64,000 bases of DNA from the NCBI RefSeq assembly GCF_000746085.1, contig NZ_JQKO01000001.1, positions 558,001-622,000 of the forward strand. Direction: 5' to 3'. Made by a program: the position numbers and the translations under genes. Shown here one piece after another: positions 1 through 64,000 of this stretch. The notes beneath the pieces were generated by a model, which was given only the letters and a program-made list of their open reading frames with translations, was not told the origin of the DNA and did no database searches. This stretch comes from Methylocapsa aurea (lineage in GTDB: Bacteria; Pseudomonadota; Alphaproteobacteria; Rhizobiales; Beijerinckiaceae). Each line of letters starts with the position of its first letter. The first letter of the stretch is position 1.

Positions 1-1110
1 TCCCAAGACGCCGCGATCCCGCAAGATCCTTGCGGCTTTCATTCCTTCGTCTTGGATCGCCAGCCGATAAGAATCGTCGGCCGGGAAGCGGCACCCAAGA
101 AACACCTGATTGGAGCGTCCTCCGAGCACCTGATCATGCGTTGAAACCGCCTCGATCTGGCCGAGCGGATCGATCCGGTATTGCGCCGAGGGCGATCGCT
201 TCTCGGAGCCCTCGATAAATTCCTCCACGATCGCGCCCATTTCGCGGATCTTGGCGCCATAAAGCTCAAAGGACATGTCGCGGGCTTCAAAGGCGAGCGC
301 GGGAAGCCTCGCTTTGATCCAGCTCTCGAGGCCTCCGCGCTCAGGCGCGCCTTCAAAGGCGAAGACCGCGTTGCCTTCCCCCGAAAATCCCTCATTGAGC
401 TTGACGATGGCTCTTCGCAGACTTGCATCGCGCCGCTTCAATTCGACGAGGGCTGCGGCGACGTCGTCGGCGTCCGAAAGGTTCTCGACGCCAACAGGGA
501 GCAGCGCGCCGGCCTCGCGAAGGATTGCTCGCCCCCCGCTTTTCGACCCAAGCGGCAGCAGGGCCGGATCGCATCCATAGATCGGAAGGCTCAATCGCAC
601 CGCCAGCGTGCGTTCCAGCGGCGATACATTGAAGCAGGACATATGCGCGCTCGCGGGCGCGCCGATGGCGTCGCGGAGACGCGCCACCAATCGCGGACGC
701 GCCAAAATTTTCGCGGCGAGAGGCTTCGGCGTCGAATCGAAACAGGACAAAAGCGTCAGGCGCTGGCGGGCATGGGTCGCCGGGACGCCGGGGAGAAGAT
801 GAAGATAATAGTCGATGATATCGTCCGACACCGGCTGGCTGGTGACATAGACGATCCGAGTCCTCGGCAATTTCAGCAGCATCAGCATGCACAGCATGCG
901 TTCTTCGTAATGATGCGCGCCGCTCACCCGCGCCATCACATCCGGATCGAGGCTCAAGCTCGGAATTATGACGACAGTGCGGGACGCGGCCGGGTCTGGA
1001 AAAAGCTTGCGAAACAAGTCCGGCAGCCGAGACTGCACCTCCCGAAAAGCCGCGAGTTCGGCTGCCGATCCTGGTTCAGGCGCGGCGAGGAATGGCTCAG
1101 CCTCGTTCAT
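1..1110 (-). CDS. PGM1-like ATP-grasp peptide ligase (3' end outside window)
   Basis: The frame is open from an ATG at 1110 to the window edge, giving 370 residues with no stop. Residues about 84-150 (IVYVTSQPVSDDIIDYYLHL, then a GVPATHARQRL stretch) match the N-terminal signature of proteins annotated as peptide ligase PGM1-related. Residues 237-247 (KLNEGFSGEGN) look like the glycine-rich ATP loop of the ATP-grasp fold, and 291-302 (MGAIVEEFIEG) fits the following strand with acidic metal ligands. PGM1 itself adds amino acids to a guanidino-acyl starter in peptide antibiotic synthesis. The substrate here is unknown, and the usual C-terminal part lies outside the window. A 60-bp palindrome separates it from the small gene upstream on the same strand. 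The family is fairly sure; the function is inferred. Confidence 0.8.
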   Translation of the reverse strand, partial: MNEAEPFLAAPEPGSAAELAAFREVQSRLPDLFRKLFPDPAASRTVVIIPSLSLDPDVMARVSGAHHYEERMLCMLMLLKLPRTRIVYVTSQPVSDDIIDYYLHLLPGVPATHARQRLTLLSCFDSTPKPLAAKILARPRLVARLRDAIGAPASAHMSCFNVSPLERTLAVRLSLPIYGCDPALLPLGSKSGGRAILREAGALLPVGVENLSDADDVAAALVELKRRDASLRRAIVKLNEGFSGEGNAVFAFEGAPERGGLESWIKARLPALAFEARDMSFELYGAKIREMGAIVEEFIEGSEKRSPSAQYRIDPLGQIEAVSTHDQVLGGRSNQVFLGCRFPADDSYRLAIQDEGMKAARILRDRGVLG

Positions 1111-1162
1111 GGCCCGCGCTCCCGATCCGCCGCCAGCGCTGCCTTCCGGCTCGGCCCACCCC

Positions 1163-1286
1163 TTAGAGCATGTTCTTATGAGACATCGGATATATCCGAT
1201 GTCTCATAAGAACATGCTCTAACTCATTGACTCTAAAAGATTCCTTCCCAATTAGATGAACTCATCTGATCGGGAAGCCCTTTAGC
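1163..1286. repeat. Perfect 60-bp palindrome plus downstream palindromic module
   Basis: Positions 1163-1222 are a perfect inverted repeat with 30-nt arms and no loop; it starts TTAGAGCATGTTCTTATGAG and ends with the exact reverse complement. Positions 1223-1286 carry a second module (AACTCATTGA..., then TAGATGAACTCATCTGAT) that recurs near 12954, 17304 and 52177. It lies between two minus-strand genes and belongs to the dispersed TTAGAGCA...TGCTCTAA family of this window. No gene is visible in 1111-1434 apart from these elements. Confidence 0.9.
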
Positions 1287-1434
1287 GCGCTAGAAGAAAA
1301 ACAATATCCAATTCAATTCGTTCCTCCCAGAGATCGATGCGAAAGCTGAAATTTGGATCCCGGCCAAAGCCAGAGCGCGTTGGCTTCGCGATCCTGACTT
1401 GGATCCTGCCCGCCCATTCCGAGCGCGTTTTTCG

Positions 1435-1950
1435 CTAGCCTTCTGGGCCGCCGGCGTCGAGGATCCAGGTGCGATCGCAGAATGCGACATAGAGCCGTTC
1501 CTGGCCAAGGGCGGCGCCGAGTTCGACCGCGAGTTCGTTCAGCATCGCCTCGATGGCCTCATCTGGCAAATGTCCGAGATAGGCGTGCACCGCCTCGCCG
1601 GTGAAAATAGCCACCGGTTCGCGATCGGATCCGGCCGTGCCGTCGGGACGGGGCCAAGCGTAGGTCACCTCGGCGCGCGCGAACATGCCGGAAAGAGCGG
1701 GCAGCCCCGCTCCAACCCGGCGGCTCATCCAGGCTCGCGCGGTGCGAACGGCCTCGGAGACGTCGTAAACCCGCCCCTCCGTGTCCCAGCCCTCGCGAAG
1801 GCCGACCGTAATCCTGAAATCCCGGCGCGGTCCCTCGGAGCCTGGGACGATGGCATAGTCCTCTCGCCTGGGCGCGGCGGCGCGCCGGGCAACGCCTTCG
1901 CTCACTTTCGCATCCCCGTTGTTCGGGCGCGCAGAACCGCCCTCATTCAA
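1435..1950 (-). CDS. Conserved-looking hypothetical protein, 171 aa
   Basis: I do not recognise this protein. It is a soluble, acidic protein with no membrane segment or signal peptide. Residues about 45-80 form a charged alpha/beta stretch (FRITVGLREGWDTEGRVYDV) and the C-terminal half is rich in Glu and Ala (EAIEAMLNELAVELGAALGQ). The first codon at 1950 is TTG and no in-frame ATG lies upstream before a stop. A GTG at 1905 preceded by GGGGA is an alternative start that would shorten it to 156 residues. It lies upstream of the ATP-grasp ligase on the same strand and might be co-transcribed with it across 324 bp. Codon use fits a real gene. Confidence 0.7.
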   Translation of the reverse strand: MNEGGSARPNNGDAKVSEGVARRAAAPRREDYAIVPGSEGPRRDFRITVGLREGWDTEGRVYDVSEAVRTARAWMSRRVGAGLPALSGMFARAEVTYAWPRPDGTAGSDREPVAIFTGEAVHAYLGHLPDEAIEAMLNELAVELGAALGQERLYVAFCDRTWILDAGGPEG

Positions 1951-2060
1951 AGGAATGAAACATGTCGGAATCGAAAAAAGCGAGCAACATTTTTGAGGAT
2001 ATGCTCAAGCGGACCGTCTGGCATGGCGCACAAGCGGGGCGCTGTCCGCCCTGCGCGAAA

Positions 2061-2675
2061 CTACCAGACGGCGAGGAGGCAAGCAGACAGCGGATAGGCC
2101 AAGACAACGCCCATGAACAGGCCGCCGAAAATGTCGCTCGGATAATGATGAGCGGTCGCTATGCGCGACCAAGCCATGCAGCAAAGCAATGCGACCGCCG
2201 AGAGGGCGGTCGCGGGCAAGACAAGGACGATCGGAACAAGCACCCCGGACAAAGTCATTGTGTGCCCGCTTGGAAAAGAATGCTCGTCGAGAACCGCGAG
2301 CAACGAGCGAAGATGCGGATCCACGCGAAAGGGTCTTGGCCGGCCAATGCGCCGCTTGATCAGCGGAAAGAGGCAATGCAGCAAAACTGCGTTCAAACCG
2401 GCGAGCGCCGCCACCTGAATTCCGGCGCTGCCCAACCAACCGAAGATGAGTGCGCCGAGGATGGGATAAAGCCAACCATTGCCCAGCTTGCTGATGACGA
2501 TGGCGAAGGCGCGGCCAACCGCCGGCTTTGCTGAACGAGCGATAAACCGAACGGCGGCGAGGTCCGCGGCGAGAAGTCTTGCCACCCAAAGCGCCCTCAA
2601 GGAGCCATCGCCTCCGGCCCCAGGAAGAGGACCGGGGCATCTCAGCGTGGATAGATGATTCGGCATGACATCCAT
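2061..2675 (-). CDS. PAP2-family membrane phosphatase
   Basis: A 204-residue polytopic protein with the three PAP2/acid phosphatase motifs: KRRIGRPRP at 107-115, SFPSGHT at 133-139, and SRIATAHHYPSDI at 170-182. The catalytic His residues in motifs 2 and 3 are present. Such enzymes dephosphorylate lipid phosphates such as undecaprenyl diphosphate, phosphatidylglycerol phosphate or lipid A, with the active site on the periplasmic face. Hydrophobic segments lie at about 55-75, 82-105, 142-168 and 184-203. The exact substrate cannot be read from the sequence. A Met at residue 4 is an alternative start. Confidence 0.9.
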   Translation of the reverse strand: MDVMPNHLSTLRCPGPLPGAGGDGSLRALWVARLLAADLAAVRFIARSAKPAVGRAFAIVISKLGNGWLYPILGALIFGWLGSAGIQVAALAGLNAVLLHCLFPLIKRRIGRPRPFRVDPHLRSLLAVLDEHSFPSGHTMTLSGVLVPIVLVLPATALSAVALLCCMAWSRIATAHHYPSDIFGGLFMGVVLAYPLSACLLAVW

Positions 2676-2904
2676 GCCTCTTCACATAAGGTATTGACAC
2701 GGCATTTTCGTGACAGTTTGCGGCCCCGGTCCGGCAACCCGCCGCCTCGATCCTGACGACAAGGCTTTTCCCGCGCGGCTTAGCCGTGGCGGCGACTTGT
2801 TCGTCTCCCGCCTCCGCCATAAGGGCCCTGCCCCATCAAGAGCACATTTGCGACCAAATTGGGTGCTTCAACCCAATTTCTGTCGTCCCAACTGGAGGAA
2901 ATCA

Positions 2905-3489
2905 ATGCTTCGAAGGACCATCGCGCGCGCCGGGGCTCTTCTCTTTTTATGGACCAGCGCCCTATTAACCAGTTCCCCGGCTACCGCCGACATGAACCCC
3001 TTCGCCCGAGGCCCCCTGGCCGATTTCCTCGGTCTGTTTCGCCAACAAGCCGTCCCTCGTCAGATCGTCCCGTGGGACAAAGGATTTTCGGCGGGCACCG
3101 TGGTTGTGTCCACAAGCGAGCGCCGCCTCTACTACGTTCTTGGCGACGGCCGGGCGATCCAATATGGAGTCGGCGTCGGCCGGGAGGGCTTCACCTGGTC
3201 CGGAACCAAGACGGTCTCGATGAAGCGCGAATGGCCGGGGTGGAGTCCGCCGCAGCAAATGCTCCGCCGGCGTCCCGACCTGCCGCGCTATATGCCGGGC
3301 GGGATCGACAATCCATTGGGCGCCAGGGCGATCTATCTTGGGTCGAGCCTTTATCGCATTCATGGCTCGAACGAACCCGAGACGATCGGGGCCGCCGTGT
3401 CTTCCGGCTGCATCCGGATGACCAACCGCGACGTCGCGGACCTTTACGATCGGGTCAAGGTCGGCGGGAAGGTGGTCGTCCTGCGCTGA
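2905..3489 (+). CDS. L,D-transpeptidase (YkuD family), secreted
   Basis: A 194-residue protein. The start at 2905 is chosen because GGAGGAA lies just upstream (2894-2900) and a clear signal peptide follows (residues 1-29, positive N-terminus, hydrophobic core, cut near ATA-DM). The YkuD domain covers about 63-194. The active-site signature is complete: HGSNEPETIG at 153-162 and SSGCIRM at 166-172, with catalytic Cys169. These enzymes form 3-3 cross-links in peptidoglycan or attach outer-membrane proteins to it in the periplasm. It stands alone, between a PAP2 gene on the other strand and a convergent YaiI gene. Confidence 0.93.
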   Translation: MLRRTIARAGALLFLWTSALLTSSPATADMNPFARGPLADFLGLFRQQAVPRQIVPWDKGFSAGTVVVSTSERRLYYVLGDGRAIQYGVGVGREGFTWSGTKTVSMKREWPGWSPPQQMLRRRPDLPRYMPGGIDNPLGARAIYLGSSLYRIHGSNEPETIGAAVSSGCIRMTNRDVADLYDRVKVGGKVVVLR

Positions 3490-3507
3490 ACCGGCTGTTT
3501 CCAGCGC

Positions 3508-3984
3508 TCAAGGACCAAAGCCAGCGCGTTGCAGCCGGACGATCGCGAGATCGAGCGCCGACAGAAAGGCAGAGCGATCGCGCGGCGCAAAAGGTTTCGG
3601 TCCCCCGGTCGCCTCCCCGATCGACCGCAACTCCTCGAGCAGATTGCGCGTCGCCAGGGCAAGGCCGATCGAAGCCTCGGTGAAGGCCCGCCCATTCGGC
3701 GCGATTACATTCGCCCCAGCCTTGACGCAGCGGCTGGCCAGCGGAATGTCGGCGGTGATGACGACATCGCCCAAAGCGACGCGCCCGGCGATCCAGTCAT
3801 CGGCCGCATCCGGACCGGCGGCGACGACGATTCGTTCGATCGAGGCGTCCCTCGGCACGGCGATGGGGCTATTGGCCACGACATAGACTTTCGACCGCCG
3901 CCGCTCGGCGACGCGATAGACCTCGGCCTTGACCGGGCAGGCGTCGGCGTCGACATAGATCGCGATTTCTTTGGGCGGACTCAA
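3508..3984 (-). CDS. YaiI/YqxD family protein (UPF0178, DUF188)
   Basis: A 158-residue cytoplasmic protein of normal family length. The N-terminal [20 protein letters not shown] is the family signature with its Asp-rich metal site, and [20 protein letters not shown] follows at about 92-111, then NGRAFTE. The fold is PIN-like, so a nuclease role is sometimes proposed, but no function is established. It ends 19 bp from the convergent L,D-transpeptidase gene. Confidence 0.92.
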
Positions 3985-4082
3985 AACGCGCTTTCTTTAT
4001 GCTTGCTCTCGATCGCGATTGGTTTCTGGCGCCCAATCATGACCGCCTGCCCCGCTCTCGCGCCAATTGGCGCCGCACGGCC

Positions 4083-5798
4083 CTATTCCATCTTGCCTCT
4101 TTTTCGCTCGGGCTTGCCGCCGGCGGCTTTGGCTTTGTGCAGCGCCGCCGGATGCGCCCTGCCCCCGCCGCCGCTCTCGGACCCAGAGGTCACCGGCTCT
4201 ATGCGGATGGGATCGCTGTCCGGTCGGAGGATATTGAGCGCGAATTGCCGGGCGGCGGGCGCGGCGACCTCGAACTTCGTCTCGCGCTCAAAAATGCGGA
4301 TCGCGCCAATATCCTGTTTGCCGATCTTGCCGCGGCGGCAGATCATCGGCAAAAGCCAGCGCGGATCGGCGTTCTTCTTTCGCCCAATGTCGAGCCGGAA
4401 CCAAACGCCGCCGCCCGGCCCGCCATCGCGCGATGCTTCCTTGTCGCCGCGGCGCTGACCCGGAGTCTGGCGCGGCTCGCGGCCCTGTCCCGGGTCCTGC
4501 ACTTCCTCCGGCGCCGGCAAGCGCGCGCGGTAGACGCGCACGAGAGCGCTGGCGATGTCCTCCGCCGTGCGCTCCGCGAGCAGGGCGCGCGCCATCGCAA
4601 GATCATCCTCATTGCCGTCTCCAGCCAGCAGCGGGTCCTGCAGCAGGCGCTCCTGATCCAGCTTGCGGATCTCGTCCGCAGTGGGCGGTCCGCTCCAGAT
4701 CGGCTGAACCCCGGCGCTCGCGAGCAATTGCTCGGCGCGGCGGCGGCGCGAATTAGGGATGAGCAAGACGCTGACGCCCTTGCGGCCGGCGCGGCCGGTC
4801 CGCCCGCTGCGATGCTGAAGGATCTCAGCGTCATGGGGCAGATCGGCATGGACCACGAGGTCCAGACCGGGCAAATCGATGCCGCGCGCCGCCACGTCGG
4901 TTGCGACGCAGACGCGGGCGCGTCCATCGCGCAGCGCTTGCAGGGCGTGATTGCGCTCGTTCTGGCTTAGTTCGCCGGACAGGAGAACGGCGGAAAAGCC
5001 GCGCTCCAAAAGGATCGCCTGCAGATGCCGGACCGCCTCGCGCGTATTGCAGAACACCAGGGCGCTTTGCGCCTCGACCAGCCGCAACACATTCACGACC
5101 GCTAGCTCGACCTCGTTCGGCGCCACGCGGATCGCGCGATACTCGATGTCGGCATGGCCGCTCTCGCCTCCCGCGACCTCGATCCGCGCCGCATCGCGCT
5201 GATAGCGCTTGGCGAGCGTCGCGATGGCCTTGGGCATCGTCGCCGAGAACAGAAGCGTGCGCCGTTCTTTTGGCGTCGCATCAAGAATGAACTCGAGGTC
5301 CTCGCGGAAACCGAGATCCAGCATTTCATCCGCCTCGTCCAGCACGACGGCCTTGAGCTTGGCGATATTCAGCGCGCCGCGCTCGATGTGGTCGCGCAGG
5401 CGTCCCGGCGTTCCGATCACGATATGCGTCCCAGCGGCGAGTTCGCGCCGCTCGCGCCTCGGCTCCATGCCGCCGACGCAGGAGACGACGCGAACACCCG
5501 CATAATGATAGAGCCAGGCGAGTTCGCGATGCACCTGCAGCGCCAGTTCGCGCGTCGGCGCGACGACGAGGGCGACCGGCTCGGCCGCCTCGCCCATCAG
5601 CTCCGCCGCGCCAAGAAGGGTGGAGGCGATCGCCAGTCCATAGGCCACCGTCTTGCCGGAGCCGGTCTGGGCCGAGACGAGAAGATCGCGTTCGGCGGCG
5701 GCAGATTCGAGCACGGCGGTCTGAACCGGAGTTGGATCGTTATAATTGCGCTCGGCGAGCGCGCGCGCCAACGCTGGACTTGTCGTAAGAAATGCCAA
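4083..5798 (-). CDS. DEAD-box RNA helicase with DbpA-type RNA-binding C-terminus
   Basis: A 571-residue ATP-dependent RNA helicase. The Q motif lies at 22-26 (PTPVQ), motif I AQTGSGKT at 43-50, PTRELA at 81-86, DEAD at 154-157, SAT at 185-187, and motifs V and VI further on (ATDVAARGIDLPG, HRSGRTGRAG). Residues about 445-525 (VWFRLDIGRKKNADPRWLLP) match the DbpA/CsdA RNA-binding domain. A basic tail rich in Lys, Gly and Pro follows. The family acts in ribosome assembly and cold-shock RNA remodelling. It could be called DeaD; I leave the symbol blank because several paralogues are usual in this order. Confidence 0.93.
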   Translation of the reverse strand: MAFLTTSPALARALAERNYNDPTPVQTAVLESAAAERDLLVSAQTGSGKTVAYGLAIASTLLGAAELMGEAAEPVALVVAPTRELALQVHRELAWLYHYAGVRVVSCVGGMEPRRERRELAAGTHIVIGTPGRLRDHIERGALNIAKLKAVVLDEADEMLDLGFREDLEFILDATPKERRTLLFSATMPKAIATLAKRYQRDAARIEVAGGESGHADIEYRAIRVAPNEVELAVVNVLRLVEAQSALVFCNTREAVRHLQAILLERGFSAVLLSGELSQNERNHALQALRDGRARVCVATDVAARGIDLPGLDLVVHADLPHDAEILQHRSGRTGRAGRKGVSVLLIPNSRRRRAEQLLASAGVQPIWSGPPTADEIRKLDQERLLQDPLLAGDGNEDDLAMARALLAERTAEDIASALVRVYRARLPAPEEVQDPGQGREPRQTPGQRRGDKEASRDGGPGGGVWFRLDIGRKKNADPRWLLPMICRRGKIGKQDIGAIRIFERETKFEVAAPAARQFALNILRPDSDPIRIEPVTSGSESGGGGRAHPAALHKAKAAGGKPERKRGKME

Positions 5799-5843
5799 GT
5801 CTGAACTTGCCCCTTTGTGAAAGAAATGCGCCCCATCGGCGCC

Positions 5844-5899
5844 TTTAGAGCATTTTCTTAACGCGAACCGGCGACCACTTCGCTCGAAAATGCTCTAAA
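5844..5899. repeat. Dispersed palindromic element (AGAGCATTTTC type)
   Basis: An imperfect inverted repeat with TTTAGAGCATTTTC at the left end and GAAAATGCTCTAAA at the right end. The interior (TTAACGCGAACCGG) recurs in inverted order near 17191 and 39896. It lies just upstream of the helicase start and downstream of the acyltransferase on the minus strand, so it could form a hairpin in transcripts from either strand. Confidence 0.85.
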
Positions 5900-5925
5900 A
5901 GAAGATTGAAGGCCGGCAAAACACG

Positions 5926-7872
5926 TCAGCGCGCCAGCGATCGCAGCGTGCTCGCGAGGTCTGTCCGTTGTGCTAGAAGGCGGGAGCCATCATAGGACAG
6001 ATGTCCCCCGTCCCGATAGACAAAGATTCCGTCAATCGATGTTCGGCATGAGTTTGCGCCACAGAGCCAGGCATCGAATCGGAAGATCTTCACGTCCAAT
6101 TGGCTCGCCGCCCGCGCCAGAAAATCCAGCACGCCGCGCTTCAACTGGTGATAGTCATCGAGGTGAATTTGACAATCTTGAGGAGCGCCAAGAAACGGTT
6201 TGCCTTCGATCAAGCGCTCCAAGCAGCCCCCGACATTAAACCCTCCAGAAGGCGGCGGCGCCACGATGACGACGCGCTTTCCCAAGGACCGCAATGCATC
6301 CAGGCTTCGCCGCAACCCCGCCAGGGCGGACTCCGCGCTCGGCTCGATAATTTCAAACGCGCCATCGGCCTTCTTCAGATCGACGACGGACGCTGAGTCG
6401 ACATATTGTGAGAAGGGGCTGGACAGGACGACGGTCTCGATCGATGCCGCATGGGCAAGATAGTCGATCACCGATTGATTGAACGCGATGCAGCCTTCGG
6501 CCCAATTTTTATTGTAGCCGAAGCGAAAGACCTTCTCGATCGGAGCCAGCCCCAAAAGCGGGCCGCAGTTGGCGCGCGTCGCCTGGATGACGCCCATTTC
6601 GCCGCTTGTCGCCGCGAGTCCCGGCACAAGATGCATGGCGAACGAATCGCCCCAAACCATGATCATCGGCTTTTCGGAATTGCGGCATTCCGGCTTTGAC
6701 ACGAAGCGGTCGCCAAATTCACACGCCCGATCGAAGCCGAAGTTGATGCGTCGGATATGCTGAAAGTCGGCGCTGCCTGGCGTAGCGGCGGCAATGCCGG
6801 AAGGAATCAGGATCAAGCCGAGAGACGCCGCCAAAGTTTTCGCGAGCAGGTTCCCGGAAAAGCGGAAATTCGACCTGCGGACCGGCGTCTCCACATAGCG
6901 GTAAAGCAAATAGCCGAGACCAAGCGCGAGGACCAAGGCAACAATTCGGACCGCGATAGGAGGATGGCCGGCCTCCTCCCCAGCCCAAAGATTATTCGCG
7001 AACGCAAAAATTGGCCAATGCGCCAGGTAAAGCGAATAGGAGAAGTCGCCAATCGCCGCCAGCATCAGGACCGGTGCGCCGAAATTGCGCATCGGATAAT
7101 GACGCAAAATGACGACAATGGTCGCCAGGCACATGATCAAGGCGTCGGGGCCCGGATGGTTGCCGCCGAAAGGAAAAAACGGGATCGCGAGCAAAGCGAG
7201 CAAAGCCGGAAAAAACAGCGCCCGAGCATAGCGGTAAAGCCGGCTGTCGGCGCCGATCAACGCGCCGATCGATCCAATCGCAAGCTCCCACCCGCGCGTC
7301 GGAAGGATATAGAATGTCGTGACCGGTTTTACGTGGCCCCCGATCGCGCAAAGAATGAGACTGACGGCAAACACGCCGACCATCAATGGAAGCCAGCGGC
7401 GCGCCGGAACGAAGACCAGGGCCGCGGGCATGATCAAATAATACTGTTCCTCGATCGCCAGCGACCAGACGTGAAGCAAGGGCTTTAGGTCGCCGGCGCC
7501 CTGAAAATACCCGGTCTGCTGCGACAGGACGAAATTGCCGGTGAAGGTGACGGCGCCGATCATCTGTACGGCGAAATCGCTCAACTCTTTGCTGGTCAAA
7601 AAGAGCGGCGCGAGCAACGCGGCCGTCAAGAATGTGACGTAAGCGGCCGGAAGCAAGCGTTTGGCGCGGCGAAAATAGAATTCCGAAAAACGGAAGTCGC
7701 CTCGCTCTATGCCCGCCTTGACCAAGCCAGTAATGAGGAAACCCGAAATGACGAAGAAAACGTCGACGCCAAGATATCCCGCCGGCAGGAAGGGCATTTT
7801 AGCGTGATGCAGGACGACAAGAAGCACCGCAAGGCCACGAAGCGCTTGAATGTCGGTGCGGATTTCTTTCAT
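5926..7872 (-). CDS. OafA/YrhL-type acyltransferase with C-terminal SGNH domain
   Basis: The start at 7872 (MKEIRTDIQALRG) matches the normal family N-terminus; the frame continues 43 codons upstream without family similarity. The 648-residue protein has about ten membrane segments in residues 1-370 (acyltransferase 3 family) with the conserved RG and HH pair near residues 12-23. A periplasmic SGNH-like domain follows (MVWGDSFAMHLVPG), as in LPS O-acetylases such as OafB. It probably transfers acetyl groups to a surface polysaccharide or lipid-linked sugar at the inner membrane. It is divergent from a second acyltransferase at 8412. Confidence 0.9.
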   Translation of the reverse strand: MKEIRTDIQALRGLAVLLVVLHHAKMPFLPAGYLGVDVFFVISGFLITGLVKAGIERGDFRFSEFYFRRAKRLLPAAYVTFLTAALLAPLFLTSKELSDFAVQMIGAVTFTGNFVLSQQTGYFQGAGDLKPLLHVWSLAIEEQYYLIMPAALVFVPARRWLPLMVGVFAVSLILCAIGGHVKPVTTFYILPTRGWELAIGSIGALIGADSRLYRYARALFFPALLALLAIPFFPFGGNHPGPDALIMCLATIVVILRHYPMRNFGAPVLMLAAIGDFSYSLYLAHWPIFAFANNLWAGEEAGHPPIAVRIVALVLALGLGYLLYRYVETPVRRSNFRFSGNLLAKTLAASLGLILIPSGIAAATPGSADFQHIRRINFGFDRACEFGDRFVSKPECRNSEKPMIMVWGDSFAMHLVPGLAATSGEMGVIQATRANCGPLLGLAPIEKVFRFGYNKNWAEGCIAFNQSVIDYLAHAASIETVVLSSPFSQYVDSASVVDLKKADGAFEIIEPSAESALAGLRRSLDALRSLGKRVVIVAPPPSGGFNVGGCLERLIEGKPFLGAPQDCQIHLDDYHQLKRGVLDFLARAASQLDVKIFRFDAWLCGANSCRTSIDGIFVYRDGGHLSYDGSRLLAQRTDLASTLRSLAR

Positions 7873-8411
7873 TTGACCTGAAGGGAAAAGCTGCGCGCGT
7901 CGATCGATCTCAATGCGCTTAACGGACGCGAGCGGCAATGCGGACGGCAGGTTGGCGAGGGGAAAACGCTTCGCCATTGATCTTGAATGGCGCCTTGGCA
8001 TGTCCGGCGCGCCACCGGTAGCAGATCACGACGCAAGGTCAAGGATCCAAGGGCGAGGCCAATCCGCAGCGAGGATCTTCGCGCCGGCGAAGGCGACGCT
8101 TGGCACCCCAGATGCCTCCCCCTTTCGCCGATGTCCTCGCTTCCTGACGCGGGCATTATCGGACAGTCGCGCCGCATGTCCGGAAAGGGAAAAGCGCCAA
8201 ACGCGCCCATGAAATTTTGGCTATGGGCCCGGCGGCAGGCCGATGTGCTTTGCCCACTGGGAGAGGCTTGCCGAGCGCTGGCGCCGTCCGGTATGTTGCG
8301 CTTCAGCCTGCGGCGGCTCTTTTCGAGGATTCTCGGGGGCGATGCAAAGGGACGGCCCTGCAGAACAACGTTAAGTGAACTCATTTTCATCAATGGCGCG
8401 GCGATTGGCAA
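7873..8411. promoter_or_regulatory. Divergent intergenic region between two acyltransferase genes
   Basis: 539 bp separate the starts of two acyltransferase genes that point away from each other, so both promoters must lie here. Open frames on both strands show no family similarity or convincing ribosome sites and were not accepted. The last 40 bp before 8412 are AT-rich (TTAAGTGAACTCATTTTC), which fits a promoter for the right-hand gene. No specific operator was recognised. Confidence 0.45.
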
Positions 8412-10433
8412 ATGGCGGCAATGAAGTTTAGATACGACATAAATGCTTTGAGGGCCCTAGCGGTAACGGCAGTCACGCTCTACCATTACAAAGTAAACTT
8501 CATTTCCGGGGGATATGTCGGCGTCGACATATTTTTTGTAATCTCCGGCTATCTTATGACTAATATTATTGTTGGCAGGTTACAAGAGAGTAGCTTCACC
8601 ATCCAAGGCTTCTATTATGACCGCACGAAGCGGATCATTCCAGGTCTTGTCGGCCTCTGTTTTGGTCTTCTGGCCGCGGGCTTCTTTTTTCTGGACCCAG
8701 TCACATACCATTACCTTGGCTCCACGTCGATTTCGGCTCTGTTATTCTTTTCAAATTTTCGGTTTTGGGAAGCTACAGGCTATTTCGACGCCCAAAGCAG
8801 CGCCAAATGGCTTTTGCATACCTGGAGTCTTTCAGTAGAATGGCAGTTTTATTTGATTTACCCAATTTTACTTATGTATTTGCATAAATTTCAGATCACA
8901 AGGCGCTATTTGGCCCATGCTCTCTGGGCCATGGCTTTGCTTTCTTTTGCCTTATGCGTTTGGTTCACCGAGGCGGAGCCCGCGTCGGCCTTCTATCTTC
9001 TCCCACAAAGGGCGTGGGAAATGCTAGCGGGCGGAATTGTCGCCTTGCAATTCAAAAATCCCGAACAGAAATATTCACGGATTCTGCTTGCTGGCGGGCT
9101 TCTATTTATAGCTATATCGATATTTACCTATACTAAGAACATGCCCTGGCCATATTACTGGGCCTTGACGCCAGTTGTCGGGACATGCCTTGTTATTGCG
9201 GCCAATCGCGCCGACGCCGCGGTTTTCAAGTACCGGCCCATTCAAACGGTCGGAATATGGTCCTATTCCACCTATCTCTGGCACTGGCCGATCGCCGTCG
9301 CAGCCCTCTATTTCAACTTCGTGACGACGACGCCTTACAAGATTGCCTGCGAAATTCTCATTCTCGCCGCGATCATCTCGGGTGGCGGGCTCGCGCTGTC
9401 ATGGCTCCAAAAGCTCTTGAAAGAGAAGCGCATCGATTGGAAGCCGGCCCGACCGCGATTGGCTCTCATCGCCGGTTCGCTGGCGCTCACAGTCGGCCTC
9501 GCGGGCGCCGTCACGCTTAACGACGGATTTCAGAGCCGGCGCCCTGATGGCGACAAGCAGGTCGAAACCTATAGGACCGCCATCACGGACTGGGACTATC
9601 CGCCTGGATGCAATGGCCGCGACCAGCTTGGCAATGTGAAGCCATGCCATTTGGGTCGGCCAGATCGTTCTGGAGTCTTGTTCATCGGCGATTCTTACGC
9701 GATGCAGATCTTCAGCCGTTTTGCTGAAAGAGCCAGATTCAACCCTGAGGATTCGTACACATTCGTGACCAACCCGGCATGTCCGCCGATCGTCGGCATT
9801 CGCATGAATTTCGATCGGTTTCATTGCAATGGCTTCGTAGACAAAGCATTGGATTTCGCCGACTCTCGCGATTTCAAACGCATCGTGCTCGTAGCGAATT
9901 GGTATAGCTACTTCAACCCGATCGATAATCACGTTTGTTTCCGGGAGGGCGACGCCTGCGTCTCGGGACAGGATCCATCGTGGTATCGTCAGCATCTCGA
10001 GGGCGCGCTTGCCGCAACGCGCGCGCGTCTCCTTCAATTGCAGAAGCGGGGAGCCGAAATCGCGTTCGTTTCATCGACGCCCTATGGCCGGTGGGATGTG
10101 CCAATGGAACTCTTGAAGCGGCGTTTCCTGGGAATGGATACGGCAGAAATCGCCTATGTCGACCGGGACAAATTCGAAGCGGCGTCCGGCCCGCTCAAGA
10201 GCCTGCTGATTTCCATGGCCACATCCATCGGCGCAAAATTTATCGATCCGCTCGACTTCCTTTGCGACGGCCGCCTCTGTCCCACAATAGACGAGAATGG
10301 CCTTTCTTATTTTCAAGATACTGGGCATCTGCGCGCCAGCACGGTGCGCACCAAACGATTTCATTATTTGGACGATGCAGCTGGCGCGACGAACCAATAC
10401 AGCGCCATGCCGGTCGCCGGCATAGGGAATTGA
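8412..10433 (+). CDS. OafA/YrhL-type acyltransferase with C-terminal SGNH domain
   Basis: A 673-residue protein with the same architecture as its divergent neighbour: acyltransferase-3 membrane domain (about 4-370, with INALRALAV and YVGVDIFFVISGYL) and a periplasmic SGNH domain beginning LFIGDSYAMQIF near residue 418. MAAMKF offers a second start at 8421. The first 700 bp are noticeably AT-rich and use codons unlike the flanking genes, while the second half has the usual high GC, so the 5' part may be acquired or recombined. The predicted role is O-acetylation of a surface polysaccharide. Confidence 0.9.
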   Translation: MAAMKFRYDINALRALAVTAVTLYHYKVNFISGGYVGVDIFFVISGYLMTNIIVGRLQESSFTIQGFYYDRTKRIIPGLVGLCFGLLAAGFFFLDPVTYHYLGSTSISALLFFSNFRFWEATGYFDAQSSAKWLLHTWSLSVEWQFYLIYPILLMYLHKFQITRRYLAHALWAMALLSFALCVWFTEAEPASAFYLLPQRAWEMLAGGIVALQFKNPEQKYSRILLAGGLLFIAISIFTYTKNMPWPYYWALTPVVGTCLVIAANRADAAVFKYRPIQTVGIWSYSTYLWHWPIAVAALYFNFVTTTPYKIACEILILAAIISGGGLALSWLQKLLKEKRIDWKPARPRLALIAGSLALTVGLAGAVTLNDGFQSRRPDGDKQVETYRTAITDWDYPPGCNGRDQLGNVKPCHLGRPDRSGVLFIGDSYAMQIFSRFAERARFNPEDSYTFVTNPACPPIVGIRMNFDRFHCNGFVDKALDFADSRDFKRIVLVANWYSYFNPIDNHVCFREGDACVSGQDPSWYRQHLEGALAATRARLLQLQKRGAEIAFVSSTPYGRWDVPMELLKRRFLGMDTAEIAYVDRDKFEAASGPLKSLLISMATSIGAKFIDPLDFLCDGRLCPTIDENGLSYFQDTGHLRASTVRTKRFHYLDDAAGATNQYSAMPVAGIGN

Positions 10434-10461
10434 TCGTCTTCTGATGGCCTTGATAATGCGT

Positions 10462-10580
10462 CTAGAGCGCTTTCCGATCGAATGAAGTCATTCGATCGAT
10501 CAGAAATCGCTCGAGTGTTAAAGAGGCCGAGCATGATGCCGAAAAGTGGAAACCGGTTTTCGGACGACATCATGCTCTAA
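10462..10580. repeat. Two adjacent dispersed palindromic elements
   Basis: The first (10462-10514) runs TCTAGAGCGCTTTCC...AATCGCTC, with an inner inverted repeat GATCGAATGA/TCATTCGATC. The second (10527-10580) has GAGCATGATGCCGAAAAGTG at the left and CATCATGCTCTAA at the right, and matches the element at 19096-19152 in inverted orientation. Both lie just after the acyltransferase stop codon. Confidence 0.85.
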
Positions 10581-11011
10581 CTCTTTGATGAGAGGCGGAT
10601 TCAGACTTTGGACGAGATCGCGTTGCGATTCCGTCCAAGGTCATCCGGCTCTAGCCGCCGCGCTCGCTACGAACGCTCAAGCGCCTTTTCTCGGCCGCTC
10701 TTTCCCCCCAAAGGTTTCGGAATTCTCCGATTGTCGCGCCAGGAGAGGATCCGGCCAAGGCGGCAGGCCCAGCCGCGGCAGGGCCGCGCCACGGCGCGTT
10801 TGCCTGAATTGGCGATTGCCTTGGCTGCCTTCTTGCTTGTCGCAAAGGCGCAATCCTTTCCGACAAAATCGGCTTTGCGCTCTAACCTATTGTTCTAACA
10901 GGGCTTTTTGTGCGAAAGACCTGTATCTTACCGTAGTTCACGCTCTAGCGTTGCAAGAAAACGTCCAGGAAACCCGACCTTATTGGCCAGGTCGCGAGGG
11001 AAAGCTGACAC
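10581..11011. other. Intergenic stretch, no gene recognised
   Basis: About 430 bp between the palindrome pair and the 67-residue gene. Open frames exist on both strands but are Arg/Ser-rich and look like random high-GC reading. The part 10880-11000 is less GC-rich and should contain the promoter for the small gene. Confidence 0.5.
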
Positions 11012-11215
11012 ATGAATCTGGAAAAGGACGAAGAAGTCATTTTGACGAAGCTGCCGACTGGCAAGTGGGCCCCATTTCTTCGTTTAAACGGATATGAGGA
11101 GCCGATCAGCCTCAACCGTGAATTCAAGACCGAGGAAATGCTGGAAGGCTGGCTCGACACAACCGAAGCAAACAATCTGATCGATCAATTCATCACCAAG
11201 TACCGTAAAGCCTAG
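11012..11215 (+). CDS. Small hypothetical protein, 67 aa
   Basis: I do not recognise the family. The protein is soluble and charged (starts MNLEKDEEVILTKLPTGKW; ends NLIDQFITKYRKA) with no membrane segment and reads like a small folded domain. A GAGGGA stretch lies about 10 nt before the ATG. The stop codon TAG (11213-11215) is formed by the first three bases of a palindromic element, so the last codons may have been fixed by insertion of that element. Confidence 0.7.
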   Translation: MNLEKDEEVILTKLPTGKWAPFLRLNGYEEPISLNREFKTEEMLEGWLDTTEANNLIDQFITKYRKA

Positions 11216-11295
11216 AACATGTTCCGAAAAAGTTGATCGACTTTTTCGATATTTAGACATCGGATATATCCGATGTCTCATAAGAACATGCTCTA
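11213..11295. repeat. Y-shaped composite palindromic element
   Basis: Outer arms TAGAACATGTTC (11213-11224) and GAACATGCTCTA (11284-11295) pair with one mismatch. They enclose two separate hairpins: CGAAAAAGT...ACTTTTTCG (11225-11248) and AGACATCGGATA...TATCCGATGTCT (11255-11278). The first is the core of the element at 17260, the second the core of the 60-bp palindrome at 1163. No gene was recognised from here to the AKR-like gene at 11515. Confidence 0.85.
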
Positions 11296-11514
11296 GCGAC
11301 AATTGAGCGGCTTTTCGCCATGCCGGATGGACGGCGCGTTGGAGAGGCCAGAGCCGGCCTCTTTCTCGGTCGCCCTTCCGGTTCAACGCATTAGCGGGAA
11401 TAGGTTGCCCCCTGAGGTCGCCTTTTGGTCGCTCGGCCGAGCAAAATGACAGCGCCTGCTCGGGCCGAGACATTCTTCCAGCAACGGTCGCGGCATTGGC
11501 TGTTCCCGGTTTTG

Positions 11515-12477
11515 TCACGGATGCTCGCCAATGAAATATTTCTTGACGAATGGGCCAACGTCGTGGCGCGGCGCCAGGGAAGCCCTGGCGCAGTTCAGGT
11601 CGATATGGGCCTGATTGAACATCGTAGCGAGAACAACGCCCTCAGGATTGCTTGCAAAGGCATAGTCCAGCACAAGGTCGCTTGCCAAAAACGGAGGTCC
11701 ATAGCCGAGTTGCGACGCAAGAGCGGCGAGGCGTCCGCCATCCATGACGAGCGCACGCGCAATACGCTCGAAAGCGCCCCGACCGAAGGCGCTTCGGGTT
11801 ACAAAGAATGGCGCCGCCTCTCTGGAAAACGCAGCCCTCAATTGGTCCGCGGCGGGCTCGAACGGATTGTCCACGAACTGGGCGATGCGATAAACCGCAG
11901 ACGCGCGCACTGCCCCAATGATCGTCTCCGGCGCTCCGGCGATCGAGACCGCGCGCGCATAACCCTTCTCGACCATGCGCTGCAACGCGCGCAAGATCGC
12001 CTCATCGACGCACTCCTCCGACGTCGGCCCATCCAAGACAAGCACATCGACATAGTCCGTCCGCAAACGCCGCAGGCTTTGAACAACCGAATCCTCGATC
12101 ATTTCCGCCCGAAGCGGAGTGATGGCGCTCGACTTCGTTCTGGCAGCGTCGCCCCGGAGGTACGGAAACGCCTTGAGCGCCACGCGCGCCACGGGCTTTA
12201 ACAGGCGCGAGAGCGGCGATGGCTTCGCTCTGGGCCTGCCAAACTTGGTGCAGATCACCAATCGGTCGCGGCGCCCCAGCAAGAATCTACCCAATATGGA
12301 CTCTGCCGCCCCGTCGGCATCAGTGGGCGCGACGTCGCACCATGTTACCCCGCGCTCGAACGCGCGATCGAGCGCGCGGCGTCCCTGCGATTCAGAAACT
12401 CTCGAGCCGAGCGAGGCGCAGGCAAAGCCTAAAGCAGAGACATCGCGTCCAAGGCTCGGACAGGCGACAGTTCTCAT
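11515..12477 (-). CDS. Aldo/keto reductase-like protein, probably lacking catalytic residues
   Basis: The start at 12477 (MRTVACPSLG) has GGGGAG eight bases upstream; the frame extends 33 codons further without support. The 320-residue protein has the aldo/keto reductase barrel layout: SALGFACASLGSR, then GVTWCDVAPTDADGAAE, then VICTKFGRP, then DYVDVLVLDGPT. In the family the second motif should hold the catalytic Tyr (usually YG.SE) and the fourth the His (LH). Here both positions are changed, while the Asp and the Lys of CTK remain. It may be a non-canonical enzyme or a binding protein. Confidence 0.8.
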   Translation of the reverse strand: MRTVACPSLGRDVSALGFACASLGSRVSESQGRRALDRAFERGVTWCDVAPTDADGAAESILGRFLLGRRDRLVICTKFGRPRAKPSPLSRLLKPVARVALKAFPYLRGDAARTKSSAITPLRAEMIEDSVVQSLRRLRTDYVDVLVLDGPTSEECVDEAILRALQRMVEKGYARAVSIAGAPETIIGAVRASAVYRIAQFVDNPFEPAADQLRAAFSREAAPFFVTRSAFGRGAFERIARALVMDGGRLAALASQLGYGPPFLASDLVLDYAFASNPEGVVLATMFNQAHIDLNCARASLAPRHDVGPFVKKYFIGEHP

Positions 12478-12873
12478 CCGCACATCTCCCCTTATTCGTA
12501 TCGCGCCAGCCGCCGCCGAGGCATTTTGCAACAAATTGGACACTGATTTTGCGATAAAGAAAATGCGCCAGAACAAAAATCGAAGCGGCTTTCACACCGT
12601 TGCATCATCCGCGTTCCGGCGTACCTAAGGCTTTGGCAAGAATGCGCCGCCAATATAGAATGATGTTACTCTGAATCTTTGGCCCGGGGTGAAATTTGCC
12701 CAAAATCATGAATCTGCTTTTGAACGATGATGTAATACATCAATTGAATCGCAGCGCGCTGTCGCCGATCATGCCCCACTCTTGATTTTGATGTTGCTCC
12801 AATCGACGCGCGTCACTCGACCGTGAGGCGCTCTGAATGCATCTTCAAGCGCAACGAAGAGATTCGCGCTTCT
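12478..12873. other. Intergenic stretch with a small perfect inverted repeat
   Basis: About 400 bp upstream of the AKR-like gene with no accepted ORF. At 12728-12742 lies TGATGTAATACATCA, a perfect 7-bp inverted repeat around a single base that could be an operator. The stretch should hold the AKR promoter on the minus strand. Confidence 0.4.
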
Positions 12874-13014
12874 GGAGCATGTTCTTAAAAAAGTTGAACG
12901 ACTTTTTCTATATTGAGACATCGGATCCGATGTCTCATAAGAACATGCTCTAACTCATTGAATCTAAGCAAATCCTTTTCGATCAGATGATTCCATCTGA
13001 TCGTGAGGCGCTCT
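12874..13014. repeat. Y-shaped composite palindrome plus downstream module
   Basis: Outer arms GGAGCATGTTCTTA (12874-12887) and TAAGAACATGCTC (12938-12950) enclose two hairpins: AAAAAGT...ACTTTTT (about 12888-12907) and GAGACATCGGA/TCCGATGTCTC (12915-12936). The following module (12954-13014) has GATCAGATGATTCCATCTGATC and ends GAGGCGCTCT. The layout is the same as at 11213, with different loop sequences. The remaining bases to 13306 show no supported gene. Confidence 0.85.
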
Positions 13015-13306
13015 GGACAAAGGTTCAACCCCGCTCCTTATCTCTGCGAAACATGACAAAGCCGCGGGGAATTGTCCGCATGAGAGGCGCGATGCGCTAC
13101 GCCGAAATATAGAGAGCTGAAATTATGGGGCCGCGCGCGAAAAAGAGCTTCGCTTCATCGGCCTCCAGGCCACTGGCCGCCCTATGCGACAAGTCGCCGG
13201 TCTTTCGCTGGGCGGCAAAGCCCGCGCAGACACTCTGTCCCCAACGATCCGGCTCAGCCGGTCATCCTCCGATTATCATCGGGGCAAGCAACACGCTCCC
13301 GCGCAA

Positions 13307-13894
13307 TCACGCAGCCGTTTTGACGACAGCCGGGAAACGAACATTGCGCTGCTTGATCGGCCGAGCGGGATTGCCGGCATAAACTGTCCAAGAGTCAAGA
13401 TCGCGAAATGTGACCGCGCGCGCGCCCAGGACGGCCCCATCGCCAATCGTCACGCCGGGGCCAATAAAGGCCTCGGCTGCGATCCAGGCTCGCCGGCCGA
13501 TCGTGATCGGACGCGCAACTGTTTGGAAATGAACGTCTTCGATGTCATGGCCGGCGGAGCAAAGATGCGTTCCTTGCGAAACGACGGCATAGTCGGAAAG
13601 GGTGATTCTGGCGACCGAATAGACCGTCACTTGCGGCGCGATGATTGCGTAGCGCCCAACCTCCAGGTGGGGCGGATACCAGACCCTGGCGCTGCCATAG
13701 ATACAGGCCGTAGGCGCCACTTTCGCGCCAAACAGCCGCAGGAGAACCCGCCTCCAGGCCACCAGCGGAGGTGGCGTCCAGGACGCGAGAACAAGCCAAG
13801 CGATGGTCCAGACGCCGCGAAAGGCGCGGTTCTTCAAGGAGTAAGTCGGACCGCCTTCAGTTGGCCGCGTCACTGTCGCATCGAGAATTTGCAT
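13307..13894 (-). CDS. WcaF-like hexapeptide-repeat acetyltransferase
   Basis: The start at 13894 (MQILDATVTRPTEG) fits the family; the longer frame overlaps the upstream gene. The 195-residue protein has a left-handed beta-helix region from about 75 to 175 with repeated I/V-G-x-x-A units (VGRYAIIAPQ, IGRRAWIAAEAFIGPGVTIG, DGAVLGARAVTF) and the motif CSAGHDIED with the catalytic His near residue 122. It ends YAGNPARPIKQR, typical of WcaF and colanic-acid O-acetyltransferases. It lies 4 bp after the GT4 gene, so the two probably form one operon that adds and decorates a sugar on a surface polysaccharide. Confidence 0.9.
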   Translation of the reverse strand: MQILDATVTRPTEGGPTYSLKNRAFRGVWTIAWLVLASWTPPPLVAWRRVLLRLFGAKVAPTACIYGSARVWYPPHLEVGRYAIIAPQVTVYSVARITLSDYAVVSQGTHLCSAGHDIEDVHFQTVARPITIGRRAWIAAEAFIGPGVTIGDGAVLGARAVTFRDLDSWTVYAGNPARPIKQRNVRFPAVVKTAA

Positions 13895-13898
13895 GAAT

Positions 13899-15083
13899 TT
13901 AACTCGCACGCATCGCTTCGATAAGTTGAGGCGCGTTTGACGCCATGTCGAATTTTTCGACAAATCCTTTTCGGGAGCGCTCGCCAATCCTGTGTTTTTC
14001 ATCGGCCGAGAGACTTGTGAATTGGCTCAGCAATTGGGTAATTCCCGCCAGATCGTCATTGGCGACAAAACCGGCGCCGCTGTCTTGCACTTCTCGCCAT
14101 GTATTGACCTTCGACGTCGTCAGCACCGGTTTGCCGCAGGCCATCGCCTCGGCGATGACAATGCCGAAGTTTTCCTGGTGTGATGGCAGAATGAAGGCGG
14201 AAGCCGCATGGAACGCCCCCCATTTCAAATCGCCGCTTAACATTCCCGGCCAATGAATCCGGTCGGCTACGCCGCGCCTGGCCGCAAGATCCTGCAATTT
14301 TTCCAGCCAGCCCACAGAATCCGGTCCGGCCATAACGAGATCCAACGAAGGATCGTCGCCGGCGATTTTCGCGAACGCCTCGATCAGCAAGTCGCAGCCT
14401 TTCTTGGGATGAATGCGGCTGAGAAAGAGGATGAAATTGCGGCCGGCCAGCTTTGGAAAAGCGGCGTGAAACGTCGCCATTTGCGCCTTAGGATCGCCTT
14501 TGACATCCAAAGTGCCATAGGCCACCACTCGCTCCTTGCAGCGGAAGGGCCAAAAGGACTTACGCGCGAGCCGGCGCTCCTCCTCCGACACGAAGAATAC
14601 GGCCGCCGCGTTGGCGATCAAGCGGCCTTCGCTGAACCACCAGAGAATCTGCTTGGCGATGGCTTTGACAGGGTTGATTTTGTTGAAATAGGGATCGAGC
14701 ATGCCATGTGCGTAGACATAATAGCGCGTATCGCTTTCGCGCAATGCGCGCCATGCGCCAAGAGCTGCGTAGCTCCACAGGCCGTTGACCACGACGGCGT
14801 CATATCGCCTTGCGTTCTCCCGGAGCCAGGGAACGAGATGCGGCGTATAGCCGTAACGCAACCAGGGAAGTTTCTTGCGCCACGCAGGATAGTCGGCGTT
14901 GCGAATTCCCATCGCGTAGACCGGCAGGGGACATGCGCTGACCCAAGGATCGCTTGGCGAATCGAGAGACAATATCTCGCGATCACATCCCTGTTCCCTC
15001 AATGCCTTCGCGGACGTGAAAATTCCTTCGATAGGACCGCCGTATTCCGGGTTCACTGTCAATATGACATGCAATATGATCAT
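13899..15083 (-). CDS. GT4-family glycosyltransferase
   Basis: A 394-residue GT-B fold enzyme. The N-terminus MIILHVILTVNPEYGGPIEG is the typical donor-independent Rossmann start with the GGP loop. The C-terminal half carries FLSRIHPKKGCDLLIEAFAK (about 226-245) and the E-x7-E signature in HQENFGIVIAEAMACGKPVL (about 305-324), which binds the nucleotide sugar. It is retaining and cytoplasmic or membrane-associated. It pairs with the following acetyltransferase gene. Donor and acceptor cannot be read from the sequence. Confidence 0.92.
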   Translation of the reverse strand: MIILHVILTVNPEYGGPIEGIFTSAKALREQGCDREILSLDSPSDPWVSACPLPVYAMGIRNADYPAWRKKLPWLRYGYTPHLVPWLRENARRYDAVVVNGLWSYAALGAWRALRESDTRYYVYAHGMLDPYFNKINPVKAIAKQILWWFSEGRLIANAAAVFFVSEEERRLARKSFWPFRCKERVVAYGTLDVKGDPKAQMATFHAAFPKLAGRNFILFLSRIHPKKGCDLLIEAFAKIAGDDPSLDLVMAGPDSVGWLEKLQDLAARRGVADRIHWPGMLSGDLKWGAFHAASAFILPSHQENFGIVIAEAMACGKPVLTTSKVNTWREVQDSGAGFVANDDLAGITQLLSQFTSLSADEKHRIGERSRKGFVEKFDMASNAPQLIEAMRAS

Positions 15084-15428
15084 TGAACCTCAAGGCCCGC
15101 TAAAGCTGGTTTCAGAAGAGGCGTCTTAAATAGCCCGCCACAGGCCGGAGAGTCCGGCGCAGCTGGTCTTAACTCGGAACGCCTTGAAGCGCGTAATGCA
15201 TGAACAGCAGCGTCATGAAACACATTATCCGATCTTGGCCACTGAAGCAATGCTGTATAGCATCGCGATATGTATATCAAATTGCCGACGCTGATCGATG
15301 CTTTCCGCCACCTTTTTCCTGCACCATATTTTCGGCGTTATTATGGCCTTTCGTAACGAGCTTGATCCTTTCATGACGCCAAAAATCTTCTTCAAACAGC
15401 GCAGTGGCTCCTTCCGGGAGCGGTCTCA

Positions 15429-15660
15429 GCCGCGAAGTTTTCCCAGACCGACTTGCTTGAGGATCAAAGGCAGAGAATGGCGCAGTCCGCCCAGAAAATA
15501 GGTCAGGTTGATCCGGGCCGCCTGAACGCAAGGGCTGACGCCAGCCCGCGGGATGCTGGCGCCAGCGCCGCCAAAAGCGTATAGCGGCGCTTCTGGCTTC
15601 AGAAAACAGCGAGCATGAATTTTGCTCGCATGCGCTAAGCCCGTGTGGCAGAGACAAGGC
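15429..15660 (-). pseudogene. Possible 3' remnant of a protein gene
   Basis: A minus-strand frame without any start codon stays open from about 15660 to a TGA at 15429. Its end reads RINLTYFLGGLRHSLPLILK then QVGLGKLRG, with the GC-rich third positions of genuine genes. No ribosome site or ATG precedes it. I cannot name the family. It could be the tail of a gene that lost its 5' part in rearrangements between the GT4 and polymerase genes, or chance. The rest of 15084-15685 shows no supported gene. Confidence 0.22.
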
Positions 15661-15685
15661 GGCGCCAGACGAGAGGTTCGAATAC

Positions 15686-17194
15686 GTGATTAGCGGACAC
15701 AATTCGATCGATTTGAGTGACACCAAAGTACCGATTGTAATTCCGCTCGCGGCGATTGGCATATTCGCGGCCATCCAGCTAAAATTCGGAACCGACCCTT
15801 TAATCGTGGCGATGTGCCTAGCCGCGACGGCGACGCCCTTTGTTCCGCTGCGCCTCTTCGGGCGTGATTTGTATTCGATGATCGGGATCGTTTTCAGCCT
15901 CCGCTATACAGGCGTGGCGCTGATAGCAAAGACATTCTACGGCCAGACTCTCGAAGAAAACTTATTCAACCCCTTTGCCGCCTATGCATGGGACTTGCTT
16001 CTCATGATCATAGTAACAGCGATATTGATGCTCGCCAGAGCTTTCGACCGTGGAACGGTGGCATTCCCCTTCCCAACCGATTTGAAAAGTCTGCGCCGGC
16101 TTTCACTGGTTTGTTTTGGAATTAGCACTGCCGCTCAGCTTCTCATGGCCGCGACCACATCGCGAGAGGAGGGCGCCTCTCTCGGCGCCATCGGGATCGT
16201 GCTCAACATCATGACCGAATTCAATTTCCTCGCCTTGATCGCGGAGGCCCAATACGCCATTGCCAAATCCAAGGGCCGCACCTTCATCACGCCTGTCCTC
16301 GTGATGATGCTCGGCACACTGTTTGCGTTTGTCGTCGCCTTCAACATGAGATCGGTTTTTGCCAACGGCTTGATTGCAATCGTCGTCACCGCTTTCATAT
16401 ATAGGATGTTGCGCCTACGTCATATCGTCGCGGGACTCGTCGTCGCCGGATTTTTCATGTCTTTTCTGACGCCGGTAACCTTGTATCTAAGACTACAAAG
16501 AACCGGAATGCCTATATCGCAATTTGCGGAACTGGCTGGCGTAACAATTGTGAAGGCAGCCACCGATCCAAGCTTTTTTAATTTAATTACATCCACCAAC
16601 GCATCCGTCTATACTCCGAGCATCAATTCGGTGGAGGAATATGACTATTTTGGGGACGGATCGAATGTCTTAAATCGCCTCTCCTACATTGCCCTGCTCG
16701 ACGCCGTCAACAATAGCGCCCGCACGCATCTACCGATCGGGATGCCAGAGGTGGACCAAGTCCTCACCCGCGTGGCGCCCGGATTTCTGGGATATAGTAA
16801 AGAATCGGTTTTGGGCGGCATGGGCGATTGGCTTTCCTGGCAAACCGGCCTCGGGACGCCCGGAAATGTCGCCTATCTGAATTTTGGGCTCCCAATGGAA
16901 GGCCTCGCGACATGGGGATGGATTGGATTCGTCACGTATCCAATCTTATTTTTACTTCCAACTCTCCTCGTCTGCGGCCGCTTGTCCAGCTTGCGCCTCC
17001 CGGGTCCAGTAAGCATATTTCTGTTTACCGCGTTTCAACATGCGCTTATCGAAGATACATCAGATGGCTTTATCGGACTGCTCACCCGAGGGCTGCCTGT
17101 CACTGCTGTATTACTTCTTATTTTGTATAAAGTGTTTTTTCAGCGCTCCCCTCAGTCCACGTCAGACTCCATCGCCACCTCGGCTGCGAATTAA
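15686..17194 (+). CDS. Polytopic membrane protein, Wzy/O-antigen polymerase-like
   Basis: A 502-residue protein starting with GTG, with about ten to twelve hydrophobic segments and a large hydrophilic loop at about 285-390 between late membrane segments (TSTNASVYTPSINSVEEYDY and following). This layout fits O-antigen or exopolysaccharide polymerases, which join lipid-linked repeat units in the periplasm; sequence conservation in that family is low, so the call rests on topology and context. Part of the body is AT-richer than the flanks. The TAA stop (17192-17194) lies inside a dispersed palindromic element. Confidence 0.65.
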   Translation: MISGHNSIDLSDTKVPIVIPLAAIGIFAAIQLKFGTDPLIVAMCLAATATPFVPLRLFGRDLYSMIGIVFSLRYTGVALIAKTFYGQTLEENLFNPFAAYAWDLLLMIIVTAILMLARAFDRGTVAFPFPTDLKSLRRLSLVCFGISTAAQLLMAATTSREEGASLGAIGIVLNIMTEFNFLALIAEAQYAIAKSKGRTFITPVLVMMLGTLFAFVVAFNMRSVFANGLIAIVVTAFIYRMLRLRHIVAGLVVAGFFMSFLTPVTLYLRLQRTGMPISQFAELAGVTIVKAATDPSFFNLITSTNASVYTPSINSVEEYDYFGDGSNVLNRLSYIALLDAVNNSARTHLPIGMPEVDQVLTRVAPGFLGYSKESVLGGMGDWLSWQTGLGTPGNVAYLNFGLPMEGLATWGWIGFVTYPILFLLPTLLVCGRLSSLRLPGPVSIFLFTAFQHALIEDTSDGFIGLLTRGLPVTAVLLLILYKVFFQRSPQSTSDSIATSAAN

Positions 17195-17365
17195 AGCATT
17201 TTCGAGCAAAGCAGCAACCGGGGTTTGCGTTAAGAAAATGCGAAGACACAAGGACGTATAGCATTGTTCCGAAAAAGTTGATCGACTTTTTCGGAACAAT
17301 GCTCTAACCCTTTGTCTCTGAGCGATTTCTTTTCAATCAGATGATTCCATCTGATCCCAAACGGT
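17191..17365. repeat. Three adjacent dispersed palindromic modules
   Basis: 17191-17242 runs TTAAAGCATTTTCGAGC...GCGTTAAGAAAATGCG, related in inverted order to 5844-5899. 17260-17303 is a near-perfect hairpin, AGCATTGTTCCGAAAAAGT with the matching ACTTTTTCGGAACAATGCT. 17304-17365 is the ATCAGATGATTCCATCTGAT module. Together they fill most of the gap between the convergent polymerase and acyltransferase genes and may act as a two-way terminator or mRNA end structure. Confidence 0.85.
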
Positions 17366-17460
17366 TTGGAAGCAAGTCGGAAGTCGCCTAAATTGCTCGA
17401 AACATGCGCAACATAAACGCCTGAAGCATTCAGGATCCGCAGGAACCACGAACGCAGCTC

Positions 17461-18615
17461 TTAGAGGACCCTTTCAACGCGTTCGTCCGCAACGGCATAG
17501 GCGGCTTTTTCGGAAGGAAGCTTTGATTCCGATCGAGTTCGCCGAGTTATATATTTTGCAAGTTGATGGGACGGGTTCTCGATAAATTTATAAGTAATAT
17601 GCGCAACAGACAATATTGTTGCGCCGCAGCATATCGCGAGTATAATCTTTACCCAAAAATGCCAATTGACAACATTGAGGCTTACAGCCTCGTACTCAAA
17701 AATAGACAAAACCAGCCAATGCGTTAGATACAGTGAAAACGAAATTGTTCCGAGCCATAATACAATTCGGCGCGAAAAAAGATATTCGATATAGCCTCCT
17801 TTAAAACAGGAAAATATCAGGCCGCAAAAAGCCAAGGGCGCTAATATAGTGACAGGCGTCCAAATTCCAAGACACAGCACAATTACACTGAATATCTCTA
17901 TAAGGCGCCGCGCGCCTGGCGATAATTCAGAATTTATCATGGCGTGAAAAAGCAGCACGCCCGCAGTAAACTCGCAAAGACAGCGCGAAAACGCGCCCCA
18001 ATTTGCTACGTTTAGTCCCACTTCATTGCCATGCAAATACCAGTTACTAGCTCCGAATAAGGCTAGACTTCCACACATCAAAACGACGAGAGCCAGAGCT
18101 GAACGAATTCGCCCAACCGCTATTGAAATAATTGGAAAAACGACATAGGCGAATGCTTCAGCGCTCAACGACCAAGCGGGTATGTTCCAAATTGTCCCTC
18201 GATGGTAAACCCATTGCTGAACAAGAAATATACTTGCGATAAAAGAAGGAAGGTCGTGCGTCACTTTTTCTAGAATTGGGATAAAAACCGCAACAAGCGC
18301 GACCAAACATAGCGCAACAAAATTCAGCGGCCAAACTCTAAGAATTCGACCAGAATAGAAAGCGCTGCTCGCCCGAAGTCCACTTTCCGCAAAACTTTTG
18401 CTATAAACAAAGCTGAGCACGAATCCGCTCAAAATGAAAAATAGATCCACGCCCAGGTAGCTTGTCTTAATGAGCTGTAGGTTTCCAAATTCACTAGATG
18501 GAAATACAATGTGGACTGGGCTCGGAACATGCGCAAGAACGACCCATAGCGCGGCGATGCCGCGAATCCCAGTTAAGGCTGGAACAAAACGTCTCTCGAT
18601 GCGCTCATTTGACAT
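17461..18615 (-). CDS. OafA/YrhL-type acyltransferase, membrane domain only
   Basis: A 384-residue protein read from the ATG at 18615; a TTG three codons upstream is possible. It has the acyltransferase-3 fold with about ten membrane segments, LTGIRGIAALWVVLAH near the N-terminus (conserved RG and His) and YLGVDLFFILSGFVLSFVYS at about 51-70. Unlike the two other acyltransferases in this window it has no SGNH domain. The gene is clearly AT-rich compared with its surroundings and ends inside GC-rich DNA, which suggests horizontal transfer. The likely role is acylation of a surface glycan or glycolipid. Confidence 0.88.
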   Translation of the reverse strand: MSNERIERRFVPALTGIRGIAALWVVLAHVPSPVHIVFPSSEFGNLQLIKTSYLGVDLFFILSGFVLSFVYSKSFAESGLRASSAFYSGRILRVWPLNFVALCLVALVAVFIPILEKVTHDLPSFIASIFLVQQWVYHRGTIWNIPAWSLSAEAFAYVVFPIISIAVGRIRSALALVVLMCGSLALFGASNWYLHGNEVGLNVANWGAFSRCLCEFTAGVLLFHAMINSELSPGARRLIEIFSVIVLCLGIWTPVTILAPLAFCGLIFSCFKGGYIEYLFSRRIVLWLGTISFSLYLTHWLVLSIFEYEAVSLNVVNWHFWVKIILAICCGATILSVAHITYKFIENPSHQLAKYITRRTRSESKLPSEKAAYAVADERVERVL

Positions 18616-18925
18616 ACAGCGCAACTACCATAATTGCGCACTGCACACAAGGCTATGCTCTAGTTTGATCGGGGGGGAGCGAACATGGGCTTAAGCGGAT
18701 TCACGTTTGATCGCGGATTTGTCGCCCTTCTCCTTGCCGTCAATCTCCTCCGCGCCGGCAAGGAGAAGAGAAGCCTCAAACTCCGGCGACAGCGCGTCGG
18801 ATGGAACACAGAATATTTCGCACCTCCGCTCGGAGCCCTACCGTATGGACAGGCTTTCGAAGTCCCGTCAAAGCGGATTGCAAAAGCGTGGCCGCCCTCT
18901 ATAGTGAGGCGTCTTCAATCAAGCG

Positions 18926-18939
18926 AAAGGAGGTGATCC
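18926..18939 (+). promoter_or_regulatory. Perfect Shine-Dalgarno: full complement of the 16S 3' tail
   Basis: AAAGGAGGTGATCC is a 14-nt exact complement of the conserved bacterial 16S rRNA 3' end (GGATCACCTCCTTT). The AGGAGG core sits seven bases before a GTG at 18941. A match of this length is much longer than for any other gene start in this window and marks the small ORF as deliberately translated or as a ribosome-binding leader. Confidence 0.75.
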
Positions 18940-18940
18940 A

Positions 18941-19006
18941 GTGTCTCATTGTCTCACGTTGCGGGCCCTGACCTGGCGTCATGCTCTTGAGGCCTCCGCC
19001 TCCTGA
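18941..19006 (+). CDS. Very short ORF (21 codons) behind a perfect Shine-Dalgarno
   Basis: GTG start, peptide MSHCLTLRALTWRHALEASA plus Ser, then TGA. It is too short for routine gene calling. It is preceded by the 14-nt anti-SD complement and followed by a strong terminator at 19052, so the whole unit (about 160 bp) looks like a self-contained translated small RNA or leader peptide gene. I have an unverified impression that a similar unit occurs in other Rhizobiales genomes. A longer overlapping frame (18685-18936) ends inside the Shine-Dalgarno and is less convincing. Confidence 0.5.
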   Translation: MSHCLTLRALTWRHALEASAS

Positions 19007-19051
19007 GGTTTAAGTGAAAGTTCGGGATCGCGGACCGCGGTCTGGCAATGG

Positions 19052-19084
19052 AAGGGCTGCCCTCGCGGGCGGCCCTTCTTTTTG
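19052..19084 (+). terminator. Rho-independent terminator
   Basis: GAAGGGCTGCC, loop CTCGCG, GGCGGCCCTTC, followed by a run of five T. The stem is about ten base pairs with one mismatch. It closes the short ORF unit at 18926-19006. Confidence 0.8.
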
Positions 19085-19095
19085 GCGACTTTTTC

Positions 19096-19152
19096 CTTAG
19101 AGCCGGATGTCGTCCGAAAACCGGTTTCCACTTTTTGGCATCATGCTCTAGA
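19096..19152. repeat. Dispersed palindromic element (ATGATGCCGAAAAG type)
   Basis: Starts CTTAGAGCCGGATGTCGTCC and ends GGCATCATGCTCTAGA. It is nearly identical to the reverse complement of 10527-10580, differing at a few bases in the left arm. It sits between the terminator above and the 3' end of the convergent lysozyme gene. Confidence 0.85.
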
Positions 19153-19198
19153 CGGCCGCTGCGATAAGCCTTGACCTATGCAGGGCTGTGACAATCCG

Positions 19199-20017
19199 CT
19201 ATTTGGCGGAAACCATCACCGTGTTTTGCGTAGGTCCGTTTTCACCAAAGCGGCTCCGGGAGCCGGGCGACTGCACGTTCGCCAGCCAAGCCTGCCAATC
19301 GCTTGCGGTGCCGTTGAAAGCGTTGCGGTCGACATAGCCTCGAATTCCAGCGACGCGCCCTTCGGCGGTGTGCTGCCAGAATTTCCAATGCCGGTCGCCG
19401 TATTTGACGGAAGGGTGATATTTCACGCTTCTGACCCAGATCGGGTATTCCGTGAACTCCCCTCGCATCACGTCACGGTGAAAATCGACCGCGGTATAGA
19501 TGACCGGCTTCTTTCCGTAAGCCCGCTCCATCGCGGCGAGGATGATTTTCATCTGCCCGATGGCGACGTCGCGCGGCACCCGTTTGGCGCAGGTCTTCGA
19601 CTGCCCGTTCCACTCGACGTCGAGCACCGGAGGCAAGGCGTCCGGATCGTCGGGAACATTGGCTGTGAACCAGGCCGCTTGTTCTTCCGCGGCTCTGCAC
19701 CAATAGGCGAAATGATAGGCGCCCCGCGGCACGCCCGCCGCCTTCGCCGCCGCCCAATTGCGCGCGAATTTATCGTCGATATGATCGCCGCCTTCGGTCG
19801 CCTTGATCCAGGCGAAACGGACTCCCGCGGAATGAACGCTGTCCCAATCGATCTCGCCTTGGTATTTCGAGACGTCGATGCCATGAACCTCGTAGTCCGT
19901 GGGACGCGGAAAAGGGTCGTCGCCAAGGCCGGCGCCGCCGGCGCAGCCGGCAACCAGAAGCGTAAGTGCAAGCGCGAGGATCGAAGCGGGAGCTGGATGC
20001 ATGGATTTACGAGCCAA
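19199..20017 (-). CDS. GH25-family lysozyme, lipoprotein
   Basis: A 272-residue protein. Residues 1-25 form a lipoprotein signal with lipobox LVAGC (Cys25), so it is probably anchored in the outer membrane. The GH25 domain begins at HGIDVSKYQGEIDW (45-58), with FAWIKATEGG (68-77), YHFAYWCR (101-108) and the catalytic acidic motif VLDVEW (131-136, Glu135). GH25 enzymes cut the MurNAc-GlcNAc beta-1,4 bond of peptidoglycan. It is divergent from the ABC importer genes and has no phage neighbours, so a housekeeping wall-remodelling role is more likely than lysis. Confidence 0.9.
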   Translation of the reverse strand: MARKSMHPAPASILALALTLLVAGCAGGAGLGDDPFPRPTDYEVHGIDVSKYQGEIDWDSVHSAGVRFAWIKATEGGDHIDDKFARNWAAAKAAGVPRGAYHFAYWCRAAEEQAAWFTANVPDDPDALPPVLDVEWNGQSKTCAKRVPRDVAIGQMKIILAAMERAYGKKPVIYTAVDFHRDVMRGEFTEYPIWVRSVKYHPSVKYGDRHWKFWQHTAEGRVAGIRGYVDRNAFNGTASDWQAWLANVQSPGSRSRFGENGPTQNTVMVSAK

Positions 20018-20406
20018 ACTGCGATCAGAATAAATTATTCCAAAAGCAGTAATGGGGCGTTAACAAGTCAAAAAAGCGGCCGTCCCGGAATCTGGCGTTA
20101 ACTTTCCTCGGCCGCGATTCGTCGCGGCGCAACCTTTCCTTGAGCTTGATCTTCGTTTTTCGGCGCGCCCCCTCTGATCTGAGTCAGAAGGAATCTCTCG
20201 AGGCTCTCTTCCAACGCTCGATCCGCGCAATTCCGTCCGGACTTCCATCGCCCGCCCACTATGGGGAGCCAATCCCGGGCTTGGCTCCAGCGCCGTCATT
20301 GATTCGTCATCTCTCTCGACAATGGTAAATACCGCTTCCGAGTGCGTCTGCCCGCGCATCGTCCTCTTGACGGCGGATTATCCACGCGATTCTCTGAAAG
20401 GCTTCC
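20018..20406. promoter_or_regulatory. Divergent intergenic region (lysozyme / ABC importer)
   Basis: 389 bp between two divergent starts. Open frames here have no ribosome site or family similarity. Promoters for both genes are expected; no operator was recognised. Confidence 0.4.
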
Positions 20407-22143
20407 ATGGCGTCTCGGTTCGTCGCCTTCACCTCGCTCGGTCGGAAGGCGCTTCCCAATCAATATGATCTCATCGCCTTTGCGTTGATCTTTGGCGTCT
20501 TTGTCGCCATGGCGCAGGTCTCGGGCGGGTTGACCTTGCCCATCGCAGCTCCCGAATCGACGGCGATTTCCCTCGATTACGGCCATCTGCCCTATTATGC
20601 GCTGCGCACGACCCTGCGCATGTTCGCAGCGATTGCGGCCTCGCTTGTCTTCACTTTCGTCTATGCGACCCTCGCCGCCAAAAGCGCGCACGCGGCGCTT
20701 GTCCTCGTCCCGCTGCTCGATGTCCTTCAGTCCGTGCCGATTCTCGGCTTCCTCGCGTTTACGGTGACATTTTTTCTGGGCCTTTTTCCCGGTTCGATCC
20801 TGGGGGTGGAATGCGCGGCGGTCTTTGCGATCTTCACCTCGCAGGCCTGGAACATGGCCTTTTCGTTCTACCAATCGCTGCGCAACGTTCCGCGCGATCT
20901 CATCGAGGTTTCTCGCGGCTTCCAGCTCTCCAGCTGGCAGAGGTTCTGGCAATTGGAGGCGCCTTTCGCCATGCCGGCGCTGATCTGGAACATGATGATG
21001 TCGATGTCGGGGGGGTGGTTTTTCGTTGTCGCGTCCGAAGCGATCGCGGTTGGAGACACGACGATCAACCTGCCGGGCATCGGCTCCTATCTCGCCGTCG
21101 CCATCGAGCATAGGCGGATCGACGCCGTCATCGCGGCCATCGTCGCCGTGTTCGTCGTGATCCTCGCCTATGATCAATTCCTGTTTCGCCCCCTGGTCGC
21201 TTTTGGCGCGCGATTTAGGGTCGAATTGTCGGCCGGCCAGAACGTCGAAAAATCCTGGGTCGCGCAGGTTTTCGCGCGGACGCATTGGCTGCGCGTCTTG
21301 ATGCGCGGCCCGGCGCAGATCCTCAAGGCCATCTCGCTGCTGCGTCTCGAGTTGCCAGGTCGCCACCGGGCGCTTTCACAGCAAAACCCGCGCCTGAGCC
21401 GGGTCATGGATGCTCTCTGGCTCATCCTCATCGCGCTCGCCGCCCTCTGGGCCTCATGGCTCATTGTCGATTATGTGCGGCAGGAACTGTCTTGGGCCGA
21501 TCTTGGCCAGAGCGTCCTCTATACTCTATTCACCATGGCGCGGGTGATCGCCCTGATGATCCTGGCGACGCTTCTCTGGGTTCCAGTCGGGGTCTGGATC
21601 GGTCTGCGGCCGGCTCTTGCCGAGAAGGTCCAGCCGCTCGCGCAATTCCTGGCGGCGTTCCCCGCCAATGTCATTTTTCCCGTCGCGGTCGTATTGATCC
21701 TGAAATTTTCCCTCAACCCGGACATATGGCTGAGTTTTCTGATCGTCTTCGGCACGCAATGGTATATTCTTTTCAATGTCATCGCTGGCGCCTCGGCGTT
21801 TCCCAACGACCTCAAGGAAGCCGTCGCGAATTTTCGCATTCGCGGGTGGGACTGGTGGCGGAGCGTTATCATTCCGGCGATCTTCCCCTATTACGTCACC
21901 GGCGCGCTGACCGCGTCGGGCGGATCCTGGAACGCGGCGATCGTCGCCGAATATGTCAAATGGGGCGACGATACGATTTCGGCGCATGGGATTGGCGCCT
22001 ATATCGCCAAGGCGACCGCGGATGGCGATTATCCCAAGATCGTGCTCGGCGTCGCGGTGATGTCGATTTTCGTAATTATGTTCAACCGCCTGTTGTGGCG
22101 CCCGCTTTTCGGTCTGGCCGAAAAGCGCCTGCGACTGGACTGA
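20407..22143 (+). CDS. ABC transporter permease, fused double BPD domain (NitT/TauT-like)
   Basis: A 578-residue protein with two copies of the binding-protein-dependent permease fold: about 75-285 and 360-570. Each carries an EAA loop ([20 protein letters not shown] near 162, and [20 protein letters not shown] near 465). It has about twelve membrane segments. Such duplicated permeases form the whole membrane part of an importer related to nitrate, sulfonate and anion uptake systems. The ATPase gene follows after 10 bp. No periplasmic binding protein is encoded nearby, so the substrate is open. Confidence 0.9.
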
Positions 22144-22153
22144 GGTCCTTGCC

Positions 22154-23488
22154 ATGCTCGATGCGAATGCGCGGACGTCGCGCGATGCCAAGCTCCCCTT
22201 GCTCGAAGTCAAGAACGTCAGCCAGAACTATCTGACGGGGTCGGGCGAGAAAGGCCCGGCGGTCCTCGACAATGTCTCGCTTAGTCTGAAACCGGATGAA
22301 ATTGTCGGCCTGCTGGGGCGCTCCGGCTGCGGCAAGTCCTCGCTTTTGCGCATCGTCGCCGGCCTCGCCAGGCCAGCTGGCGGGGATGTGAGCTATCTTG
22401 GCCAGCCAGTCGATGGGCCGGTCGATGGCGTCGCCATGGTGTTTCAAAGCTTCGCGCTGTTTCCCTGGCTCTCGGTGCTCGCCAATGTCGAGCTGGGCCT
22501 ACGGGCGAAGCGCATCCCGCAAGCCGAAGCGCGCCGGCGCGCCCTGAAGGCGATCGATCTGATCGGCCTCGACGGATTCGAATCGGCCTTTCCGAAGGAG
22601 CTTTCCGGCGGCATGCGCCAACGCGTCGGCTTCGCGCGGGCGTTGGTGGTTCACCCCAATATCTTGCTGATGGACGAACCCTTCTCGGCGCTCGACGTGC
22701 TCACCGCCGAAACCCTGCGCACCGACCTTCTCGATCTCTGGGTCGAAGGGCGCATGCCAATCAAGAGCATCCTCATGGTGACGCATAACATCGAGGAGGC
22801 GGTTTTGATGTGCGACCGCATCATCGTGCTGGCGTCAAATCCGGGCCGCATCGCCGCTGAAATCCATGTCGGATTACAACATCCGCGCAACCGGCTCGAT
22901 CCCGAATTCCGCCAATTGGTGGACAAGATCTACGCGCTGATGACAAAGCGGGCGGAACCCGCGCCGCATGGCCGCGAAAGCGTCTTCCCAGGCCTTGGCC
23001 TCGCCATGGCCCTGCCCCGAATTTCAACCAATACGCTCGCCGGCATGATCGAAGAAATCGCCGCCGAACCCTATTTGGGCCGCGCCGATCTGCCAGCGCT
23101 CGCCGACAGCCTGCAGATGGAAATCGACGAGCTGTTTCCGGTCGGCGAAACCTTGCAGCTGCTGCGCTTCGCCGAAATCGAGGAAGGCGACATCAAATTG
23201 ACGCCGGCCGGGCGCCGCTTCGCCGACGCCGAAGTCGATGTCCGCAAGAAGCTTTTCGGCGACCATCTCCTCGCCTATTTGCCGCTCGCCGCGCGGATCA
23301 GGCTGGTGCTCGACGACCGACCGACGCACACCGCCCGCGCGATCCGCTTTTTGGGAGAGCTGGAGGATTACATGTCCGAGGAATATGCCGAGCGGACATT
23401 GAAAAGCGTCGTCAATTGGGGCCGCTACGGCGAGCTTTTCGCCTATGACGAGGCCTCCGAGACATTTAGTTTGGAGAACCCGCAGTAA
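22154..23488 (+). CDS. ABC transporter ATPase with C-terminal AAA-associated domain
   Basis: A 444-residue protein. Residues 17-265 are the ABC ATPase: Walker [10 protein letters not shown] (55-63), Q loop [10 protein letters not shown] (97-106), signature LSGGMRQR (150-157), Walker B LLMDEP (171-176). The arrangement fits the NitT/TauT subclass. Residues about 290-440 form an extra domain ([20 protein letters not shown] and following) known as an AAA-associated C-terminal domain and thought to be regulatory. It is translated just after the double permease, so the two genes make one transporter. Confidence 0.92.
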
Positions 23489-23518
23489 TCGCGCGCCGCT
23501 GTCCCAACGCAGCGCGAT

Positions 23519-24958
23519 TTACGCAAGTCCGAACCAGAACGTCGCGATCCCCAGAAACGACGCGAAACCCACTACATCGGTGACCGTCGTGACGAAAGGG
23601 CTCGACGACACGGCGGGATCGATGTCGAACCGATGCAGCACTTGCGGGATCAGAATGCCGCCAAGCGCGCCGGCGACGAGATTGGTCAACATGGCGAGCG
23701 CGATCACGACGCCGACGCCCGCCATGCCGAACCAAAGGCCGGCGACAAGGCCGGTTATTGCGCCAAAGGCCGCCCCATTCACGGCGCCGACCAAAACCTC
23801 GCGCAAGATGACGCGCAAAGCATTTGCGTGGGAGAGCTCGCGCGTGGCGAGCGCGCGCACCGCCACCGTCATCGTCTGCGTCGCCGCATTGCCGCCCTGG
23901 CTGGCGACGATCGGCGCGAGCACGGCCAGCGCCACCATCTTCTCCAGAGACCCTTCGAAGAGGCCGAGCACGGACGAGGCGACAAAGGCGGTGATCAGAT
24001 TGACAAAGAGCCAAACGAATCGGCTCTTCGCCGTCCACCAGACCGAGTCGGAAAGCTCTTCGTTTTCGGAGACGCCGCCGAGCGCTTTGACCTCGGCGTC
24101 GGCTTCTTCCTGGATGACGTCGACGATATCGTCGATCGTGATCACGCCGACGAGACGCTCGGCCTCGTCGACCACAGGAACGGATACGAGATTATAGCGC
24201 TGGAAAACCAGCGCCACTTCTTCTCGGTCCTCCATCACCTCGACCCGGCGGCGGTCGACGCACATGATTTCATCGAGACGCGCCGCGCTTTTCGACCGCA
24301 GCAAAGTGTCGAGAAAAACATTGCCCAAAAGCCGGTGCGCCGGATCGACGATGAAGATTTCGAAGAAGGAATCCGGCAAATGCTCTTCGTCGGTGTCGCG
24401 CATGACGTCGATCGCCTGCCCTGCGGTCCAGAACGGGGGCGCCGAGACGAATGTCGTCTGCATGAGGCGGCCGGCCGAATGGTCCGGATAATCGAGCGAG
24501 CGTTGCAACTGAGCGCGGTCGACCGGGGGCAGCGCCTCGAGAATTTCGGCCTGATCCTCGGCGTCGAGATCTTCGAGAATAGTAACCGCGTCATCGTTCT
24601 CGAGATCGCGGACGCCTTCGGCGACGGTCTGATTGGGCAGTTCCGCGAGGATCTCGTCGCGGATATTGTCGTCCATCTCGGTCAGAGCGGCGAAGTCGAA
24701 ATCATGCCCCATCACGCGGACAAGCTCGGGGCGAAGATCCGGCTCGAGCGCGACAAGGAGGCCGCCGAGATCGGCTTCGTGCAGGCAGCCCGCCAGCGCC
24801 CGCACCCGTTCGGCGTCGCCCGCCTTGACCGCCGCCGCTACCTCATGGAGGAAATTTGGCTCGATCGCCCCATCTTCTCCGTAGATGGACGCGGCGTCGC
24901 CGGGGAGCCGGTCCGGACTTGTTGTTGCGGCGTCATATTTGTCATCAATATCAATCAT
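23519..24958 (-). CDS. mgtE: Magnesium transporter MgtE
   Basis: A 479-residue channel-like Mg2+ transporter. The cytoplasmic MgtE N domain is at about 35-160 (NDDAVTILEDLDAEDQAEIL), two CBS domains at about 165-295 (FIVDPAHRLLGNVFLDTLLR; VPVVDEAERLVGVITIDDIV), and five membrane segments at 315-479. Residues near ASQGGNAATQTMTVAVRAL (about 368) and FVTTVTDVVGFASFLGIATF at the end are conserved pore and gate segments. The CBS and N domains close the pore when cytoplasmic Mg2+ is high. It converges on the ABC operon with a 30-bp gap. Confidence 0.95.
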   Translation of the reverse strand: MIDIDDKYDAATTSPDRLPGDAASIYGEDGAIEPNFLHEVAAAVKAGDAERVRALAGCLHEADLGGLLVALEPDLRPELVRVMGHDFDFAALTEMDDNIRDEILAELPNQTVAEGVRDLENDDAVTILEDLDAEDQAEILEALPPVDRAQLQRSLDYPDHSAGRLMQTTFVSAPPFWTAGQAIDVMRDTDEEHLPDSFFEIFIVDPAHRLLGNVFLDTLLRSKSAARLDEIMCVDRRRVEVMEDREEVALVFQRYNLVSVPVVDEAERLVGVITIDDIVDVIQEEADAEVKALGGVSENEELSDSVWWTAKSRFVWLFVNLITAFVASSVLGLFEGSLEKMVALAVLAPIVASQGGNAATQTMTVAVRALATRELSHANALRVILREVLVGAVNGAAFGAITGLVAGLWFGMAGVGVVIALAMLTNLVAGALGGILIPQVLHRFDIDPAVSSSPFVTTVTDVVGFASFLGIATFWFGLA

Positions 24959-25116
24959 GCGCGCAAATCAGCTCTATCTTTCGATTCCCCCGGTTCATAG
25001 GGTGCTTTCGCGCCCAAGGGAAACGCGAAAGCGCTGTTTCCTTGCTCTGGCCGCATTTTGTTTGGGCCGCCTCCGCCCCTGGCGGTGCGAGGCCCAATGC
25101 TAGATGGGAGGCGTCA

Positions 25117-26094
25117 ATGAGACCCAACCGCAGGCTTTGGACTTCTGGATTAGTCCTCATCGGCTTCGCCTTTTTCCAAGCTCCCGGAACGGCGGCGGAG
25201 CAGCCAGCCCCCTGCCCGCCTGACGCTTTGGGCGTCAGCCGCACCTTGCGGCTCGGGACGCAAGGCGGCTGGCAGGCAGGCTTGAAAACCTATCCGCGCT
25301 CGCTGGCGTTGGACGACCACGAGATCGTGCTGACCTTCGATGACGGCCCGCATAGTCCGACCACCGCCAAGGTTCTCGACGCCTTGCGAAAGGAATGCGT
25401 CAAGGCGACGTTTTTTCTTGTCGGCCACAATGCGCAGGCCCTGCCCGACCTGGTCAAGCGCGAAGTCGCGGAGGGCCACACGCTCGGCCACCACACATTT
25501 TCACACCCGGACGCGACGCTGCGCCGCCTGAGTGAAAAGGCGGCGGAAGCCGAGATCACAAAGGGCATCGAGGCCGACGAAAAAGCCGCCTATGGCCAAG
25601 CTGCTTATTCTGAAGCTGGCGCGGCGCCAAAGACCCCGTTTTTCAGGTTTCCCGGCTTTGCCGACACGCCCGCGCTCGTCGCCTGGCTTTCGGCGCGAAA
25701 CATCGCGGTTTTTGGCGCCGATTTCTGGGCTTCCGACTGGGCGCATATGACGCCGGAGGCGCAGCTAAATCTGGTGCTGACCCGGCTGGAAAAGGAGGGA
25801 CGCGGGATCCTCCTGTTCCACGACACCAAGCAACAGACCGCGGACATGCTGCCAGCGCTGCTCCGCGAAATGAAGCAGCGCGGATTCAAGATCGTGCATA
25901 TCGCGCCGGGCTCGGATCCGCCGCCGATGCGCGCGGCGCCCGAGGGTTGGACGTCGGAAACGGAAAAGATCATCGCCGAGGTGTTCGCCAAACAGGCTGG
26001 GGCGAGCAAGGCCGATGCGGATCAGAGGCGGCCAAATCAGACGCCGCAAGCCGATCCGAGCGCTTCAGGGGCGCCAATGGGCGCCCCTCGCTAA
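25117..26094 (+). CDS. Secreted polysaccharide deacetylase (CE4)
   Basis: The start at 25117 has GGGAGG six bases upstream and a signal peptide (residues 1-27, cut near TAA-EQ); the frame extends further 5' without support. In the 325-residue protein, TFDDGP at 73-78 and HTFSHP at 126-131 form the metal site (Asp, His, His) of the NodB homology domain, and FRFPGF at about 176-181 and ILLFHD at about 230-235 complete the five CE4 motifs. It removes acetyl groups from N-acetylated sugars in peptidoglycan or a polysaccharide in the periplasm. The C-terminal 40 residues are low-complexity. Confidence 0.93.
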   Translation: MRPNRRLWTSGLVLIGFAFFQAPGTAAEQPAPCPPDALGVSRTLRLGTQGGWQAGLKTYPRSLALDDHEIVLTFDDGPHSPTTAKVLDALRKECVKATFFLVGHNAQALPDLVKREVAEGHTLGHHTFSHPDATLRRLSEKAAEAEITKGIEADEKAAYGQAAYSEAGAAPKTPFFRFPGFADTPALVAWLSARNIAVFGADFWASDWAHMTPEAQLNLVLTRLEKEGRGILLFHDTKQQTADMLPALLREMKQRGFKIVHIAPGSDPPPMRAAPEGWTSETEKIIAEVFAKQAGASKADADQRRPNQTPQADPSASGAPMGAPR

Positions 26095-26112
26095 GCCGCC
26101 AAGCGAGGGCGC
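26079..26112. terminator. Stem-loop around the deacetylase stop codon
   Basis: GCGCCCCTCGCT and AGCGAGGGCGC form an 11-bp stem with one bulge around a 9-nt loop that contains the TAA stop. There is no T-run, so it may be an mRNA 3' end structure rather than a classical terminator. Confidence 0.4.
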
Positions 26113-26154
26113 GCCAACGCCAATCGGCTTGAAACAGCGATCGGCCAAAAAAGA

Positions 26155-26239
26155 TGGTGCGGCCAAGAGGACTCGAACCTCCACTGGTTGCCCAACTAGC
26201 ACCTCAAGCTAGCGCGTCTACCAATTCCGCCATGGCCGC
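26155..26239 (-). tRNA. tRNA-Leu (GAG), CCA encoded
   Basis: Read on the minus strand from 26239: acceptor GCGGCCA pairs with TGGCCGC before discriminator A and an encoded CCA (26157-26155). The D arm includes GGCGGAATTGGTAGACGC, typical of tRNA-Leu. The anticodon arm CTAGC-TTGAGGT-GCTAG gives anticodon GAG, reading CUC and CUU. A long variable arm and a GGTTCGAGTCC T arm follow. The length of 85 nt is normal for a class II tRNA. Confidence 0.96.
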
Positions 26240-26414
26240 GAACATCCGCCCCGGCGCGCGGCGGGCCGTCGCACGGGCAGGCGCGTCGTCTAACAAATCG
26301 CCGCCGCTGTGGCAAGGCGTTCCGCGCGCGCAAAGCGCCTCGGCGGCGCTTATCGTCCGGATTTCCCACATCCGGCTTGAGCGGCGTATAATTTGCCCTC
26401 CCCGGGATCCTTCG

Positions 26415-27140
26415 ATGCCAATGCCGCCACGCGATAACCCGACCCACGCCATGGCGCCGAAAGCGGACGCCCCGCCTGTCGAATGGCGGATTTCCGACGC
26501 GCCAGTCCCCTATGCCGACGCCGTGGCCTTCATGGAGGCCCGCGCGGAGGCGATCGCCGCCGGCGCCGCGCGCGAAATGGTCTGGCTCCTCGAGCATCCG
26601 CCGCTCTACACGGCGGGAACCTCCGCGAAAAAGTCGGACCTCGCCAATCCCTGCTTCCCCGTGCATGAGAGCGGCCGCGGCGGGCAATTGACCTATCATG
26701 GACCCGGCCAGCGCGTCGCCTATGTCATGCTGGATCTGAAGCAGCGCAGGCCGGATGTCCGCGCCTTCGTGGCTGGCTTGGAAGGCTGGATCGTCGCGAC
26801 GCTGGAGGCTTTCAACGTCAAGGGAGAGCAGCGGCAGGACCGGGTCGGCGTCTGGGTTGCGCGGCCCGACAAGCCGCATGGCGCGGATGGCCAGATGGCC
26901 GAGGATAAGATCGCGGCGATCGGGGTCAGAATCAGGCGCTGGGTTTCCTTCCATGGCGTTGCAATCAATGTCGCGCCGGACCTCTCGCATTTTTCCGGCA
27001 TTGTCCCCTGCGGGATCAAGGAGGCGCATTTCGGCGTGACGAGCCTGCGGGATCTCGGCCTCAAGGTCGGCATGGCCGATGTGGACGCCGTCCTCGCCGC
27101 GAAATTCGAGGATTTTTTCGGCAAGGCCGCGCCGGTCTGA
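26415..27140 (+). CDS. lipB: Octanoyl-(acyl carrier protein) transferase LipB
   Basis: A 241-residue enzyme that moves octanoate from acyl-ACP to lipoyl domains, the first step of lipoate synthesis. [12 protein letters not shown] (about 92-103) is the family signature; [21 protein letters not shown] (about 172-192) holds the catalytic Lys, and GIVPCGI (about 202-208) the catalytic Cys. The first 15 residues are not conserved, so starts at 26421 or 26451 are possible. It reads away from tRNA-Leu, which lies 175 bp upstream on the other strand. Confidence 0.95.
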
Positions 27141-27269
27141 CAGAGCCAATCGGCTTGCAAGCCGCTCCCGATCCCACAGCGCAATGGCTTAGTTCTTGCT
27201 TTTTGGATGCGTGTCGCCGGCGCCGCCGGGCGGCGTCGAAGCGCGGCTTTGCGGGAGAACGAAAGTCAG

Positions 27270-27935
27270 ATGAGCACTGGTTACGACATCAAATATGCGC
27301 AAGCGTTTTTCGCCTTGTCCGTGGAGGAGCGCCTCGCCAAGCTCATCGACAATGCGTTTCCAAGCTGGGTCTTCAATTGCAATTCCGGCGTCAGCCTGGT
27401 CTATGACCAATCCTGCAAAATGATCGAGGCCGTCACCGAAAAGATATTGGAGGTCGACGAAGCTTTTCTCGGCGATTTCGAGGTTTACGCCTCCAGCACC
27501 GCGCATGAGGTCGAGACCGGCTATGATCTCTACAATCCCGATACGGGGGCTCTGGTCGCCATCGGCGCGAATGGCAATGCCGACGGCTATTTCTTCATGC
27601 TGGAGACTGGCATTCGCGCGCTGAGCTCGGACGACGCCAAATTCGATCCGCGCTGGCTGTTTCCAGAAGACGCCAAGATCCGCGACCATCTGGTCAAAAC
27701 CTACGGCCGGGTTTTTCCGGCGCAATTGCGTTATTGGGCGCAAGATTCCGACGGCTATCAGGCCCGCTACGACGAGTTCAAAGCAAGCCTCGGGCAATTC
27801 CCCAATGTGAAAGTCGCCGAGAAGCAATTAAGCGCGACTCTCCGCAAGAAGAACCGCTTCCGTCCAAAGAAGAAAGACGCGCCCGAGGATGTGGCGACGC
27901 CGATCACCGCGATCGCGATCGGCCTCGAACTCTGA
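27270..27935 (+). CDS. Hypothetical protein, 221 aa
   Basis: I do not recognise the family with certainty. The protein is soluble, acidic to residue about 180 and strongly basic in a KKK-rich tail (LRKKNRFRPKKKDAPEDV). Aromatic residues are frequent (YDIKYAQAFFALSVEERLAK; FPSWVFNCNSGVSLVYDQSC). No signal peptide or membrane segment is seen. The ATG at 27270 is chosen over an upstream GTG because the earlier residues are Arg-rich and low-complexity; GGGAG lies about 13 nt before it. It is followed by the convergent lolD gene. Confidence 0.8.
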   Translation: MSTGYDIKYAQAFFALSVEERLAKLIDNAFPSWVFNCNSGVSLVYDQSCKMIEAVTEKILEVDEAFLGDFEVYASSTAHEVETGYDLYNPDTGALVAIGANGNADGYFFMLETGIRALSSDDAKFDPRWLFPEDAKIRDHLVKTYGRVFPAQLRYWAQDSDGYQARYDEFKASLGQFPNVKVAEKQLSATLRKKNRFRPKKKDAPEDVATPITAIAIGLEL

Positions 27936-27979
27936 CGAAGGGCAATCCGGCAAGTCCGGAGCGCCGCCGGATTGAAACT

Positions 27980-28663
27980 TTAGTCCAGCTCCACCAAGAG
28001 ACCGTCGCGCAGGGTTACGCGGCGGTCCATGCGCCCGGCAAGCTCCATATTATGGGTCGCGATCAAGGTCGCAAGCCCCGTCGCCCTGACGATGGCGTCG
28101 AGGGCTTCGAAAACATGATTGGCGGTCTTCGGATCGAGATTGCCGGTCGGCTCATCGGCGAGCAGCAGGCCCGGACCGTTGGCGACCGCCCGCGCGATGG
28201 CGACGCGCTGCTGTTCGCCCCCCGAGAGCTCCGCCGGCCGGTGCTTTGCGCGCGCGGATAATCCGAGATAGTCCAACAATTGCATCGCGCGGTCCTTGGC
28301 CTCCCGGCGCGAATAGCCGGCGATCATCTGCGGCAGCATGATGTTTTCAAGCGCTGAAAACTCCGGCAGCAGATGATGGAATTGGTACACGAAACCAATC
28401 TCGCCGCGCCGGATCGCGGTGCGCGCATCGTCGGCCATGTGCATCGTGGGAAGGCCGGCGAGATAGACCTCCCCGGCGTCGGGCCTTTCGAGGAGGCCGG
28501 CGACATGGAGAAGCGTCGACTTGCCGGCGCCAGACGGCGCGACGAGCGCGACGGATTGGCCAGCCCAGAGGCAAAAATCGGCGCCGCGCAAAATGTCAAG
28601 CGGCGCGCCCGCCTGCTTGTAGCTGCGTTGGATCTTTTCAAGATAGAGCGCCGGTGCTGACAT
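27980..28663 (-). CDS. lolD: Lipoprotein-releasing ABC transporter ATPase LolD
   Basis: A 227-residue ATPase of the LolD/MacB subclass: Walker [10 protein letters not shown] (about 38-46), [18 protein letters not shown] (Q loop, about 90-107), signature [14 protein letters not shown] (about 140-153), Walker [13 protein letters not shown]. It powers extraction of lipoproteins from the inner membrane for delivery to LolA. The permease gene ends 2 bp upstream, so the order is proS, lolC/F, lolD in one operon. Confidence 0.93.
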
Positions 28664-28665
28664 GG

Positions 28666-29937
28666 CTATTCGTAACGCAGAGCTTCAACCGGATCGAGCT
28701 TCGCCGCCCGCCAGGAGGGATAGATCGTCGCCAGCACCGAAAGCGCGAGAGTCATCGCCACGACGGTCAGGACATCGCGCGGATCGACCACCGAGGGCAG
28801 ACGCGACAGAAAATAGAGTTCGGCCGGAAAGATATTGGCGTGCAGGAGCCGGTTCAGAATCTGGCGAACCGCCTCGACATTGCTCGCGACGAGGAGACCG
28901 AGGAGAAAACCGGCGAAGGTTCCAGCGACGCCGATCGAAGCGCCGGTGATCAGGAAGATCCGCAAGATTGCGCCGCGCGTCGCGCCCATGGTGCGCAGAA
29001 CTGCGATGTCATGGCCTTTGTCCTTGACCAGCATGATAAGGCCGGACACGACATTCAACGCCGCGACCAGCACGATCAGCGTCAGGATGATGAACATGAC
29101 GTTGCGCTCGACATTCAGCGCATCGAAGAATGTCTTGTTGCGCTCGCGCCAGTCGGTCATGATCATTGGCCGCATCACCGCCGCGTCGATCTTGCCGCGA
29201 ACCACGTCGAGTTCCTCCGGGTTGCGCAGGAAGATTTCGACAACGCTCGCCTCGCTATCCTTGCTGAAAAAGGCCTGCGCCTCCGGCAAGGGCAGATATA
29301 CGAAAAGATTGTCGAATTCCGCCATCCCGATCTGAAAAATGGCCGAGACCGGATAGACCTTGCTGCGCGGCGTGACGCCAAAGGGCGTCTGCGCGCCATT
29401 GGCGATCAGGATCTTGATCTTGTCGCCGACCCGCAGACCGAGATTTTCGGCGAGCCTTTGCCCGATCGCGACTCCGCCCGCGGCGTCGAAGCCCTCAAGC
29501 GTGCCTTGCTTCACATTCCCGGCGATGCCCGGCAACCGCTTGATGTCGGCCTCCCTGACGCCGCGCACCAGCGCGAAGGCCATATTGGTCGTCGACGCCG
29601 CCGCCGGGGCCTCGATCATCGGGATGGTCAATTGGACCTCCGGAATGGCCCCCACCTCGCGCACGACTTCGTCGTAGTCGGTCAGGGGCGAATCGGCGGC
29701 CTGGAGGAAAATATGGCCATTGATGCCGACGATCTTGTCCAGAAGCTCTTTGTGAAAGCCATTCATCACCGACATGACCACGATGAGGGTCGCGACCCCG
29801 AGGGTAATCCCTAAAAAGGAGAAGCCGGCGATGACCGAGACGAATCCCTCAGAGCGCCGCGCCCGCAGATAGCGCAGAGCGATCATCCATTCGAAAAGCG
29901 CGAAAGGGCGCGTGCCGCCGGATGAGCTTGCCATCAT
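28666..29937 (-). CDS. Lipoprotein-releasing permease (LolC/LolE/LolF type)
   Basis: A 423-residue protein with four membrane segments: one at about 32-58 and three near 280-400, with a large periplasmic domain between. The N-terminus [20 protein letters not shown] and the C-terminal [13 protein letters not shown] are typical of the LolC/E family. Only one such permease is present here, which fits organisms in which one homodimeric LolF-like protein replaces LolC plus LolE; I therefore leave the symbol open. Its start overlaps the proS stop by 4 bp. Confidence 0.92.
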
Positions 29938-31256
29938 GCGGCCGAAAAATGCGCGATCGCCTCGGCGGGCGAAAGCATTTGCCGCGCGCCCGTCGCCCGC
30001 GACTTCAGCTCGACCTTGCCTTCCGCGAGACCCTTGGGACCGACGATGATCTGATATGGCAGGCCGATCAAATCGAGCTTGGCGAATTTCGCTCCCGGCC
30101 GCTCATCGGTGTCGTCATAGAGCGCCTCGACCCCAGCCGTCTCCAAGGCGCGGTAAATTTCAAGGCAAGCGGTGTCGGTCGGGCCGTCGCCGACCTTGAG
30201 ATTGGCGATGCCGATCTTGAAGGGCGCCACCGACTCAGGCCAGATGATTCCGTTCTCATCATGATTGGCCTCGATCAAGGCGCCGACGAGACGCGATACG
30301 CCAACGCCATAGGAGCCCCCCTGGAATGGCCGCTCGACCCCGTCCGGCCCAGCGATCAGGGACTGCATCGGCTTGGAATATTTATCGCCGAAATAGAACA
30401 CCTGGCCCACTTCGATGCCCCGCGTGTGGATGCGCTTGTCCTCGGGCGTCTCGGCCTCGAAACGCGCTTTGTCATGCACGTCCTCGGTGGCGGCATAAAG
30501 GCGCGTCCATTCCTCGATGATCGGCGACAGGTCGCCGTCGTAATCGGTGTCCGCGCCTGGAATGGGCAGTTGCAGGAAATCGGAATGGCAAAACACCGCC
30601 GACTCGCCGGTTTGCGCCAGGATGATGAATTCATGGCTGAGATCGCCGCCGATCGGCCCGGTTTCCGCCCGCATCGGAATCGCCCGCAAGCCCATCCGAG
30701 CGAAAATCCGCAGATAGGAAACGAACATCCGGCGATAGGAGAGCCGCGCCGAGGCCTCGTCGACATCGAAGGAATAGGCGTCCTTCATCAGGAATTCGCG
30801 GCCGCGCATGACCCCGAAGCGCGGCCTCTGCTCGTCGCGGAACTTCCATTGAATATGGTAGAGAATTTTGGGCAGATCGCGATAGGAGCGCACCGAGGCG
30901 CGAAAAATTTCGGTGATCATATCCTCGTTGGTCGGCCCGTAGAGAAGTTCGCGCTCGTGCCGGTCCTTGATCCGCAGCATTTCTGGACCATAGGCCTCGT
31001 AGCGGCCGGATTCGCGCCAGAGATCCGCCAATTGCAAGGTCGGCATCAAGAGTTCGATCGCCCCCGCCCGGTCCATCTCCTCGCGAACGATCTGCCCGAC
31101 CTTTTGCAAGACGCGCAGGCCCAGCGGCAGCCAGGCGTAAATTCCGGCGGCCTCCTGCCGGATCATGCCGGCGCGCAGCATCAGGCGGTGCGAGACGATT
31201 TCGGCCTCTTTTGGCGTCTCGCGCAGAATCGGCAGGAAATAACGGGAAAGGCGCAT
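29934..31256 (-). CDS. proS: Prolyl-tRNA synthetase, short (alphaproteobacterial) type
   Basis: The start at 31256 ([20 protein letters not shown]) matches the family; the long upstream extension of the frame lacks similarity. At 440 residues it is the short class II ProRS that lacks the editing insertion found in the 570-residue E. coli type. Class II motifs are visible: motif 1 near 60-75, motif 2 in [17 protein letters not shown] (about 139-155), and motif 3 [15 protein letters not shown] (about 315-330). The anticodon-binding domain covers about 345-440. It is the first gene of the lol operon and presumably shares its promoter. Confidence 0.95.
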
Positions 31257-31687
31257 TGGCTTTTTATGTTCCGCTTCAACAGGATAGAATTTTAGACCCA
31301 CCGGGCGCGCGGGGATGCCGCCCCAAACAATCGCAAAGGGCGAGAAAACACAAGCTGGCCGGTTCGACAGGAGCGAACGAAGGGCCGTGGCGCGACCGGA
31401 CGCTGAGGCGGGCGCACCGCTCTGCATCGCGGATTCGACCGGCGCATGGCATAAGGGTAATTCAAGGGGCGCCTCGCATCTTGGCGGGTTTGGCTGTCGC
31501 AAAACGTTATATGCGAGACGGTATAAGTCGTCGTTAAAGCATGTCCTTGAAAAAGTTGCGCGCCTTTCTTGATCGGGACATGCTCCGCCGCTTTGGTTTC
31601 TTGCGCTGCGCGCTTTTTGGTCAGAGGAGTTCCCCATCGGGACTCTGTCCGACGCGCTCCTGGATGGTCTACGAGGACGAATCTGAA
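31257..31687. other. Divergent intergenic region with one palindromic element
   Basis: 431 bp between the divergent proS and macA-like genes. A dispersed palindromic element lies at 31534-31586. Otherwise no gene is supported; the promoters of both operons should be here. Confidence 0.45.
31534..31586. repeat. Dispersed palindromic element (AGCATGTCC type)
   Basis: Left end TTAAAGCATGTCCTTGAAAA and right end TTGATCGGGACATGCT. It is an imperfect palindrome related to the AAAAAGTTG core of the elements at 11213, 12874 and 17260. It lies about 100 bp before the macA-like start, within the probable promoter or leader. Confidence 0.75.
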
Positions 31688-32956
31688 ATGACCGTACAGG
31701 ACCCTTCCCGCATCCCGCCTCGCCTTGGCGCAAGCTGGCGCGGGATGCGGAGGTTCGCGCTGTGGCTCGCGCTGGCTCTGGCCTCGGTCGCGGCGCTCCT
31801 TGCCGCGTGGCGCGCGTGGAGCCAGCGGAGCGAGGCGGCGACGCCCGCCTTTGAGACCAGGCTCATCGGCCGCGGCCTTGTCGAGCGCAGCATTTCCGCG
31901 ACCGGCTCGGTGAAGGCGCTGGTCACGGTCGAGGTCGGATCGCAGCTCTCGGGAATGATTGCGGAGATGAAAGTCGATTTCAACGATCCGGTCAAAGAGG
32001 GCGATCTTCTCGCGGTCATCGATCGCGCGCCTTATGAGGCCAAGGTCGCCTCGGCCGCCGCCAATCTGGCCATTGCCCGGGCGGACATCGGCGAGAAGGA
32101 GGCCGCAGTGACGAAAGCGGCGACTCAGCTCGCGCAGAACAAACGCGATCTTGTCCGCCACGACGCGCTTGCCCCGAGGGGAATCTCGTCGGCGCTGCAA
32201 CGCGAGCAGGCGGAGACCCAAACCGGGCTCGGAAAAAGCGATCTCGCCATTGCGCACGCCCAGCTCGAATCGGCGAAGGCCACCATCTCCCTGCGCGAGG
32301 CCGATCTTGCCCAGGCGGAGATCGATCTTGGCCATACGCTCATCCGCTCGCCGATCAACGGCGTCGTCATCGACCGCCGGTTTCAACCGGGCCAGACGGT
32401 CGCCGCGCAATATCAGACCCCGATCCTGTTCCAGATCGCTCAAGATCTCTCGCAAATCCTGATTTTTGCGCAAGTGGACGAGGCCGATATCGGCCCGGTC
32501 CGCCCCGGCGCCCCGGTCACTTTCACCGTCGAGGCCTATCCCGATGAGACATTCGAGGGCGTCGTCGATCAGGTCCGGCTCGCCGCAACGAAAACGGCAG
32601 GGGTCATTACCTATACAGTGATCATTCGGGCGCAAAATCCCGATCAGCGTCTCTTCCCCGATATGACCGCCACCGTAAGGATCGTCAGCGCGCGACGCGA
32701 GGACGCGCTTTATGCGCATAATGAAGCGCTGCGATTCCGCCCGCCAGCTTCGGCGGTCGGCCAAGAAGTCGACCTGGAAGAGGGTCAGGGGGATCGCGTT
32801 TTCACGCCAACGCCAGATGAGGATGGCAAGCTTCAGCGTCGGCCCGTGCGGCTGGGGCTCAAGGGCGACGGCGTAAGCGAAATTGTCGATGGCGAGGTGG
32901 CGGAGGGCGAGCCCGTCGCGATCCGCGCCAAGAGCGCGGGGCAGCGCCGGCCATGA
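31688..32956 (+). CDS. macA: MacA-like periplasmic adaptor (membrane fusion protein)
   Basis: The start at 31688 ([14 protein letters not shown]) has GAGGACGA about ten bases upstream. The 422-residue protein has one N-terminal membrane segment at about 22-40. A lipoyl/barrel-sandwich half at 55-95 ([20 protein letters not shown]), an alpha-helical hairpin at about 105-205 rich in Ala, Glu and Gln, and the second half with [20 protein letters not shown] follow. A beta-barrel and membrane-proximal domain end the protein. It links the ABC exporter to an outer-membrane channel. The next gene overlaps by 4 bp. MacA is the closest family; the substrate is unknown. Confidence 0.9.
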
Positions 32957-33720
32957 CCGCGAGCGGGGCCGGCTCGATCGAGCGGCCGATCATAGAATGC
33001 GTCGGCCTGACCAAAATTTATGACATCGGCGTTGAGAAGGTGCAGGCGCTGCGCGGCGTGACCTTCAACGTCAGGCGCGGCGAGTTCATCGCCATCATGG
33101 GAGCCTCGGGTTCAGGCAAGTCGACCCTGGCGAATCTCCTCGGCGCGCTCGACAAGCCGACCTCTGGAGACCTCACCATCGACGGCGCGGCGATCGCGCG
33201 CATGTCGGGCGATGAACTGGCCCGCTTGCGCAACCGCGACATCGGCTTTGTCTTCCAGCAGTTCAATCTGCTGCGGCGCATGACCGCCCTCGAGAATGTC
33301 CTGCTGCCGCTGAATTATTCGCAGTCGAAGGTTTCGGACGGGGCCACGCGCGCAAAGGCCAAGCTGGAGGAAGTGGGCCTTGGCGCGCGGCTGGGCCATA
33401 CGCCCGCCCAGCTTTCGGGCGGCCAGCAGCAGCGCGTCGCAATCGCGCGCGCCCTCATCAACAATCCAAACATCATTCTCGCCGACGAGCCGACCGGCGC
33501 GCTCGACACCCATACCTCGCATGAGATCATGCGCCTGTTCAGCACGCTTCATGCAAAAGGGCTGACCGTGATCGTCATCACCCATGAGCCCGATATCGCG
33601 GGTTACGCAGAACGTCTGCTGCAGTTTCGCGACGGAAAGCTCATCAGCGATTGCCGGCAGGACATTCAGCAAGACAATCGGCAAGACAATCTGGCGCTTG
33701 CGGCGGGCGGCGAGCCATGA
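32953..33720 (+). CDS. MacB-type ABC exporter ATPase (separate polypeptide)
   Basis: A 255-residue ATPase of the MacB/LolD subclass: Walker [11 protein letters not shown] (about 49-58), [20 protein letters not shown] (Q loop), signature [14 protein letters not shown] (about 155-168), Walker [13 protein letters not shown]. In E. coli the ATPase and permease of MacB are one chain; here the permease is the next gene, which overlaps by 4 bp. With the adaptor upstream it forms a tripartite exporter for a peptide, siderophore or toxin-like molecule. Confidence 0.93.
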
Positions 33721-34937
33721 CGCTTGGCGCCTGTCTTCGCGAAGCGATCACAGCCCTGCGCCTCAATGCGTTGCGCAGCGGCCTTACCGCCATTGGCGTC
33801 ATCATCGGGGTCGCCGGCATCATCGTCCTGAGCGCCGCGGGCGGCGGCGCCAACAGGAAGATCGAGCAGCAGATCAATGCATTGGGTTCCGACACCCTCA
33901 TTATCGCCCCTGTCAAGATGGAGAATACGGGTCAACGGGGCCCTGTCGTGCTCCTGACCGACGACGACGCGAAGGCCATAGCCGAGCGTGTGCCGGAAAT
34001 TGTGCATATTACGAGGGAAGTCGACGGAAATGTCACGATCGTCGCAGGAAACGCCAGCTGGACTCCTGAATATTGGGGCGTTGACGCCTCTTATGCCGAC
34101 GTTTTCAATGTAAAGACGTCCGAAGGCCGATTTCTCGACGAGCGCGACGTCCGCTCGGCGGCCAAGGTCATCGTGCTCGGCGCGACGGTGGCGGAAAAGC
34201 TGTTCGGCGGCGCGCAGCCGGTGGATCAGATCGTGCGCATGGGCGGCGTGCCCATGCGAGTCATCGGCGTGCGCTCAACGCTTGGATTCGTTGGCGGACA
34301 AAATCAGGACAACCATGTCTTCGTGCCGATCACGACGGCGCGTTCGCGCTTGCCGCAAAAGGAAAAAATTGCGCCGCGCCAGCTCAATCTGATCGATATG
34401 AAAGTCCTCGCCGGCGCGGACCGGGCGGCCGTCAAGGAGGCCATTTTGGCCTTGCTGCGCGAACGCAAGCATATTCGCGACGGCGAGCAGGACAGATTCG
34501 ATGTGTTCGACCCGACCCAATTTGTCGAACTCATGAACGCGACGCATGGCACCTTGAGCTTGCTGCTCGGCGCGACGGCGGCGATTTCGCTCCTCGTCGG
34601 CGGCGTCGGGATCATGAATATCATGCTGGTGTCGGTGACCGAGCGCACTAGCGAGATTGGCCTGCGCATGGCGGTCGGCGCGCGCAAGCGCGACATACTC
34701 GCGCAATTCCTCACCGAGGCGGTCGCGCTTTGCCTTGCCGCAGGAATCGCCGGCTTGGCGCTCGGCGCAGCGGGCGCCTATGCCACGGCCGCTGCGGCCG
34801 GCTGGCCCTTTATCGTCGGGCCGCAGAGCGTGGCGCTCGCCCTTGCGGCTTCGGTTGGGGTCGGCGTGGCCTTCGGCTATGTCCCCGCGCGACGCGCGGC
34901 GTCGCTCAATCCGATCGATGCGCTGCGGCACGAATAG
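33717..34937 (+). CDS. MacB-type ABC exporter permease
   Basis: The start at 33717 overlaps the ATPase stop by 4 bp. The 406-residue FtsX/MacB permease has a membrane segment at about 22-44 (TAIGVIIGVAGIIVLSAAGG), a periplasmic MacB_PCD domain at about 45-260, and three membrane segments at 280-400. The GVGIMNIMLVSVTERTSEIG signature lies near 295-314, and the ending LNPIDALRHE is typical. It works with the two preceding genes; no outer-membrane TolC-like gene follows directly. Confidence 0.93.
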   Translation: MTLGACLREAITALRLNALRSGLTAIGVIIGVAGIIVLSAAGGGANRKIEQQINALGSDTLIIAPVKMENTGQRGPVVLLTDDDAKAIAERVPEIVHITREVDGNVTIVAGNASWTPEYWGVDASYADVFNVKTSEGRFLDERDVRSAAKVIVLGATVAEKLFGGAQPVDQIVRMGGVPMRVIGVRSTLGFVGGQNQDNHVFVPITTARSRLPQKEKIAPRQLNLIDMKVLAGADRAAVKEAILALLRERKHIRDGEQDRFDVFDPTQFVELMNATHGTLSLLLGATAAISLLVGGVGIMNIMLVSVTERTSEIGLRMAVGARKRDILAQFLTEAVALCLAAGIAGLALGAAGAYATAAAAGWPFIVGPQSVALALAASVGVGVAFGYVPARRAASLNPIDALRHE

Positions 34938-35068
34938 CGGCGCGGACAGCGCTGAACGCTGTGTATTTTTGCAACATCTATCTGAAATACGGCGGCGCGC
35001 GCCAGACGGGAGCTTTGAAGGAGGCTATCGCGCGGATATATAATGCCAACATTATTGGATTGTTCATC

Positions 35069-35494
35069 ATGCGGCGACAGGCATCGAAATCGGCACTCTT
35101 GCTTCGTTCGATATTTCCGATCGCGCTTGCCTATTTTCTCGCCTTCAATAGCCTCCTGGGCAGTTTCGCTCAGGGCGCTGGCGCCTCGCTTGGTCGCGAC
35201 CACGGCGCTGCCTTCACCAATCTTATCTGCGCCGCGGCGGCCATAGCGGACGGCGGCGCGGGGAGCGAGGCGCCCGGCGATGCGCCGGCGCACTCATCGC
35301 ATTGCTGCATCCTCTGCGCGCTGGGTCAGCAGACCGCCGCATCTGACCATCCCGCGATCGTCCCAATCATCGCGCCGCCGCCTGAAAGATCAAGCCAGGA
35401 CCTAAGTCTTCTCGCGCGGCCGGCGCCGCCCCCGCCGATGAACCGGGGCTTGCCAAGCAACCGGTCCCCGCGCGCGCCTCCCGCGACGCTCTGA
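35069..35494 (+). CDS. Small Cys-containing secreted or membrane protein (DUF2946-like)
   Basis: A 141-residue protein. Residues 12-33 form a signal peptide or membrane anchor (LRSIFPIALAYFLAFNSLLG). A motif SSHCCILCALG lies at about 88-98, followed by a Pro/Ser-rich tail. Such short Cys-rich proteins of the DUF2946 group often sit beside TonB receptors for metals, and this one is 207 bp upstream of one, so a metal-binding accessory role is plausible. Family membership is only probable. A longer frame begins inside the permease gene but is not supported before this ATG. Confidence 0.65.
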   Translation: MRRQASKSALLLRSIFPIALAYFLAFNSLLGSFAQGAGASLGRDHGAAFTNLICAAAAIADGGAGSEAPGDAPAHSSHCCILCALGQQTAASDHPAIVPIIAPPPERSSQDLSLLARPAPPPPMNRGLPSNRSPRAPPATL

Positions 35495-35701
35495 GCGTTT
35501 CTCGTAACGAGAAACAGCATGGTCTCCAGTTGAAGGCCTCTTGTCGCCAGTTGCGGCCGGCCAGCATCCCGCCCCTATGGCGGACGAGCTGAATCGCCTC
35601 CGCTGCGAGCGCCGATGCGAGGCCCTCGAACTTTCCCTTTTTCATCTCGCGGGCCAATCGCGCGCCCTTTGCCGCGTCGGTCCAATTCGAAAGATGACGC
35701 T

Positions 35702-38005
35702 ATGTCGCCGTTCAAATCCGAATCACTTGCAGCCGCAGCCCTGATGGCCGCCCTTTCCTCCACCGCCTTGGCGCAGCAAGCCGACAGCCAAGGCGGTGTC
35801 GCCTTGCCCACCGTCGACGTGACCGCCCCAGGCAATAGCGGGGCGGGGGGCGCCGGGAGCGGCGGCGAGGGCGCGGGAAATGCCGGCGCCGCCGCCGGCT
35901 ATAGCGCGCCGCCCGTCGCCAGCGCCGCCAAGATCGATGTGCCGATTTTCGACCTTCCGATCTCGCTTCAGACCGTGCCGGAACAGGTCATCGTCGATCA
36001 AAACGCCATCACCATCCAGGAGGCGGTCCAAAACGTCAGCGGCGTGCGCTCGAACAGCAATAATCTCGAGGGCTATGCCTATAATATTCGCGGCTTCACC
36101 ACCACCAATGTGTTCCGCAATGGCCTCTTGGTCGGCAACGCAATTGCGCAAGGATACGGCACGGCCAACCTGCAGGCGATCGAGGTGCTGAAAGGTCCAG
36201 CCTCCTTCCTCTTCGGCCGCGCCGACCCCGGCGGGGTGATCAACCGCGTGACCAAAAAACCCCAGGACGTCCCTTACTACAGCTTCACGCAGGAATTTGG
36301 TTCGTTCAACCTATGGCGCACGGTGTGGGATCTCACCGGTCCGGCGCAGATCCCGGGCCTTGCCGACAACGCGGTGAGCTATCGGTTTGCAGGCAGCTAT
36401 CTGAATAATGGCGAATTCGTCGATTTCATAACGAACCAGAACGTCTTCCTGGCGCCTTCCTTCACCTGGAAAATCGACCCCGCGACAACCCTGACCGTCG
36501 AAGCCGAATATGTTCACCAGAACGCGCAAAGCAATGTCGGCCAGCCCGCCGTCGGCCTCTTTCCCCCCTATTATCCGGCGAACATTCCTGTCTACCGCTC
36601 CTTCGAGGAGCCAAATCAGCCGCCGGACACGGTTCGCAGTTCGCTGATCGCCTATGATCTCAAACATGAGATCAACAACGACTGGAAGATCACCAATCGC
36701 TTCCTCGCCGCCCGCGCCACGCTCACAAAAGCGGATATGACCGCCGATCCATTCAGCAGCCCCGACCCGATCACCGATAGTTTCGTTCGCAATCTCACCT
36801 ATCAGAAATTGACCGGCACGAACTATTCTACAAACCTCGACCTGACCGGCAAATTTTATGTCCTTGGCGCCAGGAACGACGTCCTAATTGGCGCCGACTA
36901 TTTCTACAGCTATTATAATTATGTTATTGGAGCTGACGGACTCTACCCGATCAACATCTATAATCCGATTTATGGAACCGTGCCAACCGCGGCCTTTTAC
37001 AACATCGGCAACAAGGTGTGGGACGGGACAGCCGACAGCTTTCGATCCTTTTCCGCCAACGCGCAAAAGGATCTCGGCATTTACGCGCAGGACGCCATTA
37101 CGATCTCGGACAACATCCATGTCCTGTTGGGAGGACGTTATGATTTCGCGGACGTGCGCTCTGGAAACTCCAATAATTTTACCGGCCTGGCCACGTTTGG
37201 CGAAGCCTATTCAAATTTCGGCATAAACCCTATCGTCCACAATCAGGCCTTCAGCCCGCGCGCCGGCGTAGTGTTTCAACCTGTTCCCTGGCTTGGCTTT
37301 TATGGCAGCTACACGAAGTCCTTCGGCGCCAACAATGGCGTCAGCGGCGCGGGCGTCCCCCTGGCTCCGGAAATCGCGACCGGATGGGAAGGCGGCGTCA
37401 AGGCCGAATTGCTGGATCGGCGGCTGACCGCGACCTTGGCCTTTTTCAACATCACCAAAAGCAATTTCTTCACGCCAAATCAAAACACCTTGAGCCCATT
37501 CGATGGCCGCGGCATTGGCGTGGTCCGTAGCCAGGGGATCGAATTGGATGTGCTTGGCAAGCTCACCAATGAGCTCAGCGTCATCGCCAGCTATGCCCAT
37601 ATCAACGCCAAAGTGATCAGCGACTTGCCCGGCGTAGATAGCCTGCTTGGAAATTCCCTCAACAGCTACGCGCCGGATTCCGGCAGCCTGTTCCTCGCCT
37701 ATGAATTTCCAACCGACAGTCTCTTGCACGGATGGCGCGCGGGCGGAGGCGTCTACGCCGCAAGCAACCGCTGGGGGGATGACGAAAACACCTTCATCCT
37801 GCCCGCTTACGCCCGCCTCGACGGCTTCGCCAGATATCAGTTCACAGCGGGCGGCGCGCGCTGGTCGGCGCAAATCAATGTGAAGAACATCGCGAATGCG
37901 CGATACTATGACAGCAACGATGTCTTCTTCAACAATTTCGGAAGGTTCGGGGTCTTTCCCGGCGCGCCGCGCAGCGTGAGCGCTTCGCTGCGCGTCGAGT
38001 TCTAG
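35702..38005 (+). CDS. TonB-dependent siderophore-type outer-membrane receptor
   Basis: The start at 35702 gives a signal peptide (residues 1-24, cut near ALA-QQ). The 767-residue protein has a Gly-rich linker at 40-65, the plug domain at about 78-185 (TIQEAVQNVSGVRSNSNNLE; VLKGPASFLFGRADPGGVIN), and a 22-strand barrel ending in RVEF with terminal Phe. The overall type is the ferric-siderophore receptor class (FhuA/FpvA/FoxA-like). No N-terminal signalling domain is present, so it does not itself drive an ECF sigma factor. The PepSY gene follows after 2 bp. The substrate could be a siderophore or another metal chelator. Confidence 0.93.
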   Translation: MSPFKSESLAAAALMAALSSTALAQQADSQGGVALPTVDVTAPGNSGAGGAGSGGEGAGNAGAAAGYSAPPVASAAKIDVPIFDLPISLQTVPEQVIVDQNAITIQEAVQNVSGVRSNSNNLEGYAYNIRGFTTTNVFRNGLLVGNAIAQGYGTANLQAIEVLKGPASFLFGRADPGGVINRVTKKPQDVPYYSFTQEFGSFNLWRTVWDLTGPAQIPGLADNAVSYRFAGSYLNNGEFVDFITNQNVFLAPSFTWKIDPATTLTVEAEYVHQNAQSNVGQPAVGLFPPYYPANIPVYRSFEEPNQPPDTVRSSLIAYDLKHEINNDWKITNRFLAARATLTKADMTADPFSSPDPITDSFVRNLTYQKLTGTNYSTNLDLTGKFYVLGARNDVLIGADYFYSYYNYVIGADGLYPINIYNPIYGTVPTAAFYNIGNKVWDGTADSFRSFSANAQKDLGIYAQDAITISDNIHVLLGGRYDFADVRSGNSNNFTGLATFGEAYSNFGINPIVHNQAFSPRAGVVFQPVPWLGFYGSYTKSFGANNGVSGAGVPLAPEIATGWEGGVKAELLDRRLTATLAFFNITKSNFFTPNQNTLSPFDGRGIGVVRSQGIELDVLGKLTNELSVIASYAHINAKVISDLPGVDSLLGNSLNSYAPDSGSLFLAYEFPTDSLLHGWRAGGGVYAASNRWGDDENTFILPAYARLDGFARYQFTAGGARWSAQINVKNIANARYYDSNDVFFNNFGRFGVFPGAPRSVSASLRVEF

Positions 38006-38007
38006 CC

Positions 38008-39294
38008 ATGGCGCGCCGCCTCTTTGTCTGGCTGCATCGCTGGGCCGGGCTCGCCATGACCTTGTTTCTCGTTATCGTCGGCTTGACCGGCAGCCTGCTT
38101 GCGTTCAACAGCGAGTTGGAGCGGCTGATCAGCCCGCAGCTTTACGCCGCGCCAGGACCAGGCTCGGCGCCGCTCGACGCCGCGGCGCTCGCCGAGCGCG
38201 CCGAAGCTATGTTCCCCAAGGCGCGGGTGCGAAGCGTCTCCTTCGCCGAACCAGACCAGGCGGGCCTGTCGATGATTGGGCGGACCGATCCGGCGACGGG
38301 AGAACCCTACGAGCTTGGCTTCAACCAGTTGTTCCTCGATCCGGCGACAGGGGAAGAGCTCGGCCGACGCAACTGGGCCGATATTTCGGAGGGCTGGGTC
38401 AATCTCATGCCCTTTATCTATAAATTGCATTTCCAATTGGCGCTGGGCGTGACCGGCCTTTGGATATTGGGCATCGTCGCACTGGTCTGGACGCTGGATT
38501 GTTTCGTCGGATTCTATCTCACGCTGCCGCGCATTTCTTGCGCGCGCGGCGGGTTCTTGGAGGGCGATCAAACCGGCGCGCAAGAATTCTGGCGCCGCTG
38601 GAAGCCGGCTTGGCGGGTCAAATGGCGAGGGGGCGCTTTTCGCGTCAACTTCGATCTGCACCGGGCCGGCGGCTTGTGGCTATGGGCGGCGCTGCTGGTC
38701 TTCGCCTGGTCCAGCGTCTACATGAATCTCTGGGATACCGTCTATACCTGGACGACCCGCGCCGCATTCGACTATCGCGCGCCCTGGACCGAGCTCAGCG
38801 ATCTGCCGAAGCCCTTGGAGGCGCCGCGCCTTGGATGGCGCGAGGCCCAGGCCACAGGCGAACGATTAATGGCGGAGCAGGCGGCCAAACACGGATTTAC
38901 CGTGGAGCGGCCAATCGCCCTCGCCTTCGACTCAGGCAAAGGCCTCTACACCTATACGGTGCGGAGCAGCAGCGACATTCAGGACCAGCGCGGCCGCACC
39001 GACCTCTATTTCGACGCCGATGCCGGCGCGATGCGCCTGCTTCTGCTGCCGACCGGCCAATATGCCGGCAACACAATCACCTCTTGGCTATACGCCCTTC
39101 ACATGGCCAATGTGTTCGGCCTGCCCTGGCGGATCTTCGTCTGCGGGCTTGGACTGGCGATCGTCATGCTGTCGGTCACCGGGGTCTATATCTGGTGGAA
39201 GAAGCGCCGAGCGAGACTCCGAAAACTTGACCCACATGGCGCGAAGGCGCATTCGGCGAAGGCCCATTGCGCAAAGGTCTATGCTGGGAAATGA
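38008..39294 (+). CDS. PepSY-associated membrane protein (siderophore-iron reductase type)
   Basis: A 428-residue inner-membrane protein starting MARRLFVWLHRWAGLAMTLF. Four main membrane segments lie at about 15-36, 143-170, 215-240 and 370-395; between them are PepSY-like periplasmic domains. Conserved His residues in the helices (WLHRW; FIYKLHFQL; NFDLHRAGG; YALHMANVFGLPWR) match the haem-ligand pattern of PiuB/FoxB-type proteins that reduce ferric siderophores in the periplasm. It is coupled to the receptor gene, which supports metal release after uptake. Confidence 0.9.
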   Translation: MARRLFVWLHRWAGLAMTLFLVIVGLTGSLLAFNSELERLISPQLYAAPGPGSAPLDAAALAERAEAMFPKARVRSVSFAEPDQAGLSMIGRTDPATGEPYELGFNQLFLDPATGEELGRRNWADISEGWVNLMPFIYKLHFQLALGVTGLWILGIVALVWTLDCFVGFYLTLPRISCARGGFLEGDQTGAQEFWRRWKPAWRVKWRGGAFRVNFDLHRAGGLWLWAALLVFAWSSVYMNLWDTVYTWTTRAAFDYRAPWTELSDLPKPLEAPRLGWREAQATGERLMAEQAAKHGFTVERPIALAFDSGKGLYTYTVRSSSDIQDQRGRTDLYFDADAGAMRLLLLPTGQYAGNTITSWLYALHMANVFGLPWRIFVCGLGLAIVMLSVTGVYIWWKKRRARLRKLDPHGAKAHSAKAHCAKVYAGK

Positions 39295-39306
39295 GGGACT
39301 CGACAA

Positions 39307-39894
39307 ATGCGCGTGCTGCTGGTCGTCGCCCATCCTCTCGAAAACGGCTTCGCCAAAACCGCGGCGGCGCGAATCCGAGCGACCCTCGAGCGGCGCGGCA
39401 TGGACGTCGATCTGATCGATCTTTACGCTGATCATTTCGACCCGCGCCTCACCGCCGCCGAGCGCGCAGGCTATTTTACCTCTCCCTATGACTGCGGCGC
39501 GGTCGCCGACTATGTCGCCCGACTCAGACGGGCCGACAAGCTCATATTCATCTTTCCGCAATGGTGGTTCGATATGCCGGCGATCCTGAAAGGTTTCTTC
39601 GATCGCGTGTTCGTCCCCGGCGTCGCCTTCGACTTCGCGCCGGGCGGCGCCCTGATCGCCCGGTTGACGCACATCAACGCGCTGTGGGCGGTAAGTTCGA
39701 CCGGCGCGCCCTGGTGGATCGTTCGGCTTTACATGAACGACCCGGTCCGCCGTCTGCTCACGCGAGGCGTGAAGGCATGCGTCAATCGCAAGGCCAGCTT
39801 CAGGATGCTGACCTTGCACGGCATGGATTGCATGACCGAGGCGCGCGCCGGAGCCTTCCTCGACCGCCTGGAAAAAGCCTTCCAACGGTTCTGA
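39307..39894 (+). CDS. NAD(P)H-dependent flavin oxidoreductase (KefF/NQO-like)
   Basis: A 195-residue flavodoxin-like protein. The FMN or FAD phosphate loop is VVAHPLENGFAKTAA (6-20), and the quinone-reductase motif IFIFPQWWFDMPAILKGFFD lies at about 80-99, followed by FVPGVAFDF. It uses NAD(P)H to reduce flavins, quinones or possibly metal chelates in the cytoplasm. It follows the PepSY gene by 12 bp and is likely the last gene of the uptake operon; a palindromic element starts 2 bp after its stop. Confidence 0.9.
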   Translation: MRVLLVVAHPLENGFAKTAAARIRATLERRGMDVDLIDLYADHFDPRLTAAERAGYFTSPYDCGAVADYVARLRRADKLIFIFPQWWFDMPAILKGFFDRVFVPGVAFDFAPGGALIARLTHINALWAVSSTGAPWWIVRLYMNDPVRRLLTRGVKACVNRKASFRMLTLHGMDCMTEARAGAFLDRLEKAFQRF

Positions 39895-39895
39895 C

Positions 39896-39996
39896 TTAGA
39901 GCATTTTTGAGCGAAGCGGATGCCGGCTCGCGTTAAGAAAATGCGACAAAACAAAGACCTAGAGCTGCTTTTCCGCCGAAACTGAAAGCGCTCTAG
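39896..39996. repeat. Two adjacent dispersed palindromic elements
   Basis: 39896-39946 runs TTAGAGCATTTTTGAGCG...GCGTTAAGAAAATGCG, related to 17191 and inversely to 5844. 39959-39996 is TAGAGCTGCTTTTCC...GAAAGCGCTCTAGG. They abut the stop codon of the oxidoreductase gene and occupy a third of the 309-bp gap before the PuuD-like gene. Confidence 0.8.
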
Positions 39997-40203
39997 GCTC
40001 AATGCGCTATCGGACGCGGGTGCGGCGGTCCATAGCCGCCAAGCCTTCTCGCATGGGCGCGACGAGAAGAGAGCGCATGCTCGCGCAGACCAAGCCCGCT
40101 CTCGCCAATCGAAAGCAAACGCTTTATTCTTACCGAATAATTTACCTATCGGCGCCGTATTTGCACCGTTACCGTTCTGGTTTCCTGGGAGGAGGAGCTT
40201 GCT

Positions 40204-40797
40204 ATGGATGAATTAATCGCCAAATTTTCCAAGACAATCGAGAGGTTTTTCAAGACTATTGAAACCCTTAATGGCGCGCTGGCGCTCGGCGCCGGTTTCG
40301 CCGTCGTGCTGCTGGTGCTCTATCATCATGGGGACCTGGGAGAAGGGTATTGGGGGCCGTTCTTTACCTTCCTGCATGTCGTGTCCGGCATCACCTGGAT
40401 CGGACTACTCTATTATTTCAATCTCGTGCAGATTCCGACCATGCCCAAAATTCCGGCCGAACTGAAGCCCGGCATCGGCAAATATATCGCCCCGGAAGCG
40501 CTCTTCTGGTTCCGCTGGTCGGCGGCCGCAACGGTGGCCACGGGACTGATCGTCTTTATCAGCGGCACGGCGGTCATTAATCTGACGATCTTAACCGGCG
40601 CGCTGCTTGGCCTGATCATGGCCTATAATGTTTGGTTCATCATCTGGCCAAATCAGCAGAAGGCGCTCGGCTTGATTCTTGTCGATGACGAGGCCAAGGC
40701 CAAGGCGGCGCGCACCGCGATGCTGACCTCGCGGACCAACTTCGTCCTATCGGTGCCGATGCTCTATTGCATGGTCACCGCGCGGCTCGTGGGATAG
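40204..40797 (+). CDS. Membrane protein like the N-terminal domain of urate hydroxylase PuuD
   Basis: A 197-residue protein with five to six membrane segments. GGGAGGAGGAG lies just before the ATG. The sequence FLHVVSGITWIGLLYYFNLV (about 58-77), then KIPAELKPGIGKYIAPEALF and FWFRWSAAATVATGLIVF match the PuuD membrane domain. Full PuuD is about twice as long and ends in a cytochrome c domain; this protein stops before it. Standalone forms exist, and their role is not established, so urate oxidation should not be assumed. Confidence 0.8.
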   Translation: MDELIAKFSKTIERFFKTIETLNGALALGAGFAVVLLVLYHHGDLGEGYWGPFFTFLHVVSGITWIGLLYYFNLVQIPTMPKIPAELKPGIGKYIAPEALFWFRWSAAATVATGLIVFISGTAVINLTILTGALLGLIMAYNVWFIIWPNQQKALGLILVDDEAKAKAARTAMLTSRTNFVLSVPMLYCMVTARLVG

Positions 40798-41107
40798 AGC
40801 CGCGCTCGGAGCGTGATCGCTTCAGATTGAACCGATCATGCTCTCCCCGGCCGGCGCCGTTCGCGGCGCATGGCATTTTTAGGCCCCGCGCGTTTCGCGG
40901 ACCCTGCTCTGCTTTCGCTCGCATAACTGCGGCGAAAAAGCTGGCCGCGCGAGACTGCGCGGCCATAAAGGCCTCAAGAAAGACTTGGCGAAAAAGACTC
41001 GACGAAAAGGCTCGGAAGACATCTTATCGCCGCCGCATTATGCGCTATAGAGTCCCTCAGCGGTTTCCTTTCAGCAGCGGCGCGACAGACGCCGGACAGT
41101 CGGGTTC
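40798..41107. other. Intergenic stretch with one small palindromic element
   Basis: 310 bp between the PuuD-like and opgG genes. 40808-40844 (GGAGCGTGATCGCTTCAGAT then GAACCGATCATGCTCT) is a short member of the dispersed palindrome group. The promoter for opgGH should lie downstream of it; no gene is supported. Confidence 0.5.
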
Positions 41108-42730
41108 ATGGTCCAACGCAGGGAGGTCTTGAAACTCGCCCTTGGCGGCATCGCCCTGGGTCGCGGCGTTGGTTTGCCGGACGCAAGCGCTGGCCCTTCT
41201 TCGGCGCAAAGCGCTTCGCCTGGGCTTCCGACGCCAAACATCCCCGCTCCGACCGCGCCTGCGCCAACTGCGCCCGAACAAGGTTTTCCCTTGAGCGAGC
41301 CGGCTCGATTCGATCCAGGCATGGTCGCCGACGCGGCCCGAGCCCTGTCGAAGCAGCCCTTCAAACCCGTCGCGGCCGATATTCCTGAGGCGTTCAGAAA
41401 CCTTACCTACGAGCAATATGTCGGCATCAGCCATCGTCCCGGCGCAGCAATCTGGGCGTCCGAAAATGTCGGCTTCGCGCTCGAACCGCTGCATCGCGGA
41501 TTCATCTTTTCGGTGCCGATGCAAATCAATCTGGTGGCGGAGGGGCAAACGCGCCGGCTCCTTTATGAATCGGCGCTTTTCGACTTCGGCAAGCTTTCGC
41601 CGCCGCCAAATATCGGCGACATCGGATTTTCTGGCTTTCGCGTGCTGTCGCCGCAAGAAAACGGCGTCTTTTATGAACTCGCCGCATTTCAGGGCGCGAG
41701 TTTTTTTCGCGCCGTGGCGCGCGGGCAAAATCTCGGTCCCATGGCGCGCGCGCTTTCGCTCAAGACGGCCGATCCGCGCGGCGAAGAATTTCCCGCCTTT
41801 CGCGCCGTCTGGATCGAGCGCCCGACACTCGCCGCCAACACGCTCGTCGTCCACGCTCTCATCGATTCGGAAAGCGTGACCGGCGCCTATCGCTTCACGC
41901 TACGGCCGGGCGAGGCGACGATCATCGACGCCGAATGCACCTTGTTCGCCAGGGTCGCGGTCGATAGTTTCGGGCTCGCCACGATGAGCGCGACTCATCT
42001 CTCCGGCGCGATAGACGACAAGCGCCGCTCCGGCGACCTGCGTCCAAGCGTCAGCGAAGTTGCCGGCCTGCAGATGCTGACCGGCAAAGGCGAGTGGCTT
42101 TGGCGCCCGGTCTCAAACCGGGACACATTGCAGATCTCGACCTTCGTCGATGAAAACCCGCGCGGTTTCGGCTTTCTTCAGCGCGACCGCAATTTCGATC
42201 ATTATCAGGATGACGACCAGCACTGGGAGTCGCGCCCCTCGCTCTGGATCGAACCGATCGGCGATTGGTCATTTGGCGGCGTTCAGCTCGTCGAAATTCC
42301 CTCCGAATCGGAAGTCAACGACAATATCATCGCCTATTGGCAACCGCGCCAGCCGCTCGCCGCTGGAAGCGAGACCGGCTTCGCCTATCGGCAGTTCTGG
42401 TGCTGGAGCCCGCCGGAGCGCCCTTCCCTGGCGATCGCCGCGCAGTCGCGCTCGGGGCGCGGCTCGTCACCAAAACGCCGCCGTTTCATCGTCGAATTTA
42501 CCGGAGATATTCTCAGCCTGCCGCAAAATGCCGGAGACATGAAGCCGAACTTAAGCGCAACGCCAGGATCGATCACCCTCATTCGAACGTTTCTGTCCGC
42601 CGACAAGACCTCCTACCGGGTCTTGTTCGAACTCGATTTTGGCGGCGACTCCTCCTCCGAATTGCGCCTCGTGATCGAGGCCGCGGGCAAGCCGATCAGC
42701 GAGACCTGGATTTATCGATGGACGCCCTGA
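41108..42730 (+). CDS. opgG: Periplasmic glucan biosynthesis protein (OpgG/OpgD family)
   Basis: A 540-residue protein. The N-terminus MVQRREVLKLALGGIALGRG has a twin-arginine-like signal as in OpgD, so Tat export is likely; a Pro/Ala-rich linker follows to about residue 60. The MdoG domain spans about 75-535 (LSKQPFKPVAADIPEAFRNL; YVGISHRPGAAIWA; FLQRDRNFDHYQDDDQHWES). It modifies or transfers the beta-1,2-glucan backbone in the periplasm. OpgG or OpgD is not settled by sequence alone. opgH overlaps its end by 13 bp. Confidence 0.9.
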   Translation: MVQRREVLKLALGGIALGRGVGLPDASAGPSSAQSASPGLPTPNIPAPTAPAPTAPEQGFPLSEPARFDPGMVADAARALSKQPFKPVAADIPEAFRNLTYEQYVGISHRPGAAIWASENVGFALEPLHRGFIFSVPMQINLVAEGQTRRLLYESALFDFGKLSPPPNIGDIGFSGFRVLSPQENGVFYELAAFQGASFFRAVARGQNLGPMARALSLKTADPRGEEFPAFRAVWIERPTLAANTLVVHALIDSESVTGAYRFTLRPGEATIIDAECTLFARVAVDSFGLATMSATHLSGAIDDKRRSGDLRPSVSEVAGLQMLTGKGEWLWRPVSNRDTLQISTFVDENPRGFGFLQRDRNFDHYQDDDQHWESRPSLWIEPIGDWSFGGVQLVEIPSESEVNDNIIAYWQPRQPLAAGSETGFAYRQFWCWSPPERPSLAIAAQSRSGRGSSPKRRRFIVEFTGDILSLPQNAGDMKPNLSATPGSITLIRTFLSADKTSYRVLFELDFGGDSSSELRLVIEAAGKPISETWIYRWTP

Positions 42731-44973
42731 CCCATTCACAGCCGCGGGAAATGGCCGACGCCCCGTTGCATGGGCGCAACGCCGAGCTCAAGAGCGCGGA
42801 TTTCAGCGCTTGCGAACCTTCCGCCTGCATGCCGCCCGAGGCGCCGCTCGCGATGCCGACGCAGAGCCTCATGCGCTTCTCCCGCGGCGACCGGCGCCAA
42901 AGCCTTCCCCGCCGGCCGGATCTGGGCGCCTGGCTGGCGCGCCTCGTCGTGTTCGGCGGCGGGCTCGCCCTCACCGCCTATGGCGCGCGCGAAATGTATG
43001 AAGTCGTCGCGGTCGGCGGCGTCACGCCGCTCGAATGGGCGCTGCTGATCCTTTTCGTCATCAATTTCTCCTGGATCGCGCTCGCCTTCACGAGCGCGAT
43101 CGCCGGTCTCATCTGGCTCTTGTTCCTCGCCCCGAAGCCGCCCGCGCCGCCGGCTTCGCTGCGCGAGCGCACGGCCATCGTCATGCCAATTTACAACGAA
43201 GCGCCCGCCCGCATATTCGGCGCGCTCCAGGCAATGTATGAAGATGTCGAGGCGACCGGGTTGAACCCGTCGTTCGACTGGTTTTTTCTGTCGGACACGA
43301 CCGACCCCGAAGTTTTCGTCGCCGAAGAACAGGCATTCATCGCCCTTAGGCAAAGGCTCGGGGGCGGGAACCGCGTCTTTTACCGGCACCGGCCGAAGAA
43401 CACCAACCGCAAGGCCGGCAATATCGAGGATTTCGTCACCCGTTGGGGCGGCCATTACGCGCATATGGTGGTGCTCGACGCCGACAGCCTCATGACCGCC
43501 CATGCGATCGTCACCCTGGCGGCGGCGATGGAGGCCGACCCGGACGCCGGCATCATTCAGACCCTGCCGCTCATCATCAACCGCAACACGCTTTTCGCCA
43601 GGGTCCAGCAGTTCGCGGCCCGCATCTATGGGCCGGTGATCGCCGCCGGCGTTTCGGTCTGGATGGGGCGCGAGGGCAATTACTGGGGCCATAACGCGAT
43701 CCTTCGAACCAAAGCCTTCGCGGCGCATTGCGGCCTGCCGGTGTTGCGCGGTCGGCCGCCTTTGGGAGGCCATATTCTCAGCCATGATTTCGTCGAGGCG
43801 GCGTTGATCCTTCGCGCCGGCTACGCCGTCTATATGCTGCCGACCCTCGGCGGCAGTTTCGAGGAGAGTCCGCCCTCGCTCATCGACCTTTCCGCGCGCG
43901 ACCGGCGCTGGTGCCAGGGCAACCTGCAGCATATGCGAATCCTGCCGGCGAAAGGTCTGCATCTGGCGTCGCGGCAACATTTCGTGACCGGCATCATGGC
44001 CTATGTGGCCTCGCCTCTCTGGATGCTGCAACTCATCGTCGGCATCGCGCTGGTCCTGCAGGCGAGCTACATCCGACCGGAATATTTCACGAGCGAATTC
44101 ACCTTGTTTCCGGCCTGGCCTCGGTTCGATGCGGCGAGATCGCTCTCGCTTTTCGGCCTCACCATGACCATCTTGCTGCTGCCCAAGATCTTCGGCCTGG
44201 CGCTCGCTCTGGTGCAAGGCCAAACCCGGCGCGGCGGCGGCGGCGCGTTCCGGCTCGTCGTCTCGACTTTTTTCGAGATCATCATGTCGGCATTGCTGGC
44301 CCCGACAATGATGCTGATCCAGTCCGGTCATGTCATGCATTTTATTTTCGGATTCGACACCGGCTGGGACCCGCAGCGGCGCGATGATGGGTCGATCCCT
44401 TTTAGCGCCATCATCCGGCGCCACCGCTCGCATGTCGCCATGGGAATTGTGATGCTCGTCGCCGGGCTTTCGATTTCGCCCTCGCTGGTTGCCTGGATGT
44501 CGCCAACCATCCTTGGCCTGCTTCTAGCGATCTTCCTGTCATGGGCGACAGGACTTCTCTCGGTGGGGCTAGCCCTGCGCCGCATCGGCCTCCTGGTGAC
44601 CCCGGAGGAGCAGGCGAAGCCTCCCGTCGTCGCGCGCGCCAATCTCTTGGCGCAGGAACTCGCCGACAAGGAAGCCGAAAGCGCGCAGGGGCTCCGCGCC
44701 ATCCATGCCGACCCTCAATTTTGGGCGTTGCACATGGCTTGGCTGCCGCCGGGACCAGCCCGTAGAAACGGCAATATTTCGGCCGAATGGGCGCTTGCCG
44801 AAGCCAAGCTGGGCGAAGCCTGGACCCTCGATGAAGCGCTATCCTGGCTGCAGCCCAAAGAGCGGATGGCGATCCTCCAGGATCGCGCGCTTATCAAGCG
44901 CCTCTCGCTCCTGCCGCGCGATGAGCCGCAACCGCCGCCCCTGGCCGAGGCAGTTCCGGCGGCAAGATCCTGA
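42718..44973 (+). CDS. opgH: Glucan glucosyltransferase OpgH (MdoH)
   Basis: The start at 42718 (MDALTHSQPREMAD) overlaps opgG by 13 bp; a Met at 42751 is an alternative. In the 751-residue protein, membrane segments at about 75-95 and 105-135 precede a cytoplasmic GT2 domain: IVMPIYNEAPARIFGAL (about 155-171), VVLDADSLMT (about 253-262), FVEAALILR, and RDRRWCQGN (about 395-403), which is the QxxRW-like motif. Several membrane segments follow to about 640. It makes and exports the beta-1,2 glucose backbone of osmoregulated periplasmic glucans from UDP-glucose. Confidence 0.94.
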   Translation: MDALTHSQPREMADAPLHGRNAELKSADFSACEPSACMPPEAPLAMPTQSLMRFSRGDRRQSLPRRPDLGAWLARLVVFGGGLALTAYGAREMYEVVAVGGVTPLEWALLILFVINFSWIALAFTSAIAGLIWLLFLAPKPPAPPASLRERTAIVMPIYNEAPARIFGALQAMYEDVEATGLNPSFDWFFLSDTTDPEVFVAEEQAFIALRQRLGGGNRVFYRHRPKNTNRKAGNIEDFVTRWGGHYAHMVVLDADSLMTAHAIVTLAAAMEADPDAGIIQTLPLIINRNTLFARVQQFAARIYGPVIAAGVSVWMGREGNYWGHNAILRTKAFAAHCGLPVLRGRPPLGGHILSHDFVEAALILRAGYAVYMLPTLGGSFEESPPSLIDLSARDRRWCQGNLQHMRILPAKGLHLASRQHFVTGIMAYVASPLWMLQLIVGIALVLQASYIRPEYFTSEFTLFPAWPRFDAARSLSLFGLTMTILLLPKIFGLALALVQGQTRRGGGGAFRLVVSTFFEIIMSALLAPTMMLIQSGHVMHFIFGFDTGWDPQRRDDGSIPFSAIIRRHRSHVAMGIVMLVAGLSISPSLVAWMSPTILGLLLAIFLSWATGLLSVGLALRRIGLLVTPEEQAKPPVVARANLLAQELADKEAESAQGLRAIHADPQFWALHMAWLPPGPARRNGNISAEWALAEAKLGEAWTLDEALSWLQPKERMAILQDRALIKRLSLLPRDEPQPPPLAEAVPAARS

Positions 44974-45065
44974 GCCCAGCCTCCGCCGCGTGGAGCGCAG
45001 CCGGCAATCGAACAAACGGGTCCGCGATCGCCGATCGCGCGCTATTTTGAAGGAGGGGCCATTCC

Positions 45066-45830
45066 ATGTCCGCTGAAGCACCCGATACGGCAAGTCTCGA
45101 TGCATTCAAGCAATTCATCTATCGTTCCTATGTTCAAACCAATCCGGTCTTTGCGAAAAAGGCGCCCAGGGGAGGCGCCGGACGCTGGCTGCAGATCGAG
45201 ACTTTTCTTCGCAAGTCATTGCCTGCCGACAAAAAGTCTTCCCTCCTCGACTTCGGCTGCGGCGACGGACTGCTTCTTTCCGTGGCGCAGGAGCTCGGTT
45301 ACAGCAATCTCGCCGGCGTCGATTTTTCCAGCGAGTTGCTGGAAAGAGCCTCCCTCCGCACATCGGCCAAGCTGCATTGCGCCAATGGCTTGGACTTCTT
45401 AAAGTCCTGCGCCGACAATGCTTTCGACGCGATCACGGCCTTCGATGTCCTGGCGAAATTGACCCGCCCGGAATTGCTGGAGATTTGCCGCGAGATCCAC
45501 CGCACGCTGAAGCCCGGCGGCCGTCTGCTGATCTTTGTTCCCAACGGCGATTCGCCCTATTGCGGCGTCATCGTCTGGGGCGATCTCACCCATGAGAGGC
45601 CTCATACCAGGTCATCCCTCGAACAGATTCTTATTCCGCTCGGTTTTCAGGACATTCGAGCGATGGAGGCAGCGCCGGTCCCGCATGGCCTGAAGAGCGC
45701 CATTCGCGCGATTCTCTGGTATTGTTTCCGGGCCGTCTCGGTGCTTCGGCTGGCTGCTGAGACCGGTTATTTCCACGATCGCCTTTTGACCATGAATATA
45801 TTTGTGACAGCTCGTAAGGCGTCAAAGTGA
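45066..45830 (+). CDS. Class I SAM-dependent methyltransferase
   Basis: A 254-residue protein. The SAM-binding motif I is SLLDFGCGDGLLLSVAQELG (59-78), the acidic GVDFS follows at about 84, and AFDVLAKLTRPELLEICREI plus LKPGGRLLIFVPNGD form motifs II-III, as in UbiE-like and glycan or lipid methyltransferases. The last 70 residues are basic and hydrophobic. It lies about 90 bp after opgH and could act on the same pathway or on a surface glycan. Part of it (about 280 bp) exists again as a decayed copy at 47700-47968. Confidence 0.85.
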   Translation: MSAEAPDTASLDAFKQFIYRSYVQTNPVFAKKAPRGGAGRWLQIETFLRKSLPADKKSSLLDFGCGDGLLLSVAQELGYSNLAGVDFSSELLERASLRTSAKLHCANGLDFLKSCADNAFDAITAFDVLAKLTRPELLEICREIHRTLKPGGRLLIFVPNGDSPYCGVIVWGDLTHERPHTRSSLEQILIPLGFQDIRAMEAAPVPHGLKSAIRAILWYCFRAVSVLRLAAETGYFHDRLLTMNIFVTARKASK

Positions 45831-45832
45831 CC

Positions 45833-45897
45833 ATGCAAGTGACTGTGATCGAAGCCTATCTATTCAAATTGTTCGAGCCGGGCGAGGAGGCTTCTCT
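45833..45897 (+). pseudogene. Possible truncated ORF head
   Basis: An ATG 3 bp after the methyltransferase stop opens a frame that reads MQVTVIEAYLFKLFEPGEEA and then runs into the antisense of the GT2 gene 3' end, stopping at 45990. Only the first 21 or so codons look like protein. It could be the start of a gene cut off when the GT2-FkbM segment arrived; it could also be chance. Confidence 0.25.
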
Positions 45898-46812
45898 CTA
45901 CGGAAGCATACTCATCACGACCGAACACCAATCTTCCACCATGAGCGTTATCGCGCCGAGAAAACTCGAAGCGCCTATCGTCGAAATCTGACGCTGCCAC
46001 TCTTCCCCGTAACGGCGGGTCAGGCCTTGGTAGCTGAAACCCGCCTTCGCGAATCTTCTTGCGGACTTTGCGCGGGTTTTCATCTGCTCTGGGGAGAGCG
46101 ACGCATCAATTTCCGCGTAGTAGTCCGCCTTATTGGCGCTTAGCTGTCCCACCCGCATACGGAAACCGCCGAGGACTGCGTCAACGCTTACGAGATCGCT
46201 ATGCTTGGCGAAGCGCCGCCAGAGATCGAAATCACCCGCGAGCCGGAAATTCGCATCAAGGCCGCCTGCCTTTTTCCACAATCCCGCTCGCCAAAATGTG
46301 CCTTCCTGCTGAATGAACCGCGCGGTGCGGCCATCGAAAATACCGGCGGCAATGGCTTGTCGCGGGAATGGAGTGACCGGCGTGGGATATGAAAACATCG
46401 CGCCATCCTCAGCGATGACCATCGGCCGTCCGGTCACCCAGTCACAATCTAAGTATTTGTCGAAGATGTCAGCGACCGTAACGAAGGCGCCCGGTTCGAA
46501 ACGATCGTCGGAATTGATCCACGCCATAATGTCTGAATCGCCACAGGCCGAAAAGCCGCGATTGACCGCATCGTAAACGCCCTGATCAGGCGCAGTAGCG
46601 AAAGAAAACTCAATTCTGTCGCACCCGATAGGAAAATCCGTCGCCAGGCGGGTCTTCCACGCCGTCAGCATCTCCAAAGTAGCATCCTTTGATCCACCAT
46701 CTTGAACGTGATAGCGGATTGAAAAAGGACCTACTTGGCTCACCACGCTTAGAATGGCTTGATCAAGAAATCTCTCGCCGTTGAGCACCGGCGTCACAAT
46801 GCTAAAACGCAT
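45898..46812 (-). CDS. GT2-family glycosyltransferase
   Basis: A 304-residue cytoplasmic GT-A enzyme. The N-terminus FSIVTPVLNGERFLDQAILS, the HVQDGGSKDAT loop (about 35-45) and the metal-binding IMAWINSDDRFEPG (about 94-107) are typical of WcaA-like sugar transferases. APDQGVYDAVNRGF between them also fits. No membrane segment is seen. It is divergent from the FkbM gene at 46858. Base composition is closer to that of the genome than its FkbM neighbour. It adds a sugar to a surface glycan; donor unknown. Confidence 0.9.
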   Translation of the reverse strand: MRFSIVTPVLNGERFLDQAILSVVSQVGPFSIRYHVQDGGSKDATLEMLTAWKTRLATDFPIGCDRIEFSFATAPDQGVYDAVNRGFSACGDSDIMAWINSDDRFEPGAFVTVADIFDKYLDCDWVTGRPMVIAEDGAMFSYPTPVTPFPRQAIAAGIFDGRTARFIQQEGTFWRAGLWKKAGGLDANFRLAGDFDLWRRFAKHSDLVSVDAVLGGFRMRVGQLSANKADYYAEIDASLSPEQMKTRAKSARRFAKAGFSYQGLTRRYGEEWQRQISTIGASSFLGAITLMVEDWCSVVMSMLP

Positions 46813-46857
46813 AACTACTCCTCCCTGAAGGCAACCAAGCAGAAAGATCTGTTAGTT

Positions 46858-47600
46858 ATGAATACTATAGTTCAAGCTCTATCCTTGCTAAAACCTTATG
46901 ATATTGATAAATCAAAGGTGCGAATAGGGCCAGATACTGACGGCGGCTATATCCTAGCTGATGACATTTCCACCGCGCAGTCCATTATTAGCTACGGGAT
47001 TGGGGCAGAATTTCGATTTGACATAGAGTTTGCAAAAAAAGGGCATGACGTCTATATGTTTGATCATACAATTCAGGGAATACAGGCAGAAGATAGGAGA
47101 CTGCACTTCTTTTCAGAAGGCGTTGCCGGAAAGACGGACATAGCGAAAAATTTGTTTAGCATAGAAGATCATTTAGACAGACATAAAATCAGCGGAGATC
47201 ACTTAATCTTGAAAATGGACGTTGAGGGCGCCGAATTCGATGCGCTGAGGGCGGTGCCAGATAACATTTTGCGTCGTTTTGAGCAGATTGTTCTGGAGGT
47301 TCATGGGTTGAATCGTTTGGACGATCCTGTCTTTCGCGCAAATTTTTGTGACGTCTTTTAAAAACTTAACGAAGTTTTCACGCTGTTTCATGTTCACGCA
47401 AACAATTGGGACGGCCCGAATGGCCTCGCTATCGTGTCAGGCATCCCTGTTTCGGGGTTGTTAGAGTTGTCTTATATCAAATCGACAAGCGTTCATCGTC
47501 GGCCATCCCAAACCTTGTATCCGACACCGCTGGACTACCCGAATACCCAGAACAAAGACAAGCTGTTGTGGTTTTTTCCTTTCTTGCCGACTTTCCTTAC
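46858..47600 (+). pseudogene. FkbM-family methyltransferase gene broken by an in-frame stop
   Basis: From the ATG at 46858 the frame reads MNTIVQALSLLKPYDIDKSK, then DTDGGYILADD and LILKMDVEGAEFDALR, the FkbM hallmark. A TAA at 47359-47361 follows ANFCDVF. The same frame continues with KLNEVFTLFHVHANNW, then GLLELSYIKSTSV and LDYPNTQNKDKLLWFFPF, which is the expected C-terminal part (HxNN and LELTYI motifs). The gene thus has one premature stop and otherwise an intact length of about 245 residues. It is AT-rich unlike its surroundings. A 167-residue product without the C-terminal part, or read-through, is possible. Confidence 0.8.
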
Positions 47601-47699
47601 GCTGGAAAATTTCGTCGCCTGTGAGGAGCGCGTCGAATTATTTCATCGTCTCAACATCAACTCCGATCAGGCGCCGCACCGGCTGGAGAATGTTTCCGC

Positions 47700-47968
47700 T
47701 CAAATGGAAAATGCGCCTTCCAATCTGCGCGGAAAGGCAATTGGCCAGGCTGCACAACGGCAATGGTTTGATTTTTTCAGGATCCGGCGCCGATAGCGCT
47801 TTCGAAACAATCCCCGCCTTCGATGTCTTCGTGAAATTAACTCGCCCGGAACCGCTGGAGGTTCACCGCGAGATCAAGCACACGCCGACGCCCCGCGCCG
47901 GTTGCTCATCGTCATCCTGGCGGCGGCCGCCGTTCCCCGCGTCGTCGCATTGGGCGACCTCACGCCTG
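47700..47968 (+). pseudogene. Decayed partial copy of the neighbouring SAM methyltransferase
   Basis: A frame here reads RLHNGNGLIFSGSGADSAFE then TIPAFDVFVKLTRPEPLEVH, which aligns with KLHCANGLDFLKSCADNAFD then AITAFDVLAKLTRPELLEIC of the intact gene at 45066. Nucleotide similarity runs from about 47700 to 47968, through the region for GDLTHE (GGGCGACCTCACGCC), with frame-breaking changes. The SAM-binding motif I and the C-terminus are missing. The copy abuts the 3' end of ppdK, overlapping it by a few bases. Confidence 0.8.
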
Positions 47969-50638
47969 ACTTTCGGGCTTGCGGTGGAGAGCCGCTTGCG
48001 CCGCGGCCAGCCTTGCGATCGGCACGCGAAACGGCGAGCAGGACACATAGCTCAAGCCCAGCTTTTCGCAAAAGGCGATCGAAGCCGGGTCGCCGCCATG
48101 TTCGCCGCAGATTCCGAGTTTGATGTCCGGCCGCGTCTTGCGGCTTCGCAAGACGCCGATCTCGACAAGTTCGCCGACGCCCTCTTGGTCGATCGTCACG
48201 AAAGGATCGGCGGCAAAGACGCCGCGAGCCACGTAGCGGCCGAGAAAAGACCCTGCATCGTCGCGCGACAGCGCCATGCAGGTCTGGGTCAGATCATTGG
48301 TTCCAAAGGAGAAAAACTCGGCGGTTTCGGCGATTTCGCCGGCGCGCAAGCTGGCGCGCGGCGTTTCGATCATCGCTCCAACAGTATAGGGAATCACGAC
48401 GCCGGTCTCGATGGCGACGGCTTTAGCCGTAGCATCGACCCTGGCCTTGATGAGATCGAACTCGGCCTTGGCGATGATCAGCGGCGCCATGACCTCCGGC
48501 TGCACGAGTTCGCCGGTTATCTTCTTGACCGCGACCGCCGCTTCAAAAATGGCGCGCGCCTGCATTTCGATGATTTCTGGATAGGCGATCGCGATCCGGC
48601 TGCCGCGAAAACCCAGCATCGGATTGACCTCGCGCAAGGCCGCCGCGCGCCGCGATAGCTTTTCCGACGAGACGCCCATCGACTGCGCCACTTCGTCGAT
48701 TTCCGCTTGGCTATGCGGCAAGAATTCATGCAGCGGCGGATCCAACAGGCGGATCGTCACCGGCAGACCAAACATGATCTCGAAAAGCTCGATGAAATCG
48801 CCCCGCTGGATCGGCAGCAGCTTGGCGAGCGCGGAACGCCGGCCCGCTTCATCATCGGCGAGGATCATTTCGCGCACGGCGATAATCCGGTCGCCTTCGA
48901 AGAACATATGCTCGGTGCGGCAAAGCCCTATGCCTTCGGCGCCGAACTTCCGCGCGACGCGCGCGTCCTGAGGGGTCTCGGCATTGGCGCGAACGCCCAT
49001 CCGGCGAACGCCATCCGCCCATTGCATGAGAGTGGCGAATTCGCCCGAAAGTTCCGGCTGCAGCATTTTAACGCTGCCCTCGATCACCTGCCCGGTCGTT
49101 CCATCGATCGTTAGAATGTCGCCTTTATTGAAGGCGACGCCGGAGGCCGTCATAACCCCCTTGGCGTAATCGATCCGGATGCCGCCTGCGCCGGAGACGC
49201 AAGCCTTGCCCATGCCGCGGGCGACGACCGCCGCGTGGGAAGTCATCCCACCTCGCGTCGTCAATATGCCCTCGGCCGCGTGCATCCCGTGGATATCCTC
49301 CGGGCTCGTCTCAATGCGCACCAAGATAACCTTATGGCCGGCGCTTTTCAGCTGCTCGGCCTCATCGGCGCTGAACACGATCGCGCCGCTCGCCGCCCCC
49401 GGCGAAGCCGGCAAGCCGGTGGCGACCACGTTCCGCTCAGCGTAAGGATCGATCGCTGGGTGCAAGAGCTGCTCAAGCGAAGCCGGATCAATACGGGCGA
49501 TCGCCTCGTCCCGGCTGATCAAGCCGTCCTGGGTCATATCGACGGCGATGCGCAGCGCGGCCTTGGTGGTGCGCTTGCCATTGCGGGTCTGCAGCATCCA
49601 TAATTTGCCGTTCTCGACGGTAAATTCCATGTCCTGCATGTCGCGATAATGCTTTTCGAGCAGATTTGCCGTCCGCACGAATTCAGCGAAGACCCCCGGA
49701 AGCGTGGTTTCCAGCGAAGCCTTGTCCGACCCAGCGGCCAAGCGCGCCGCCTCGGTGATATTCTGCGGCGTTCTGATGCCCGCCACCACATCCTCGCCTT
49801 GAGCATTAAGAAGGAATTCGCCGAAAAGCTCCTTCGCGCCGGTCGCGGGGTTGCGCGTGAAGGCGACGCCGGTCGCCGATGTCTCGCCCATATTGCCGAA
49901 AACCATCGCCTGAACGGTGACCGCGGTTCCCCAGTTCGCAGGAATATCGTGAAGGCGACGATAGGTGATCGCCCGCGGATTTTGCCAGGACCCAAAAACC
50001 GCGCCGATGGCCCCCCAAAGCTGTTCACGCGGCGCTTGGGGAAAGGGCTCGCCTCGGGCTTCCAGAACCTTCGCCTTGAACGCGATGATCAGCCTTTTCC
50101 AATCTTCGGCGGCGAGCTCGGTATCTAGAGTTAACCCTTTGATTTCCTTATAATGCTCTAACATTTCCTCAAAGTGATGATGATCGACGCCAAGCACCAC
50201 GTCGCAGTACATCTGGATGAAGCGGCGGTAGGAATCATAGGCGAAACGTTCGTCGCCCGAGCGTTTCGCCAAGGCTTCGACGGTGACGTCGTTGAGGCCA
50301 ATGTTCAAAACGGTGTCCATCATTCCGGGCATCGACGCGCGCGCGCCGGAACGGACAGAGACAAGCAACGGATTTTCCGGATCGCCGAAAACCCGTCCGG
50401 TCAGCCCGCCAATATAATCGAGAGCGGCCTCCACCTCCGAGCCTAGCTCCGGCGGATAGCTCTTTCCATTTTCATAGAAAAAAGTGCAGACCTCTGTGGT
50501 TATCGTGAAGCCTGGAGGAACCGGCAGGCCAAGATTCGCCATTTCGGCGAGATTGGCGCCCTTGCCTCCAAGCAGATCGCGCAGATCTCGCGCTCCTTCG
50601 GCCCGACCATCACCGAAAGTATAGACCCATTTGACCAT
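47960..50638 (-). CDS. ppdK: Pyruvate phosphate dikinase
   Basis: An 892-residue enzyme that interconverts pyruvate, ATP and Pi with PEP, AMP and PPi. The N-terminal ATP-binding domain begins MVKWVYTFGDG and contains GGKGANLAEMANLGLPVPPG (28-47). The swivelling domain has the phosphorylated His in LTTRGGMTSHAAVVARGMGK (about 445-464). The C-terminal TIM barrel carries the catalytic Cys in GICGEHGGDP (about 845-854). The length is normal. It supports gluconeogenic carbon flow, useful in a C1 or organic-acid user. Confidence 0.95.
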   Translation of the reverse strand: MVKWVYTFGDGRAEGARDLRDLLGGKGANLAEMANLGLPVPPGFTITTEVCTFFYENGKSYPPELGSEVEAALDYIGGLTGRVFGDPENPLLVSVRSGARASMPGMMDTVLNIGLNDVTVEALAKRSGDERFAYDSYRRFIQMYCDVVLGVDHHHFEEMLEHYKEIKGLTLDTELAAEDWKRLIIAFKAKVLEARGEPFPQAPREQLWGAIGAVFGSWQNPRAITYRRLHDIPANWGTAVTVQAMVFGNMGETSATGVAFTRNPATGAKELFGEFLLNAQGEDVVAGIRTPQNITEAARLAAGSDKASLETTLPGVFAEFVRTANLLEKHYRDMQDMEFTVENGKLWMLQTRNGKRTTKAALRIAVDMTQDGLISRDEAIARIDPASLEQLLHPAIDPYAERNVVATGLPASPGAASGAIVFSADEAEQLKSAGHKVILVRIETSPEDIHGMHAAEGILTTRGGMTSHAAVVARGMGKACVSGAGGIRIDYAKGVMTASGVAFNKGDILTIDGTTGQVIEGSVKMLQPELSGEFATLMQWADGVRRMGVRANAETPQDARVARKFGAEGIGLCRTEHMFFEGDRIIAVREMILADDEAGRRSALAKLLPIQRGDFIELFEIMFGLPVTIRLLDPPLHEFLPHSQAEIDEVAQSMGVSSEKLSRRAAALREVNPMLGFRGSRIAIAYPEIIEMQARAIFEAAVAVKKITGELVQPEVMAPLIIAKAEFDLIKARVDATAKAVAIETGVVIPYTVGAMIETPRASLRAGEIAETAEFFSFGTNDLTQTCMALSRDDAGSFLGRYVARGVFAADPFVTIDQEGVGELVEIGVLRSRKTRPDIKLGICGEHGGDPASIAFCEKLGLSYVSCSPFRVPIARLAAAQAALHRKPESQA

Positions 50639-50763
50639 GTTGGTCCTCTAAATGCGATCGGTCCGCCGCAATTTGCCGGCGCGCGAACAAATCAAGAAGG
50701 ACGGTCCCGGTCAGGAGCGGCGCGCTTGCTTCGCGCCAGCCCGTCAGCCGATGGAAGCGCAAA

Positions 50764-51348
50764 TCACGAATGATCGCGCAGGCGGAAGCCAAAACTGATC
50801 CAGCCGAGGCCCCAGAAGAAAAGATCGATCCCGAGAAGAATTCCCAAGATGAACGGCGTATTGCCGGGCCAGCCAATAACGATCAAAAGGCCGACAAGCG
50901 CTGTCACGATGCCCCCGAAAAGAACCGAGCTTCGCGTGCCGGCGACGAGCTGGGTCCCAAAATAGATCCGCGCCAATCCCGTGACGATCAACCCCGCGCC
51001 GAGCATTAGCGTAAAGATCGCGGCCGCGACCAAGGGATTGGCGAGCGCGAAGGAGGCAGCCACTATATACAGCAATCCAGAAATGATCCAAAGAAAGAAC
51101 CGGCCCCAGGTTTTCGCGCTAATGCCCAAGGCGATCTCGGACGCACCGGCAATGACCATGAAGATCGCAATGGTATAAACCGACGCGATCGTCGCCGTGA
51201 CGTCGAGGATGATGGCGGCGATCCCCATTGCTACGCCAAGAACGCCGAAGGCGACGATCCAACCCCAGCGATGCCTTAAACGCTCGATCGCCGTTCCCAA
51301 ACTTTTTGGGCCGCCCGAAACCGGAGCGGCATTATTTGAAGATGCCAT
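50764..51348 (-). CDS. HdeD family membrane protein (DUF308)
   Basis: A 194-residue protein with six membrane segments in three helical-hairpin repeats (about 28-70, 78-125, 138-185). Motifs such as WGWIVAFGVLGVAMGIAAII and GASEIALGISAKTW are typical of HdeD, an acid-stress-related inner-membrane protein of unknown mechanism. It follows the 5' end of ppdK on the same strand with a gap of 125 bp, upstream in transcription, so the two may share regulation. Confidence 0.92.
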   Translation of the reverse strand: MASSNNAAPVSGGPKSLGTAIERLRHRWGWIVAFGVLGVAMGIAAIILDVTATIASVYTIAIFMVIAGASEIALGISAKTWGRFFLWIISGLLYIVAASFALANPLVAAAIFTLMLGAGLIVTGLARIYFGTQLVAGTRSSVLFGGIVTALVGLLIVIGWPGNTPFILGILLGIDLFFWGLGWISFGFRLRDHS

Positions 51349-52265
51349 GCGTCAAATTCCTTCCATCAGGAGCGCCGCCCGAGCGACTGGACTCGTCGCT
51401 CGATAGAACGCGCTCAGAACTAAAATTGTCAGAGCGGACCCTTGTGCAAAAAAGTCTGGCGGCTTCTGTGAAGCGCGGCTCCAAGCGCGGAGCCTTTTTT
51501 TGGCGAAGCGGGCGCAGGTTCGCCGAGAAGACGCTCCTAGCCAATGCGCCGGGGATGCTCGCGACGGCATCATTGTGCAAATAGCCTCATTGTGCAAATA
51601 GCCTCATCGCGCCCGTGGCGGGGCTTGCTCGAGTTCCCATATGAGGCGCGCCTCATCGAATCGCTGGCGAGGCGTCTGGCATTCTTGCAGAGGCGCGCTT
51701 GACGCGTTAGGCTTCAGCTCTTACTTGGGTTTTGTTTCGGTTTTCTAAACGCCCGTTCTTGCCAGAGCGTGATGTCGTTGAAATGCGATAATCATACTTT
51801 CTGTCGAGTTGATTCGACGCATGACTCAAGTCCAAAAAGGCCTTGTCCTGCTTGGAGCGCGCGGTCCTGCTGCGACAGGGCGGCTGACGGTCGCGGCCGG
51901 CTTCCGATCTTTGCGCGCGTCGGCGCATCTCGCATTCCGACGGCTTTGGCTGATCGTTCGTCGACTGTGACCCAAAGGTCGCGCCTTGGCGCTAAATGCC
52001 GGCGCCGGCGCTTTGCTCGACGGTTCGCGTTGCAGCGTTGATTTTTGTTCGTTATTTACCTTCAGATATGTCGGCAAGATGAAAAGGGTTGGGCTTCCCC
52101 TCTTGAAGCAATTTGATTCACACCAAGGCGTGTTCTTCGAAAACTGATCCCTCTTTTTCGATCAGAACACGCTCGAACTCTTTGGATCAGGGCGAATCCA
52201 TTTCGATCATGAATCCCATCTGATCGGGAATCGCTCTAGGAAGGCAACCCCGGTTCGGGTCCTGC
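51349..52265. other. Long intergenic region upstream of dxs
   Basis: 917 bp without a supported gene. It contains a two-copy 17-bp tandem repeat (CATTGTGCAAATAGCCT, 51571-51604) and two palindromic modules: 52126-52176 (GGCGTGTTCTTCGAAAACTG ... ATCAGAACACGCTC) and 52177-52239 (the GATCAGATG-related module ending TCTGATCGGGAATCGCTCTA). Frames on the minus strand at 51707-51928 are Arg/Ser-rich and not accepted. The dxs promoter should lie near its right end. Confidence 0.5.
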
Positions 52266-54218
52266 ATGCATGAGGCGCCAGTGACGACTTCTTCGACCAC
52301 CCCCCTGCTCGACACGATTGCGGCGCCATCGGACTTGCGGCGTTTGACCGAGGCGGAGCTTGTGCAGGTCGCCGATGAGCTGCGCACCGAGACGATCAGC
52401 GCGGTTTCGGTCACAGGAGGACATCTTGGCGCAGGCCTGGGCGTTGTCGAGCTCACGGTGGCCTTGCATTACGTTTTCGATACGCCAAATGACCGCTTGA
52501 TCTGGGACGTCGGCCATCAGGCCTATCCGCATAAGATTCTCACTGGCCGGCGCGACCGCATCAGGACCCTGCGCCGGGGCGGCGGGCTTTCCGGCTTCAC
52601 CAAAAGGTCTGAGAGCGAATATGATCCTTTCGGCGCCGCGCATTCCTCGACGTCGATCTCTGCCGGCCTCGGCATGGCGGTGGCGAATACGCTGGCCGGC
52701 AAGCCGGCCAATGTCGTCGCCGTGATCGGCGATGGCGCGATGTCGGCGGGCATGGCCTATGAGGCGATGAACAATGCCGGCGCGATGCATTCGCGTTTGA
52801 TCGTCATTTTGAACGACAATGAAATGTCGATCGCCCCCCCGGCCGGCGCGCTCTCTTCCTATCTGGCGCGGCTGGTGTCCGGCGGGACCTATCGCTCGGT
52901 TCGCGAGGCGGCGAAACAGCTTGGCCGCCATTTGCCGCGATTTGTCTACGACAGGGCGCGCAAGACCGAGGAATTCGCGCGCAATTTTTGGGCCGGCGGC
53001 ACGATGTTCGAGGAGCTTGGCTTTTATTACGTCGGTCCAATCGACGGACATAATCTCGATCATTTGCTCCCGGTCTTGAAAAACGTCCGCGATTTCAAGG
53101 AGACGGGGCCGATCCTGGTCCATGTCGTCACCCAGAAGGGCAAGGGCTACGCCCCGGCCGAGGCTTCGAGCGACAAATATCACGGCGTCAACATGTTCGA
53201 CGTCGTCACCGGCAAGCAGGTGAAGCCCAAGCCGAACGCGCCGCTCTACACCAATGTTTTCGCCGACGCCTTGGTCAAGGCCGCCCAGACTGACGACAAG
53301 ATCGTCGCGATCACCGCCGCGATGCCGGGCGGCACCGGGCTCGATATCTTTCACAAGTCGTTTCCCGAACGCGTTTTCGACGTCGGAATCGCCGAACAAC
53401 ATGCCGTGACCTTCGCCGCCGGCCTCGCGACCGAAGGCTATAAGCCGTTCTGCGCGATCTATTCGACGTTTCTCCAGCGCGGCTATGATCAGATCGTCCA
53501 TGATGTGGCGATCCAGAATCTGCCGGTTAGATTCGCCATCGACCGCGCCGGCCTCGTCGGGGCGGATGGCGCCACCCATGCCGGATCCTTCGATATCTCC
53601 TTCCTCGGAATCCTGCCCAATATGGTCGTGATGGCGGCGGCCGATGAGGCCGAGCTCACGCATATGGTTGCCACCGCAGCGGCCTATGATGAAGGCCCGA
53701 TCGCCTTGCGCTACCCGCGCGGCGAAGGCGTCGGCGTTGAAATGCCGGCCGAGGGACAGATTTTGGAGATCGGCCGCGGCCGCATCCTGCGCGAAGGCAG
53801 CAAAGTCGCCATTCTGTCGCTCGGGACGCGCCTCGCCGAGGTCTTGCGGGCCGCAGAGGATCTCGCCGCTTATGGCGTTTCGACCACCGTCGCCGATGCG
53901 CGCTTCGCCAAGCCGCTCGATCTCGATCTCATCCGGCGCTTGGCCGGCAACCATGAAGTGCTGCTCACGATCGAGGAAGGGTCGGTTGGCGGGTTTGGCT
54001 CATTCGTGATGCAGGCGCTCGCCGAGGAGGGCGCGCTTGATGGGACTGGCATGCGCGGGCTGAAATTCCGCTCGATGGTGCTGCCCGACATCTTTCTCGA
54101 TCATGACAAGCCGGAAAAGCTCTATGCCCAAGCCGGGCTCGACGCCAAAGGCATCGTCGCCAAGGTCCTGGCGACGCTTGGCCGAGACAGCGATGCGATG
54201 AAGAGCCGGATTGCATGA
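52266..54218 (+). CDS. dxs: 1-Deoxy-D-xylulose-5-phosphate synthase
   Basis: A 650-residue thiamine diphosphate enzyme making DXP from pyruvate and glyceraldehyde 3-phosphate, the first step of the MEP isoprenoid pathway. [20 protein letters not shown] (about 44-63) and [17 protein letters not shown] carry the conserved His residues; the ThDP motif is [20 protein letters not shown] (about 149-168). The middle pyrimidine domain has [17 protein letters not shown] (about 372-388) with the catalytic Glu. The length is normal. A start a few codons later is possible. Confidence 0.96.
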
Positions 54219-54494
54219 GCATGTTTGGAAGACGGCGATTTGAAATCTGACGTGGTGCGATGATCCGCACCGCGATCATCTCAGCTTCACAACAGCGCTT
54301 GGCCGAGCCTTGGTTTTTATGAACGCTTCGAGCAAGTGGCGGCGCTCATCCTGATTGTAGGCGCCTCGACTGGCTTTCGACATAGCCAGCGCAACCTGTA
54401 TTGTGATCGGCCCCGTTTCTGATAGGCTTGACTCGCGCGCACATCGAAGTTCGCATCCTAGTCGCGATAACCATATGACCGGCGGAGCAGGCTC

Positions 54495-55052
54495 ATGGCG
54501 AGAGAGTATACGATTTCCGACCGCGCTTTAGTCGCTTTGGTCACTCAACTCACCGGCGGCTACCCCAATCCGGATGACACTTCCCCGCCGGGCCCTTGGG
54601 GCCCGGTCATTCGCCAAGCGTTGGAGCGCCTACGACGGGCGTCGGGTCCGGTTCCTGATCCTTGGCTTGAGGTCGCGCTCAATCCCCAACCGCTTCCGCC
54701 AAAGGCTGCTTTCGCCACCGCCTTTGCCCAACAGATCGTCGATCGGGTTCTGGTGCTGCAGGATGTCGCCGACGCCATGCCGCGACAAGGCGAACAGCAG
54801 GGCATTATCATCGTCAGCGGCTATATCTCAAGGTTTGTCGACGATTATTGCGGCACCGGCTTTCGGTTCAAATGGCCCTTTCCCGGACCCCGTCCAAATT
54901 GGTTCACCGAGGAAGTCAATGGCGCCGACTTGATCCTGGCGGGCGTCCAATTCGAGCGGGCCGCCGCAGAAATCTCCAACGAAGAACTGACGCGCAGTCT
55001 CATCGATGGCGCGGCCAGGCTGAAGGAGACTGGTCTGGCGAGACTTCAGTAA
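54495..55052 (+). CDS. Hypothetical protein, 185 aa
   Basis: I do not recognise a named family. The motif EVALNPQPLPPKAAFATAFA (about 60-79) contains the LNPQPLPP string seen in several uncharacterised bacterial proteins. The centre is aromatic and Pro-rich (YISRFVDDYCGTGFRFKWPF). It has no signal peptide or membrane segment. GGAG lies about eight bases before the ATG. It stands alone between dxs and tlyA. Confidence 0.8.
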   Translation: MAREYTISDRALVALVTQLTGGYPNPDDTSPPGPWGPVIRQALERLRRASGPVPDPWLEVALNPQPLPPKAAFATAFAQQIVDRVLVLQDVADAMPRQGEQQGIIIVSGYISRFVDDYCGTGFRFKWPFPGPRPNWFTEEVNGADLILAGVQFERAAAEISNEELTRSLIDGAARLKETGLARLQ

Positions 55053-55221
55053 CCGCTTTGCGGGCGCCTTTATTATGACCAAGATGGCCGACGTCCCCGG
55101 GGCCGGCCATGGTTGCGGCGGCGATAGCGGTTGATGCGATTGGAAGCAGGCTCAAGACTGCGAAACCGCTTGCAACCTTATTTGCGCGCCCATTTGCGAG
55201 CCATTTGTGCGATCCGTTTAA

Positions 55222-55950
55222 ATGACTCGCCAACGCGCTGATCTCGCTCTAGTCGAACGCAAGCTTTTCGAAAGCCGCGCCAAAGCGCAGGAGGCGATCG
55301 CCGCCGGACTTGTGCGCGCCGATGGCAAGGTTCTGCGCAAGGCCTCCGAGCCGGTCGATGCCGGCGCCCAAATCGAAGCCTTTGCTCCCTACCCCTGGGT
55401 CTCGCGCGGCGGATTGAAACTCGCCGCCGCGCTTGAGGCCTTCGGTTTCGATCCGGCCGGGCGCGCCTGCCTCGACATCGGCGCGTCAACCGGAGGATTC
55501 ACCCATGTTCTTCTCGCGCGCGGCGCTCTGGAAATCCTCGCCATCGATGTCGGACGCGGCCAATTGCACCCCGATCTTGCGCGCGATCCTCGGGTCATGT
55601 CGCGCGAGGCGACTGATGCGCGAAGCCTCACCCGCGCCTCGCTCGCGCACGCGCCGGAGTTCGTAACCTGCGACGTGAGCTTTATTTCTCTCAAATTGGT
55701 GCTTCCCATCGTGTTGCCGCTCGCCGCTCCCAACGCAAAGCTGGTCGCTCTCATCAAGCCGCAATTCGAGGCCGGTCCCGGTCACGTCGTCAAAGGCATC
55801 GTCAAGGATGCAGCGATCCGGCGCAAGGCCTGCGACGATATCCACTCCTTGGTGGAAGCCCTAGGCTGGCGCGTCGATGGGCTGCTGCCCTCCCCGATCG
55901 AAGGCGGCGACGGCAATATCGAATTCCTCATCGGCGCGACGCGGGCATGA
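55222..55950 (+). CDS. tlyA: TlyA-family rRNA 2'-O-methyltransferase
   Basis: A 242-residue protein. The N-terminal S4 RNA-binding domain covers residues 5-65 (RADLALVERKLFESRAKAQE), followed by PWVSRGGLKLAAALEAFGFD and the SAM motif CLDIGASTGGFTHVLLARGA (about 77-96). The catalytic set K-D-K-E of TlyA methylases is represented by K73, D-rich ICxD region and K-rich KPQFEAGP (about 180). It methylates rRNA ribose. In some bacteria it was called hemolysin A. The next gene overlaps by 4 bp. Confidence 0.93.
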   Translation: MTRQRADLALVERKLFESRAKAQEAIAAGLVRADGKVLRKASEPVDAGAQIEAFAPYPWVSRGGLKLAAALEAFGFDPAGRACLDIGASTGGFTHVLLARGALEILAIDVGRGQLHPDLARDPRVMSREATDARSLTRASLAHAPEFVTCDVSFISLKLVLPIVLPLAAPNAKLVALIKPQFEAGPGHVVKGIVKDAAIRRKACDDIHSLVEALGWRVDGLLPSPIEGGDGNIEFLIGATRA

Positions 55951-57221
55951 TCGACCTCAACGCAAGGCTACATGTCGAACGCCTGGGCCAGCGCGGCGAA
56001 GGTCTCGCGCGGGGACCCGAGGGTCCCGTCTTCATTCCCTATGCCCTGGCGGATGAAACGATCATCGCCGAAGTCGACGGCTCGCGCGGCAGGCTGGTCG
56101 AGATCGTGACCCCGTCCCCCAATCGCATCGACCCATTCTGCCGCTATTTTTCCGTCTGCGGCGGCTGCGCGGTTCAAACGCTCGCCGCTGCGCCTTACGC
56201 CCAATGGAAACAAAGCCTTCTCGTCGTCGCGCTGAAACAGGCCGGGCTTGCGGCCACTGTTGAGCCGCTGGTCGATGCGCATGGCGAAGGGCGCAGGCGC
56301 GCAACGTTTCACGCCCGCGTGGACTGGACCGGCAAATCGACGACGGGGTTCATGCGGGCGCGGGCGCATAAGATCGTCGAGATCGACTCCTGTCCGGTCC
56401 TGGCGCCCGCCATGCTTCGGGCGGCGCCAGTGGCGCGGGCGCTGGCGCAGGCGCTCGCCGGATCAGGAAAGCCGCTCGACATTCTCGTCACCGCGACGGC
56501 GTCAGGCCTGGATGTCGATCTCAAGGGACATGGGCCGCTGAGCGAGGACGAGAGCCGCAGGCTTGTCCGGCTCGCCTTGACGCAGGATCTGGCCCGCCTG
56601 TCGAATCATGGCGCCATTGTGTTTGCCCAGCGCACGCCGATGCTGGCCATGGGTCGGACAATGGTCGCGCCGCCGCCCGGCGCCTTCCTGCAGGCAACGG
56701 AGGCCGGCGAACAAGCGCTGGCGGCAAAAGTCTGCGCCGCCGTCAAAGGCGCTGGCGAGATCGCCGACCTTTTCGCAGGCGTCGGAACTTTTTCGTTGCG
56801 CATGGCCGAATTTGCCGGGATCCACGCCTTCGATCTCGAGGAGGCCGCACTCGGCGCCCTAGCAAAAGCGGCGCGGATTGAAGGTCTGCGGCCGGTAAGC
56901 GTCGAGGCGCGCGATCTCTTCCGCCGGCCCCTCGCGCCAGCGGAGTTGGCGCGGTTCGAGGCGATCGTGTTCGATCCGCCGCGCGCCGGGGCCGAGCAAC
57001 AGGCGCGGGCGCTCGCCGCCTCCCGCGTCCCTCTCGTCGTCGCCATATCCTGCAATGCGCAGACATTCGCCCGCGACGCGGCGATCCTTTGCAGCGGCGG
57101 CTATGAAATCGCGCGGATCGAACCGATCGATCAGTTTCGCCATTCGCCGCATGTCGAAATCATTGGCGTCTTCCACCGCCCGGCGGAGAAATCTCGGAAA
57201 ATCCGGCGGCTTCTGGGGTGA
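55947..57221 (+). CDS. Class I SAM-dependent RNA m5U methyltransferase (TrmA/RumA family)
   Basis: A 424-residue protein. Residues 1-50 form a TRAM-like beta-barrel (RLGQRGEGLARGPEGPVFIP), and FCRYFSVCGGCAVQ (about 60-73) holds the Cys residues for an iron-sulfur cluster. The SAM domain has IADLFAGVGTFSLRMAEFAG (about 272-291), FDPPRAGAEQQA (about 343-354) and the nucleophile Cys in VAISCNAQTFARD. It makes 5-methyluridine in 23S rRNA or tRNA; RlmC, RlmD or TrmA cannot be told apart by eye. It is the second gene of an operon with tlyA. Confidence 0.92.
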   Translation: MIDLNARLHVERLGQRGEGLARGPEGPVFIPYALADETIIAEVDGSRGRLVEIVTPSPNRIDPFCRYFSVCGGCAVQTLAAAPYAQWKQSLLVVALKQAGLAATVEPLVDAHGEGRRRATFHARVDWTGKSTTGFMRARAHKIVEIDSCPVLAPAMLRAAPVARALAQALAGSGKPLDILVTATASGLDVDLKGHGPLSEDESRRLVRLALTQDLARLSNHGAIVFAQRTPMLAMGRTMVAPPPGAFLQATEAGEQALAAKVCAAVKGAGEIADLFAGVGTFSLRMAEFAGIHAFDLEEAALGALAKAARIEGLRPVSVEARDLFRRPLAPAELARFEAIVFDPPRAGAEQQARALAASRVPLVVAISCNAQTFARDAAILCSGGYEIARIEPIDQFRHSPHVEIIGVFHRPAEKSRKIRRLLG

Positions 57222-57270
57222 GCGTCAGCGTGACCCTATTCGCGATCTCTTGCGGGCAATCGGAATTTTT

Positions 57271-58086
57271 CTAGCGCGCAGGATTGGACCGATGAACCGC
57301 GATGGGCGGCGGATCAAACCATTGGAACGCCAGAAGCCCGACCAGAAAGCCGCCGATATGGGCCTCCCAAGCGATTGTCGCGTCGGTCACGCCGAGCGGC
57401 CCCGACATGGCGCCGGATAGGAAATTAGCGAGGAACCAGAAGGCGAGAAAGCTGATCGCGCCGCGATTCGAAACAATCTCCCGCAAAGGAAGCGCCGGCA
57501 AACGATAGGTCAGGTCTTGCTCCGCCCGTTCGGAAAAGCCGAGGGCTTCCCCCAGCGGCGCGCCGGGTTGAAACACGAAACGCACCGCCGCGGCCATCGC
57601 GCCGGACACCACTGCCGAAGCCCCAATGACCGGCTGCAAACTGTCCATATGAGTGAGGAAATGCGTCGCCGCGCCGGCAAGCGCGGCTGCGACGCAAAAC
57701 ACCAGGAAACGCGGCGTCCCGAAGCGGCGCGCCACGGCCGAGCCGAAGGCCACGAACCAGAGGCTATTCATGCCCACATGCAGCCAGCCGCCATGGAGCA
57801 GCGCATAGGTAAGGAGCGTCCACCATTGCGCCCGGCCATCGCCAAGGAAATAGCGATCGAGTTGAAAGCCGGGGCCCGTCAGGTCGTCATTGGCGGCAAA
57901 AACGCGATCGGGATCAAAGGCGAAAGTGAATCGTCCCGGCACGAATGCGAAGCGCTGGAGAATCTTTAGAAAGATTTCCGGCGGGAGAAAATCGCATATG
58001 GCCTCGATCAAAACCAGCGCCGCGATGATGTAAAGGATCACCGTCGGCACGTTGAAAATGCGTTCCTTCGGGTGGCGCATGCTCAT
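57271..58086 (-). CDS. Rhomboid-family intramembrane serine protease
   Basis: A 271-residue protein with about six membrane segments. The motif LLHGGWLHVGMNSLWFVAFG (about 96-115) is the HxxxxH plus loop region, VIGASAVVSGAMAAAVRFVF (about 153-172) holds the nucleophile Ser in the GxSxxxSG pattern, and AWEAHIGGFLVGLL (about 239-252) holds the catalytic His. The Ser-His dyad is thus complete. It cuts membrane proteins within the bilayer; the substrate is unknown. It is convergent with the RNA methyltransferase gene and 45 bp downstream of prfB on the same strand. Confidence 0.93.
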   Translation of the reverse strand: MSMRHPKERIFNVPTVILYIIAALVLIEAICDFLPPEIFLKILQRFAFVPGRFTFAFDPDRVFAANDDLTGPGFQLDRYFLGDGRAQWWTLLTYALLHGGWLHVGMNSLWFVAFGSAVARRFGTPRFLVFCVAAALAGAATHFLTHMDSLQPVIGASAVVSGAMAAAVRFVFQPGAPLGEALGFSERAEQDLTYRLPALPLREIVSNRGAISFLAFWFLANFLSGAMSGPLGVTDATIAWEAHIGGFLVGLLAFQWFDPPPIAVHRSNPAR

Positions 58087-58131
58087 GCCTCGTCAGGGCT
58101 GCTTCGGGCGAGCCGGCGCCGGATCGCCATT

Positions 58132-59263
58132 TTAGTCCACGTCCTCGACGGCGAGGGCGGCGCCGCCGGCGAGTTTTTGCGCCAGCGCCGCTTCCATGAA
58201 GGGATCGAGTTCGCCATCCAGGACCTCGTCCGGCGTTCCCGAGGTCGCGCCGGTGCGCAGGTCCTTCACCAGCTGATAGGGCTGCAGCACATAGGAGCGG
58301 ATCTGATGGCCCCAGCCGATTTCGGTCTTGGTGGCTTCGGTGGCGTTGGCCTCCGCCTCGCGCCGCTCGATTTCCTGTTCATAGAGCCGCGCCCGCAGCA
58401 TGTTCCAGGCGGTGGCGCGATTCTTATGCTGCGACCGCTCGCCTTGGCAGGCGACGACGATTCCGGAAGGAATATGGGTGATGCGCACCGCCGAGTCGGT
58501 GGTGTTGATGTGCTGGCCTCCAGCGCCCGACGAGCGGTAAGTGTCGATCCGACAATCGCTTTCATTGACGTCAATTTCAATCCGATCGTCGATGACCGGA
58601 TAGACCCAGACGGAGGCGAAGCTCGTATGCCGGCGGGCATTGGAATCGAAAGGCGAGATCCGCACGAGCCGATGCACGCCGGATTCGGTCTTCGCCCAGC
58701 CATAGGCATTATGCCCCTTGACGAGAAGCGTGCCCGATTTCAGCCCCGCCTCGTCGCCGGCGGTCTCCTCGATGATCTCGACCTTGAACTTATGCCGCTC
58801 GGCCCAGCGCGCATACATGCGAAACAGCATGCGCGCCCAGTCGCAGCTCTCGGTGCCGCCGGCGCCCGAATGGACTTCGATATAAGCATCGTTGCCGTCG
58901 ACCTCGCCCGAAAGCAGCGCCTCGATCTGGCGGCGTTCGGCCTCGAGCTTCAGCGCCTTGAGCTGATCGACGCCTTCCTTCTCGGTGGCGGCGTCCTGTT
59001 CCGCCTCACCCAGCTCAACGAGGGTCACGGCGTCATCGAGTTCGCTCTCGAAGCGATTGATCGAGCCAAGCCTGTCCTCGATTTCGGTCCGCTCGCGCAT
59101 GATTTGCTGCGCGGCCTCCGTATCGTTCCAGAGATTTGGATCCTCGACCTTGGCGTTCAGTTCGGCGAGACGGCGGCCAGCGGCGTCGACGTCAAAGATG
59201 CCTCCTCAGCAATCCCATGGATTGCTTGATGGCTAGAACCAGCGCTTCGGCTTCGGCGCGCAT
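58132..59263 (-). CDS. prfB: Peptide chain release factor 2, made by programmed +1 frameshift
   Basis: The gene starts at an ATG at 59263; 23 codons (MRAEAEALVLAIKQSMGLLR, RHL) lead to an in-frame TGA at 59194-59192. After a +1 shift at CTT-T-GAC the frame continues (DVDAAGRRLAELNAKVEDPN) for 353 codons to 58132, total about 376 residues, as expected for RF2. The GGQ-containing region HINTTDSAVRITHIPSGIVV is preceded by SSGAGGQ (catalytic GGQ), and the SPF anticodon-like motif is present (ISPFDS). It releases peptides at UGA and UAA. It follows PBP1A in the usual alphaproteobacterial order. Confidence 0.96.
59191..59206 (-). promoter_or_regulatory. Programmed +1 frameshift site of prfB
   Basis: On the minus strand AGGAGG (59206-59201) is followed by CAT and then CTTTGAC (59197-59191). 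The SD-like AGGAGG with a 3-nt gap to the CTT slippery codon, then a UGA, is the known E. coli RF2 arrangement. Low RF2 activity stalls the ribosome at UGA and promotes the shift, so RF2 regulates its own synthesis. Confidence 0.93.
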
Positions 59264-59449
59264 GTTTGGGCTTTCTGATCGGAGGGAAAAGGGCGCGGAT
59301 GCGCCTAAGTTGGCGGGAACATAGGATGGCGGGCAGGTGATGTAAATGGGCGAGGAGACTTACGACTTTCCGCCAAGTCGCGCAGGAAAACTTTGTCGCC
59401 GGCCAGCGAAGACCCTATGATCGGAGCAGATCAAATGGAGGTGGCGGGG

Positions 59450-59788
59450 ATGCCGGATTTCAAACTGCCTCTGTCGGGTGACGTCACTCAGTCCTTTGGG
59501 TCCTGGATCGGCTCCCTCAATGCGATGGGCGCTCAATTCAGCGTGATCAGCGTCAATCTCGGCAAATCCTCCGACCCTAGGGTCGAAGAGCAAATGCTCA
59601 GCGACGTGGGGAGCTATGGCAAGCAGCTTGGCCGGATCGAGGACGCCCTCGCGGTCCTGCTCGACCATTTCCGGCCCGATCGCGCGCTGACTCCGGCCGA
59701 AGACAAGGCGATCCGGGATCTCCGGCGCATGCTGGAGGACGTCGCCGAGGTGAAGGAGCGCTGCGCAGCCAAGCACGGGCGCTCCTGA
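59450..59788 (+). CDS. Hypothetical protein, 112 aa
   Basis: The start at 59450 (MPDFKLPLSGDVTQSFGSWI) is chosen because GGAGGTGGCGGGG lies directly before it; ATGs at 59417 and 59435 lack this. I do not recognise the family. The protein is soluble; the second half is helical and charged (EDALAVLLDHFRPDRALTPA; EDKAIRDLRRMLEDVAEVKE) and may form a coiled coil. It lies between the divergent prfB and the convergent PBP1A gene. Confidence 0.8.
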   Translation: MPDFKLPLSGDVTQSFGSWIGSLNAMGAQFSVISVNLGKSSDPRVEEQMLSDVGSYGKQLGRIEDALAVLLDHFRPDRALTPAEDKAIRDLRRMLEDVAEVKERCAAKHGRS

Positions 59789-59817
59789 CCGATAGGCTTC
59801 AGTCCGTTTCGCTCGCC

Positions 59818-62232
59818 CTAATATAAGCCGCCGGTGCCCGTGCCCACCAGGCGGTCGGCGTCGGGATTGACGGCCTGCGCGCGCGGCGACGCGTCGCCGG
59901 CGGCGTAGGAATCGGGCGGCGCCGTGCCCGGCTTGAAGGCTTCCAAAATCGCGCCAGACCCGCTCGAACGCATGCCCGATTTGGCGTCGACCGAAATCAG
60001 CTTGATCCCCGGCGGCACCCGGAACGGAACATCCGGCTTGTCTTTCAACGCCATTTTCATGAAATCGCCAAAGATCGGCGCGGCATATTGCGACGCCTGC
60101 GCCGAATCGCCGAGCGAACGCGGCTGATCATAGCCTAGGAACACCCCGACCGCGAGATCGGGCGAGAAGCCGACGAACCAGAGATCCTTGGCGTCGTTGG
60201 TCGTGCCGGTCTTGCCGGCGAGGTGTCGGTTGGCGTCCTTGATCCTTTGCCCTGTGCCGCGCTGGATCACGCCTTCCATGATCGAGGTGATCTGATAGGC
60301 GGTGAGCGGATCGAGCACCTGCTCGCGCTTGTCGATCAGCCGGGGCTCGGGCTGATTCTGCCATTTCTGCGCGTCGCAATTCTCGCAGATGCGCTCGTCG
60401 TGGCGGTAGATGGTATGGCCCCAGCGATCCTGAATGCGGTCGATGAAAGTCGGCTTGATCCGCTTGCCGCCATTGGCGAGCATCGAATAGGCGGTGGTCA
60501 TCCGCATCAAGGTCGTCTCGCCCGAGCCGAGCGACATCGCAAGGAACGGCGGCAGATCGTCATAAATGCCGAAACGTTTGGCGTATTCGGCGATCAGCGG
60601 CATGCCGACGTCGCGGGCGAGCCGCACCGTCATCTGATTGACCGAATGCTCGACGCCAAAGCGCAATGTATGCGGTCCGCCCGACTTGCCTTCGAAATTT
60701 TCCGGCCGCCACACGCCCAGGCCCGGGCCTTGATCGACTTCAATCGGAGCGTCGAGGATGATCGAGGAGGGCGTATAGCCATTGTCGAGCGCCGTAGCAT
60801 AGACGATCGGCTTGAACGAAGACCCCGGCTGGCGCAGCGCCTGGGTGGCGCGGTTGAACTCGGACTGATCGAACGAGAATCCGCCGACCATGGCGAAGAC
60901 GCGGCCGGTATAGGGATCCATCGCCGCGATGGCGCCGCCAACTTCCGGGATCTGGCGCAGCCGATATTGCCCCGGCTTGGCCTCGATCTGTTCGACATAG
61001 ATCACGTCGCCCGGCCCGAGCGCCGACCGTGAGCCGGAGCCGCGGGTCCAATGCATGCCGACGCTATTGGAAAGAATGCCGGATTCCCGTTCGCGTTCGA
61101 TTTCGCCGGATTTTTCGCGGCGCGGCTGCAAGCCGACCCGCGCCCCGGACTCGTTGGCGTCGATGACGACGGCGAGCCGCCAGGGCGCGACATCGCCGAG
61201 GGCTGGAACATCGGCGAGCGGAACGCCCCAATCCTGGCTGATGTCGATATGGCGCATCGGACCGCGAAATCCATGCGCCTCGTCGTAACGCACAAGGCCA
61301 TCGACCAGGGCGCGGCGCGCCATCAGCTGCATCTTCGGATCGAGCGTTGTGCGGACAGACAGGCCGCCCTCGTAAAGTTTCTTCTCCCCATAACGCTCGC
61401 CGAGTTCGCGGCGGACTTCCTCGGCGAAAAAGCCGGCGGCGAAAGCGTTGGGGGAGAGGACGCGCGGATTGACGCCAAGCGGCTCGGACTTAGCCTTCTC
61501 GCCATCCGGGCGAGACACATGGCCATTCTCGACCATCCGGTCGATCACCCAATTGCGCCGCTCGATCGCCCGTTCGCGCTTTTGAAAGGGATGATAATTA
61601 TTCGGCGCCTTCGGCAGGGCGGCGAGATAGGCGGCCTGCGCAATCGTCAGTTCATGCACCGACTTGCCATAATAATTCAGCGCCGCGGCGGCGACGCCAT
61701 AATTGCCAAGGCCAAGATAGATTTCGTTCAGATAAAGTTCGAGAATCTTTTCTTTCGAATAGGCGCCCTCGATCCGGAAGGACAGCAGCGCCTCGCGGAT
61801 CTTGCGTTCGATGGTGCGCTCATTCGTCAAGAGAAAGTTCTTGGCGACCTGCTGAGTGATTGTCGAAGCGCCTTGGACGCGCCGGCCGCCCTGCGCCAGA
61901 ACCAAGAGGTTGCGCAGGATGCCTTCTGGATCGACTCCGGCATGGGTGTAAAAATTCTTGTCCTCGGCCGAAAGGAAGGCCTGTTTGACGAGCGGCGGGA
62001 TGGCTGCGCTCGGCAAATAAAGACGCCGCTCGCGCGCATATTCAGCGACGAGCGAGCCGTCGACGGCATGCACGCGCGTCATGACCCGCGGTTCGTAATT
62101 CTTAAGCTGCGTATAATCGGGCAGGTCCTGTTCGAATTTCCAAATAAGAAGCCCGGCGGCGCAAGCGCCGACGACAAAAATAATGGCGCCTGTCGTAAAA
62201 ATAAAACCGAAGAAACGGGCAATCAGCCGCAT
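59818..62232 (-). CDS. mrcA: Penicillin-binding protein 1A (bifunctional)
   Basis: An 804-residue class A PBP. One membrane anchor lies at 8-31. The GT51 transglycosylase domain covers about 55-230 with EDKNFYTH (90-97), the catalytic Glu, and GASTITQQVAKNF (121-133). An OB-like insert follows (about 315-425). The transpeptidase domain has the active Ser in QPGSSFKP (468-475, SxxK at 471-474) and KTGTTND near 675. It polymerises and cross-links peptidoglycan in the periplasm. It lies between prfB and the amidase gene, the usual order in this class. Confidence 0.96.
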   Translation of the reverse strand: MRLIARFFGFIFTTGAIIFVVGACAAGLLIWKFEQDLPDYTQLKNYEPRVMTRVHAVDGSLVAEYARERRLYLPSAAIPPLVKQAFLSAEDKNFYTHAGVDPEGILRNLLVLAQGGRRVQGASTITQQVAKNFLLTNERTIERKIREALLSFRIEGAYSKEKILELYLNEIYLGLGNYGVAAAALNYYGKSVHELTIAQAAYLAALPKAPNNYHPFQKRERAIERRNWVIDRMVENGHVSRPDGEKAKSEPLGVNPRVLSPNAFAAGFFAEEVRRELGERYGEKKLYEGGLSVRTTLDPKMQLMARRALVDGLVRYDEAHGFRGPMRHIDISQDWGVPLADVPALGDVAPWRLAVVIDANESGARVGLQPRREKSGEIERERESGILSNSVGMHWTRGSGSRSALGPGDVIYVEQIEAKPGQYRLRQIPEVGGAIAAMDPYTGRVFAMVGGFSFDQSEFNRATQALRQPGSSFKPIVYATALDNGYTPSSIILDAPIEVDQGPGLGVWRPENFEGKSGGPHTLRFGVEHSVNQMTVRLARDVGMPLIAEYAKRFGIYDDLPPFLAMSLGSGETTLMRMTTAYSMLANGGKRIKPTFIDRIQDRWGHTIYRHDERICENCDAQKWQNQPEPRLIDKREQVLDPLTAYQITSIMEGVIQRGTGQRIKDANRHLAGKTGTTNDAKDLWFVGFSPDLAVGVFLGYDQPRSLGDSAQASQYAAPIFGDFMKMALKDKPDVPFRVPPGIKLISVDAKSGMRSSGSGAILEAFKPGTAPPDSYAAGDASPRAQAVNPDADRLVGTGTGGLY

Positions 62233-62625
62233 GCAAATTGGCCTCTCGAATTCGGAGCGCGCGCGGCCATCGGCAAATAATGGCCCTACCCCGCGCCGAC
62301 GGTCGAAGAAATCTCGCCGTTGGAATTTGTAAACCGTCCGTCGAGGGCCGGTTCGCGAGAACGTCGCTTTATTCCTGCGGCGCTTTTGTGGTGATAATTT
62401 GTCCGAGCGCCAAGCGCCAGATTCAACTTTCTTCTCTGGCGCGTCCGATTCTTTTCAAGCCCCCCGGCGACTCCTGCGACGAAAGGAGCGAACTGAGCGC
62501 GATCACCCATGCATTATTTTTTACATACTAATATATGATTTGATTCTCAAACATCCGCATCCTTGTGAGGGGCCGCTCTGCAAGGATCCCATCGACAAAT
62601 CCAGCGGCTTTCTTGAGGACATGCT
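62233..62625. promoter_or_regulatory. Intergenic region between mrcA and the amidase gene
   Basis: 393 bp between the PBP1A start and the amidase stop, both on the minus strand. An AT-rich stretch at 62515-62545 (TTTTTTACATACTAATATAT) is a plausible promoter area for mrcA. No gene or strong hairpin was recognised. Confidence 0.4.
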
Positions 62626-64000
62626 TCATCGCCTCCCCGCCGCATCCGCCATCGGCGCGCGAAGGGCAGCATTATTGGCGCCGGATCCTGCGTCGGCGGG
62701 GCCGGGCCCTGGAGGGGCCGGCGCGGGAGCCTCCAAAGGCGGCTGCGCCTTATTTCCGGTGACGAGGGCTCCCGCGCTCCCCCGCGCAGAGAAAAACGTC
62801 GCAATGGCCTCGGCGACGCGACTCGACGCCTTGTCGCGCCATTCCGCCGAGCTCAAGGCCGCATCATCCTTTTCATTGGAAAGATAGCCAAGCTCCAACA
62901 GCACCGAAGGGACGTCGGGCGCCCGCAAGACCCGGAAGCCCGCGGACCGCTGCGGGTTCTTATTGAGCCGCCCGGCCACCTTCCAATAATTCACCAAAGT
63001 GCGGGCGAATACGTGGCTGTAGGCGCGGGTTTCCCGACGGGTCAGATCGAACAAAATATCGGAAACGTCGCCGGCGTCATCCGCCCCGTCGAGGCCGGCC
63101 GCGGCGTCGGATTGATTCTCCTTCTCGGCGAGGCGGGCGGCCTCGGCGTCCGATGCCCGGTCCGAGGCCGTATAGACGGTTGCTCCGGCGACATCGGCGG
63201 CGGCGGACAAAGTGTCGGCGTGAATGGATACGAAAAGGGCGGCATTGGCGTTTCGCGCCATCTTCACCCGCTCCGCGAGCGGAATGAAACTGTCGTCATC
63301 GCGAGTCAAGACGGTCATGAACCGCCCATCGGATTCGAGCTTGGCCGCAACGGCCTTGGCGAAGGCGAAAACCAGATCCTTCTCGACCAGACCGTTGACC
63401 ATCGCGCCAGAGTCGATGCCGCCGTGCCCAGGATCGATCATGATCACCGGCCTTCCCGCCGCGGCCACGAATTTTTGCGTCTGCCTGGCCTGCGCCTGCC
63501 CGGCCAGGGCGGCGCGCGCGGATTGAGCCGCCGCCCGGAACTCCGCCCGATCGGTTTTGGCGAGCTCGATAACCAGGCGCGCCTTGCCGTCGCCGTCGCT
63601 CTTATCGCAGGCGGCCCGCACGATCCGCGCCGGCGCGGCGAGATCAATGACGATGCGCGACTTTCCCTGCTCAAGCTGGCCGAAGCGGAAAGAGCCGACG
63701 AGAACGGCCGGCTTGGCGTGCCGCGCGCGCCGTCCCCTGTGGCGCGGCGGCCTCGGCGGCTTGCCGATCTGTGGATCGAGCGCGAACTCGACCTGAGGCA
63801 AATCGACGATGATGCGATTTGGGCCGGCAAGCGCGAAAGCCGCCGCCTCGACCGGGCCCGAAAGCTCGAACACAAGCCTGGCGCTGTCGGCGTTTTCCTC
63901 GAGCCGCGCCGCTTTGGCGACGAGGCGTCCACCCGGATCGAGGGAATCCGGCGCCCCCTTTATGAGCGCGCGGTCCATTTTCCCGATCAGGTCCTCAACC
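62626..64000 (-). CDS. N-acetylmuramoyl-L-alanine amidase with AMIN domain (5' end outside window)
   Basis: The frame is open to the window edge. An internal ATG at 63978 would give 450 residues, but it lacks the expected signal peptide, so the true start is probably beyond 64000. The AMIN domain (about 25-140 from that Met; RLVFELSGPVEAAAFALAGP) targets the division septum. The Amidase_3 domain begins at VIMIDPGHGGIDSGAMVNGL (about 172-191), with zinc ligand His and Glu (GLVEKDL), SIHAD (about 252-256), and VPSVLLELGYLSNEKD near the end. It cuts the amide between MurNAc and L-Ala to separate daughter cells. A Pro/Ala-rich tail ends the protein. Confidence 0.92.
   Translation of the reverse strand, partial: VEDLIGKMDRALIKGAPDSLDPGGRLVAKAARLEENADSARLVFELSGPVEAAAFALAGPNRIIVDLPQVEFALDPQIGKPPRPPRHRGRRARHAKPAVLVGSFRFGQLEQGKSRIVIDLAAPARIVRAACDKSDGDGKARLVIELAKTDRAEFRAAAQSARAALAGQAQARQTQKFVAAAGRPVIMIDPGHGGIDSGAMVNGLVEKDLVFAFAKAVAAKLESDGRFMTVLTRDDDSFIPLAERVKMARNANAALFVSIHADTLSAAADVAGATVYTASDRASDAEAARLAEKENQSDAAAGLDGADDAGDVSDILFDLTRRETRAYSHVFARTLVNYWKVAGRLNKNPQRSAGFRVLRAPDVPSVLLELGYLSNEKDDAALSSAEWRDKASSRVAEAIATFFSARGSAGALVTGNKAQPPLEAPAPAPPGPGPADAGSGANNAALRAPMADAAGRR

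Follow-up and report, generated by a model that had tools for sequence, protein, structure and literature searches.

Our analysis assigns positions 18917–19076 on the forward strand of the window (the whole stretch of 64,000 nucleotides that was analyzed) to the RNA family RF01867, CC2171 sRNA. The match found with cmscan covers model positions 1–159 of 159 and scores 93.1 bits, above the gathering cut-off of 75. Sequence comparison reveals an unbroken 17-nt complement to the 3′ tail of 16S rRNA, a short open reading frame (ORF) whose frame is kept, and a co-varying helix between the 5′ and 3′ parts of the RNA. From these features we infer that the locus may be a stand-alone CC2171-family gene encoding a ribosome-loading RNA gated by the helix, in which translation, and not the peptide, matters; we regard this as a plausible reading that falls a little short of probable. 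An initial annotation of the same DNA had noticed the Shine-Dalgarno sequence and the ORF, and proposed either a conserved microprotein or an RNA that binds ribosomes. The Rfam match and the 5′–3′ helix are additions to that annotation, whose interpretation as a whole is partly supported.

The gene is flanked by minus-strand genes for an acyltransferase and a GH25 hydrolase. Upstream, a sigma70-like promoter was found at 18878–18905 (+), with TTGCAA starting at 18878, a 16-nt spacer and TATAGT ending at 18905 (9 of 12 consensus matches; 1 found by the scan vs 0.2 expected). Among 136 MSH loci, the best promoter-like score is modestly higher than in shuffled sequences (7.25 vs 6.56) and the promoter-like sites cluster at −34 to −37 from the start codon. 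The 14-nt exact complement to the 16S 3′ end reported by the initial annotation, AAAGGAGGTGATCC at 18926–18939, is present as the sole exact copy within the window. The single base that separates it from the GTG at 18941, the 21-codon ORF (18941–19006, +; GTG 18941–18943, TGA 19004–19006) and its peptide were likewise as described. Within the ORF, GACCTGG (18970–18976, +) is conserved as a nucleotide motif and is read in other frames in some relatives. A strong Rho-independent terminator had also been proposed. The predicted fold has a 13-bp terminal stem that begins at 19050 and runs into U residues (terminator at 19050–19083, +), and this stem is paired in all counted cells of an alignment of 23 sequences. 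However, a simple terminator scan listed no terminator at the CC2171 locus; weak pairing of part of the U run may be the reason. Directly 3′ of the terminator, at 19106–19142, the stretch CCGGTTTCC...CATGCTCTA may be an interspersed repeat; it gives a very weak match to Rfam BASRCI408 (13.3 bits, cut-off 398).

A search of the assembly itself for 16S rRNA gave no match, and the 16S tail was taken from two genomes of the same genus, whose three gene copies end in GGCTGGATCACCTCCTTTCT. Against this tail, the unbroken complement is longer than initially described, 17 nt at 18925–18941 (+), and includes the first base of the GTG. For the 14-mer, the duplex is computed at −23.9 kcal/mol, compared to −8.7 kcal/mol for GGAGG alone. 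Conservation was analyzed in 106 of 107 loci fetched through the covariance model, corresponding to 98 distinct loci. Fourteen of the 17 positions are Watson-Crick complementary in 91–100% of these loci and the other three in 86%, 82%, and 76%, although invariance alone is weak evidence, these bases being favoured by the covariance model itself. The kind of change is more telling. Of the 59 cells that differ outside the start codon, 46 are transitions, 38 wobble-keeping and 8 pair-breaking; eight positions of each sort exist, the loci are related and the cells are not independent. At the start codon, the pairing G is replaced by an A in 22 of the 98 loci and by a T in 2.

The 13-mer AAGGAGGTGATCC occurs three times in the M. 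aurea genome. A start codon follows only the copy at the CC2171 locus, and the two others, read by eye, look like coding sequence. When followed by NRTG, this 13-mer was found once each in 64 of the 385 class genomes searched, giving 64 sites, while the backwards-pattern control gave 0 in every row listed. Its complementarity to the 16S tail makes the CC2171 RNA a candidate for binding the 30S subunit. The RNA that binds ribosomes, one of the two initial proposals, thus appears favoured, because the unit is conserved and the ribosome-binding signal is strongly kept. We also considered an antisense of the 16S gene; this reading was rejected because the assembly has no 16S match and the 13-mer copies are accounted for by the CC2171 locus and the two coding-like sites.

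The first in-frame stop falls at codon 20–28 in 133 of 137 distinct MSH loci. In the other frames the same range holds the stop in 11 and 19 of the 137, and shuffles gave 18.4 ± 4.0, at most 29. These loci come mostly from a pattern scan that fixed the Shine-Dalgarno, the GTG and TCTCAYTG, among the matches listed, and we therefore claim no conservation of the Shine-Dalgarno or of MSHC from this set. For 39 other types, the stop lies at codon 14–39 in 35 and at codon 55–57 in four, these lengths being conditioned on 10–60 codons by the custom terminator finder and ORF filter, through which 172 of 187 distinct loci passed. Of 16 model-derived loci lacking the exact Shine-Dalgarno, 15 could be read, and all 15 ORFs have 19–27 codons. 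The 65 sites carrying the 13-mer and a start codon, which were not filtered (64 from the class, one from the genus), all open ORFs of 14–57 codons. An ORF with a conserved frame is one of the features asked of a dual-function sRNA, for which the CC2171 RNA is a candidate. One locus of the same genus (L010) lacks the usual stop, and its ORF of 31 codons ends at a TGA just before CAATGG.

The conserved microprotein of the initial annotation stands as regards the frame and length of the ORF, but not its amino-acid sequence. In 47 independent pairs (NG86), pN/pS of the ORF is 0.95 (0.81–1.10), compared to 0.97 and 0.93 in the shifted frames, and the three codon positions change by 0.165, 0.166, and 0.147. 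Out of 33 pairs tried, 30 had a homologous flanking gene. For these, pN/pS is 0.83 in the ORF vs 0.26 in the flanking genes and the change per codon position is 0.103, 0.088, and 0.095 vs 0.107, 0.076, and 0.266, with a similar pN (0.090 for the ORF and 0.088 for the flanking genes). Slow change at all three codon positions is the mark of RNA-level constraint, beneath which a weak constraint on the peptide may exist. Purifying selection at the amino-acid level was not found in these pairs. Consistently with the codon counts, about 39 nt with 77% identity are read in different frames in L152 and L157, and compensating indels bring the ORFs of L009 and L157 to the same stop. This clean case concerns the L009/L152 group versus L157 only; alignments with many gaps inflate the wider counts of pairs with shifted frames (2817 of 3028 gapped pairs; 144 of 1106), which were set aside. 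The initial annotation had made its reading depend in part on conservation of the peptide or the Shine-Dalgarno in relatives: the Shine-Dalgarno is kept across the 98 distinct loci, whereas the peptide lacks codon-level constraint.

No family in NCBIfam or Pfam matches the ORF peptide, and a literature search with four peptide strings gave no match. Read by eye, the peptides look polar. The best remaining hint of a peptide role is a TGG found in frame as a tryptophan in 116 of the 137 ORFs, mostly 9–11 residues from the end. Near the ORF end, L028 and L029 share GGAGCAGCCTTC, which gives EQPS in one locus and GAAF in the other, the nucleotide motif being kept across frames. A CCTCC counter-motif in the ORF was rejected, as it occurs in 31 of 137 loci vs 22.3 ± 4.4 in shuffled sequences, about 2 sd.

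Codons 2–8 of the ORF pair with a strand located before the terminator, and both sides co-vary over 40 types. The 5′ strand CATTGTC (codons 3–5; 18947–18953, + in the window) lies opposite GGCAATG (19044–19050, +) or GACAATG, and other types pair with other letters, such as CATGGTT/GACCATG, CATGAAT/ATTCATG, and ATGAGATT/AATCTCAT. As the best-ungapped-helix score separates weakly (5.89 vs 5.08 for a shuffled 5′ window, with 17 of 40 types more than 1 unit above), we used a duplex-energy swap test instead. With one representative for each of the 40 types, own duplexes average −11.5 kcal/mol compared to −7.63 ± 0.43 for permuted partners, the lowest of 20000 permutations being −9.7. In 7 of 40 types no other partner equals the own one, which ranks among the top three in 14. 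For comparison, a stretch located after the stop and used as control gave −8.56 vs −7.64 ± 0.42 when permuted, about 2 sd better. With 75 representatives, own duplexes give −12.0 vs −8.23 ± 0.33, and 8 are strictly best.

Across the 23 aligned sequences, 98.8% of the cells of the long-range helix are paired and two pairs show changes on both sides; when the partners are slid, whole-structure pairing falls from 92.8% to 23–60%. Further pair types were not above shuffles in this alignment (370 of 500), and support for the outer helix is weak (68.8% of cells paired). Folding of the 107 loci where both helix strands were found gives the helix a median probability of 0.95, above 0.5 in 77%. Across the family, these data support the helix of RF01867. 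In the window's own RNA the strands are complementary, but the helix lies 2.8 kcal/mol above the best fold, with a probability of 0.007, and the preferred alternative pairs the Shine-Dalgarno with CCUCC near the ORF end. Another locus of the same genus also shows a low helix probability (0.02). With the helix, the median probability of an unpaired start codon is 0.68, vs 0.33 after shuffling of the 3′ strand (on fewer loci). The helix may therefore keep the start free rather than block it.

Taken as a working model, a very strong Shine-Dalgarno would capture the 30S subunit even with the start region folded into the helix, the initiating or translating ribosome would open the helix, and the helix would re-form when loading fails. 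The helix overlaps the stretch held by an initiating ribosome; if a folded start has to be captured first, an extreme Shine-Dalgarno would be expected. The act of translating would be what counts (by occupying, opening or protecting the RNA), with the peptide as a by-product, and the early stop would let ribosomes leave before the 3′ end. The output could be a change in RNA stability, the freeing of the 3′ strand, or the retention of 30S subunits. Given the freer start codon in the folds, the closed helix could also assist loading instead of blocking it.

Other explanations account for part of these data. If a small mRNA encoded a conserved microprotein of about 24 residues (MSHC...TW..AS), this would explain why start, frame, length and stop are conserved, why the tryptophan recurs, and why pN of the ORF is not above that of the flanking genes. 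However, change at third codon positions does not exceed that at the other two, frame-shifted peptides lie over conserved nucleotides, many types share the ORF length but not the peptide, databases hold no matching family, and MSHC itself overlaps the 5′ strand of the helix. We consider a microprotein improbable. No better a chance is given to a trap for free 30S subunits, in which the RNA would bind the whole 16S tail and hold subunits, the ORF serving only for clearance. The 17-nt complement with its wobble-keeping changes and the computed duplex energy agree with such a trap, which nevertheless does not need a stop at codon 20–28. A non-coding sRNA with an incidental ORF agrees with the sRNA class in Rfam and with the equal change at the three codon positions. 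It is very improbable in our estimation, given the kept start codon, the compensated frame shift, and the narrow range of the in-frame stop in 133 of 137 loci where 18.4 are expected.

The RNA could also regulate by base pairing (an Hfq-type sRNA) or act as a sponge for anti-Shine-Dalgarno sRNAs, the ORF then having a second role; we hold this to be unlikely, though somewhat less so than a microprotein. The gene is free-standing with a U-tailed terminator, and a study in Caulobacter crescentus (PMC12559287) describes SisA-D, which carry an anti-Shine-Dalgarno motif, and the sponge CrfA. On the other hand, the complement spans the whole 16S tail and exceeds what a CCUCC motif needs, and the name CC2171 is absent from the main text of the C. 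crescentus RIL-seq paper, where another name could have been used. A short ORF, alternative pairings and a terminator in one RNA also recall a leader-peptide attenuator of a downstream gene. We reject this as scarcely credible because the neighbours are not conserved and their orientation is random. Of 172 loci, 134 had both neighbours called by a longest-ORF rule; in 64 of these the next gene shares the strand of the RNA, the four arrangements occur 42, 34, 30, and 28 times, and by this crude gene calling no neighbour family recurs in more than 10 of the 172 loci. A conserved co-oriented downstream gene was not found among them, and in the window the next gene (GH25) is convergent. Against the ribosome-loading RNA that we favour stand the low helix probability in the window's own RNA, the small share of types whose own partner is strictly best, the shift seen in the control stretch, and the lack of a match in 7 of 15 genomes of the genus. 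In addition, according to Schrader et al. (2014), two of the earlier Caulobacter non-coding RNAs are translated, while most intergenic ones are not.

Type I toxin mRNAs and RNAIII show long-distance 5′–3′ pairing around a small ORF with a strong Shine-Dalgarno, and their peptides are membrane-active and conserved. The CC2171 RNA shares this pairing, but its peptide, polar by eye, appears to be neither membrane-active nor conserved. The Shine-Dalgarno and start block and the terminator are the same as in RF01867, and the long-range helix, whose strands are complementary in the window's RNA, is already contained in the Rfam structure line. The family itself is therefore known, being catalogued as an sRNA in Caulobacter and named in the Rfam 15 paper and in a Mesorhizobium sRNA list. 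In a limited search of partial texts, we did not find the 17-nt 16S match, the conserved ORF with its frame-without-peptide pattern, the co-varying helix, or the wider types that score below the gathering cut-off. Pos19 of Rhodobacter sphaeroides is likewise a small RNA with a small ORF, which is translated while regulation is independent of translation (PMC5036791). It differs in its size (219 nt, with a 150-nt ORF), its RpoE promoter and its restriction to R. sphaeroides strains. In Staphylococcus aureus, pairing of the Shine-Dalgarno likewise extends toward the start codon, also at GUG. There the extension is predicted at about 30% of ordinary initiation sites (PMC13009471), in contrast to the one exact site per genome, where present, for CC2171.

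Presence of RF01867 in genome samples was counted at E ≤ 0.001. The M. aurea genome has one copy. Matches were found in 32 of 60 relatives, in 85 of 385 genomes of the class (14 above the cut-off), in 53 of 60 genomes of the family sampled around G413, and in 55 of 299 genomes of the phylum, all 55 from the same class or nearer. Within the genus, 8 of 15 genomes, M. aurea included, have a match, and a DNA search of the 7 others gave nothing better than E 0.036; the CC2171 RNA is therefore dispensable. Among the records listed (80 of at least 120 loci) are Bosea, Methylobacterium, Microvirga, Brevundimonas, Acetobacteraceae, Rhodospirillales, and one Ramlibacter MAG. The latter (L122) is labelled a betaproteobacterium, and its contig may be a contaminant because its peptide is similar to that of L032. 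One Shine-Dalgarno and start block (L328) lies on the Methylobacterium radiotolerans plasmid pNYY1_1, typed as mobilizable, near umuD and a Y-family polymerase gene, with no feature over it in the plasmid's incomplete gene table.

Many of the 65 sites with the 13-mer and a start codon are not of the MSHC type. They include MSSE/MSSD peptides ending near EQP, MSSVTQRGFGSLS, MSHGSAGRS, MSRSTLRTR, and others, as well as MSSDFVF... and a 14-codon ...KRCHLAGIAR type. Eighteen such loci, and 6 of 8 further ones, reached no Rfam gathering score. As many of them match RF01867 weakly, below the cut-off, they are relatives or look-alikes rather than proven separate families. It is conceivable, though we consider it doubtful, that alphaproteobacteria carry widespread and usually single-copy translated RNAs that are indifferent to their peptide, each holding the 16S tail over 15–17 nt and containing a short ORF whose sequence is free; loading would switch the 5′–3′ helix and the RNA would report or adjust the capacity for translation initiation. 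If our reading of the CC2171 locus is right, an RNA catalogued as non-coding would be a dedicated ribosome-loading device in many alphaproteobacteria, with the act of translation under selection. It would also offer a simple system for studying the role of an extreme Shine-Dalgarno in bacteria that use one for few genes, the figure being 24.6% of Caulobacter coding sequences in Schrader et al. (2014).

In L183, L201, L235, and L236, a full Shine-Dalgarno precedes ORFs of 55–57 codons that resemble small secreted proteins, with N-termini that look like signal peptides by eye; the L235 peptide has no match in NCBIfam or Pfam. L019, L217, L314, and L315 are of the 14-codon ...RCHLA... type and carry CTCGCTGG in the ORF and CCAGCGAG after it, which are complementary by eye.
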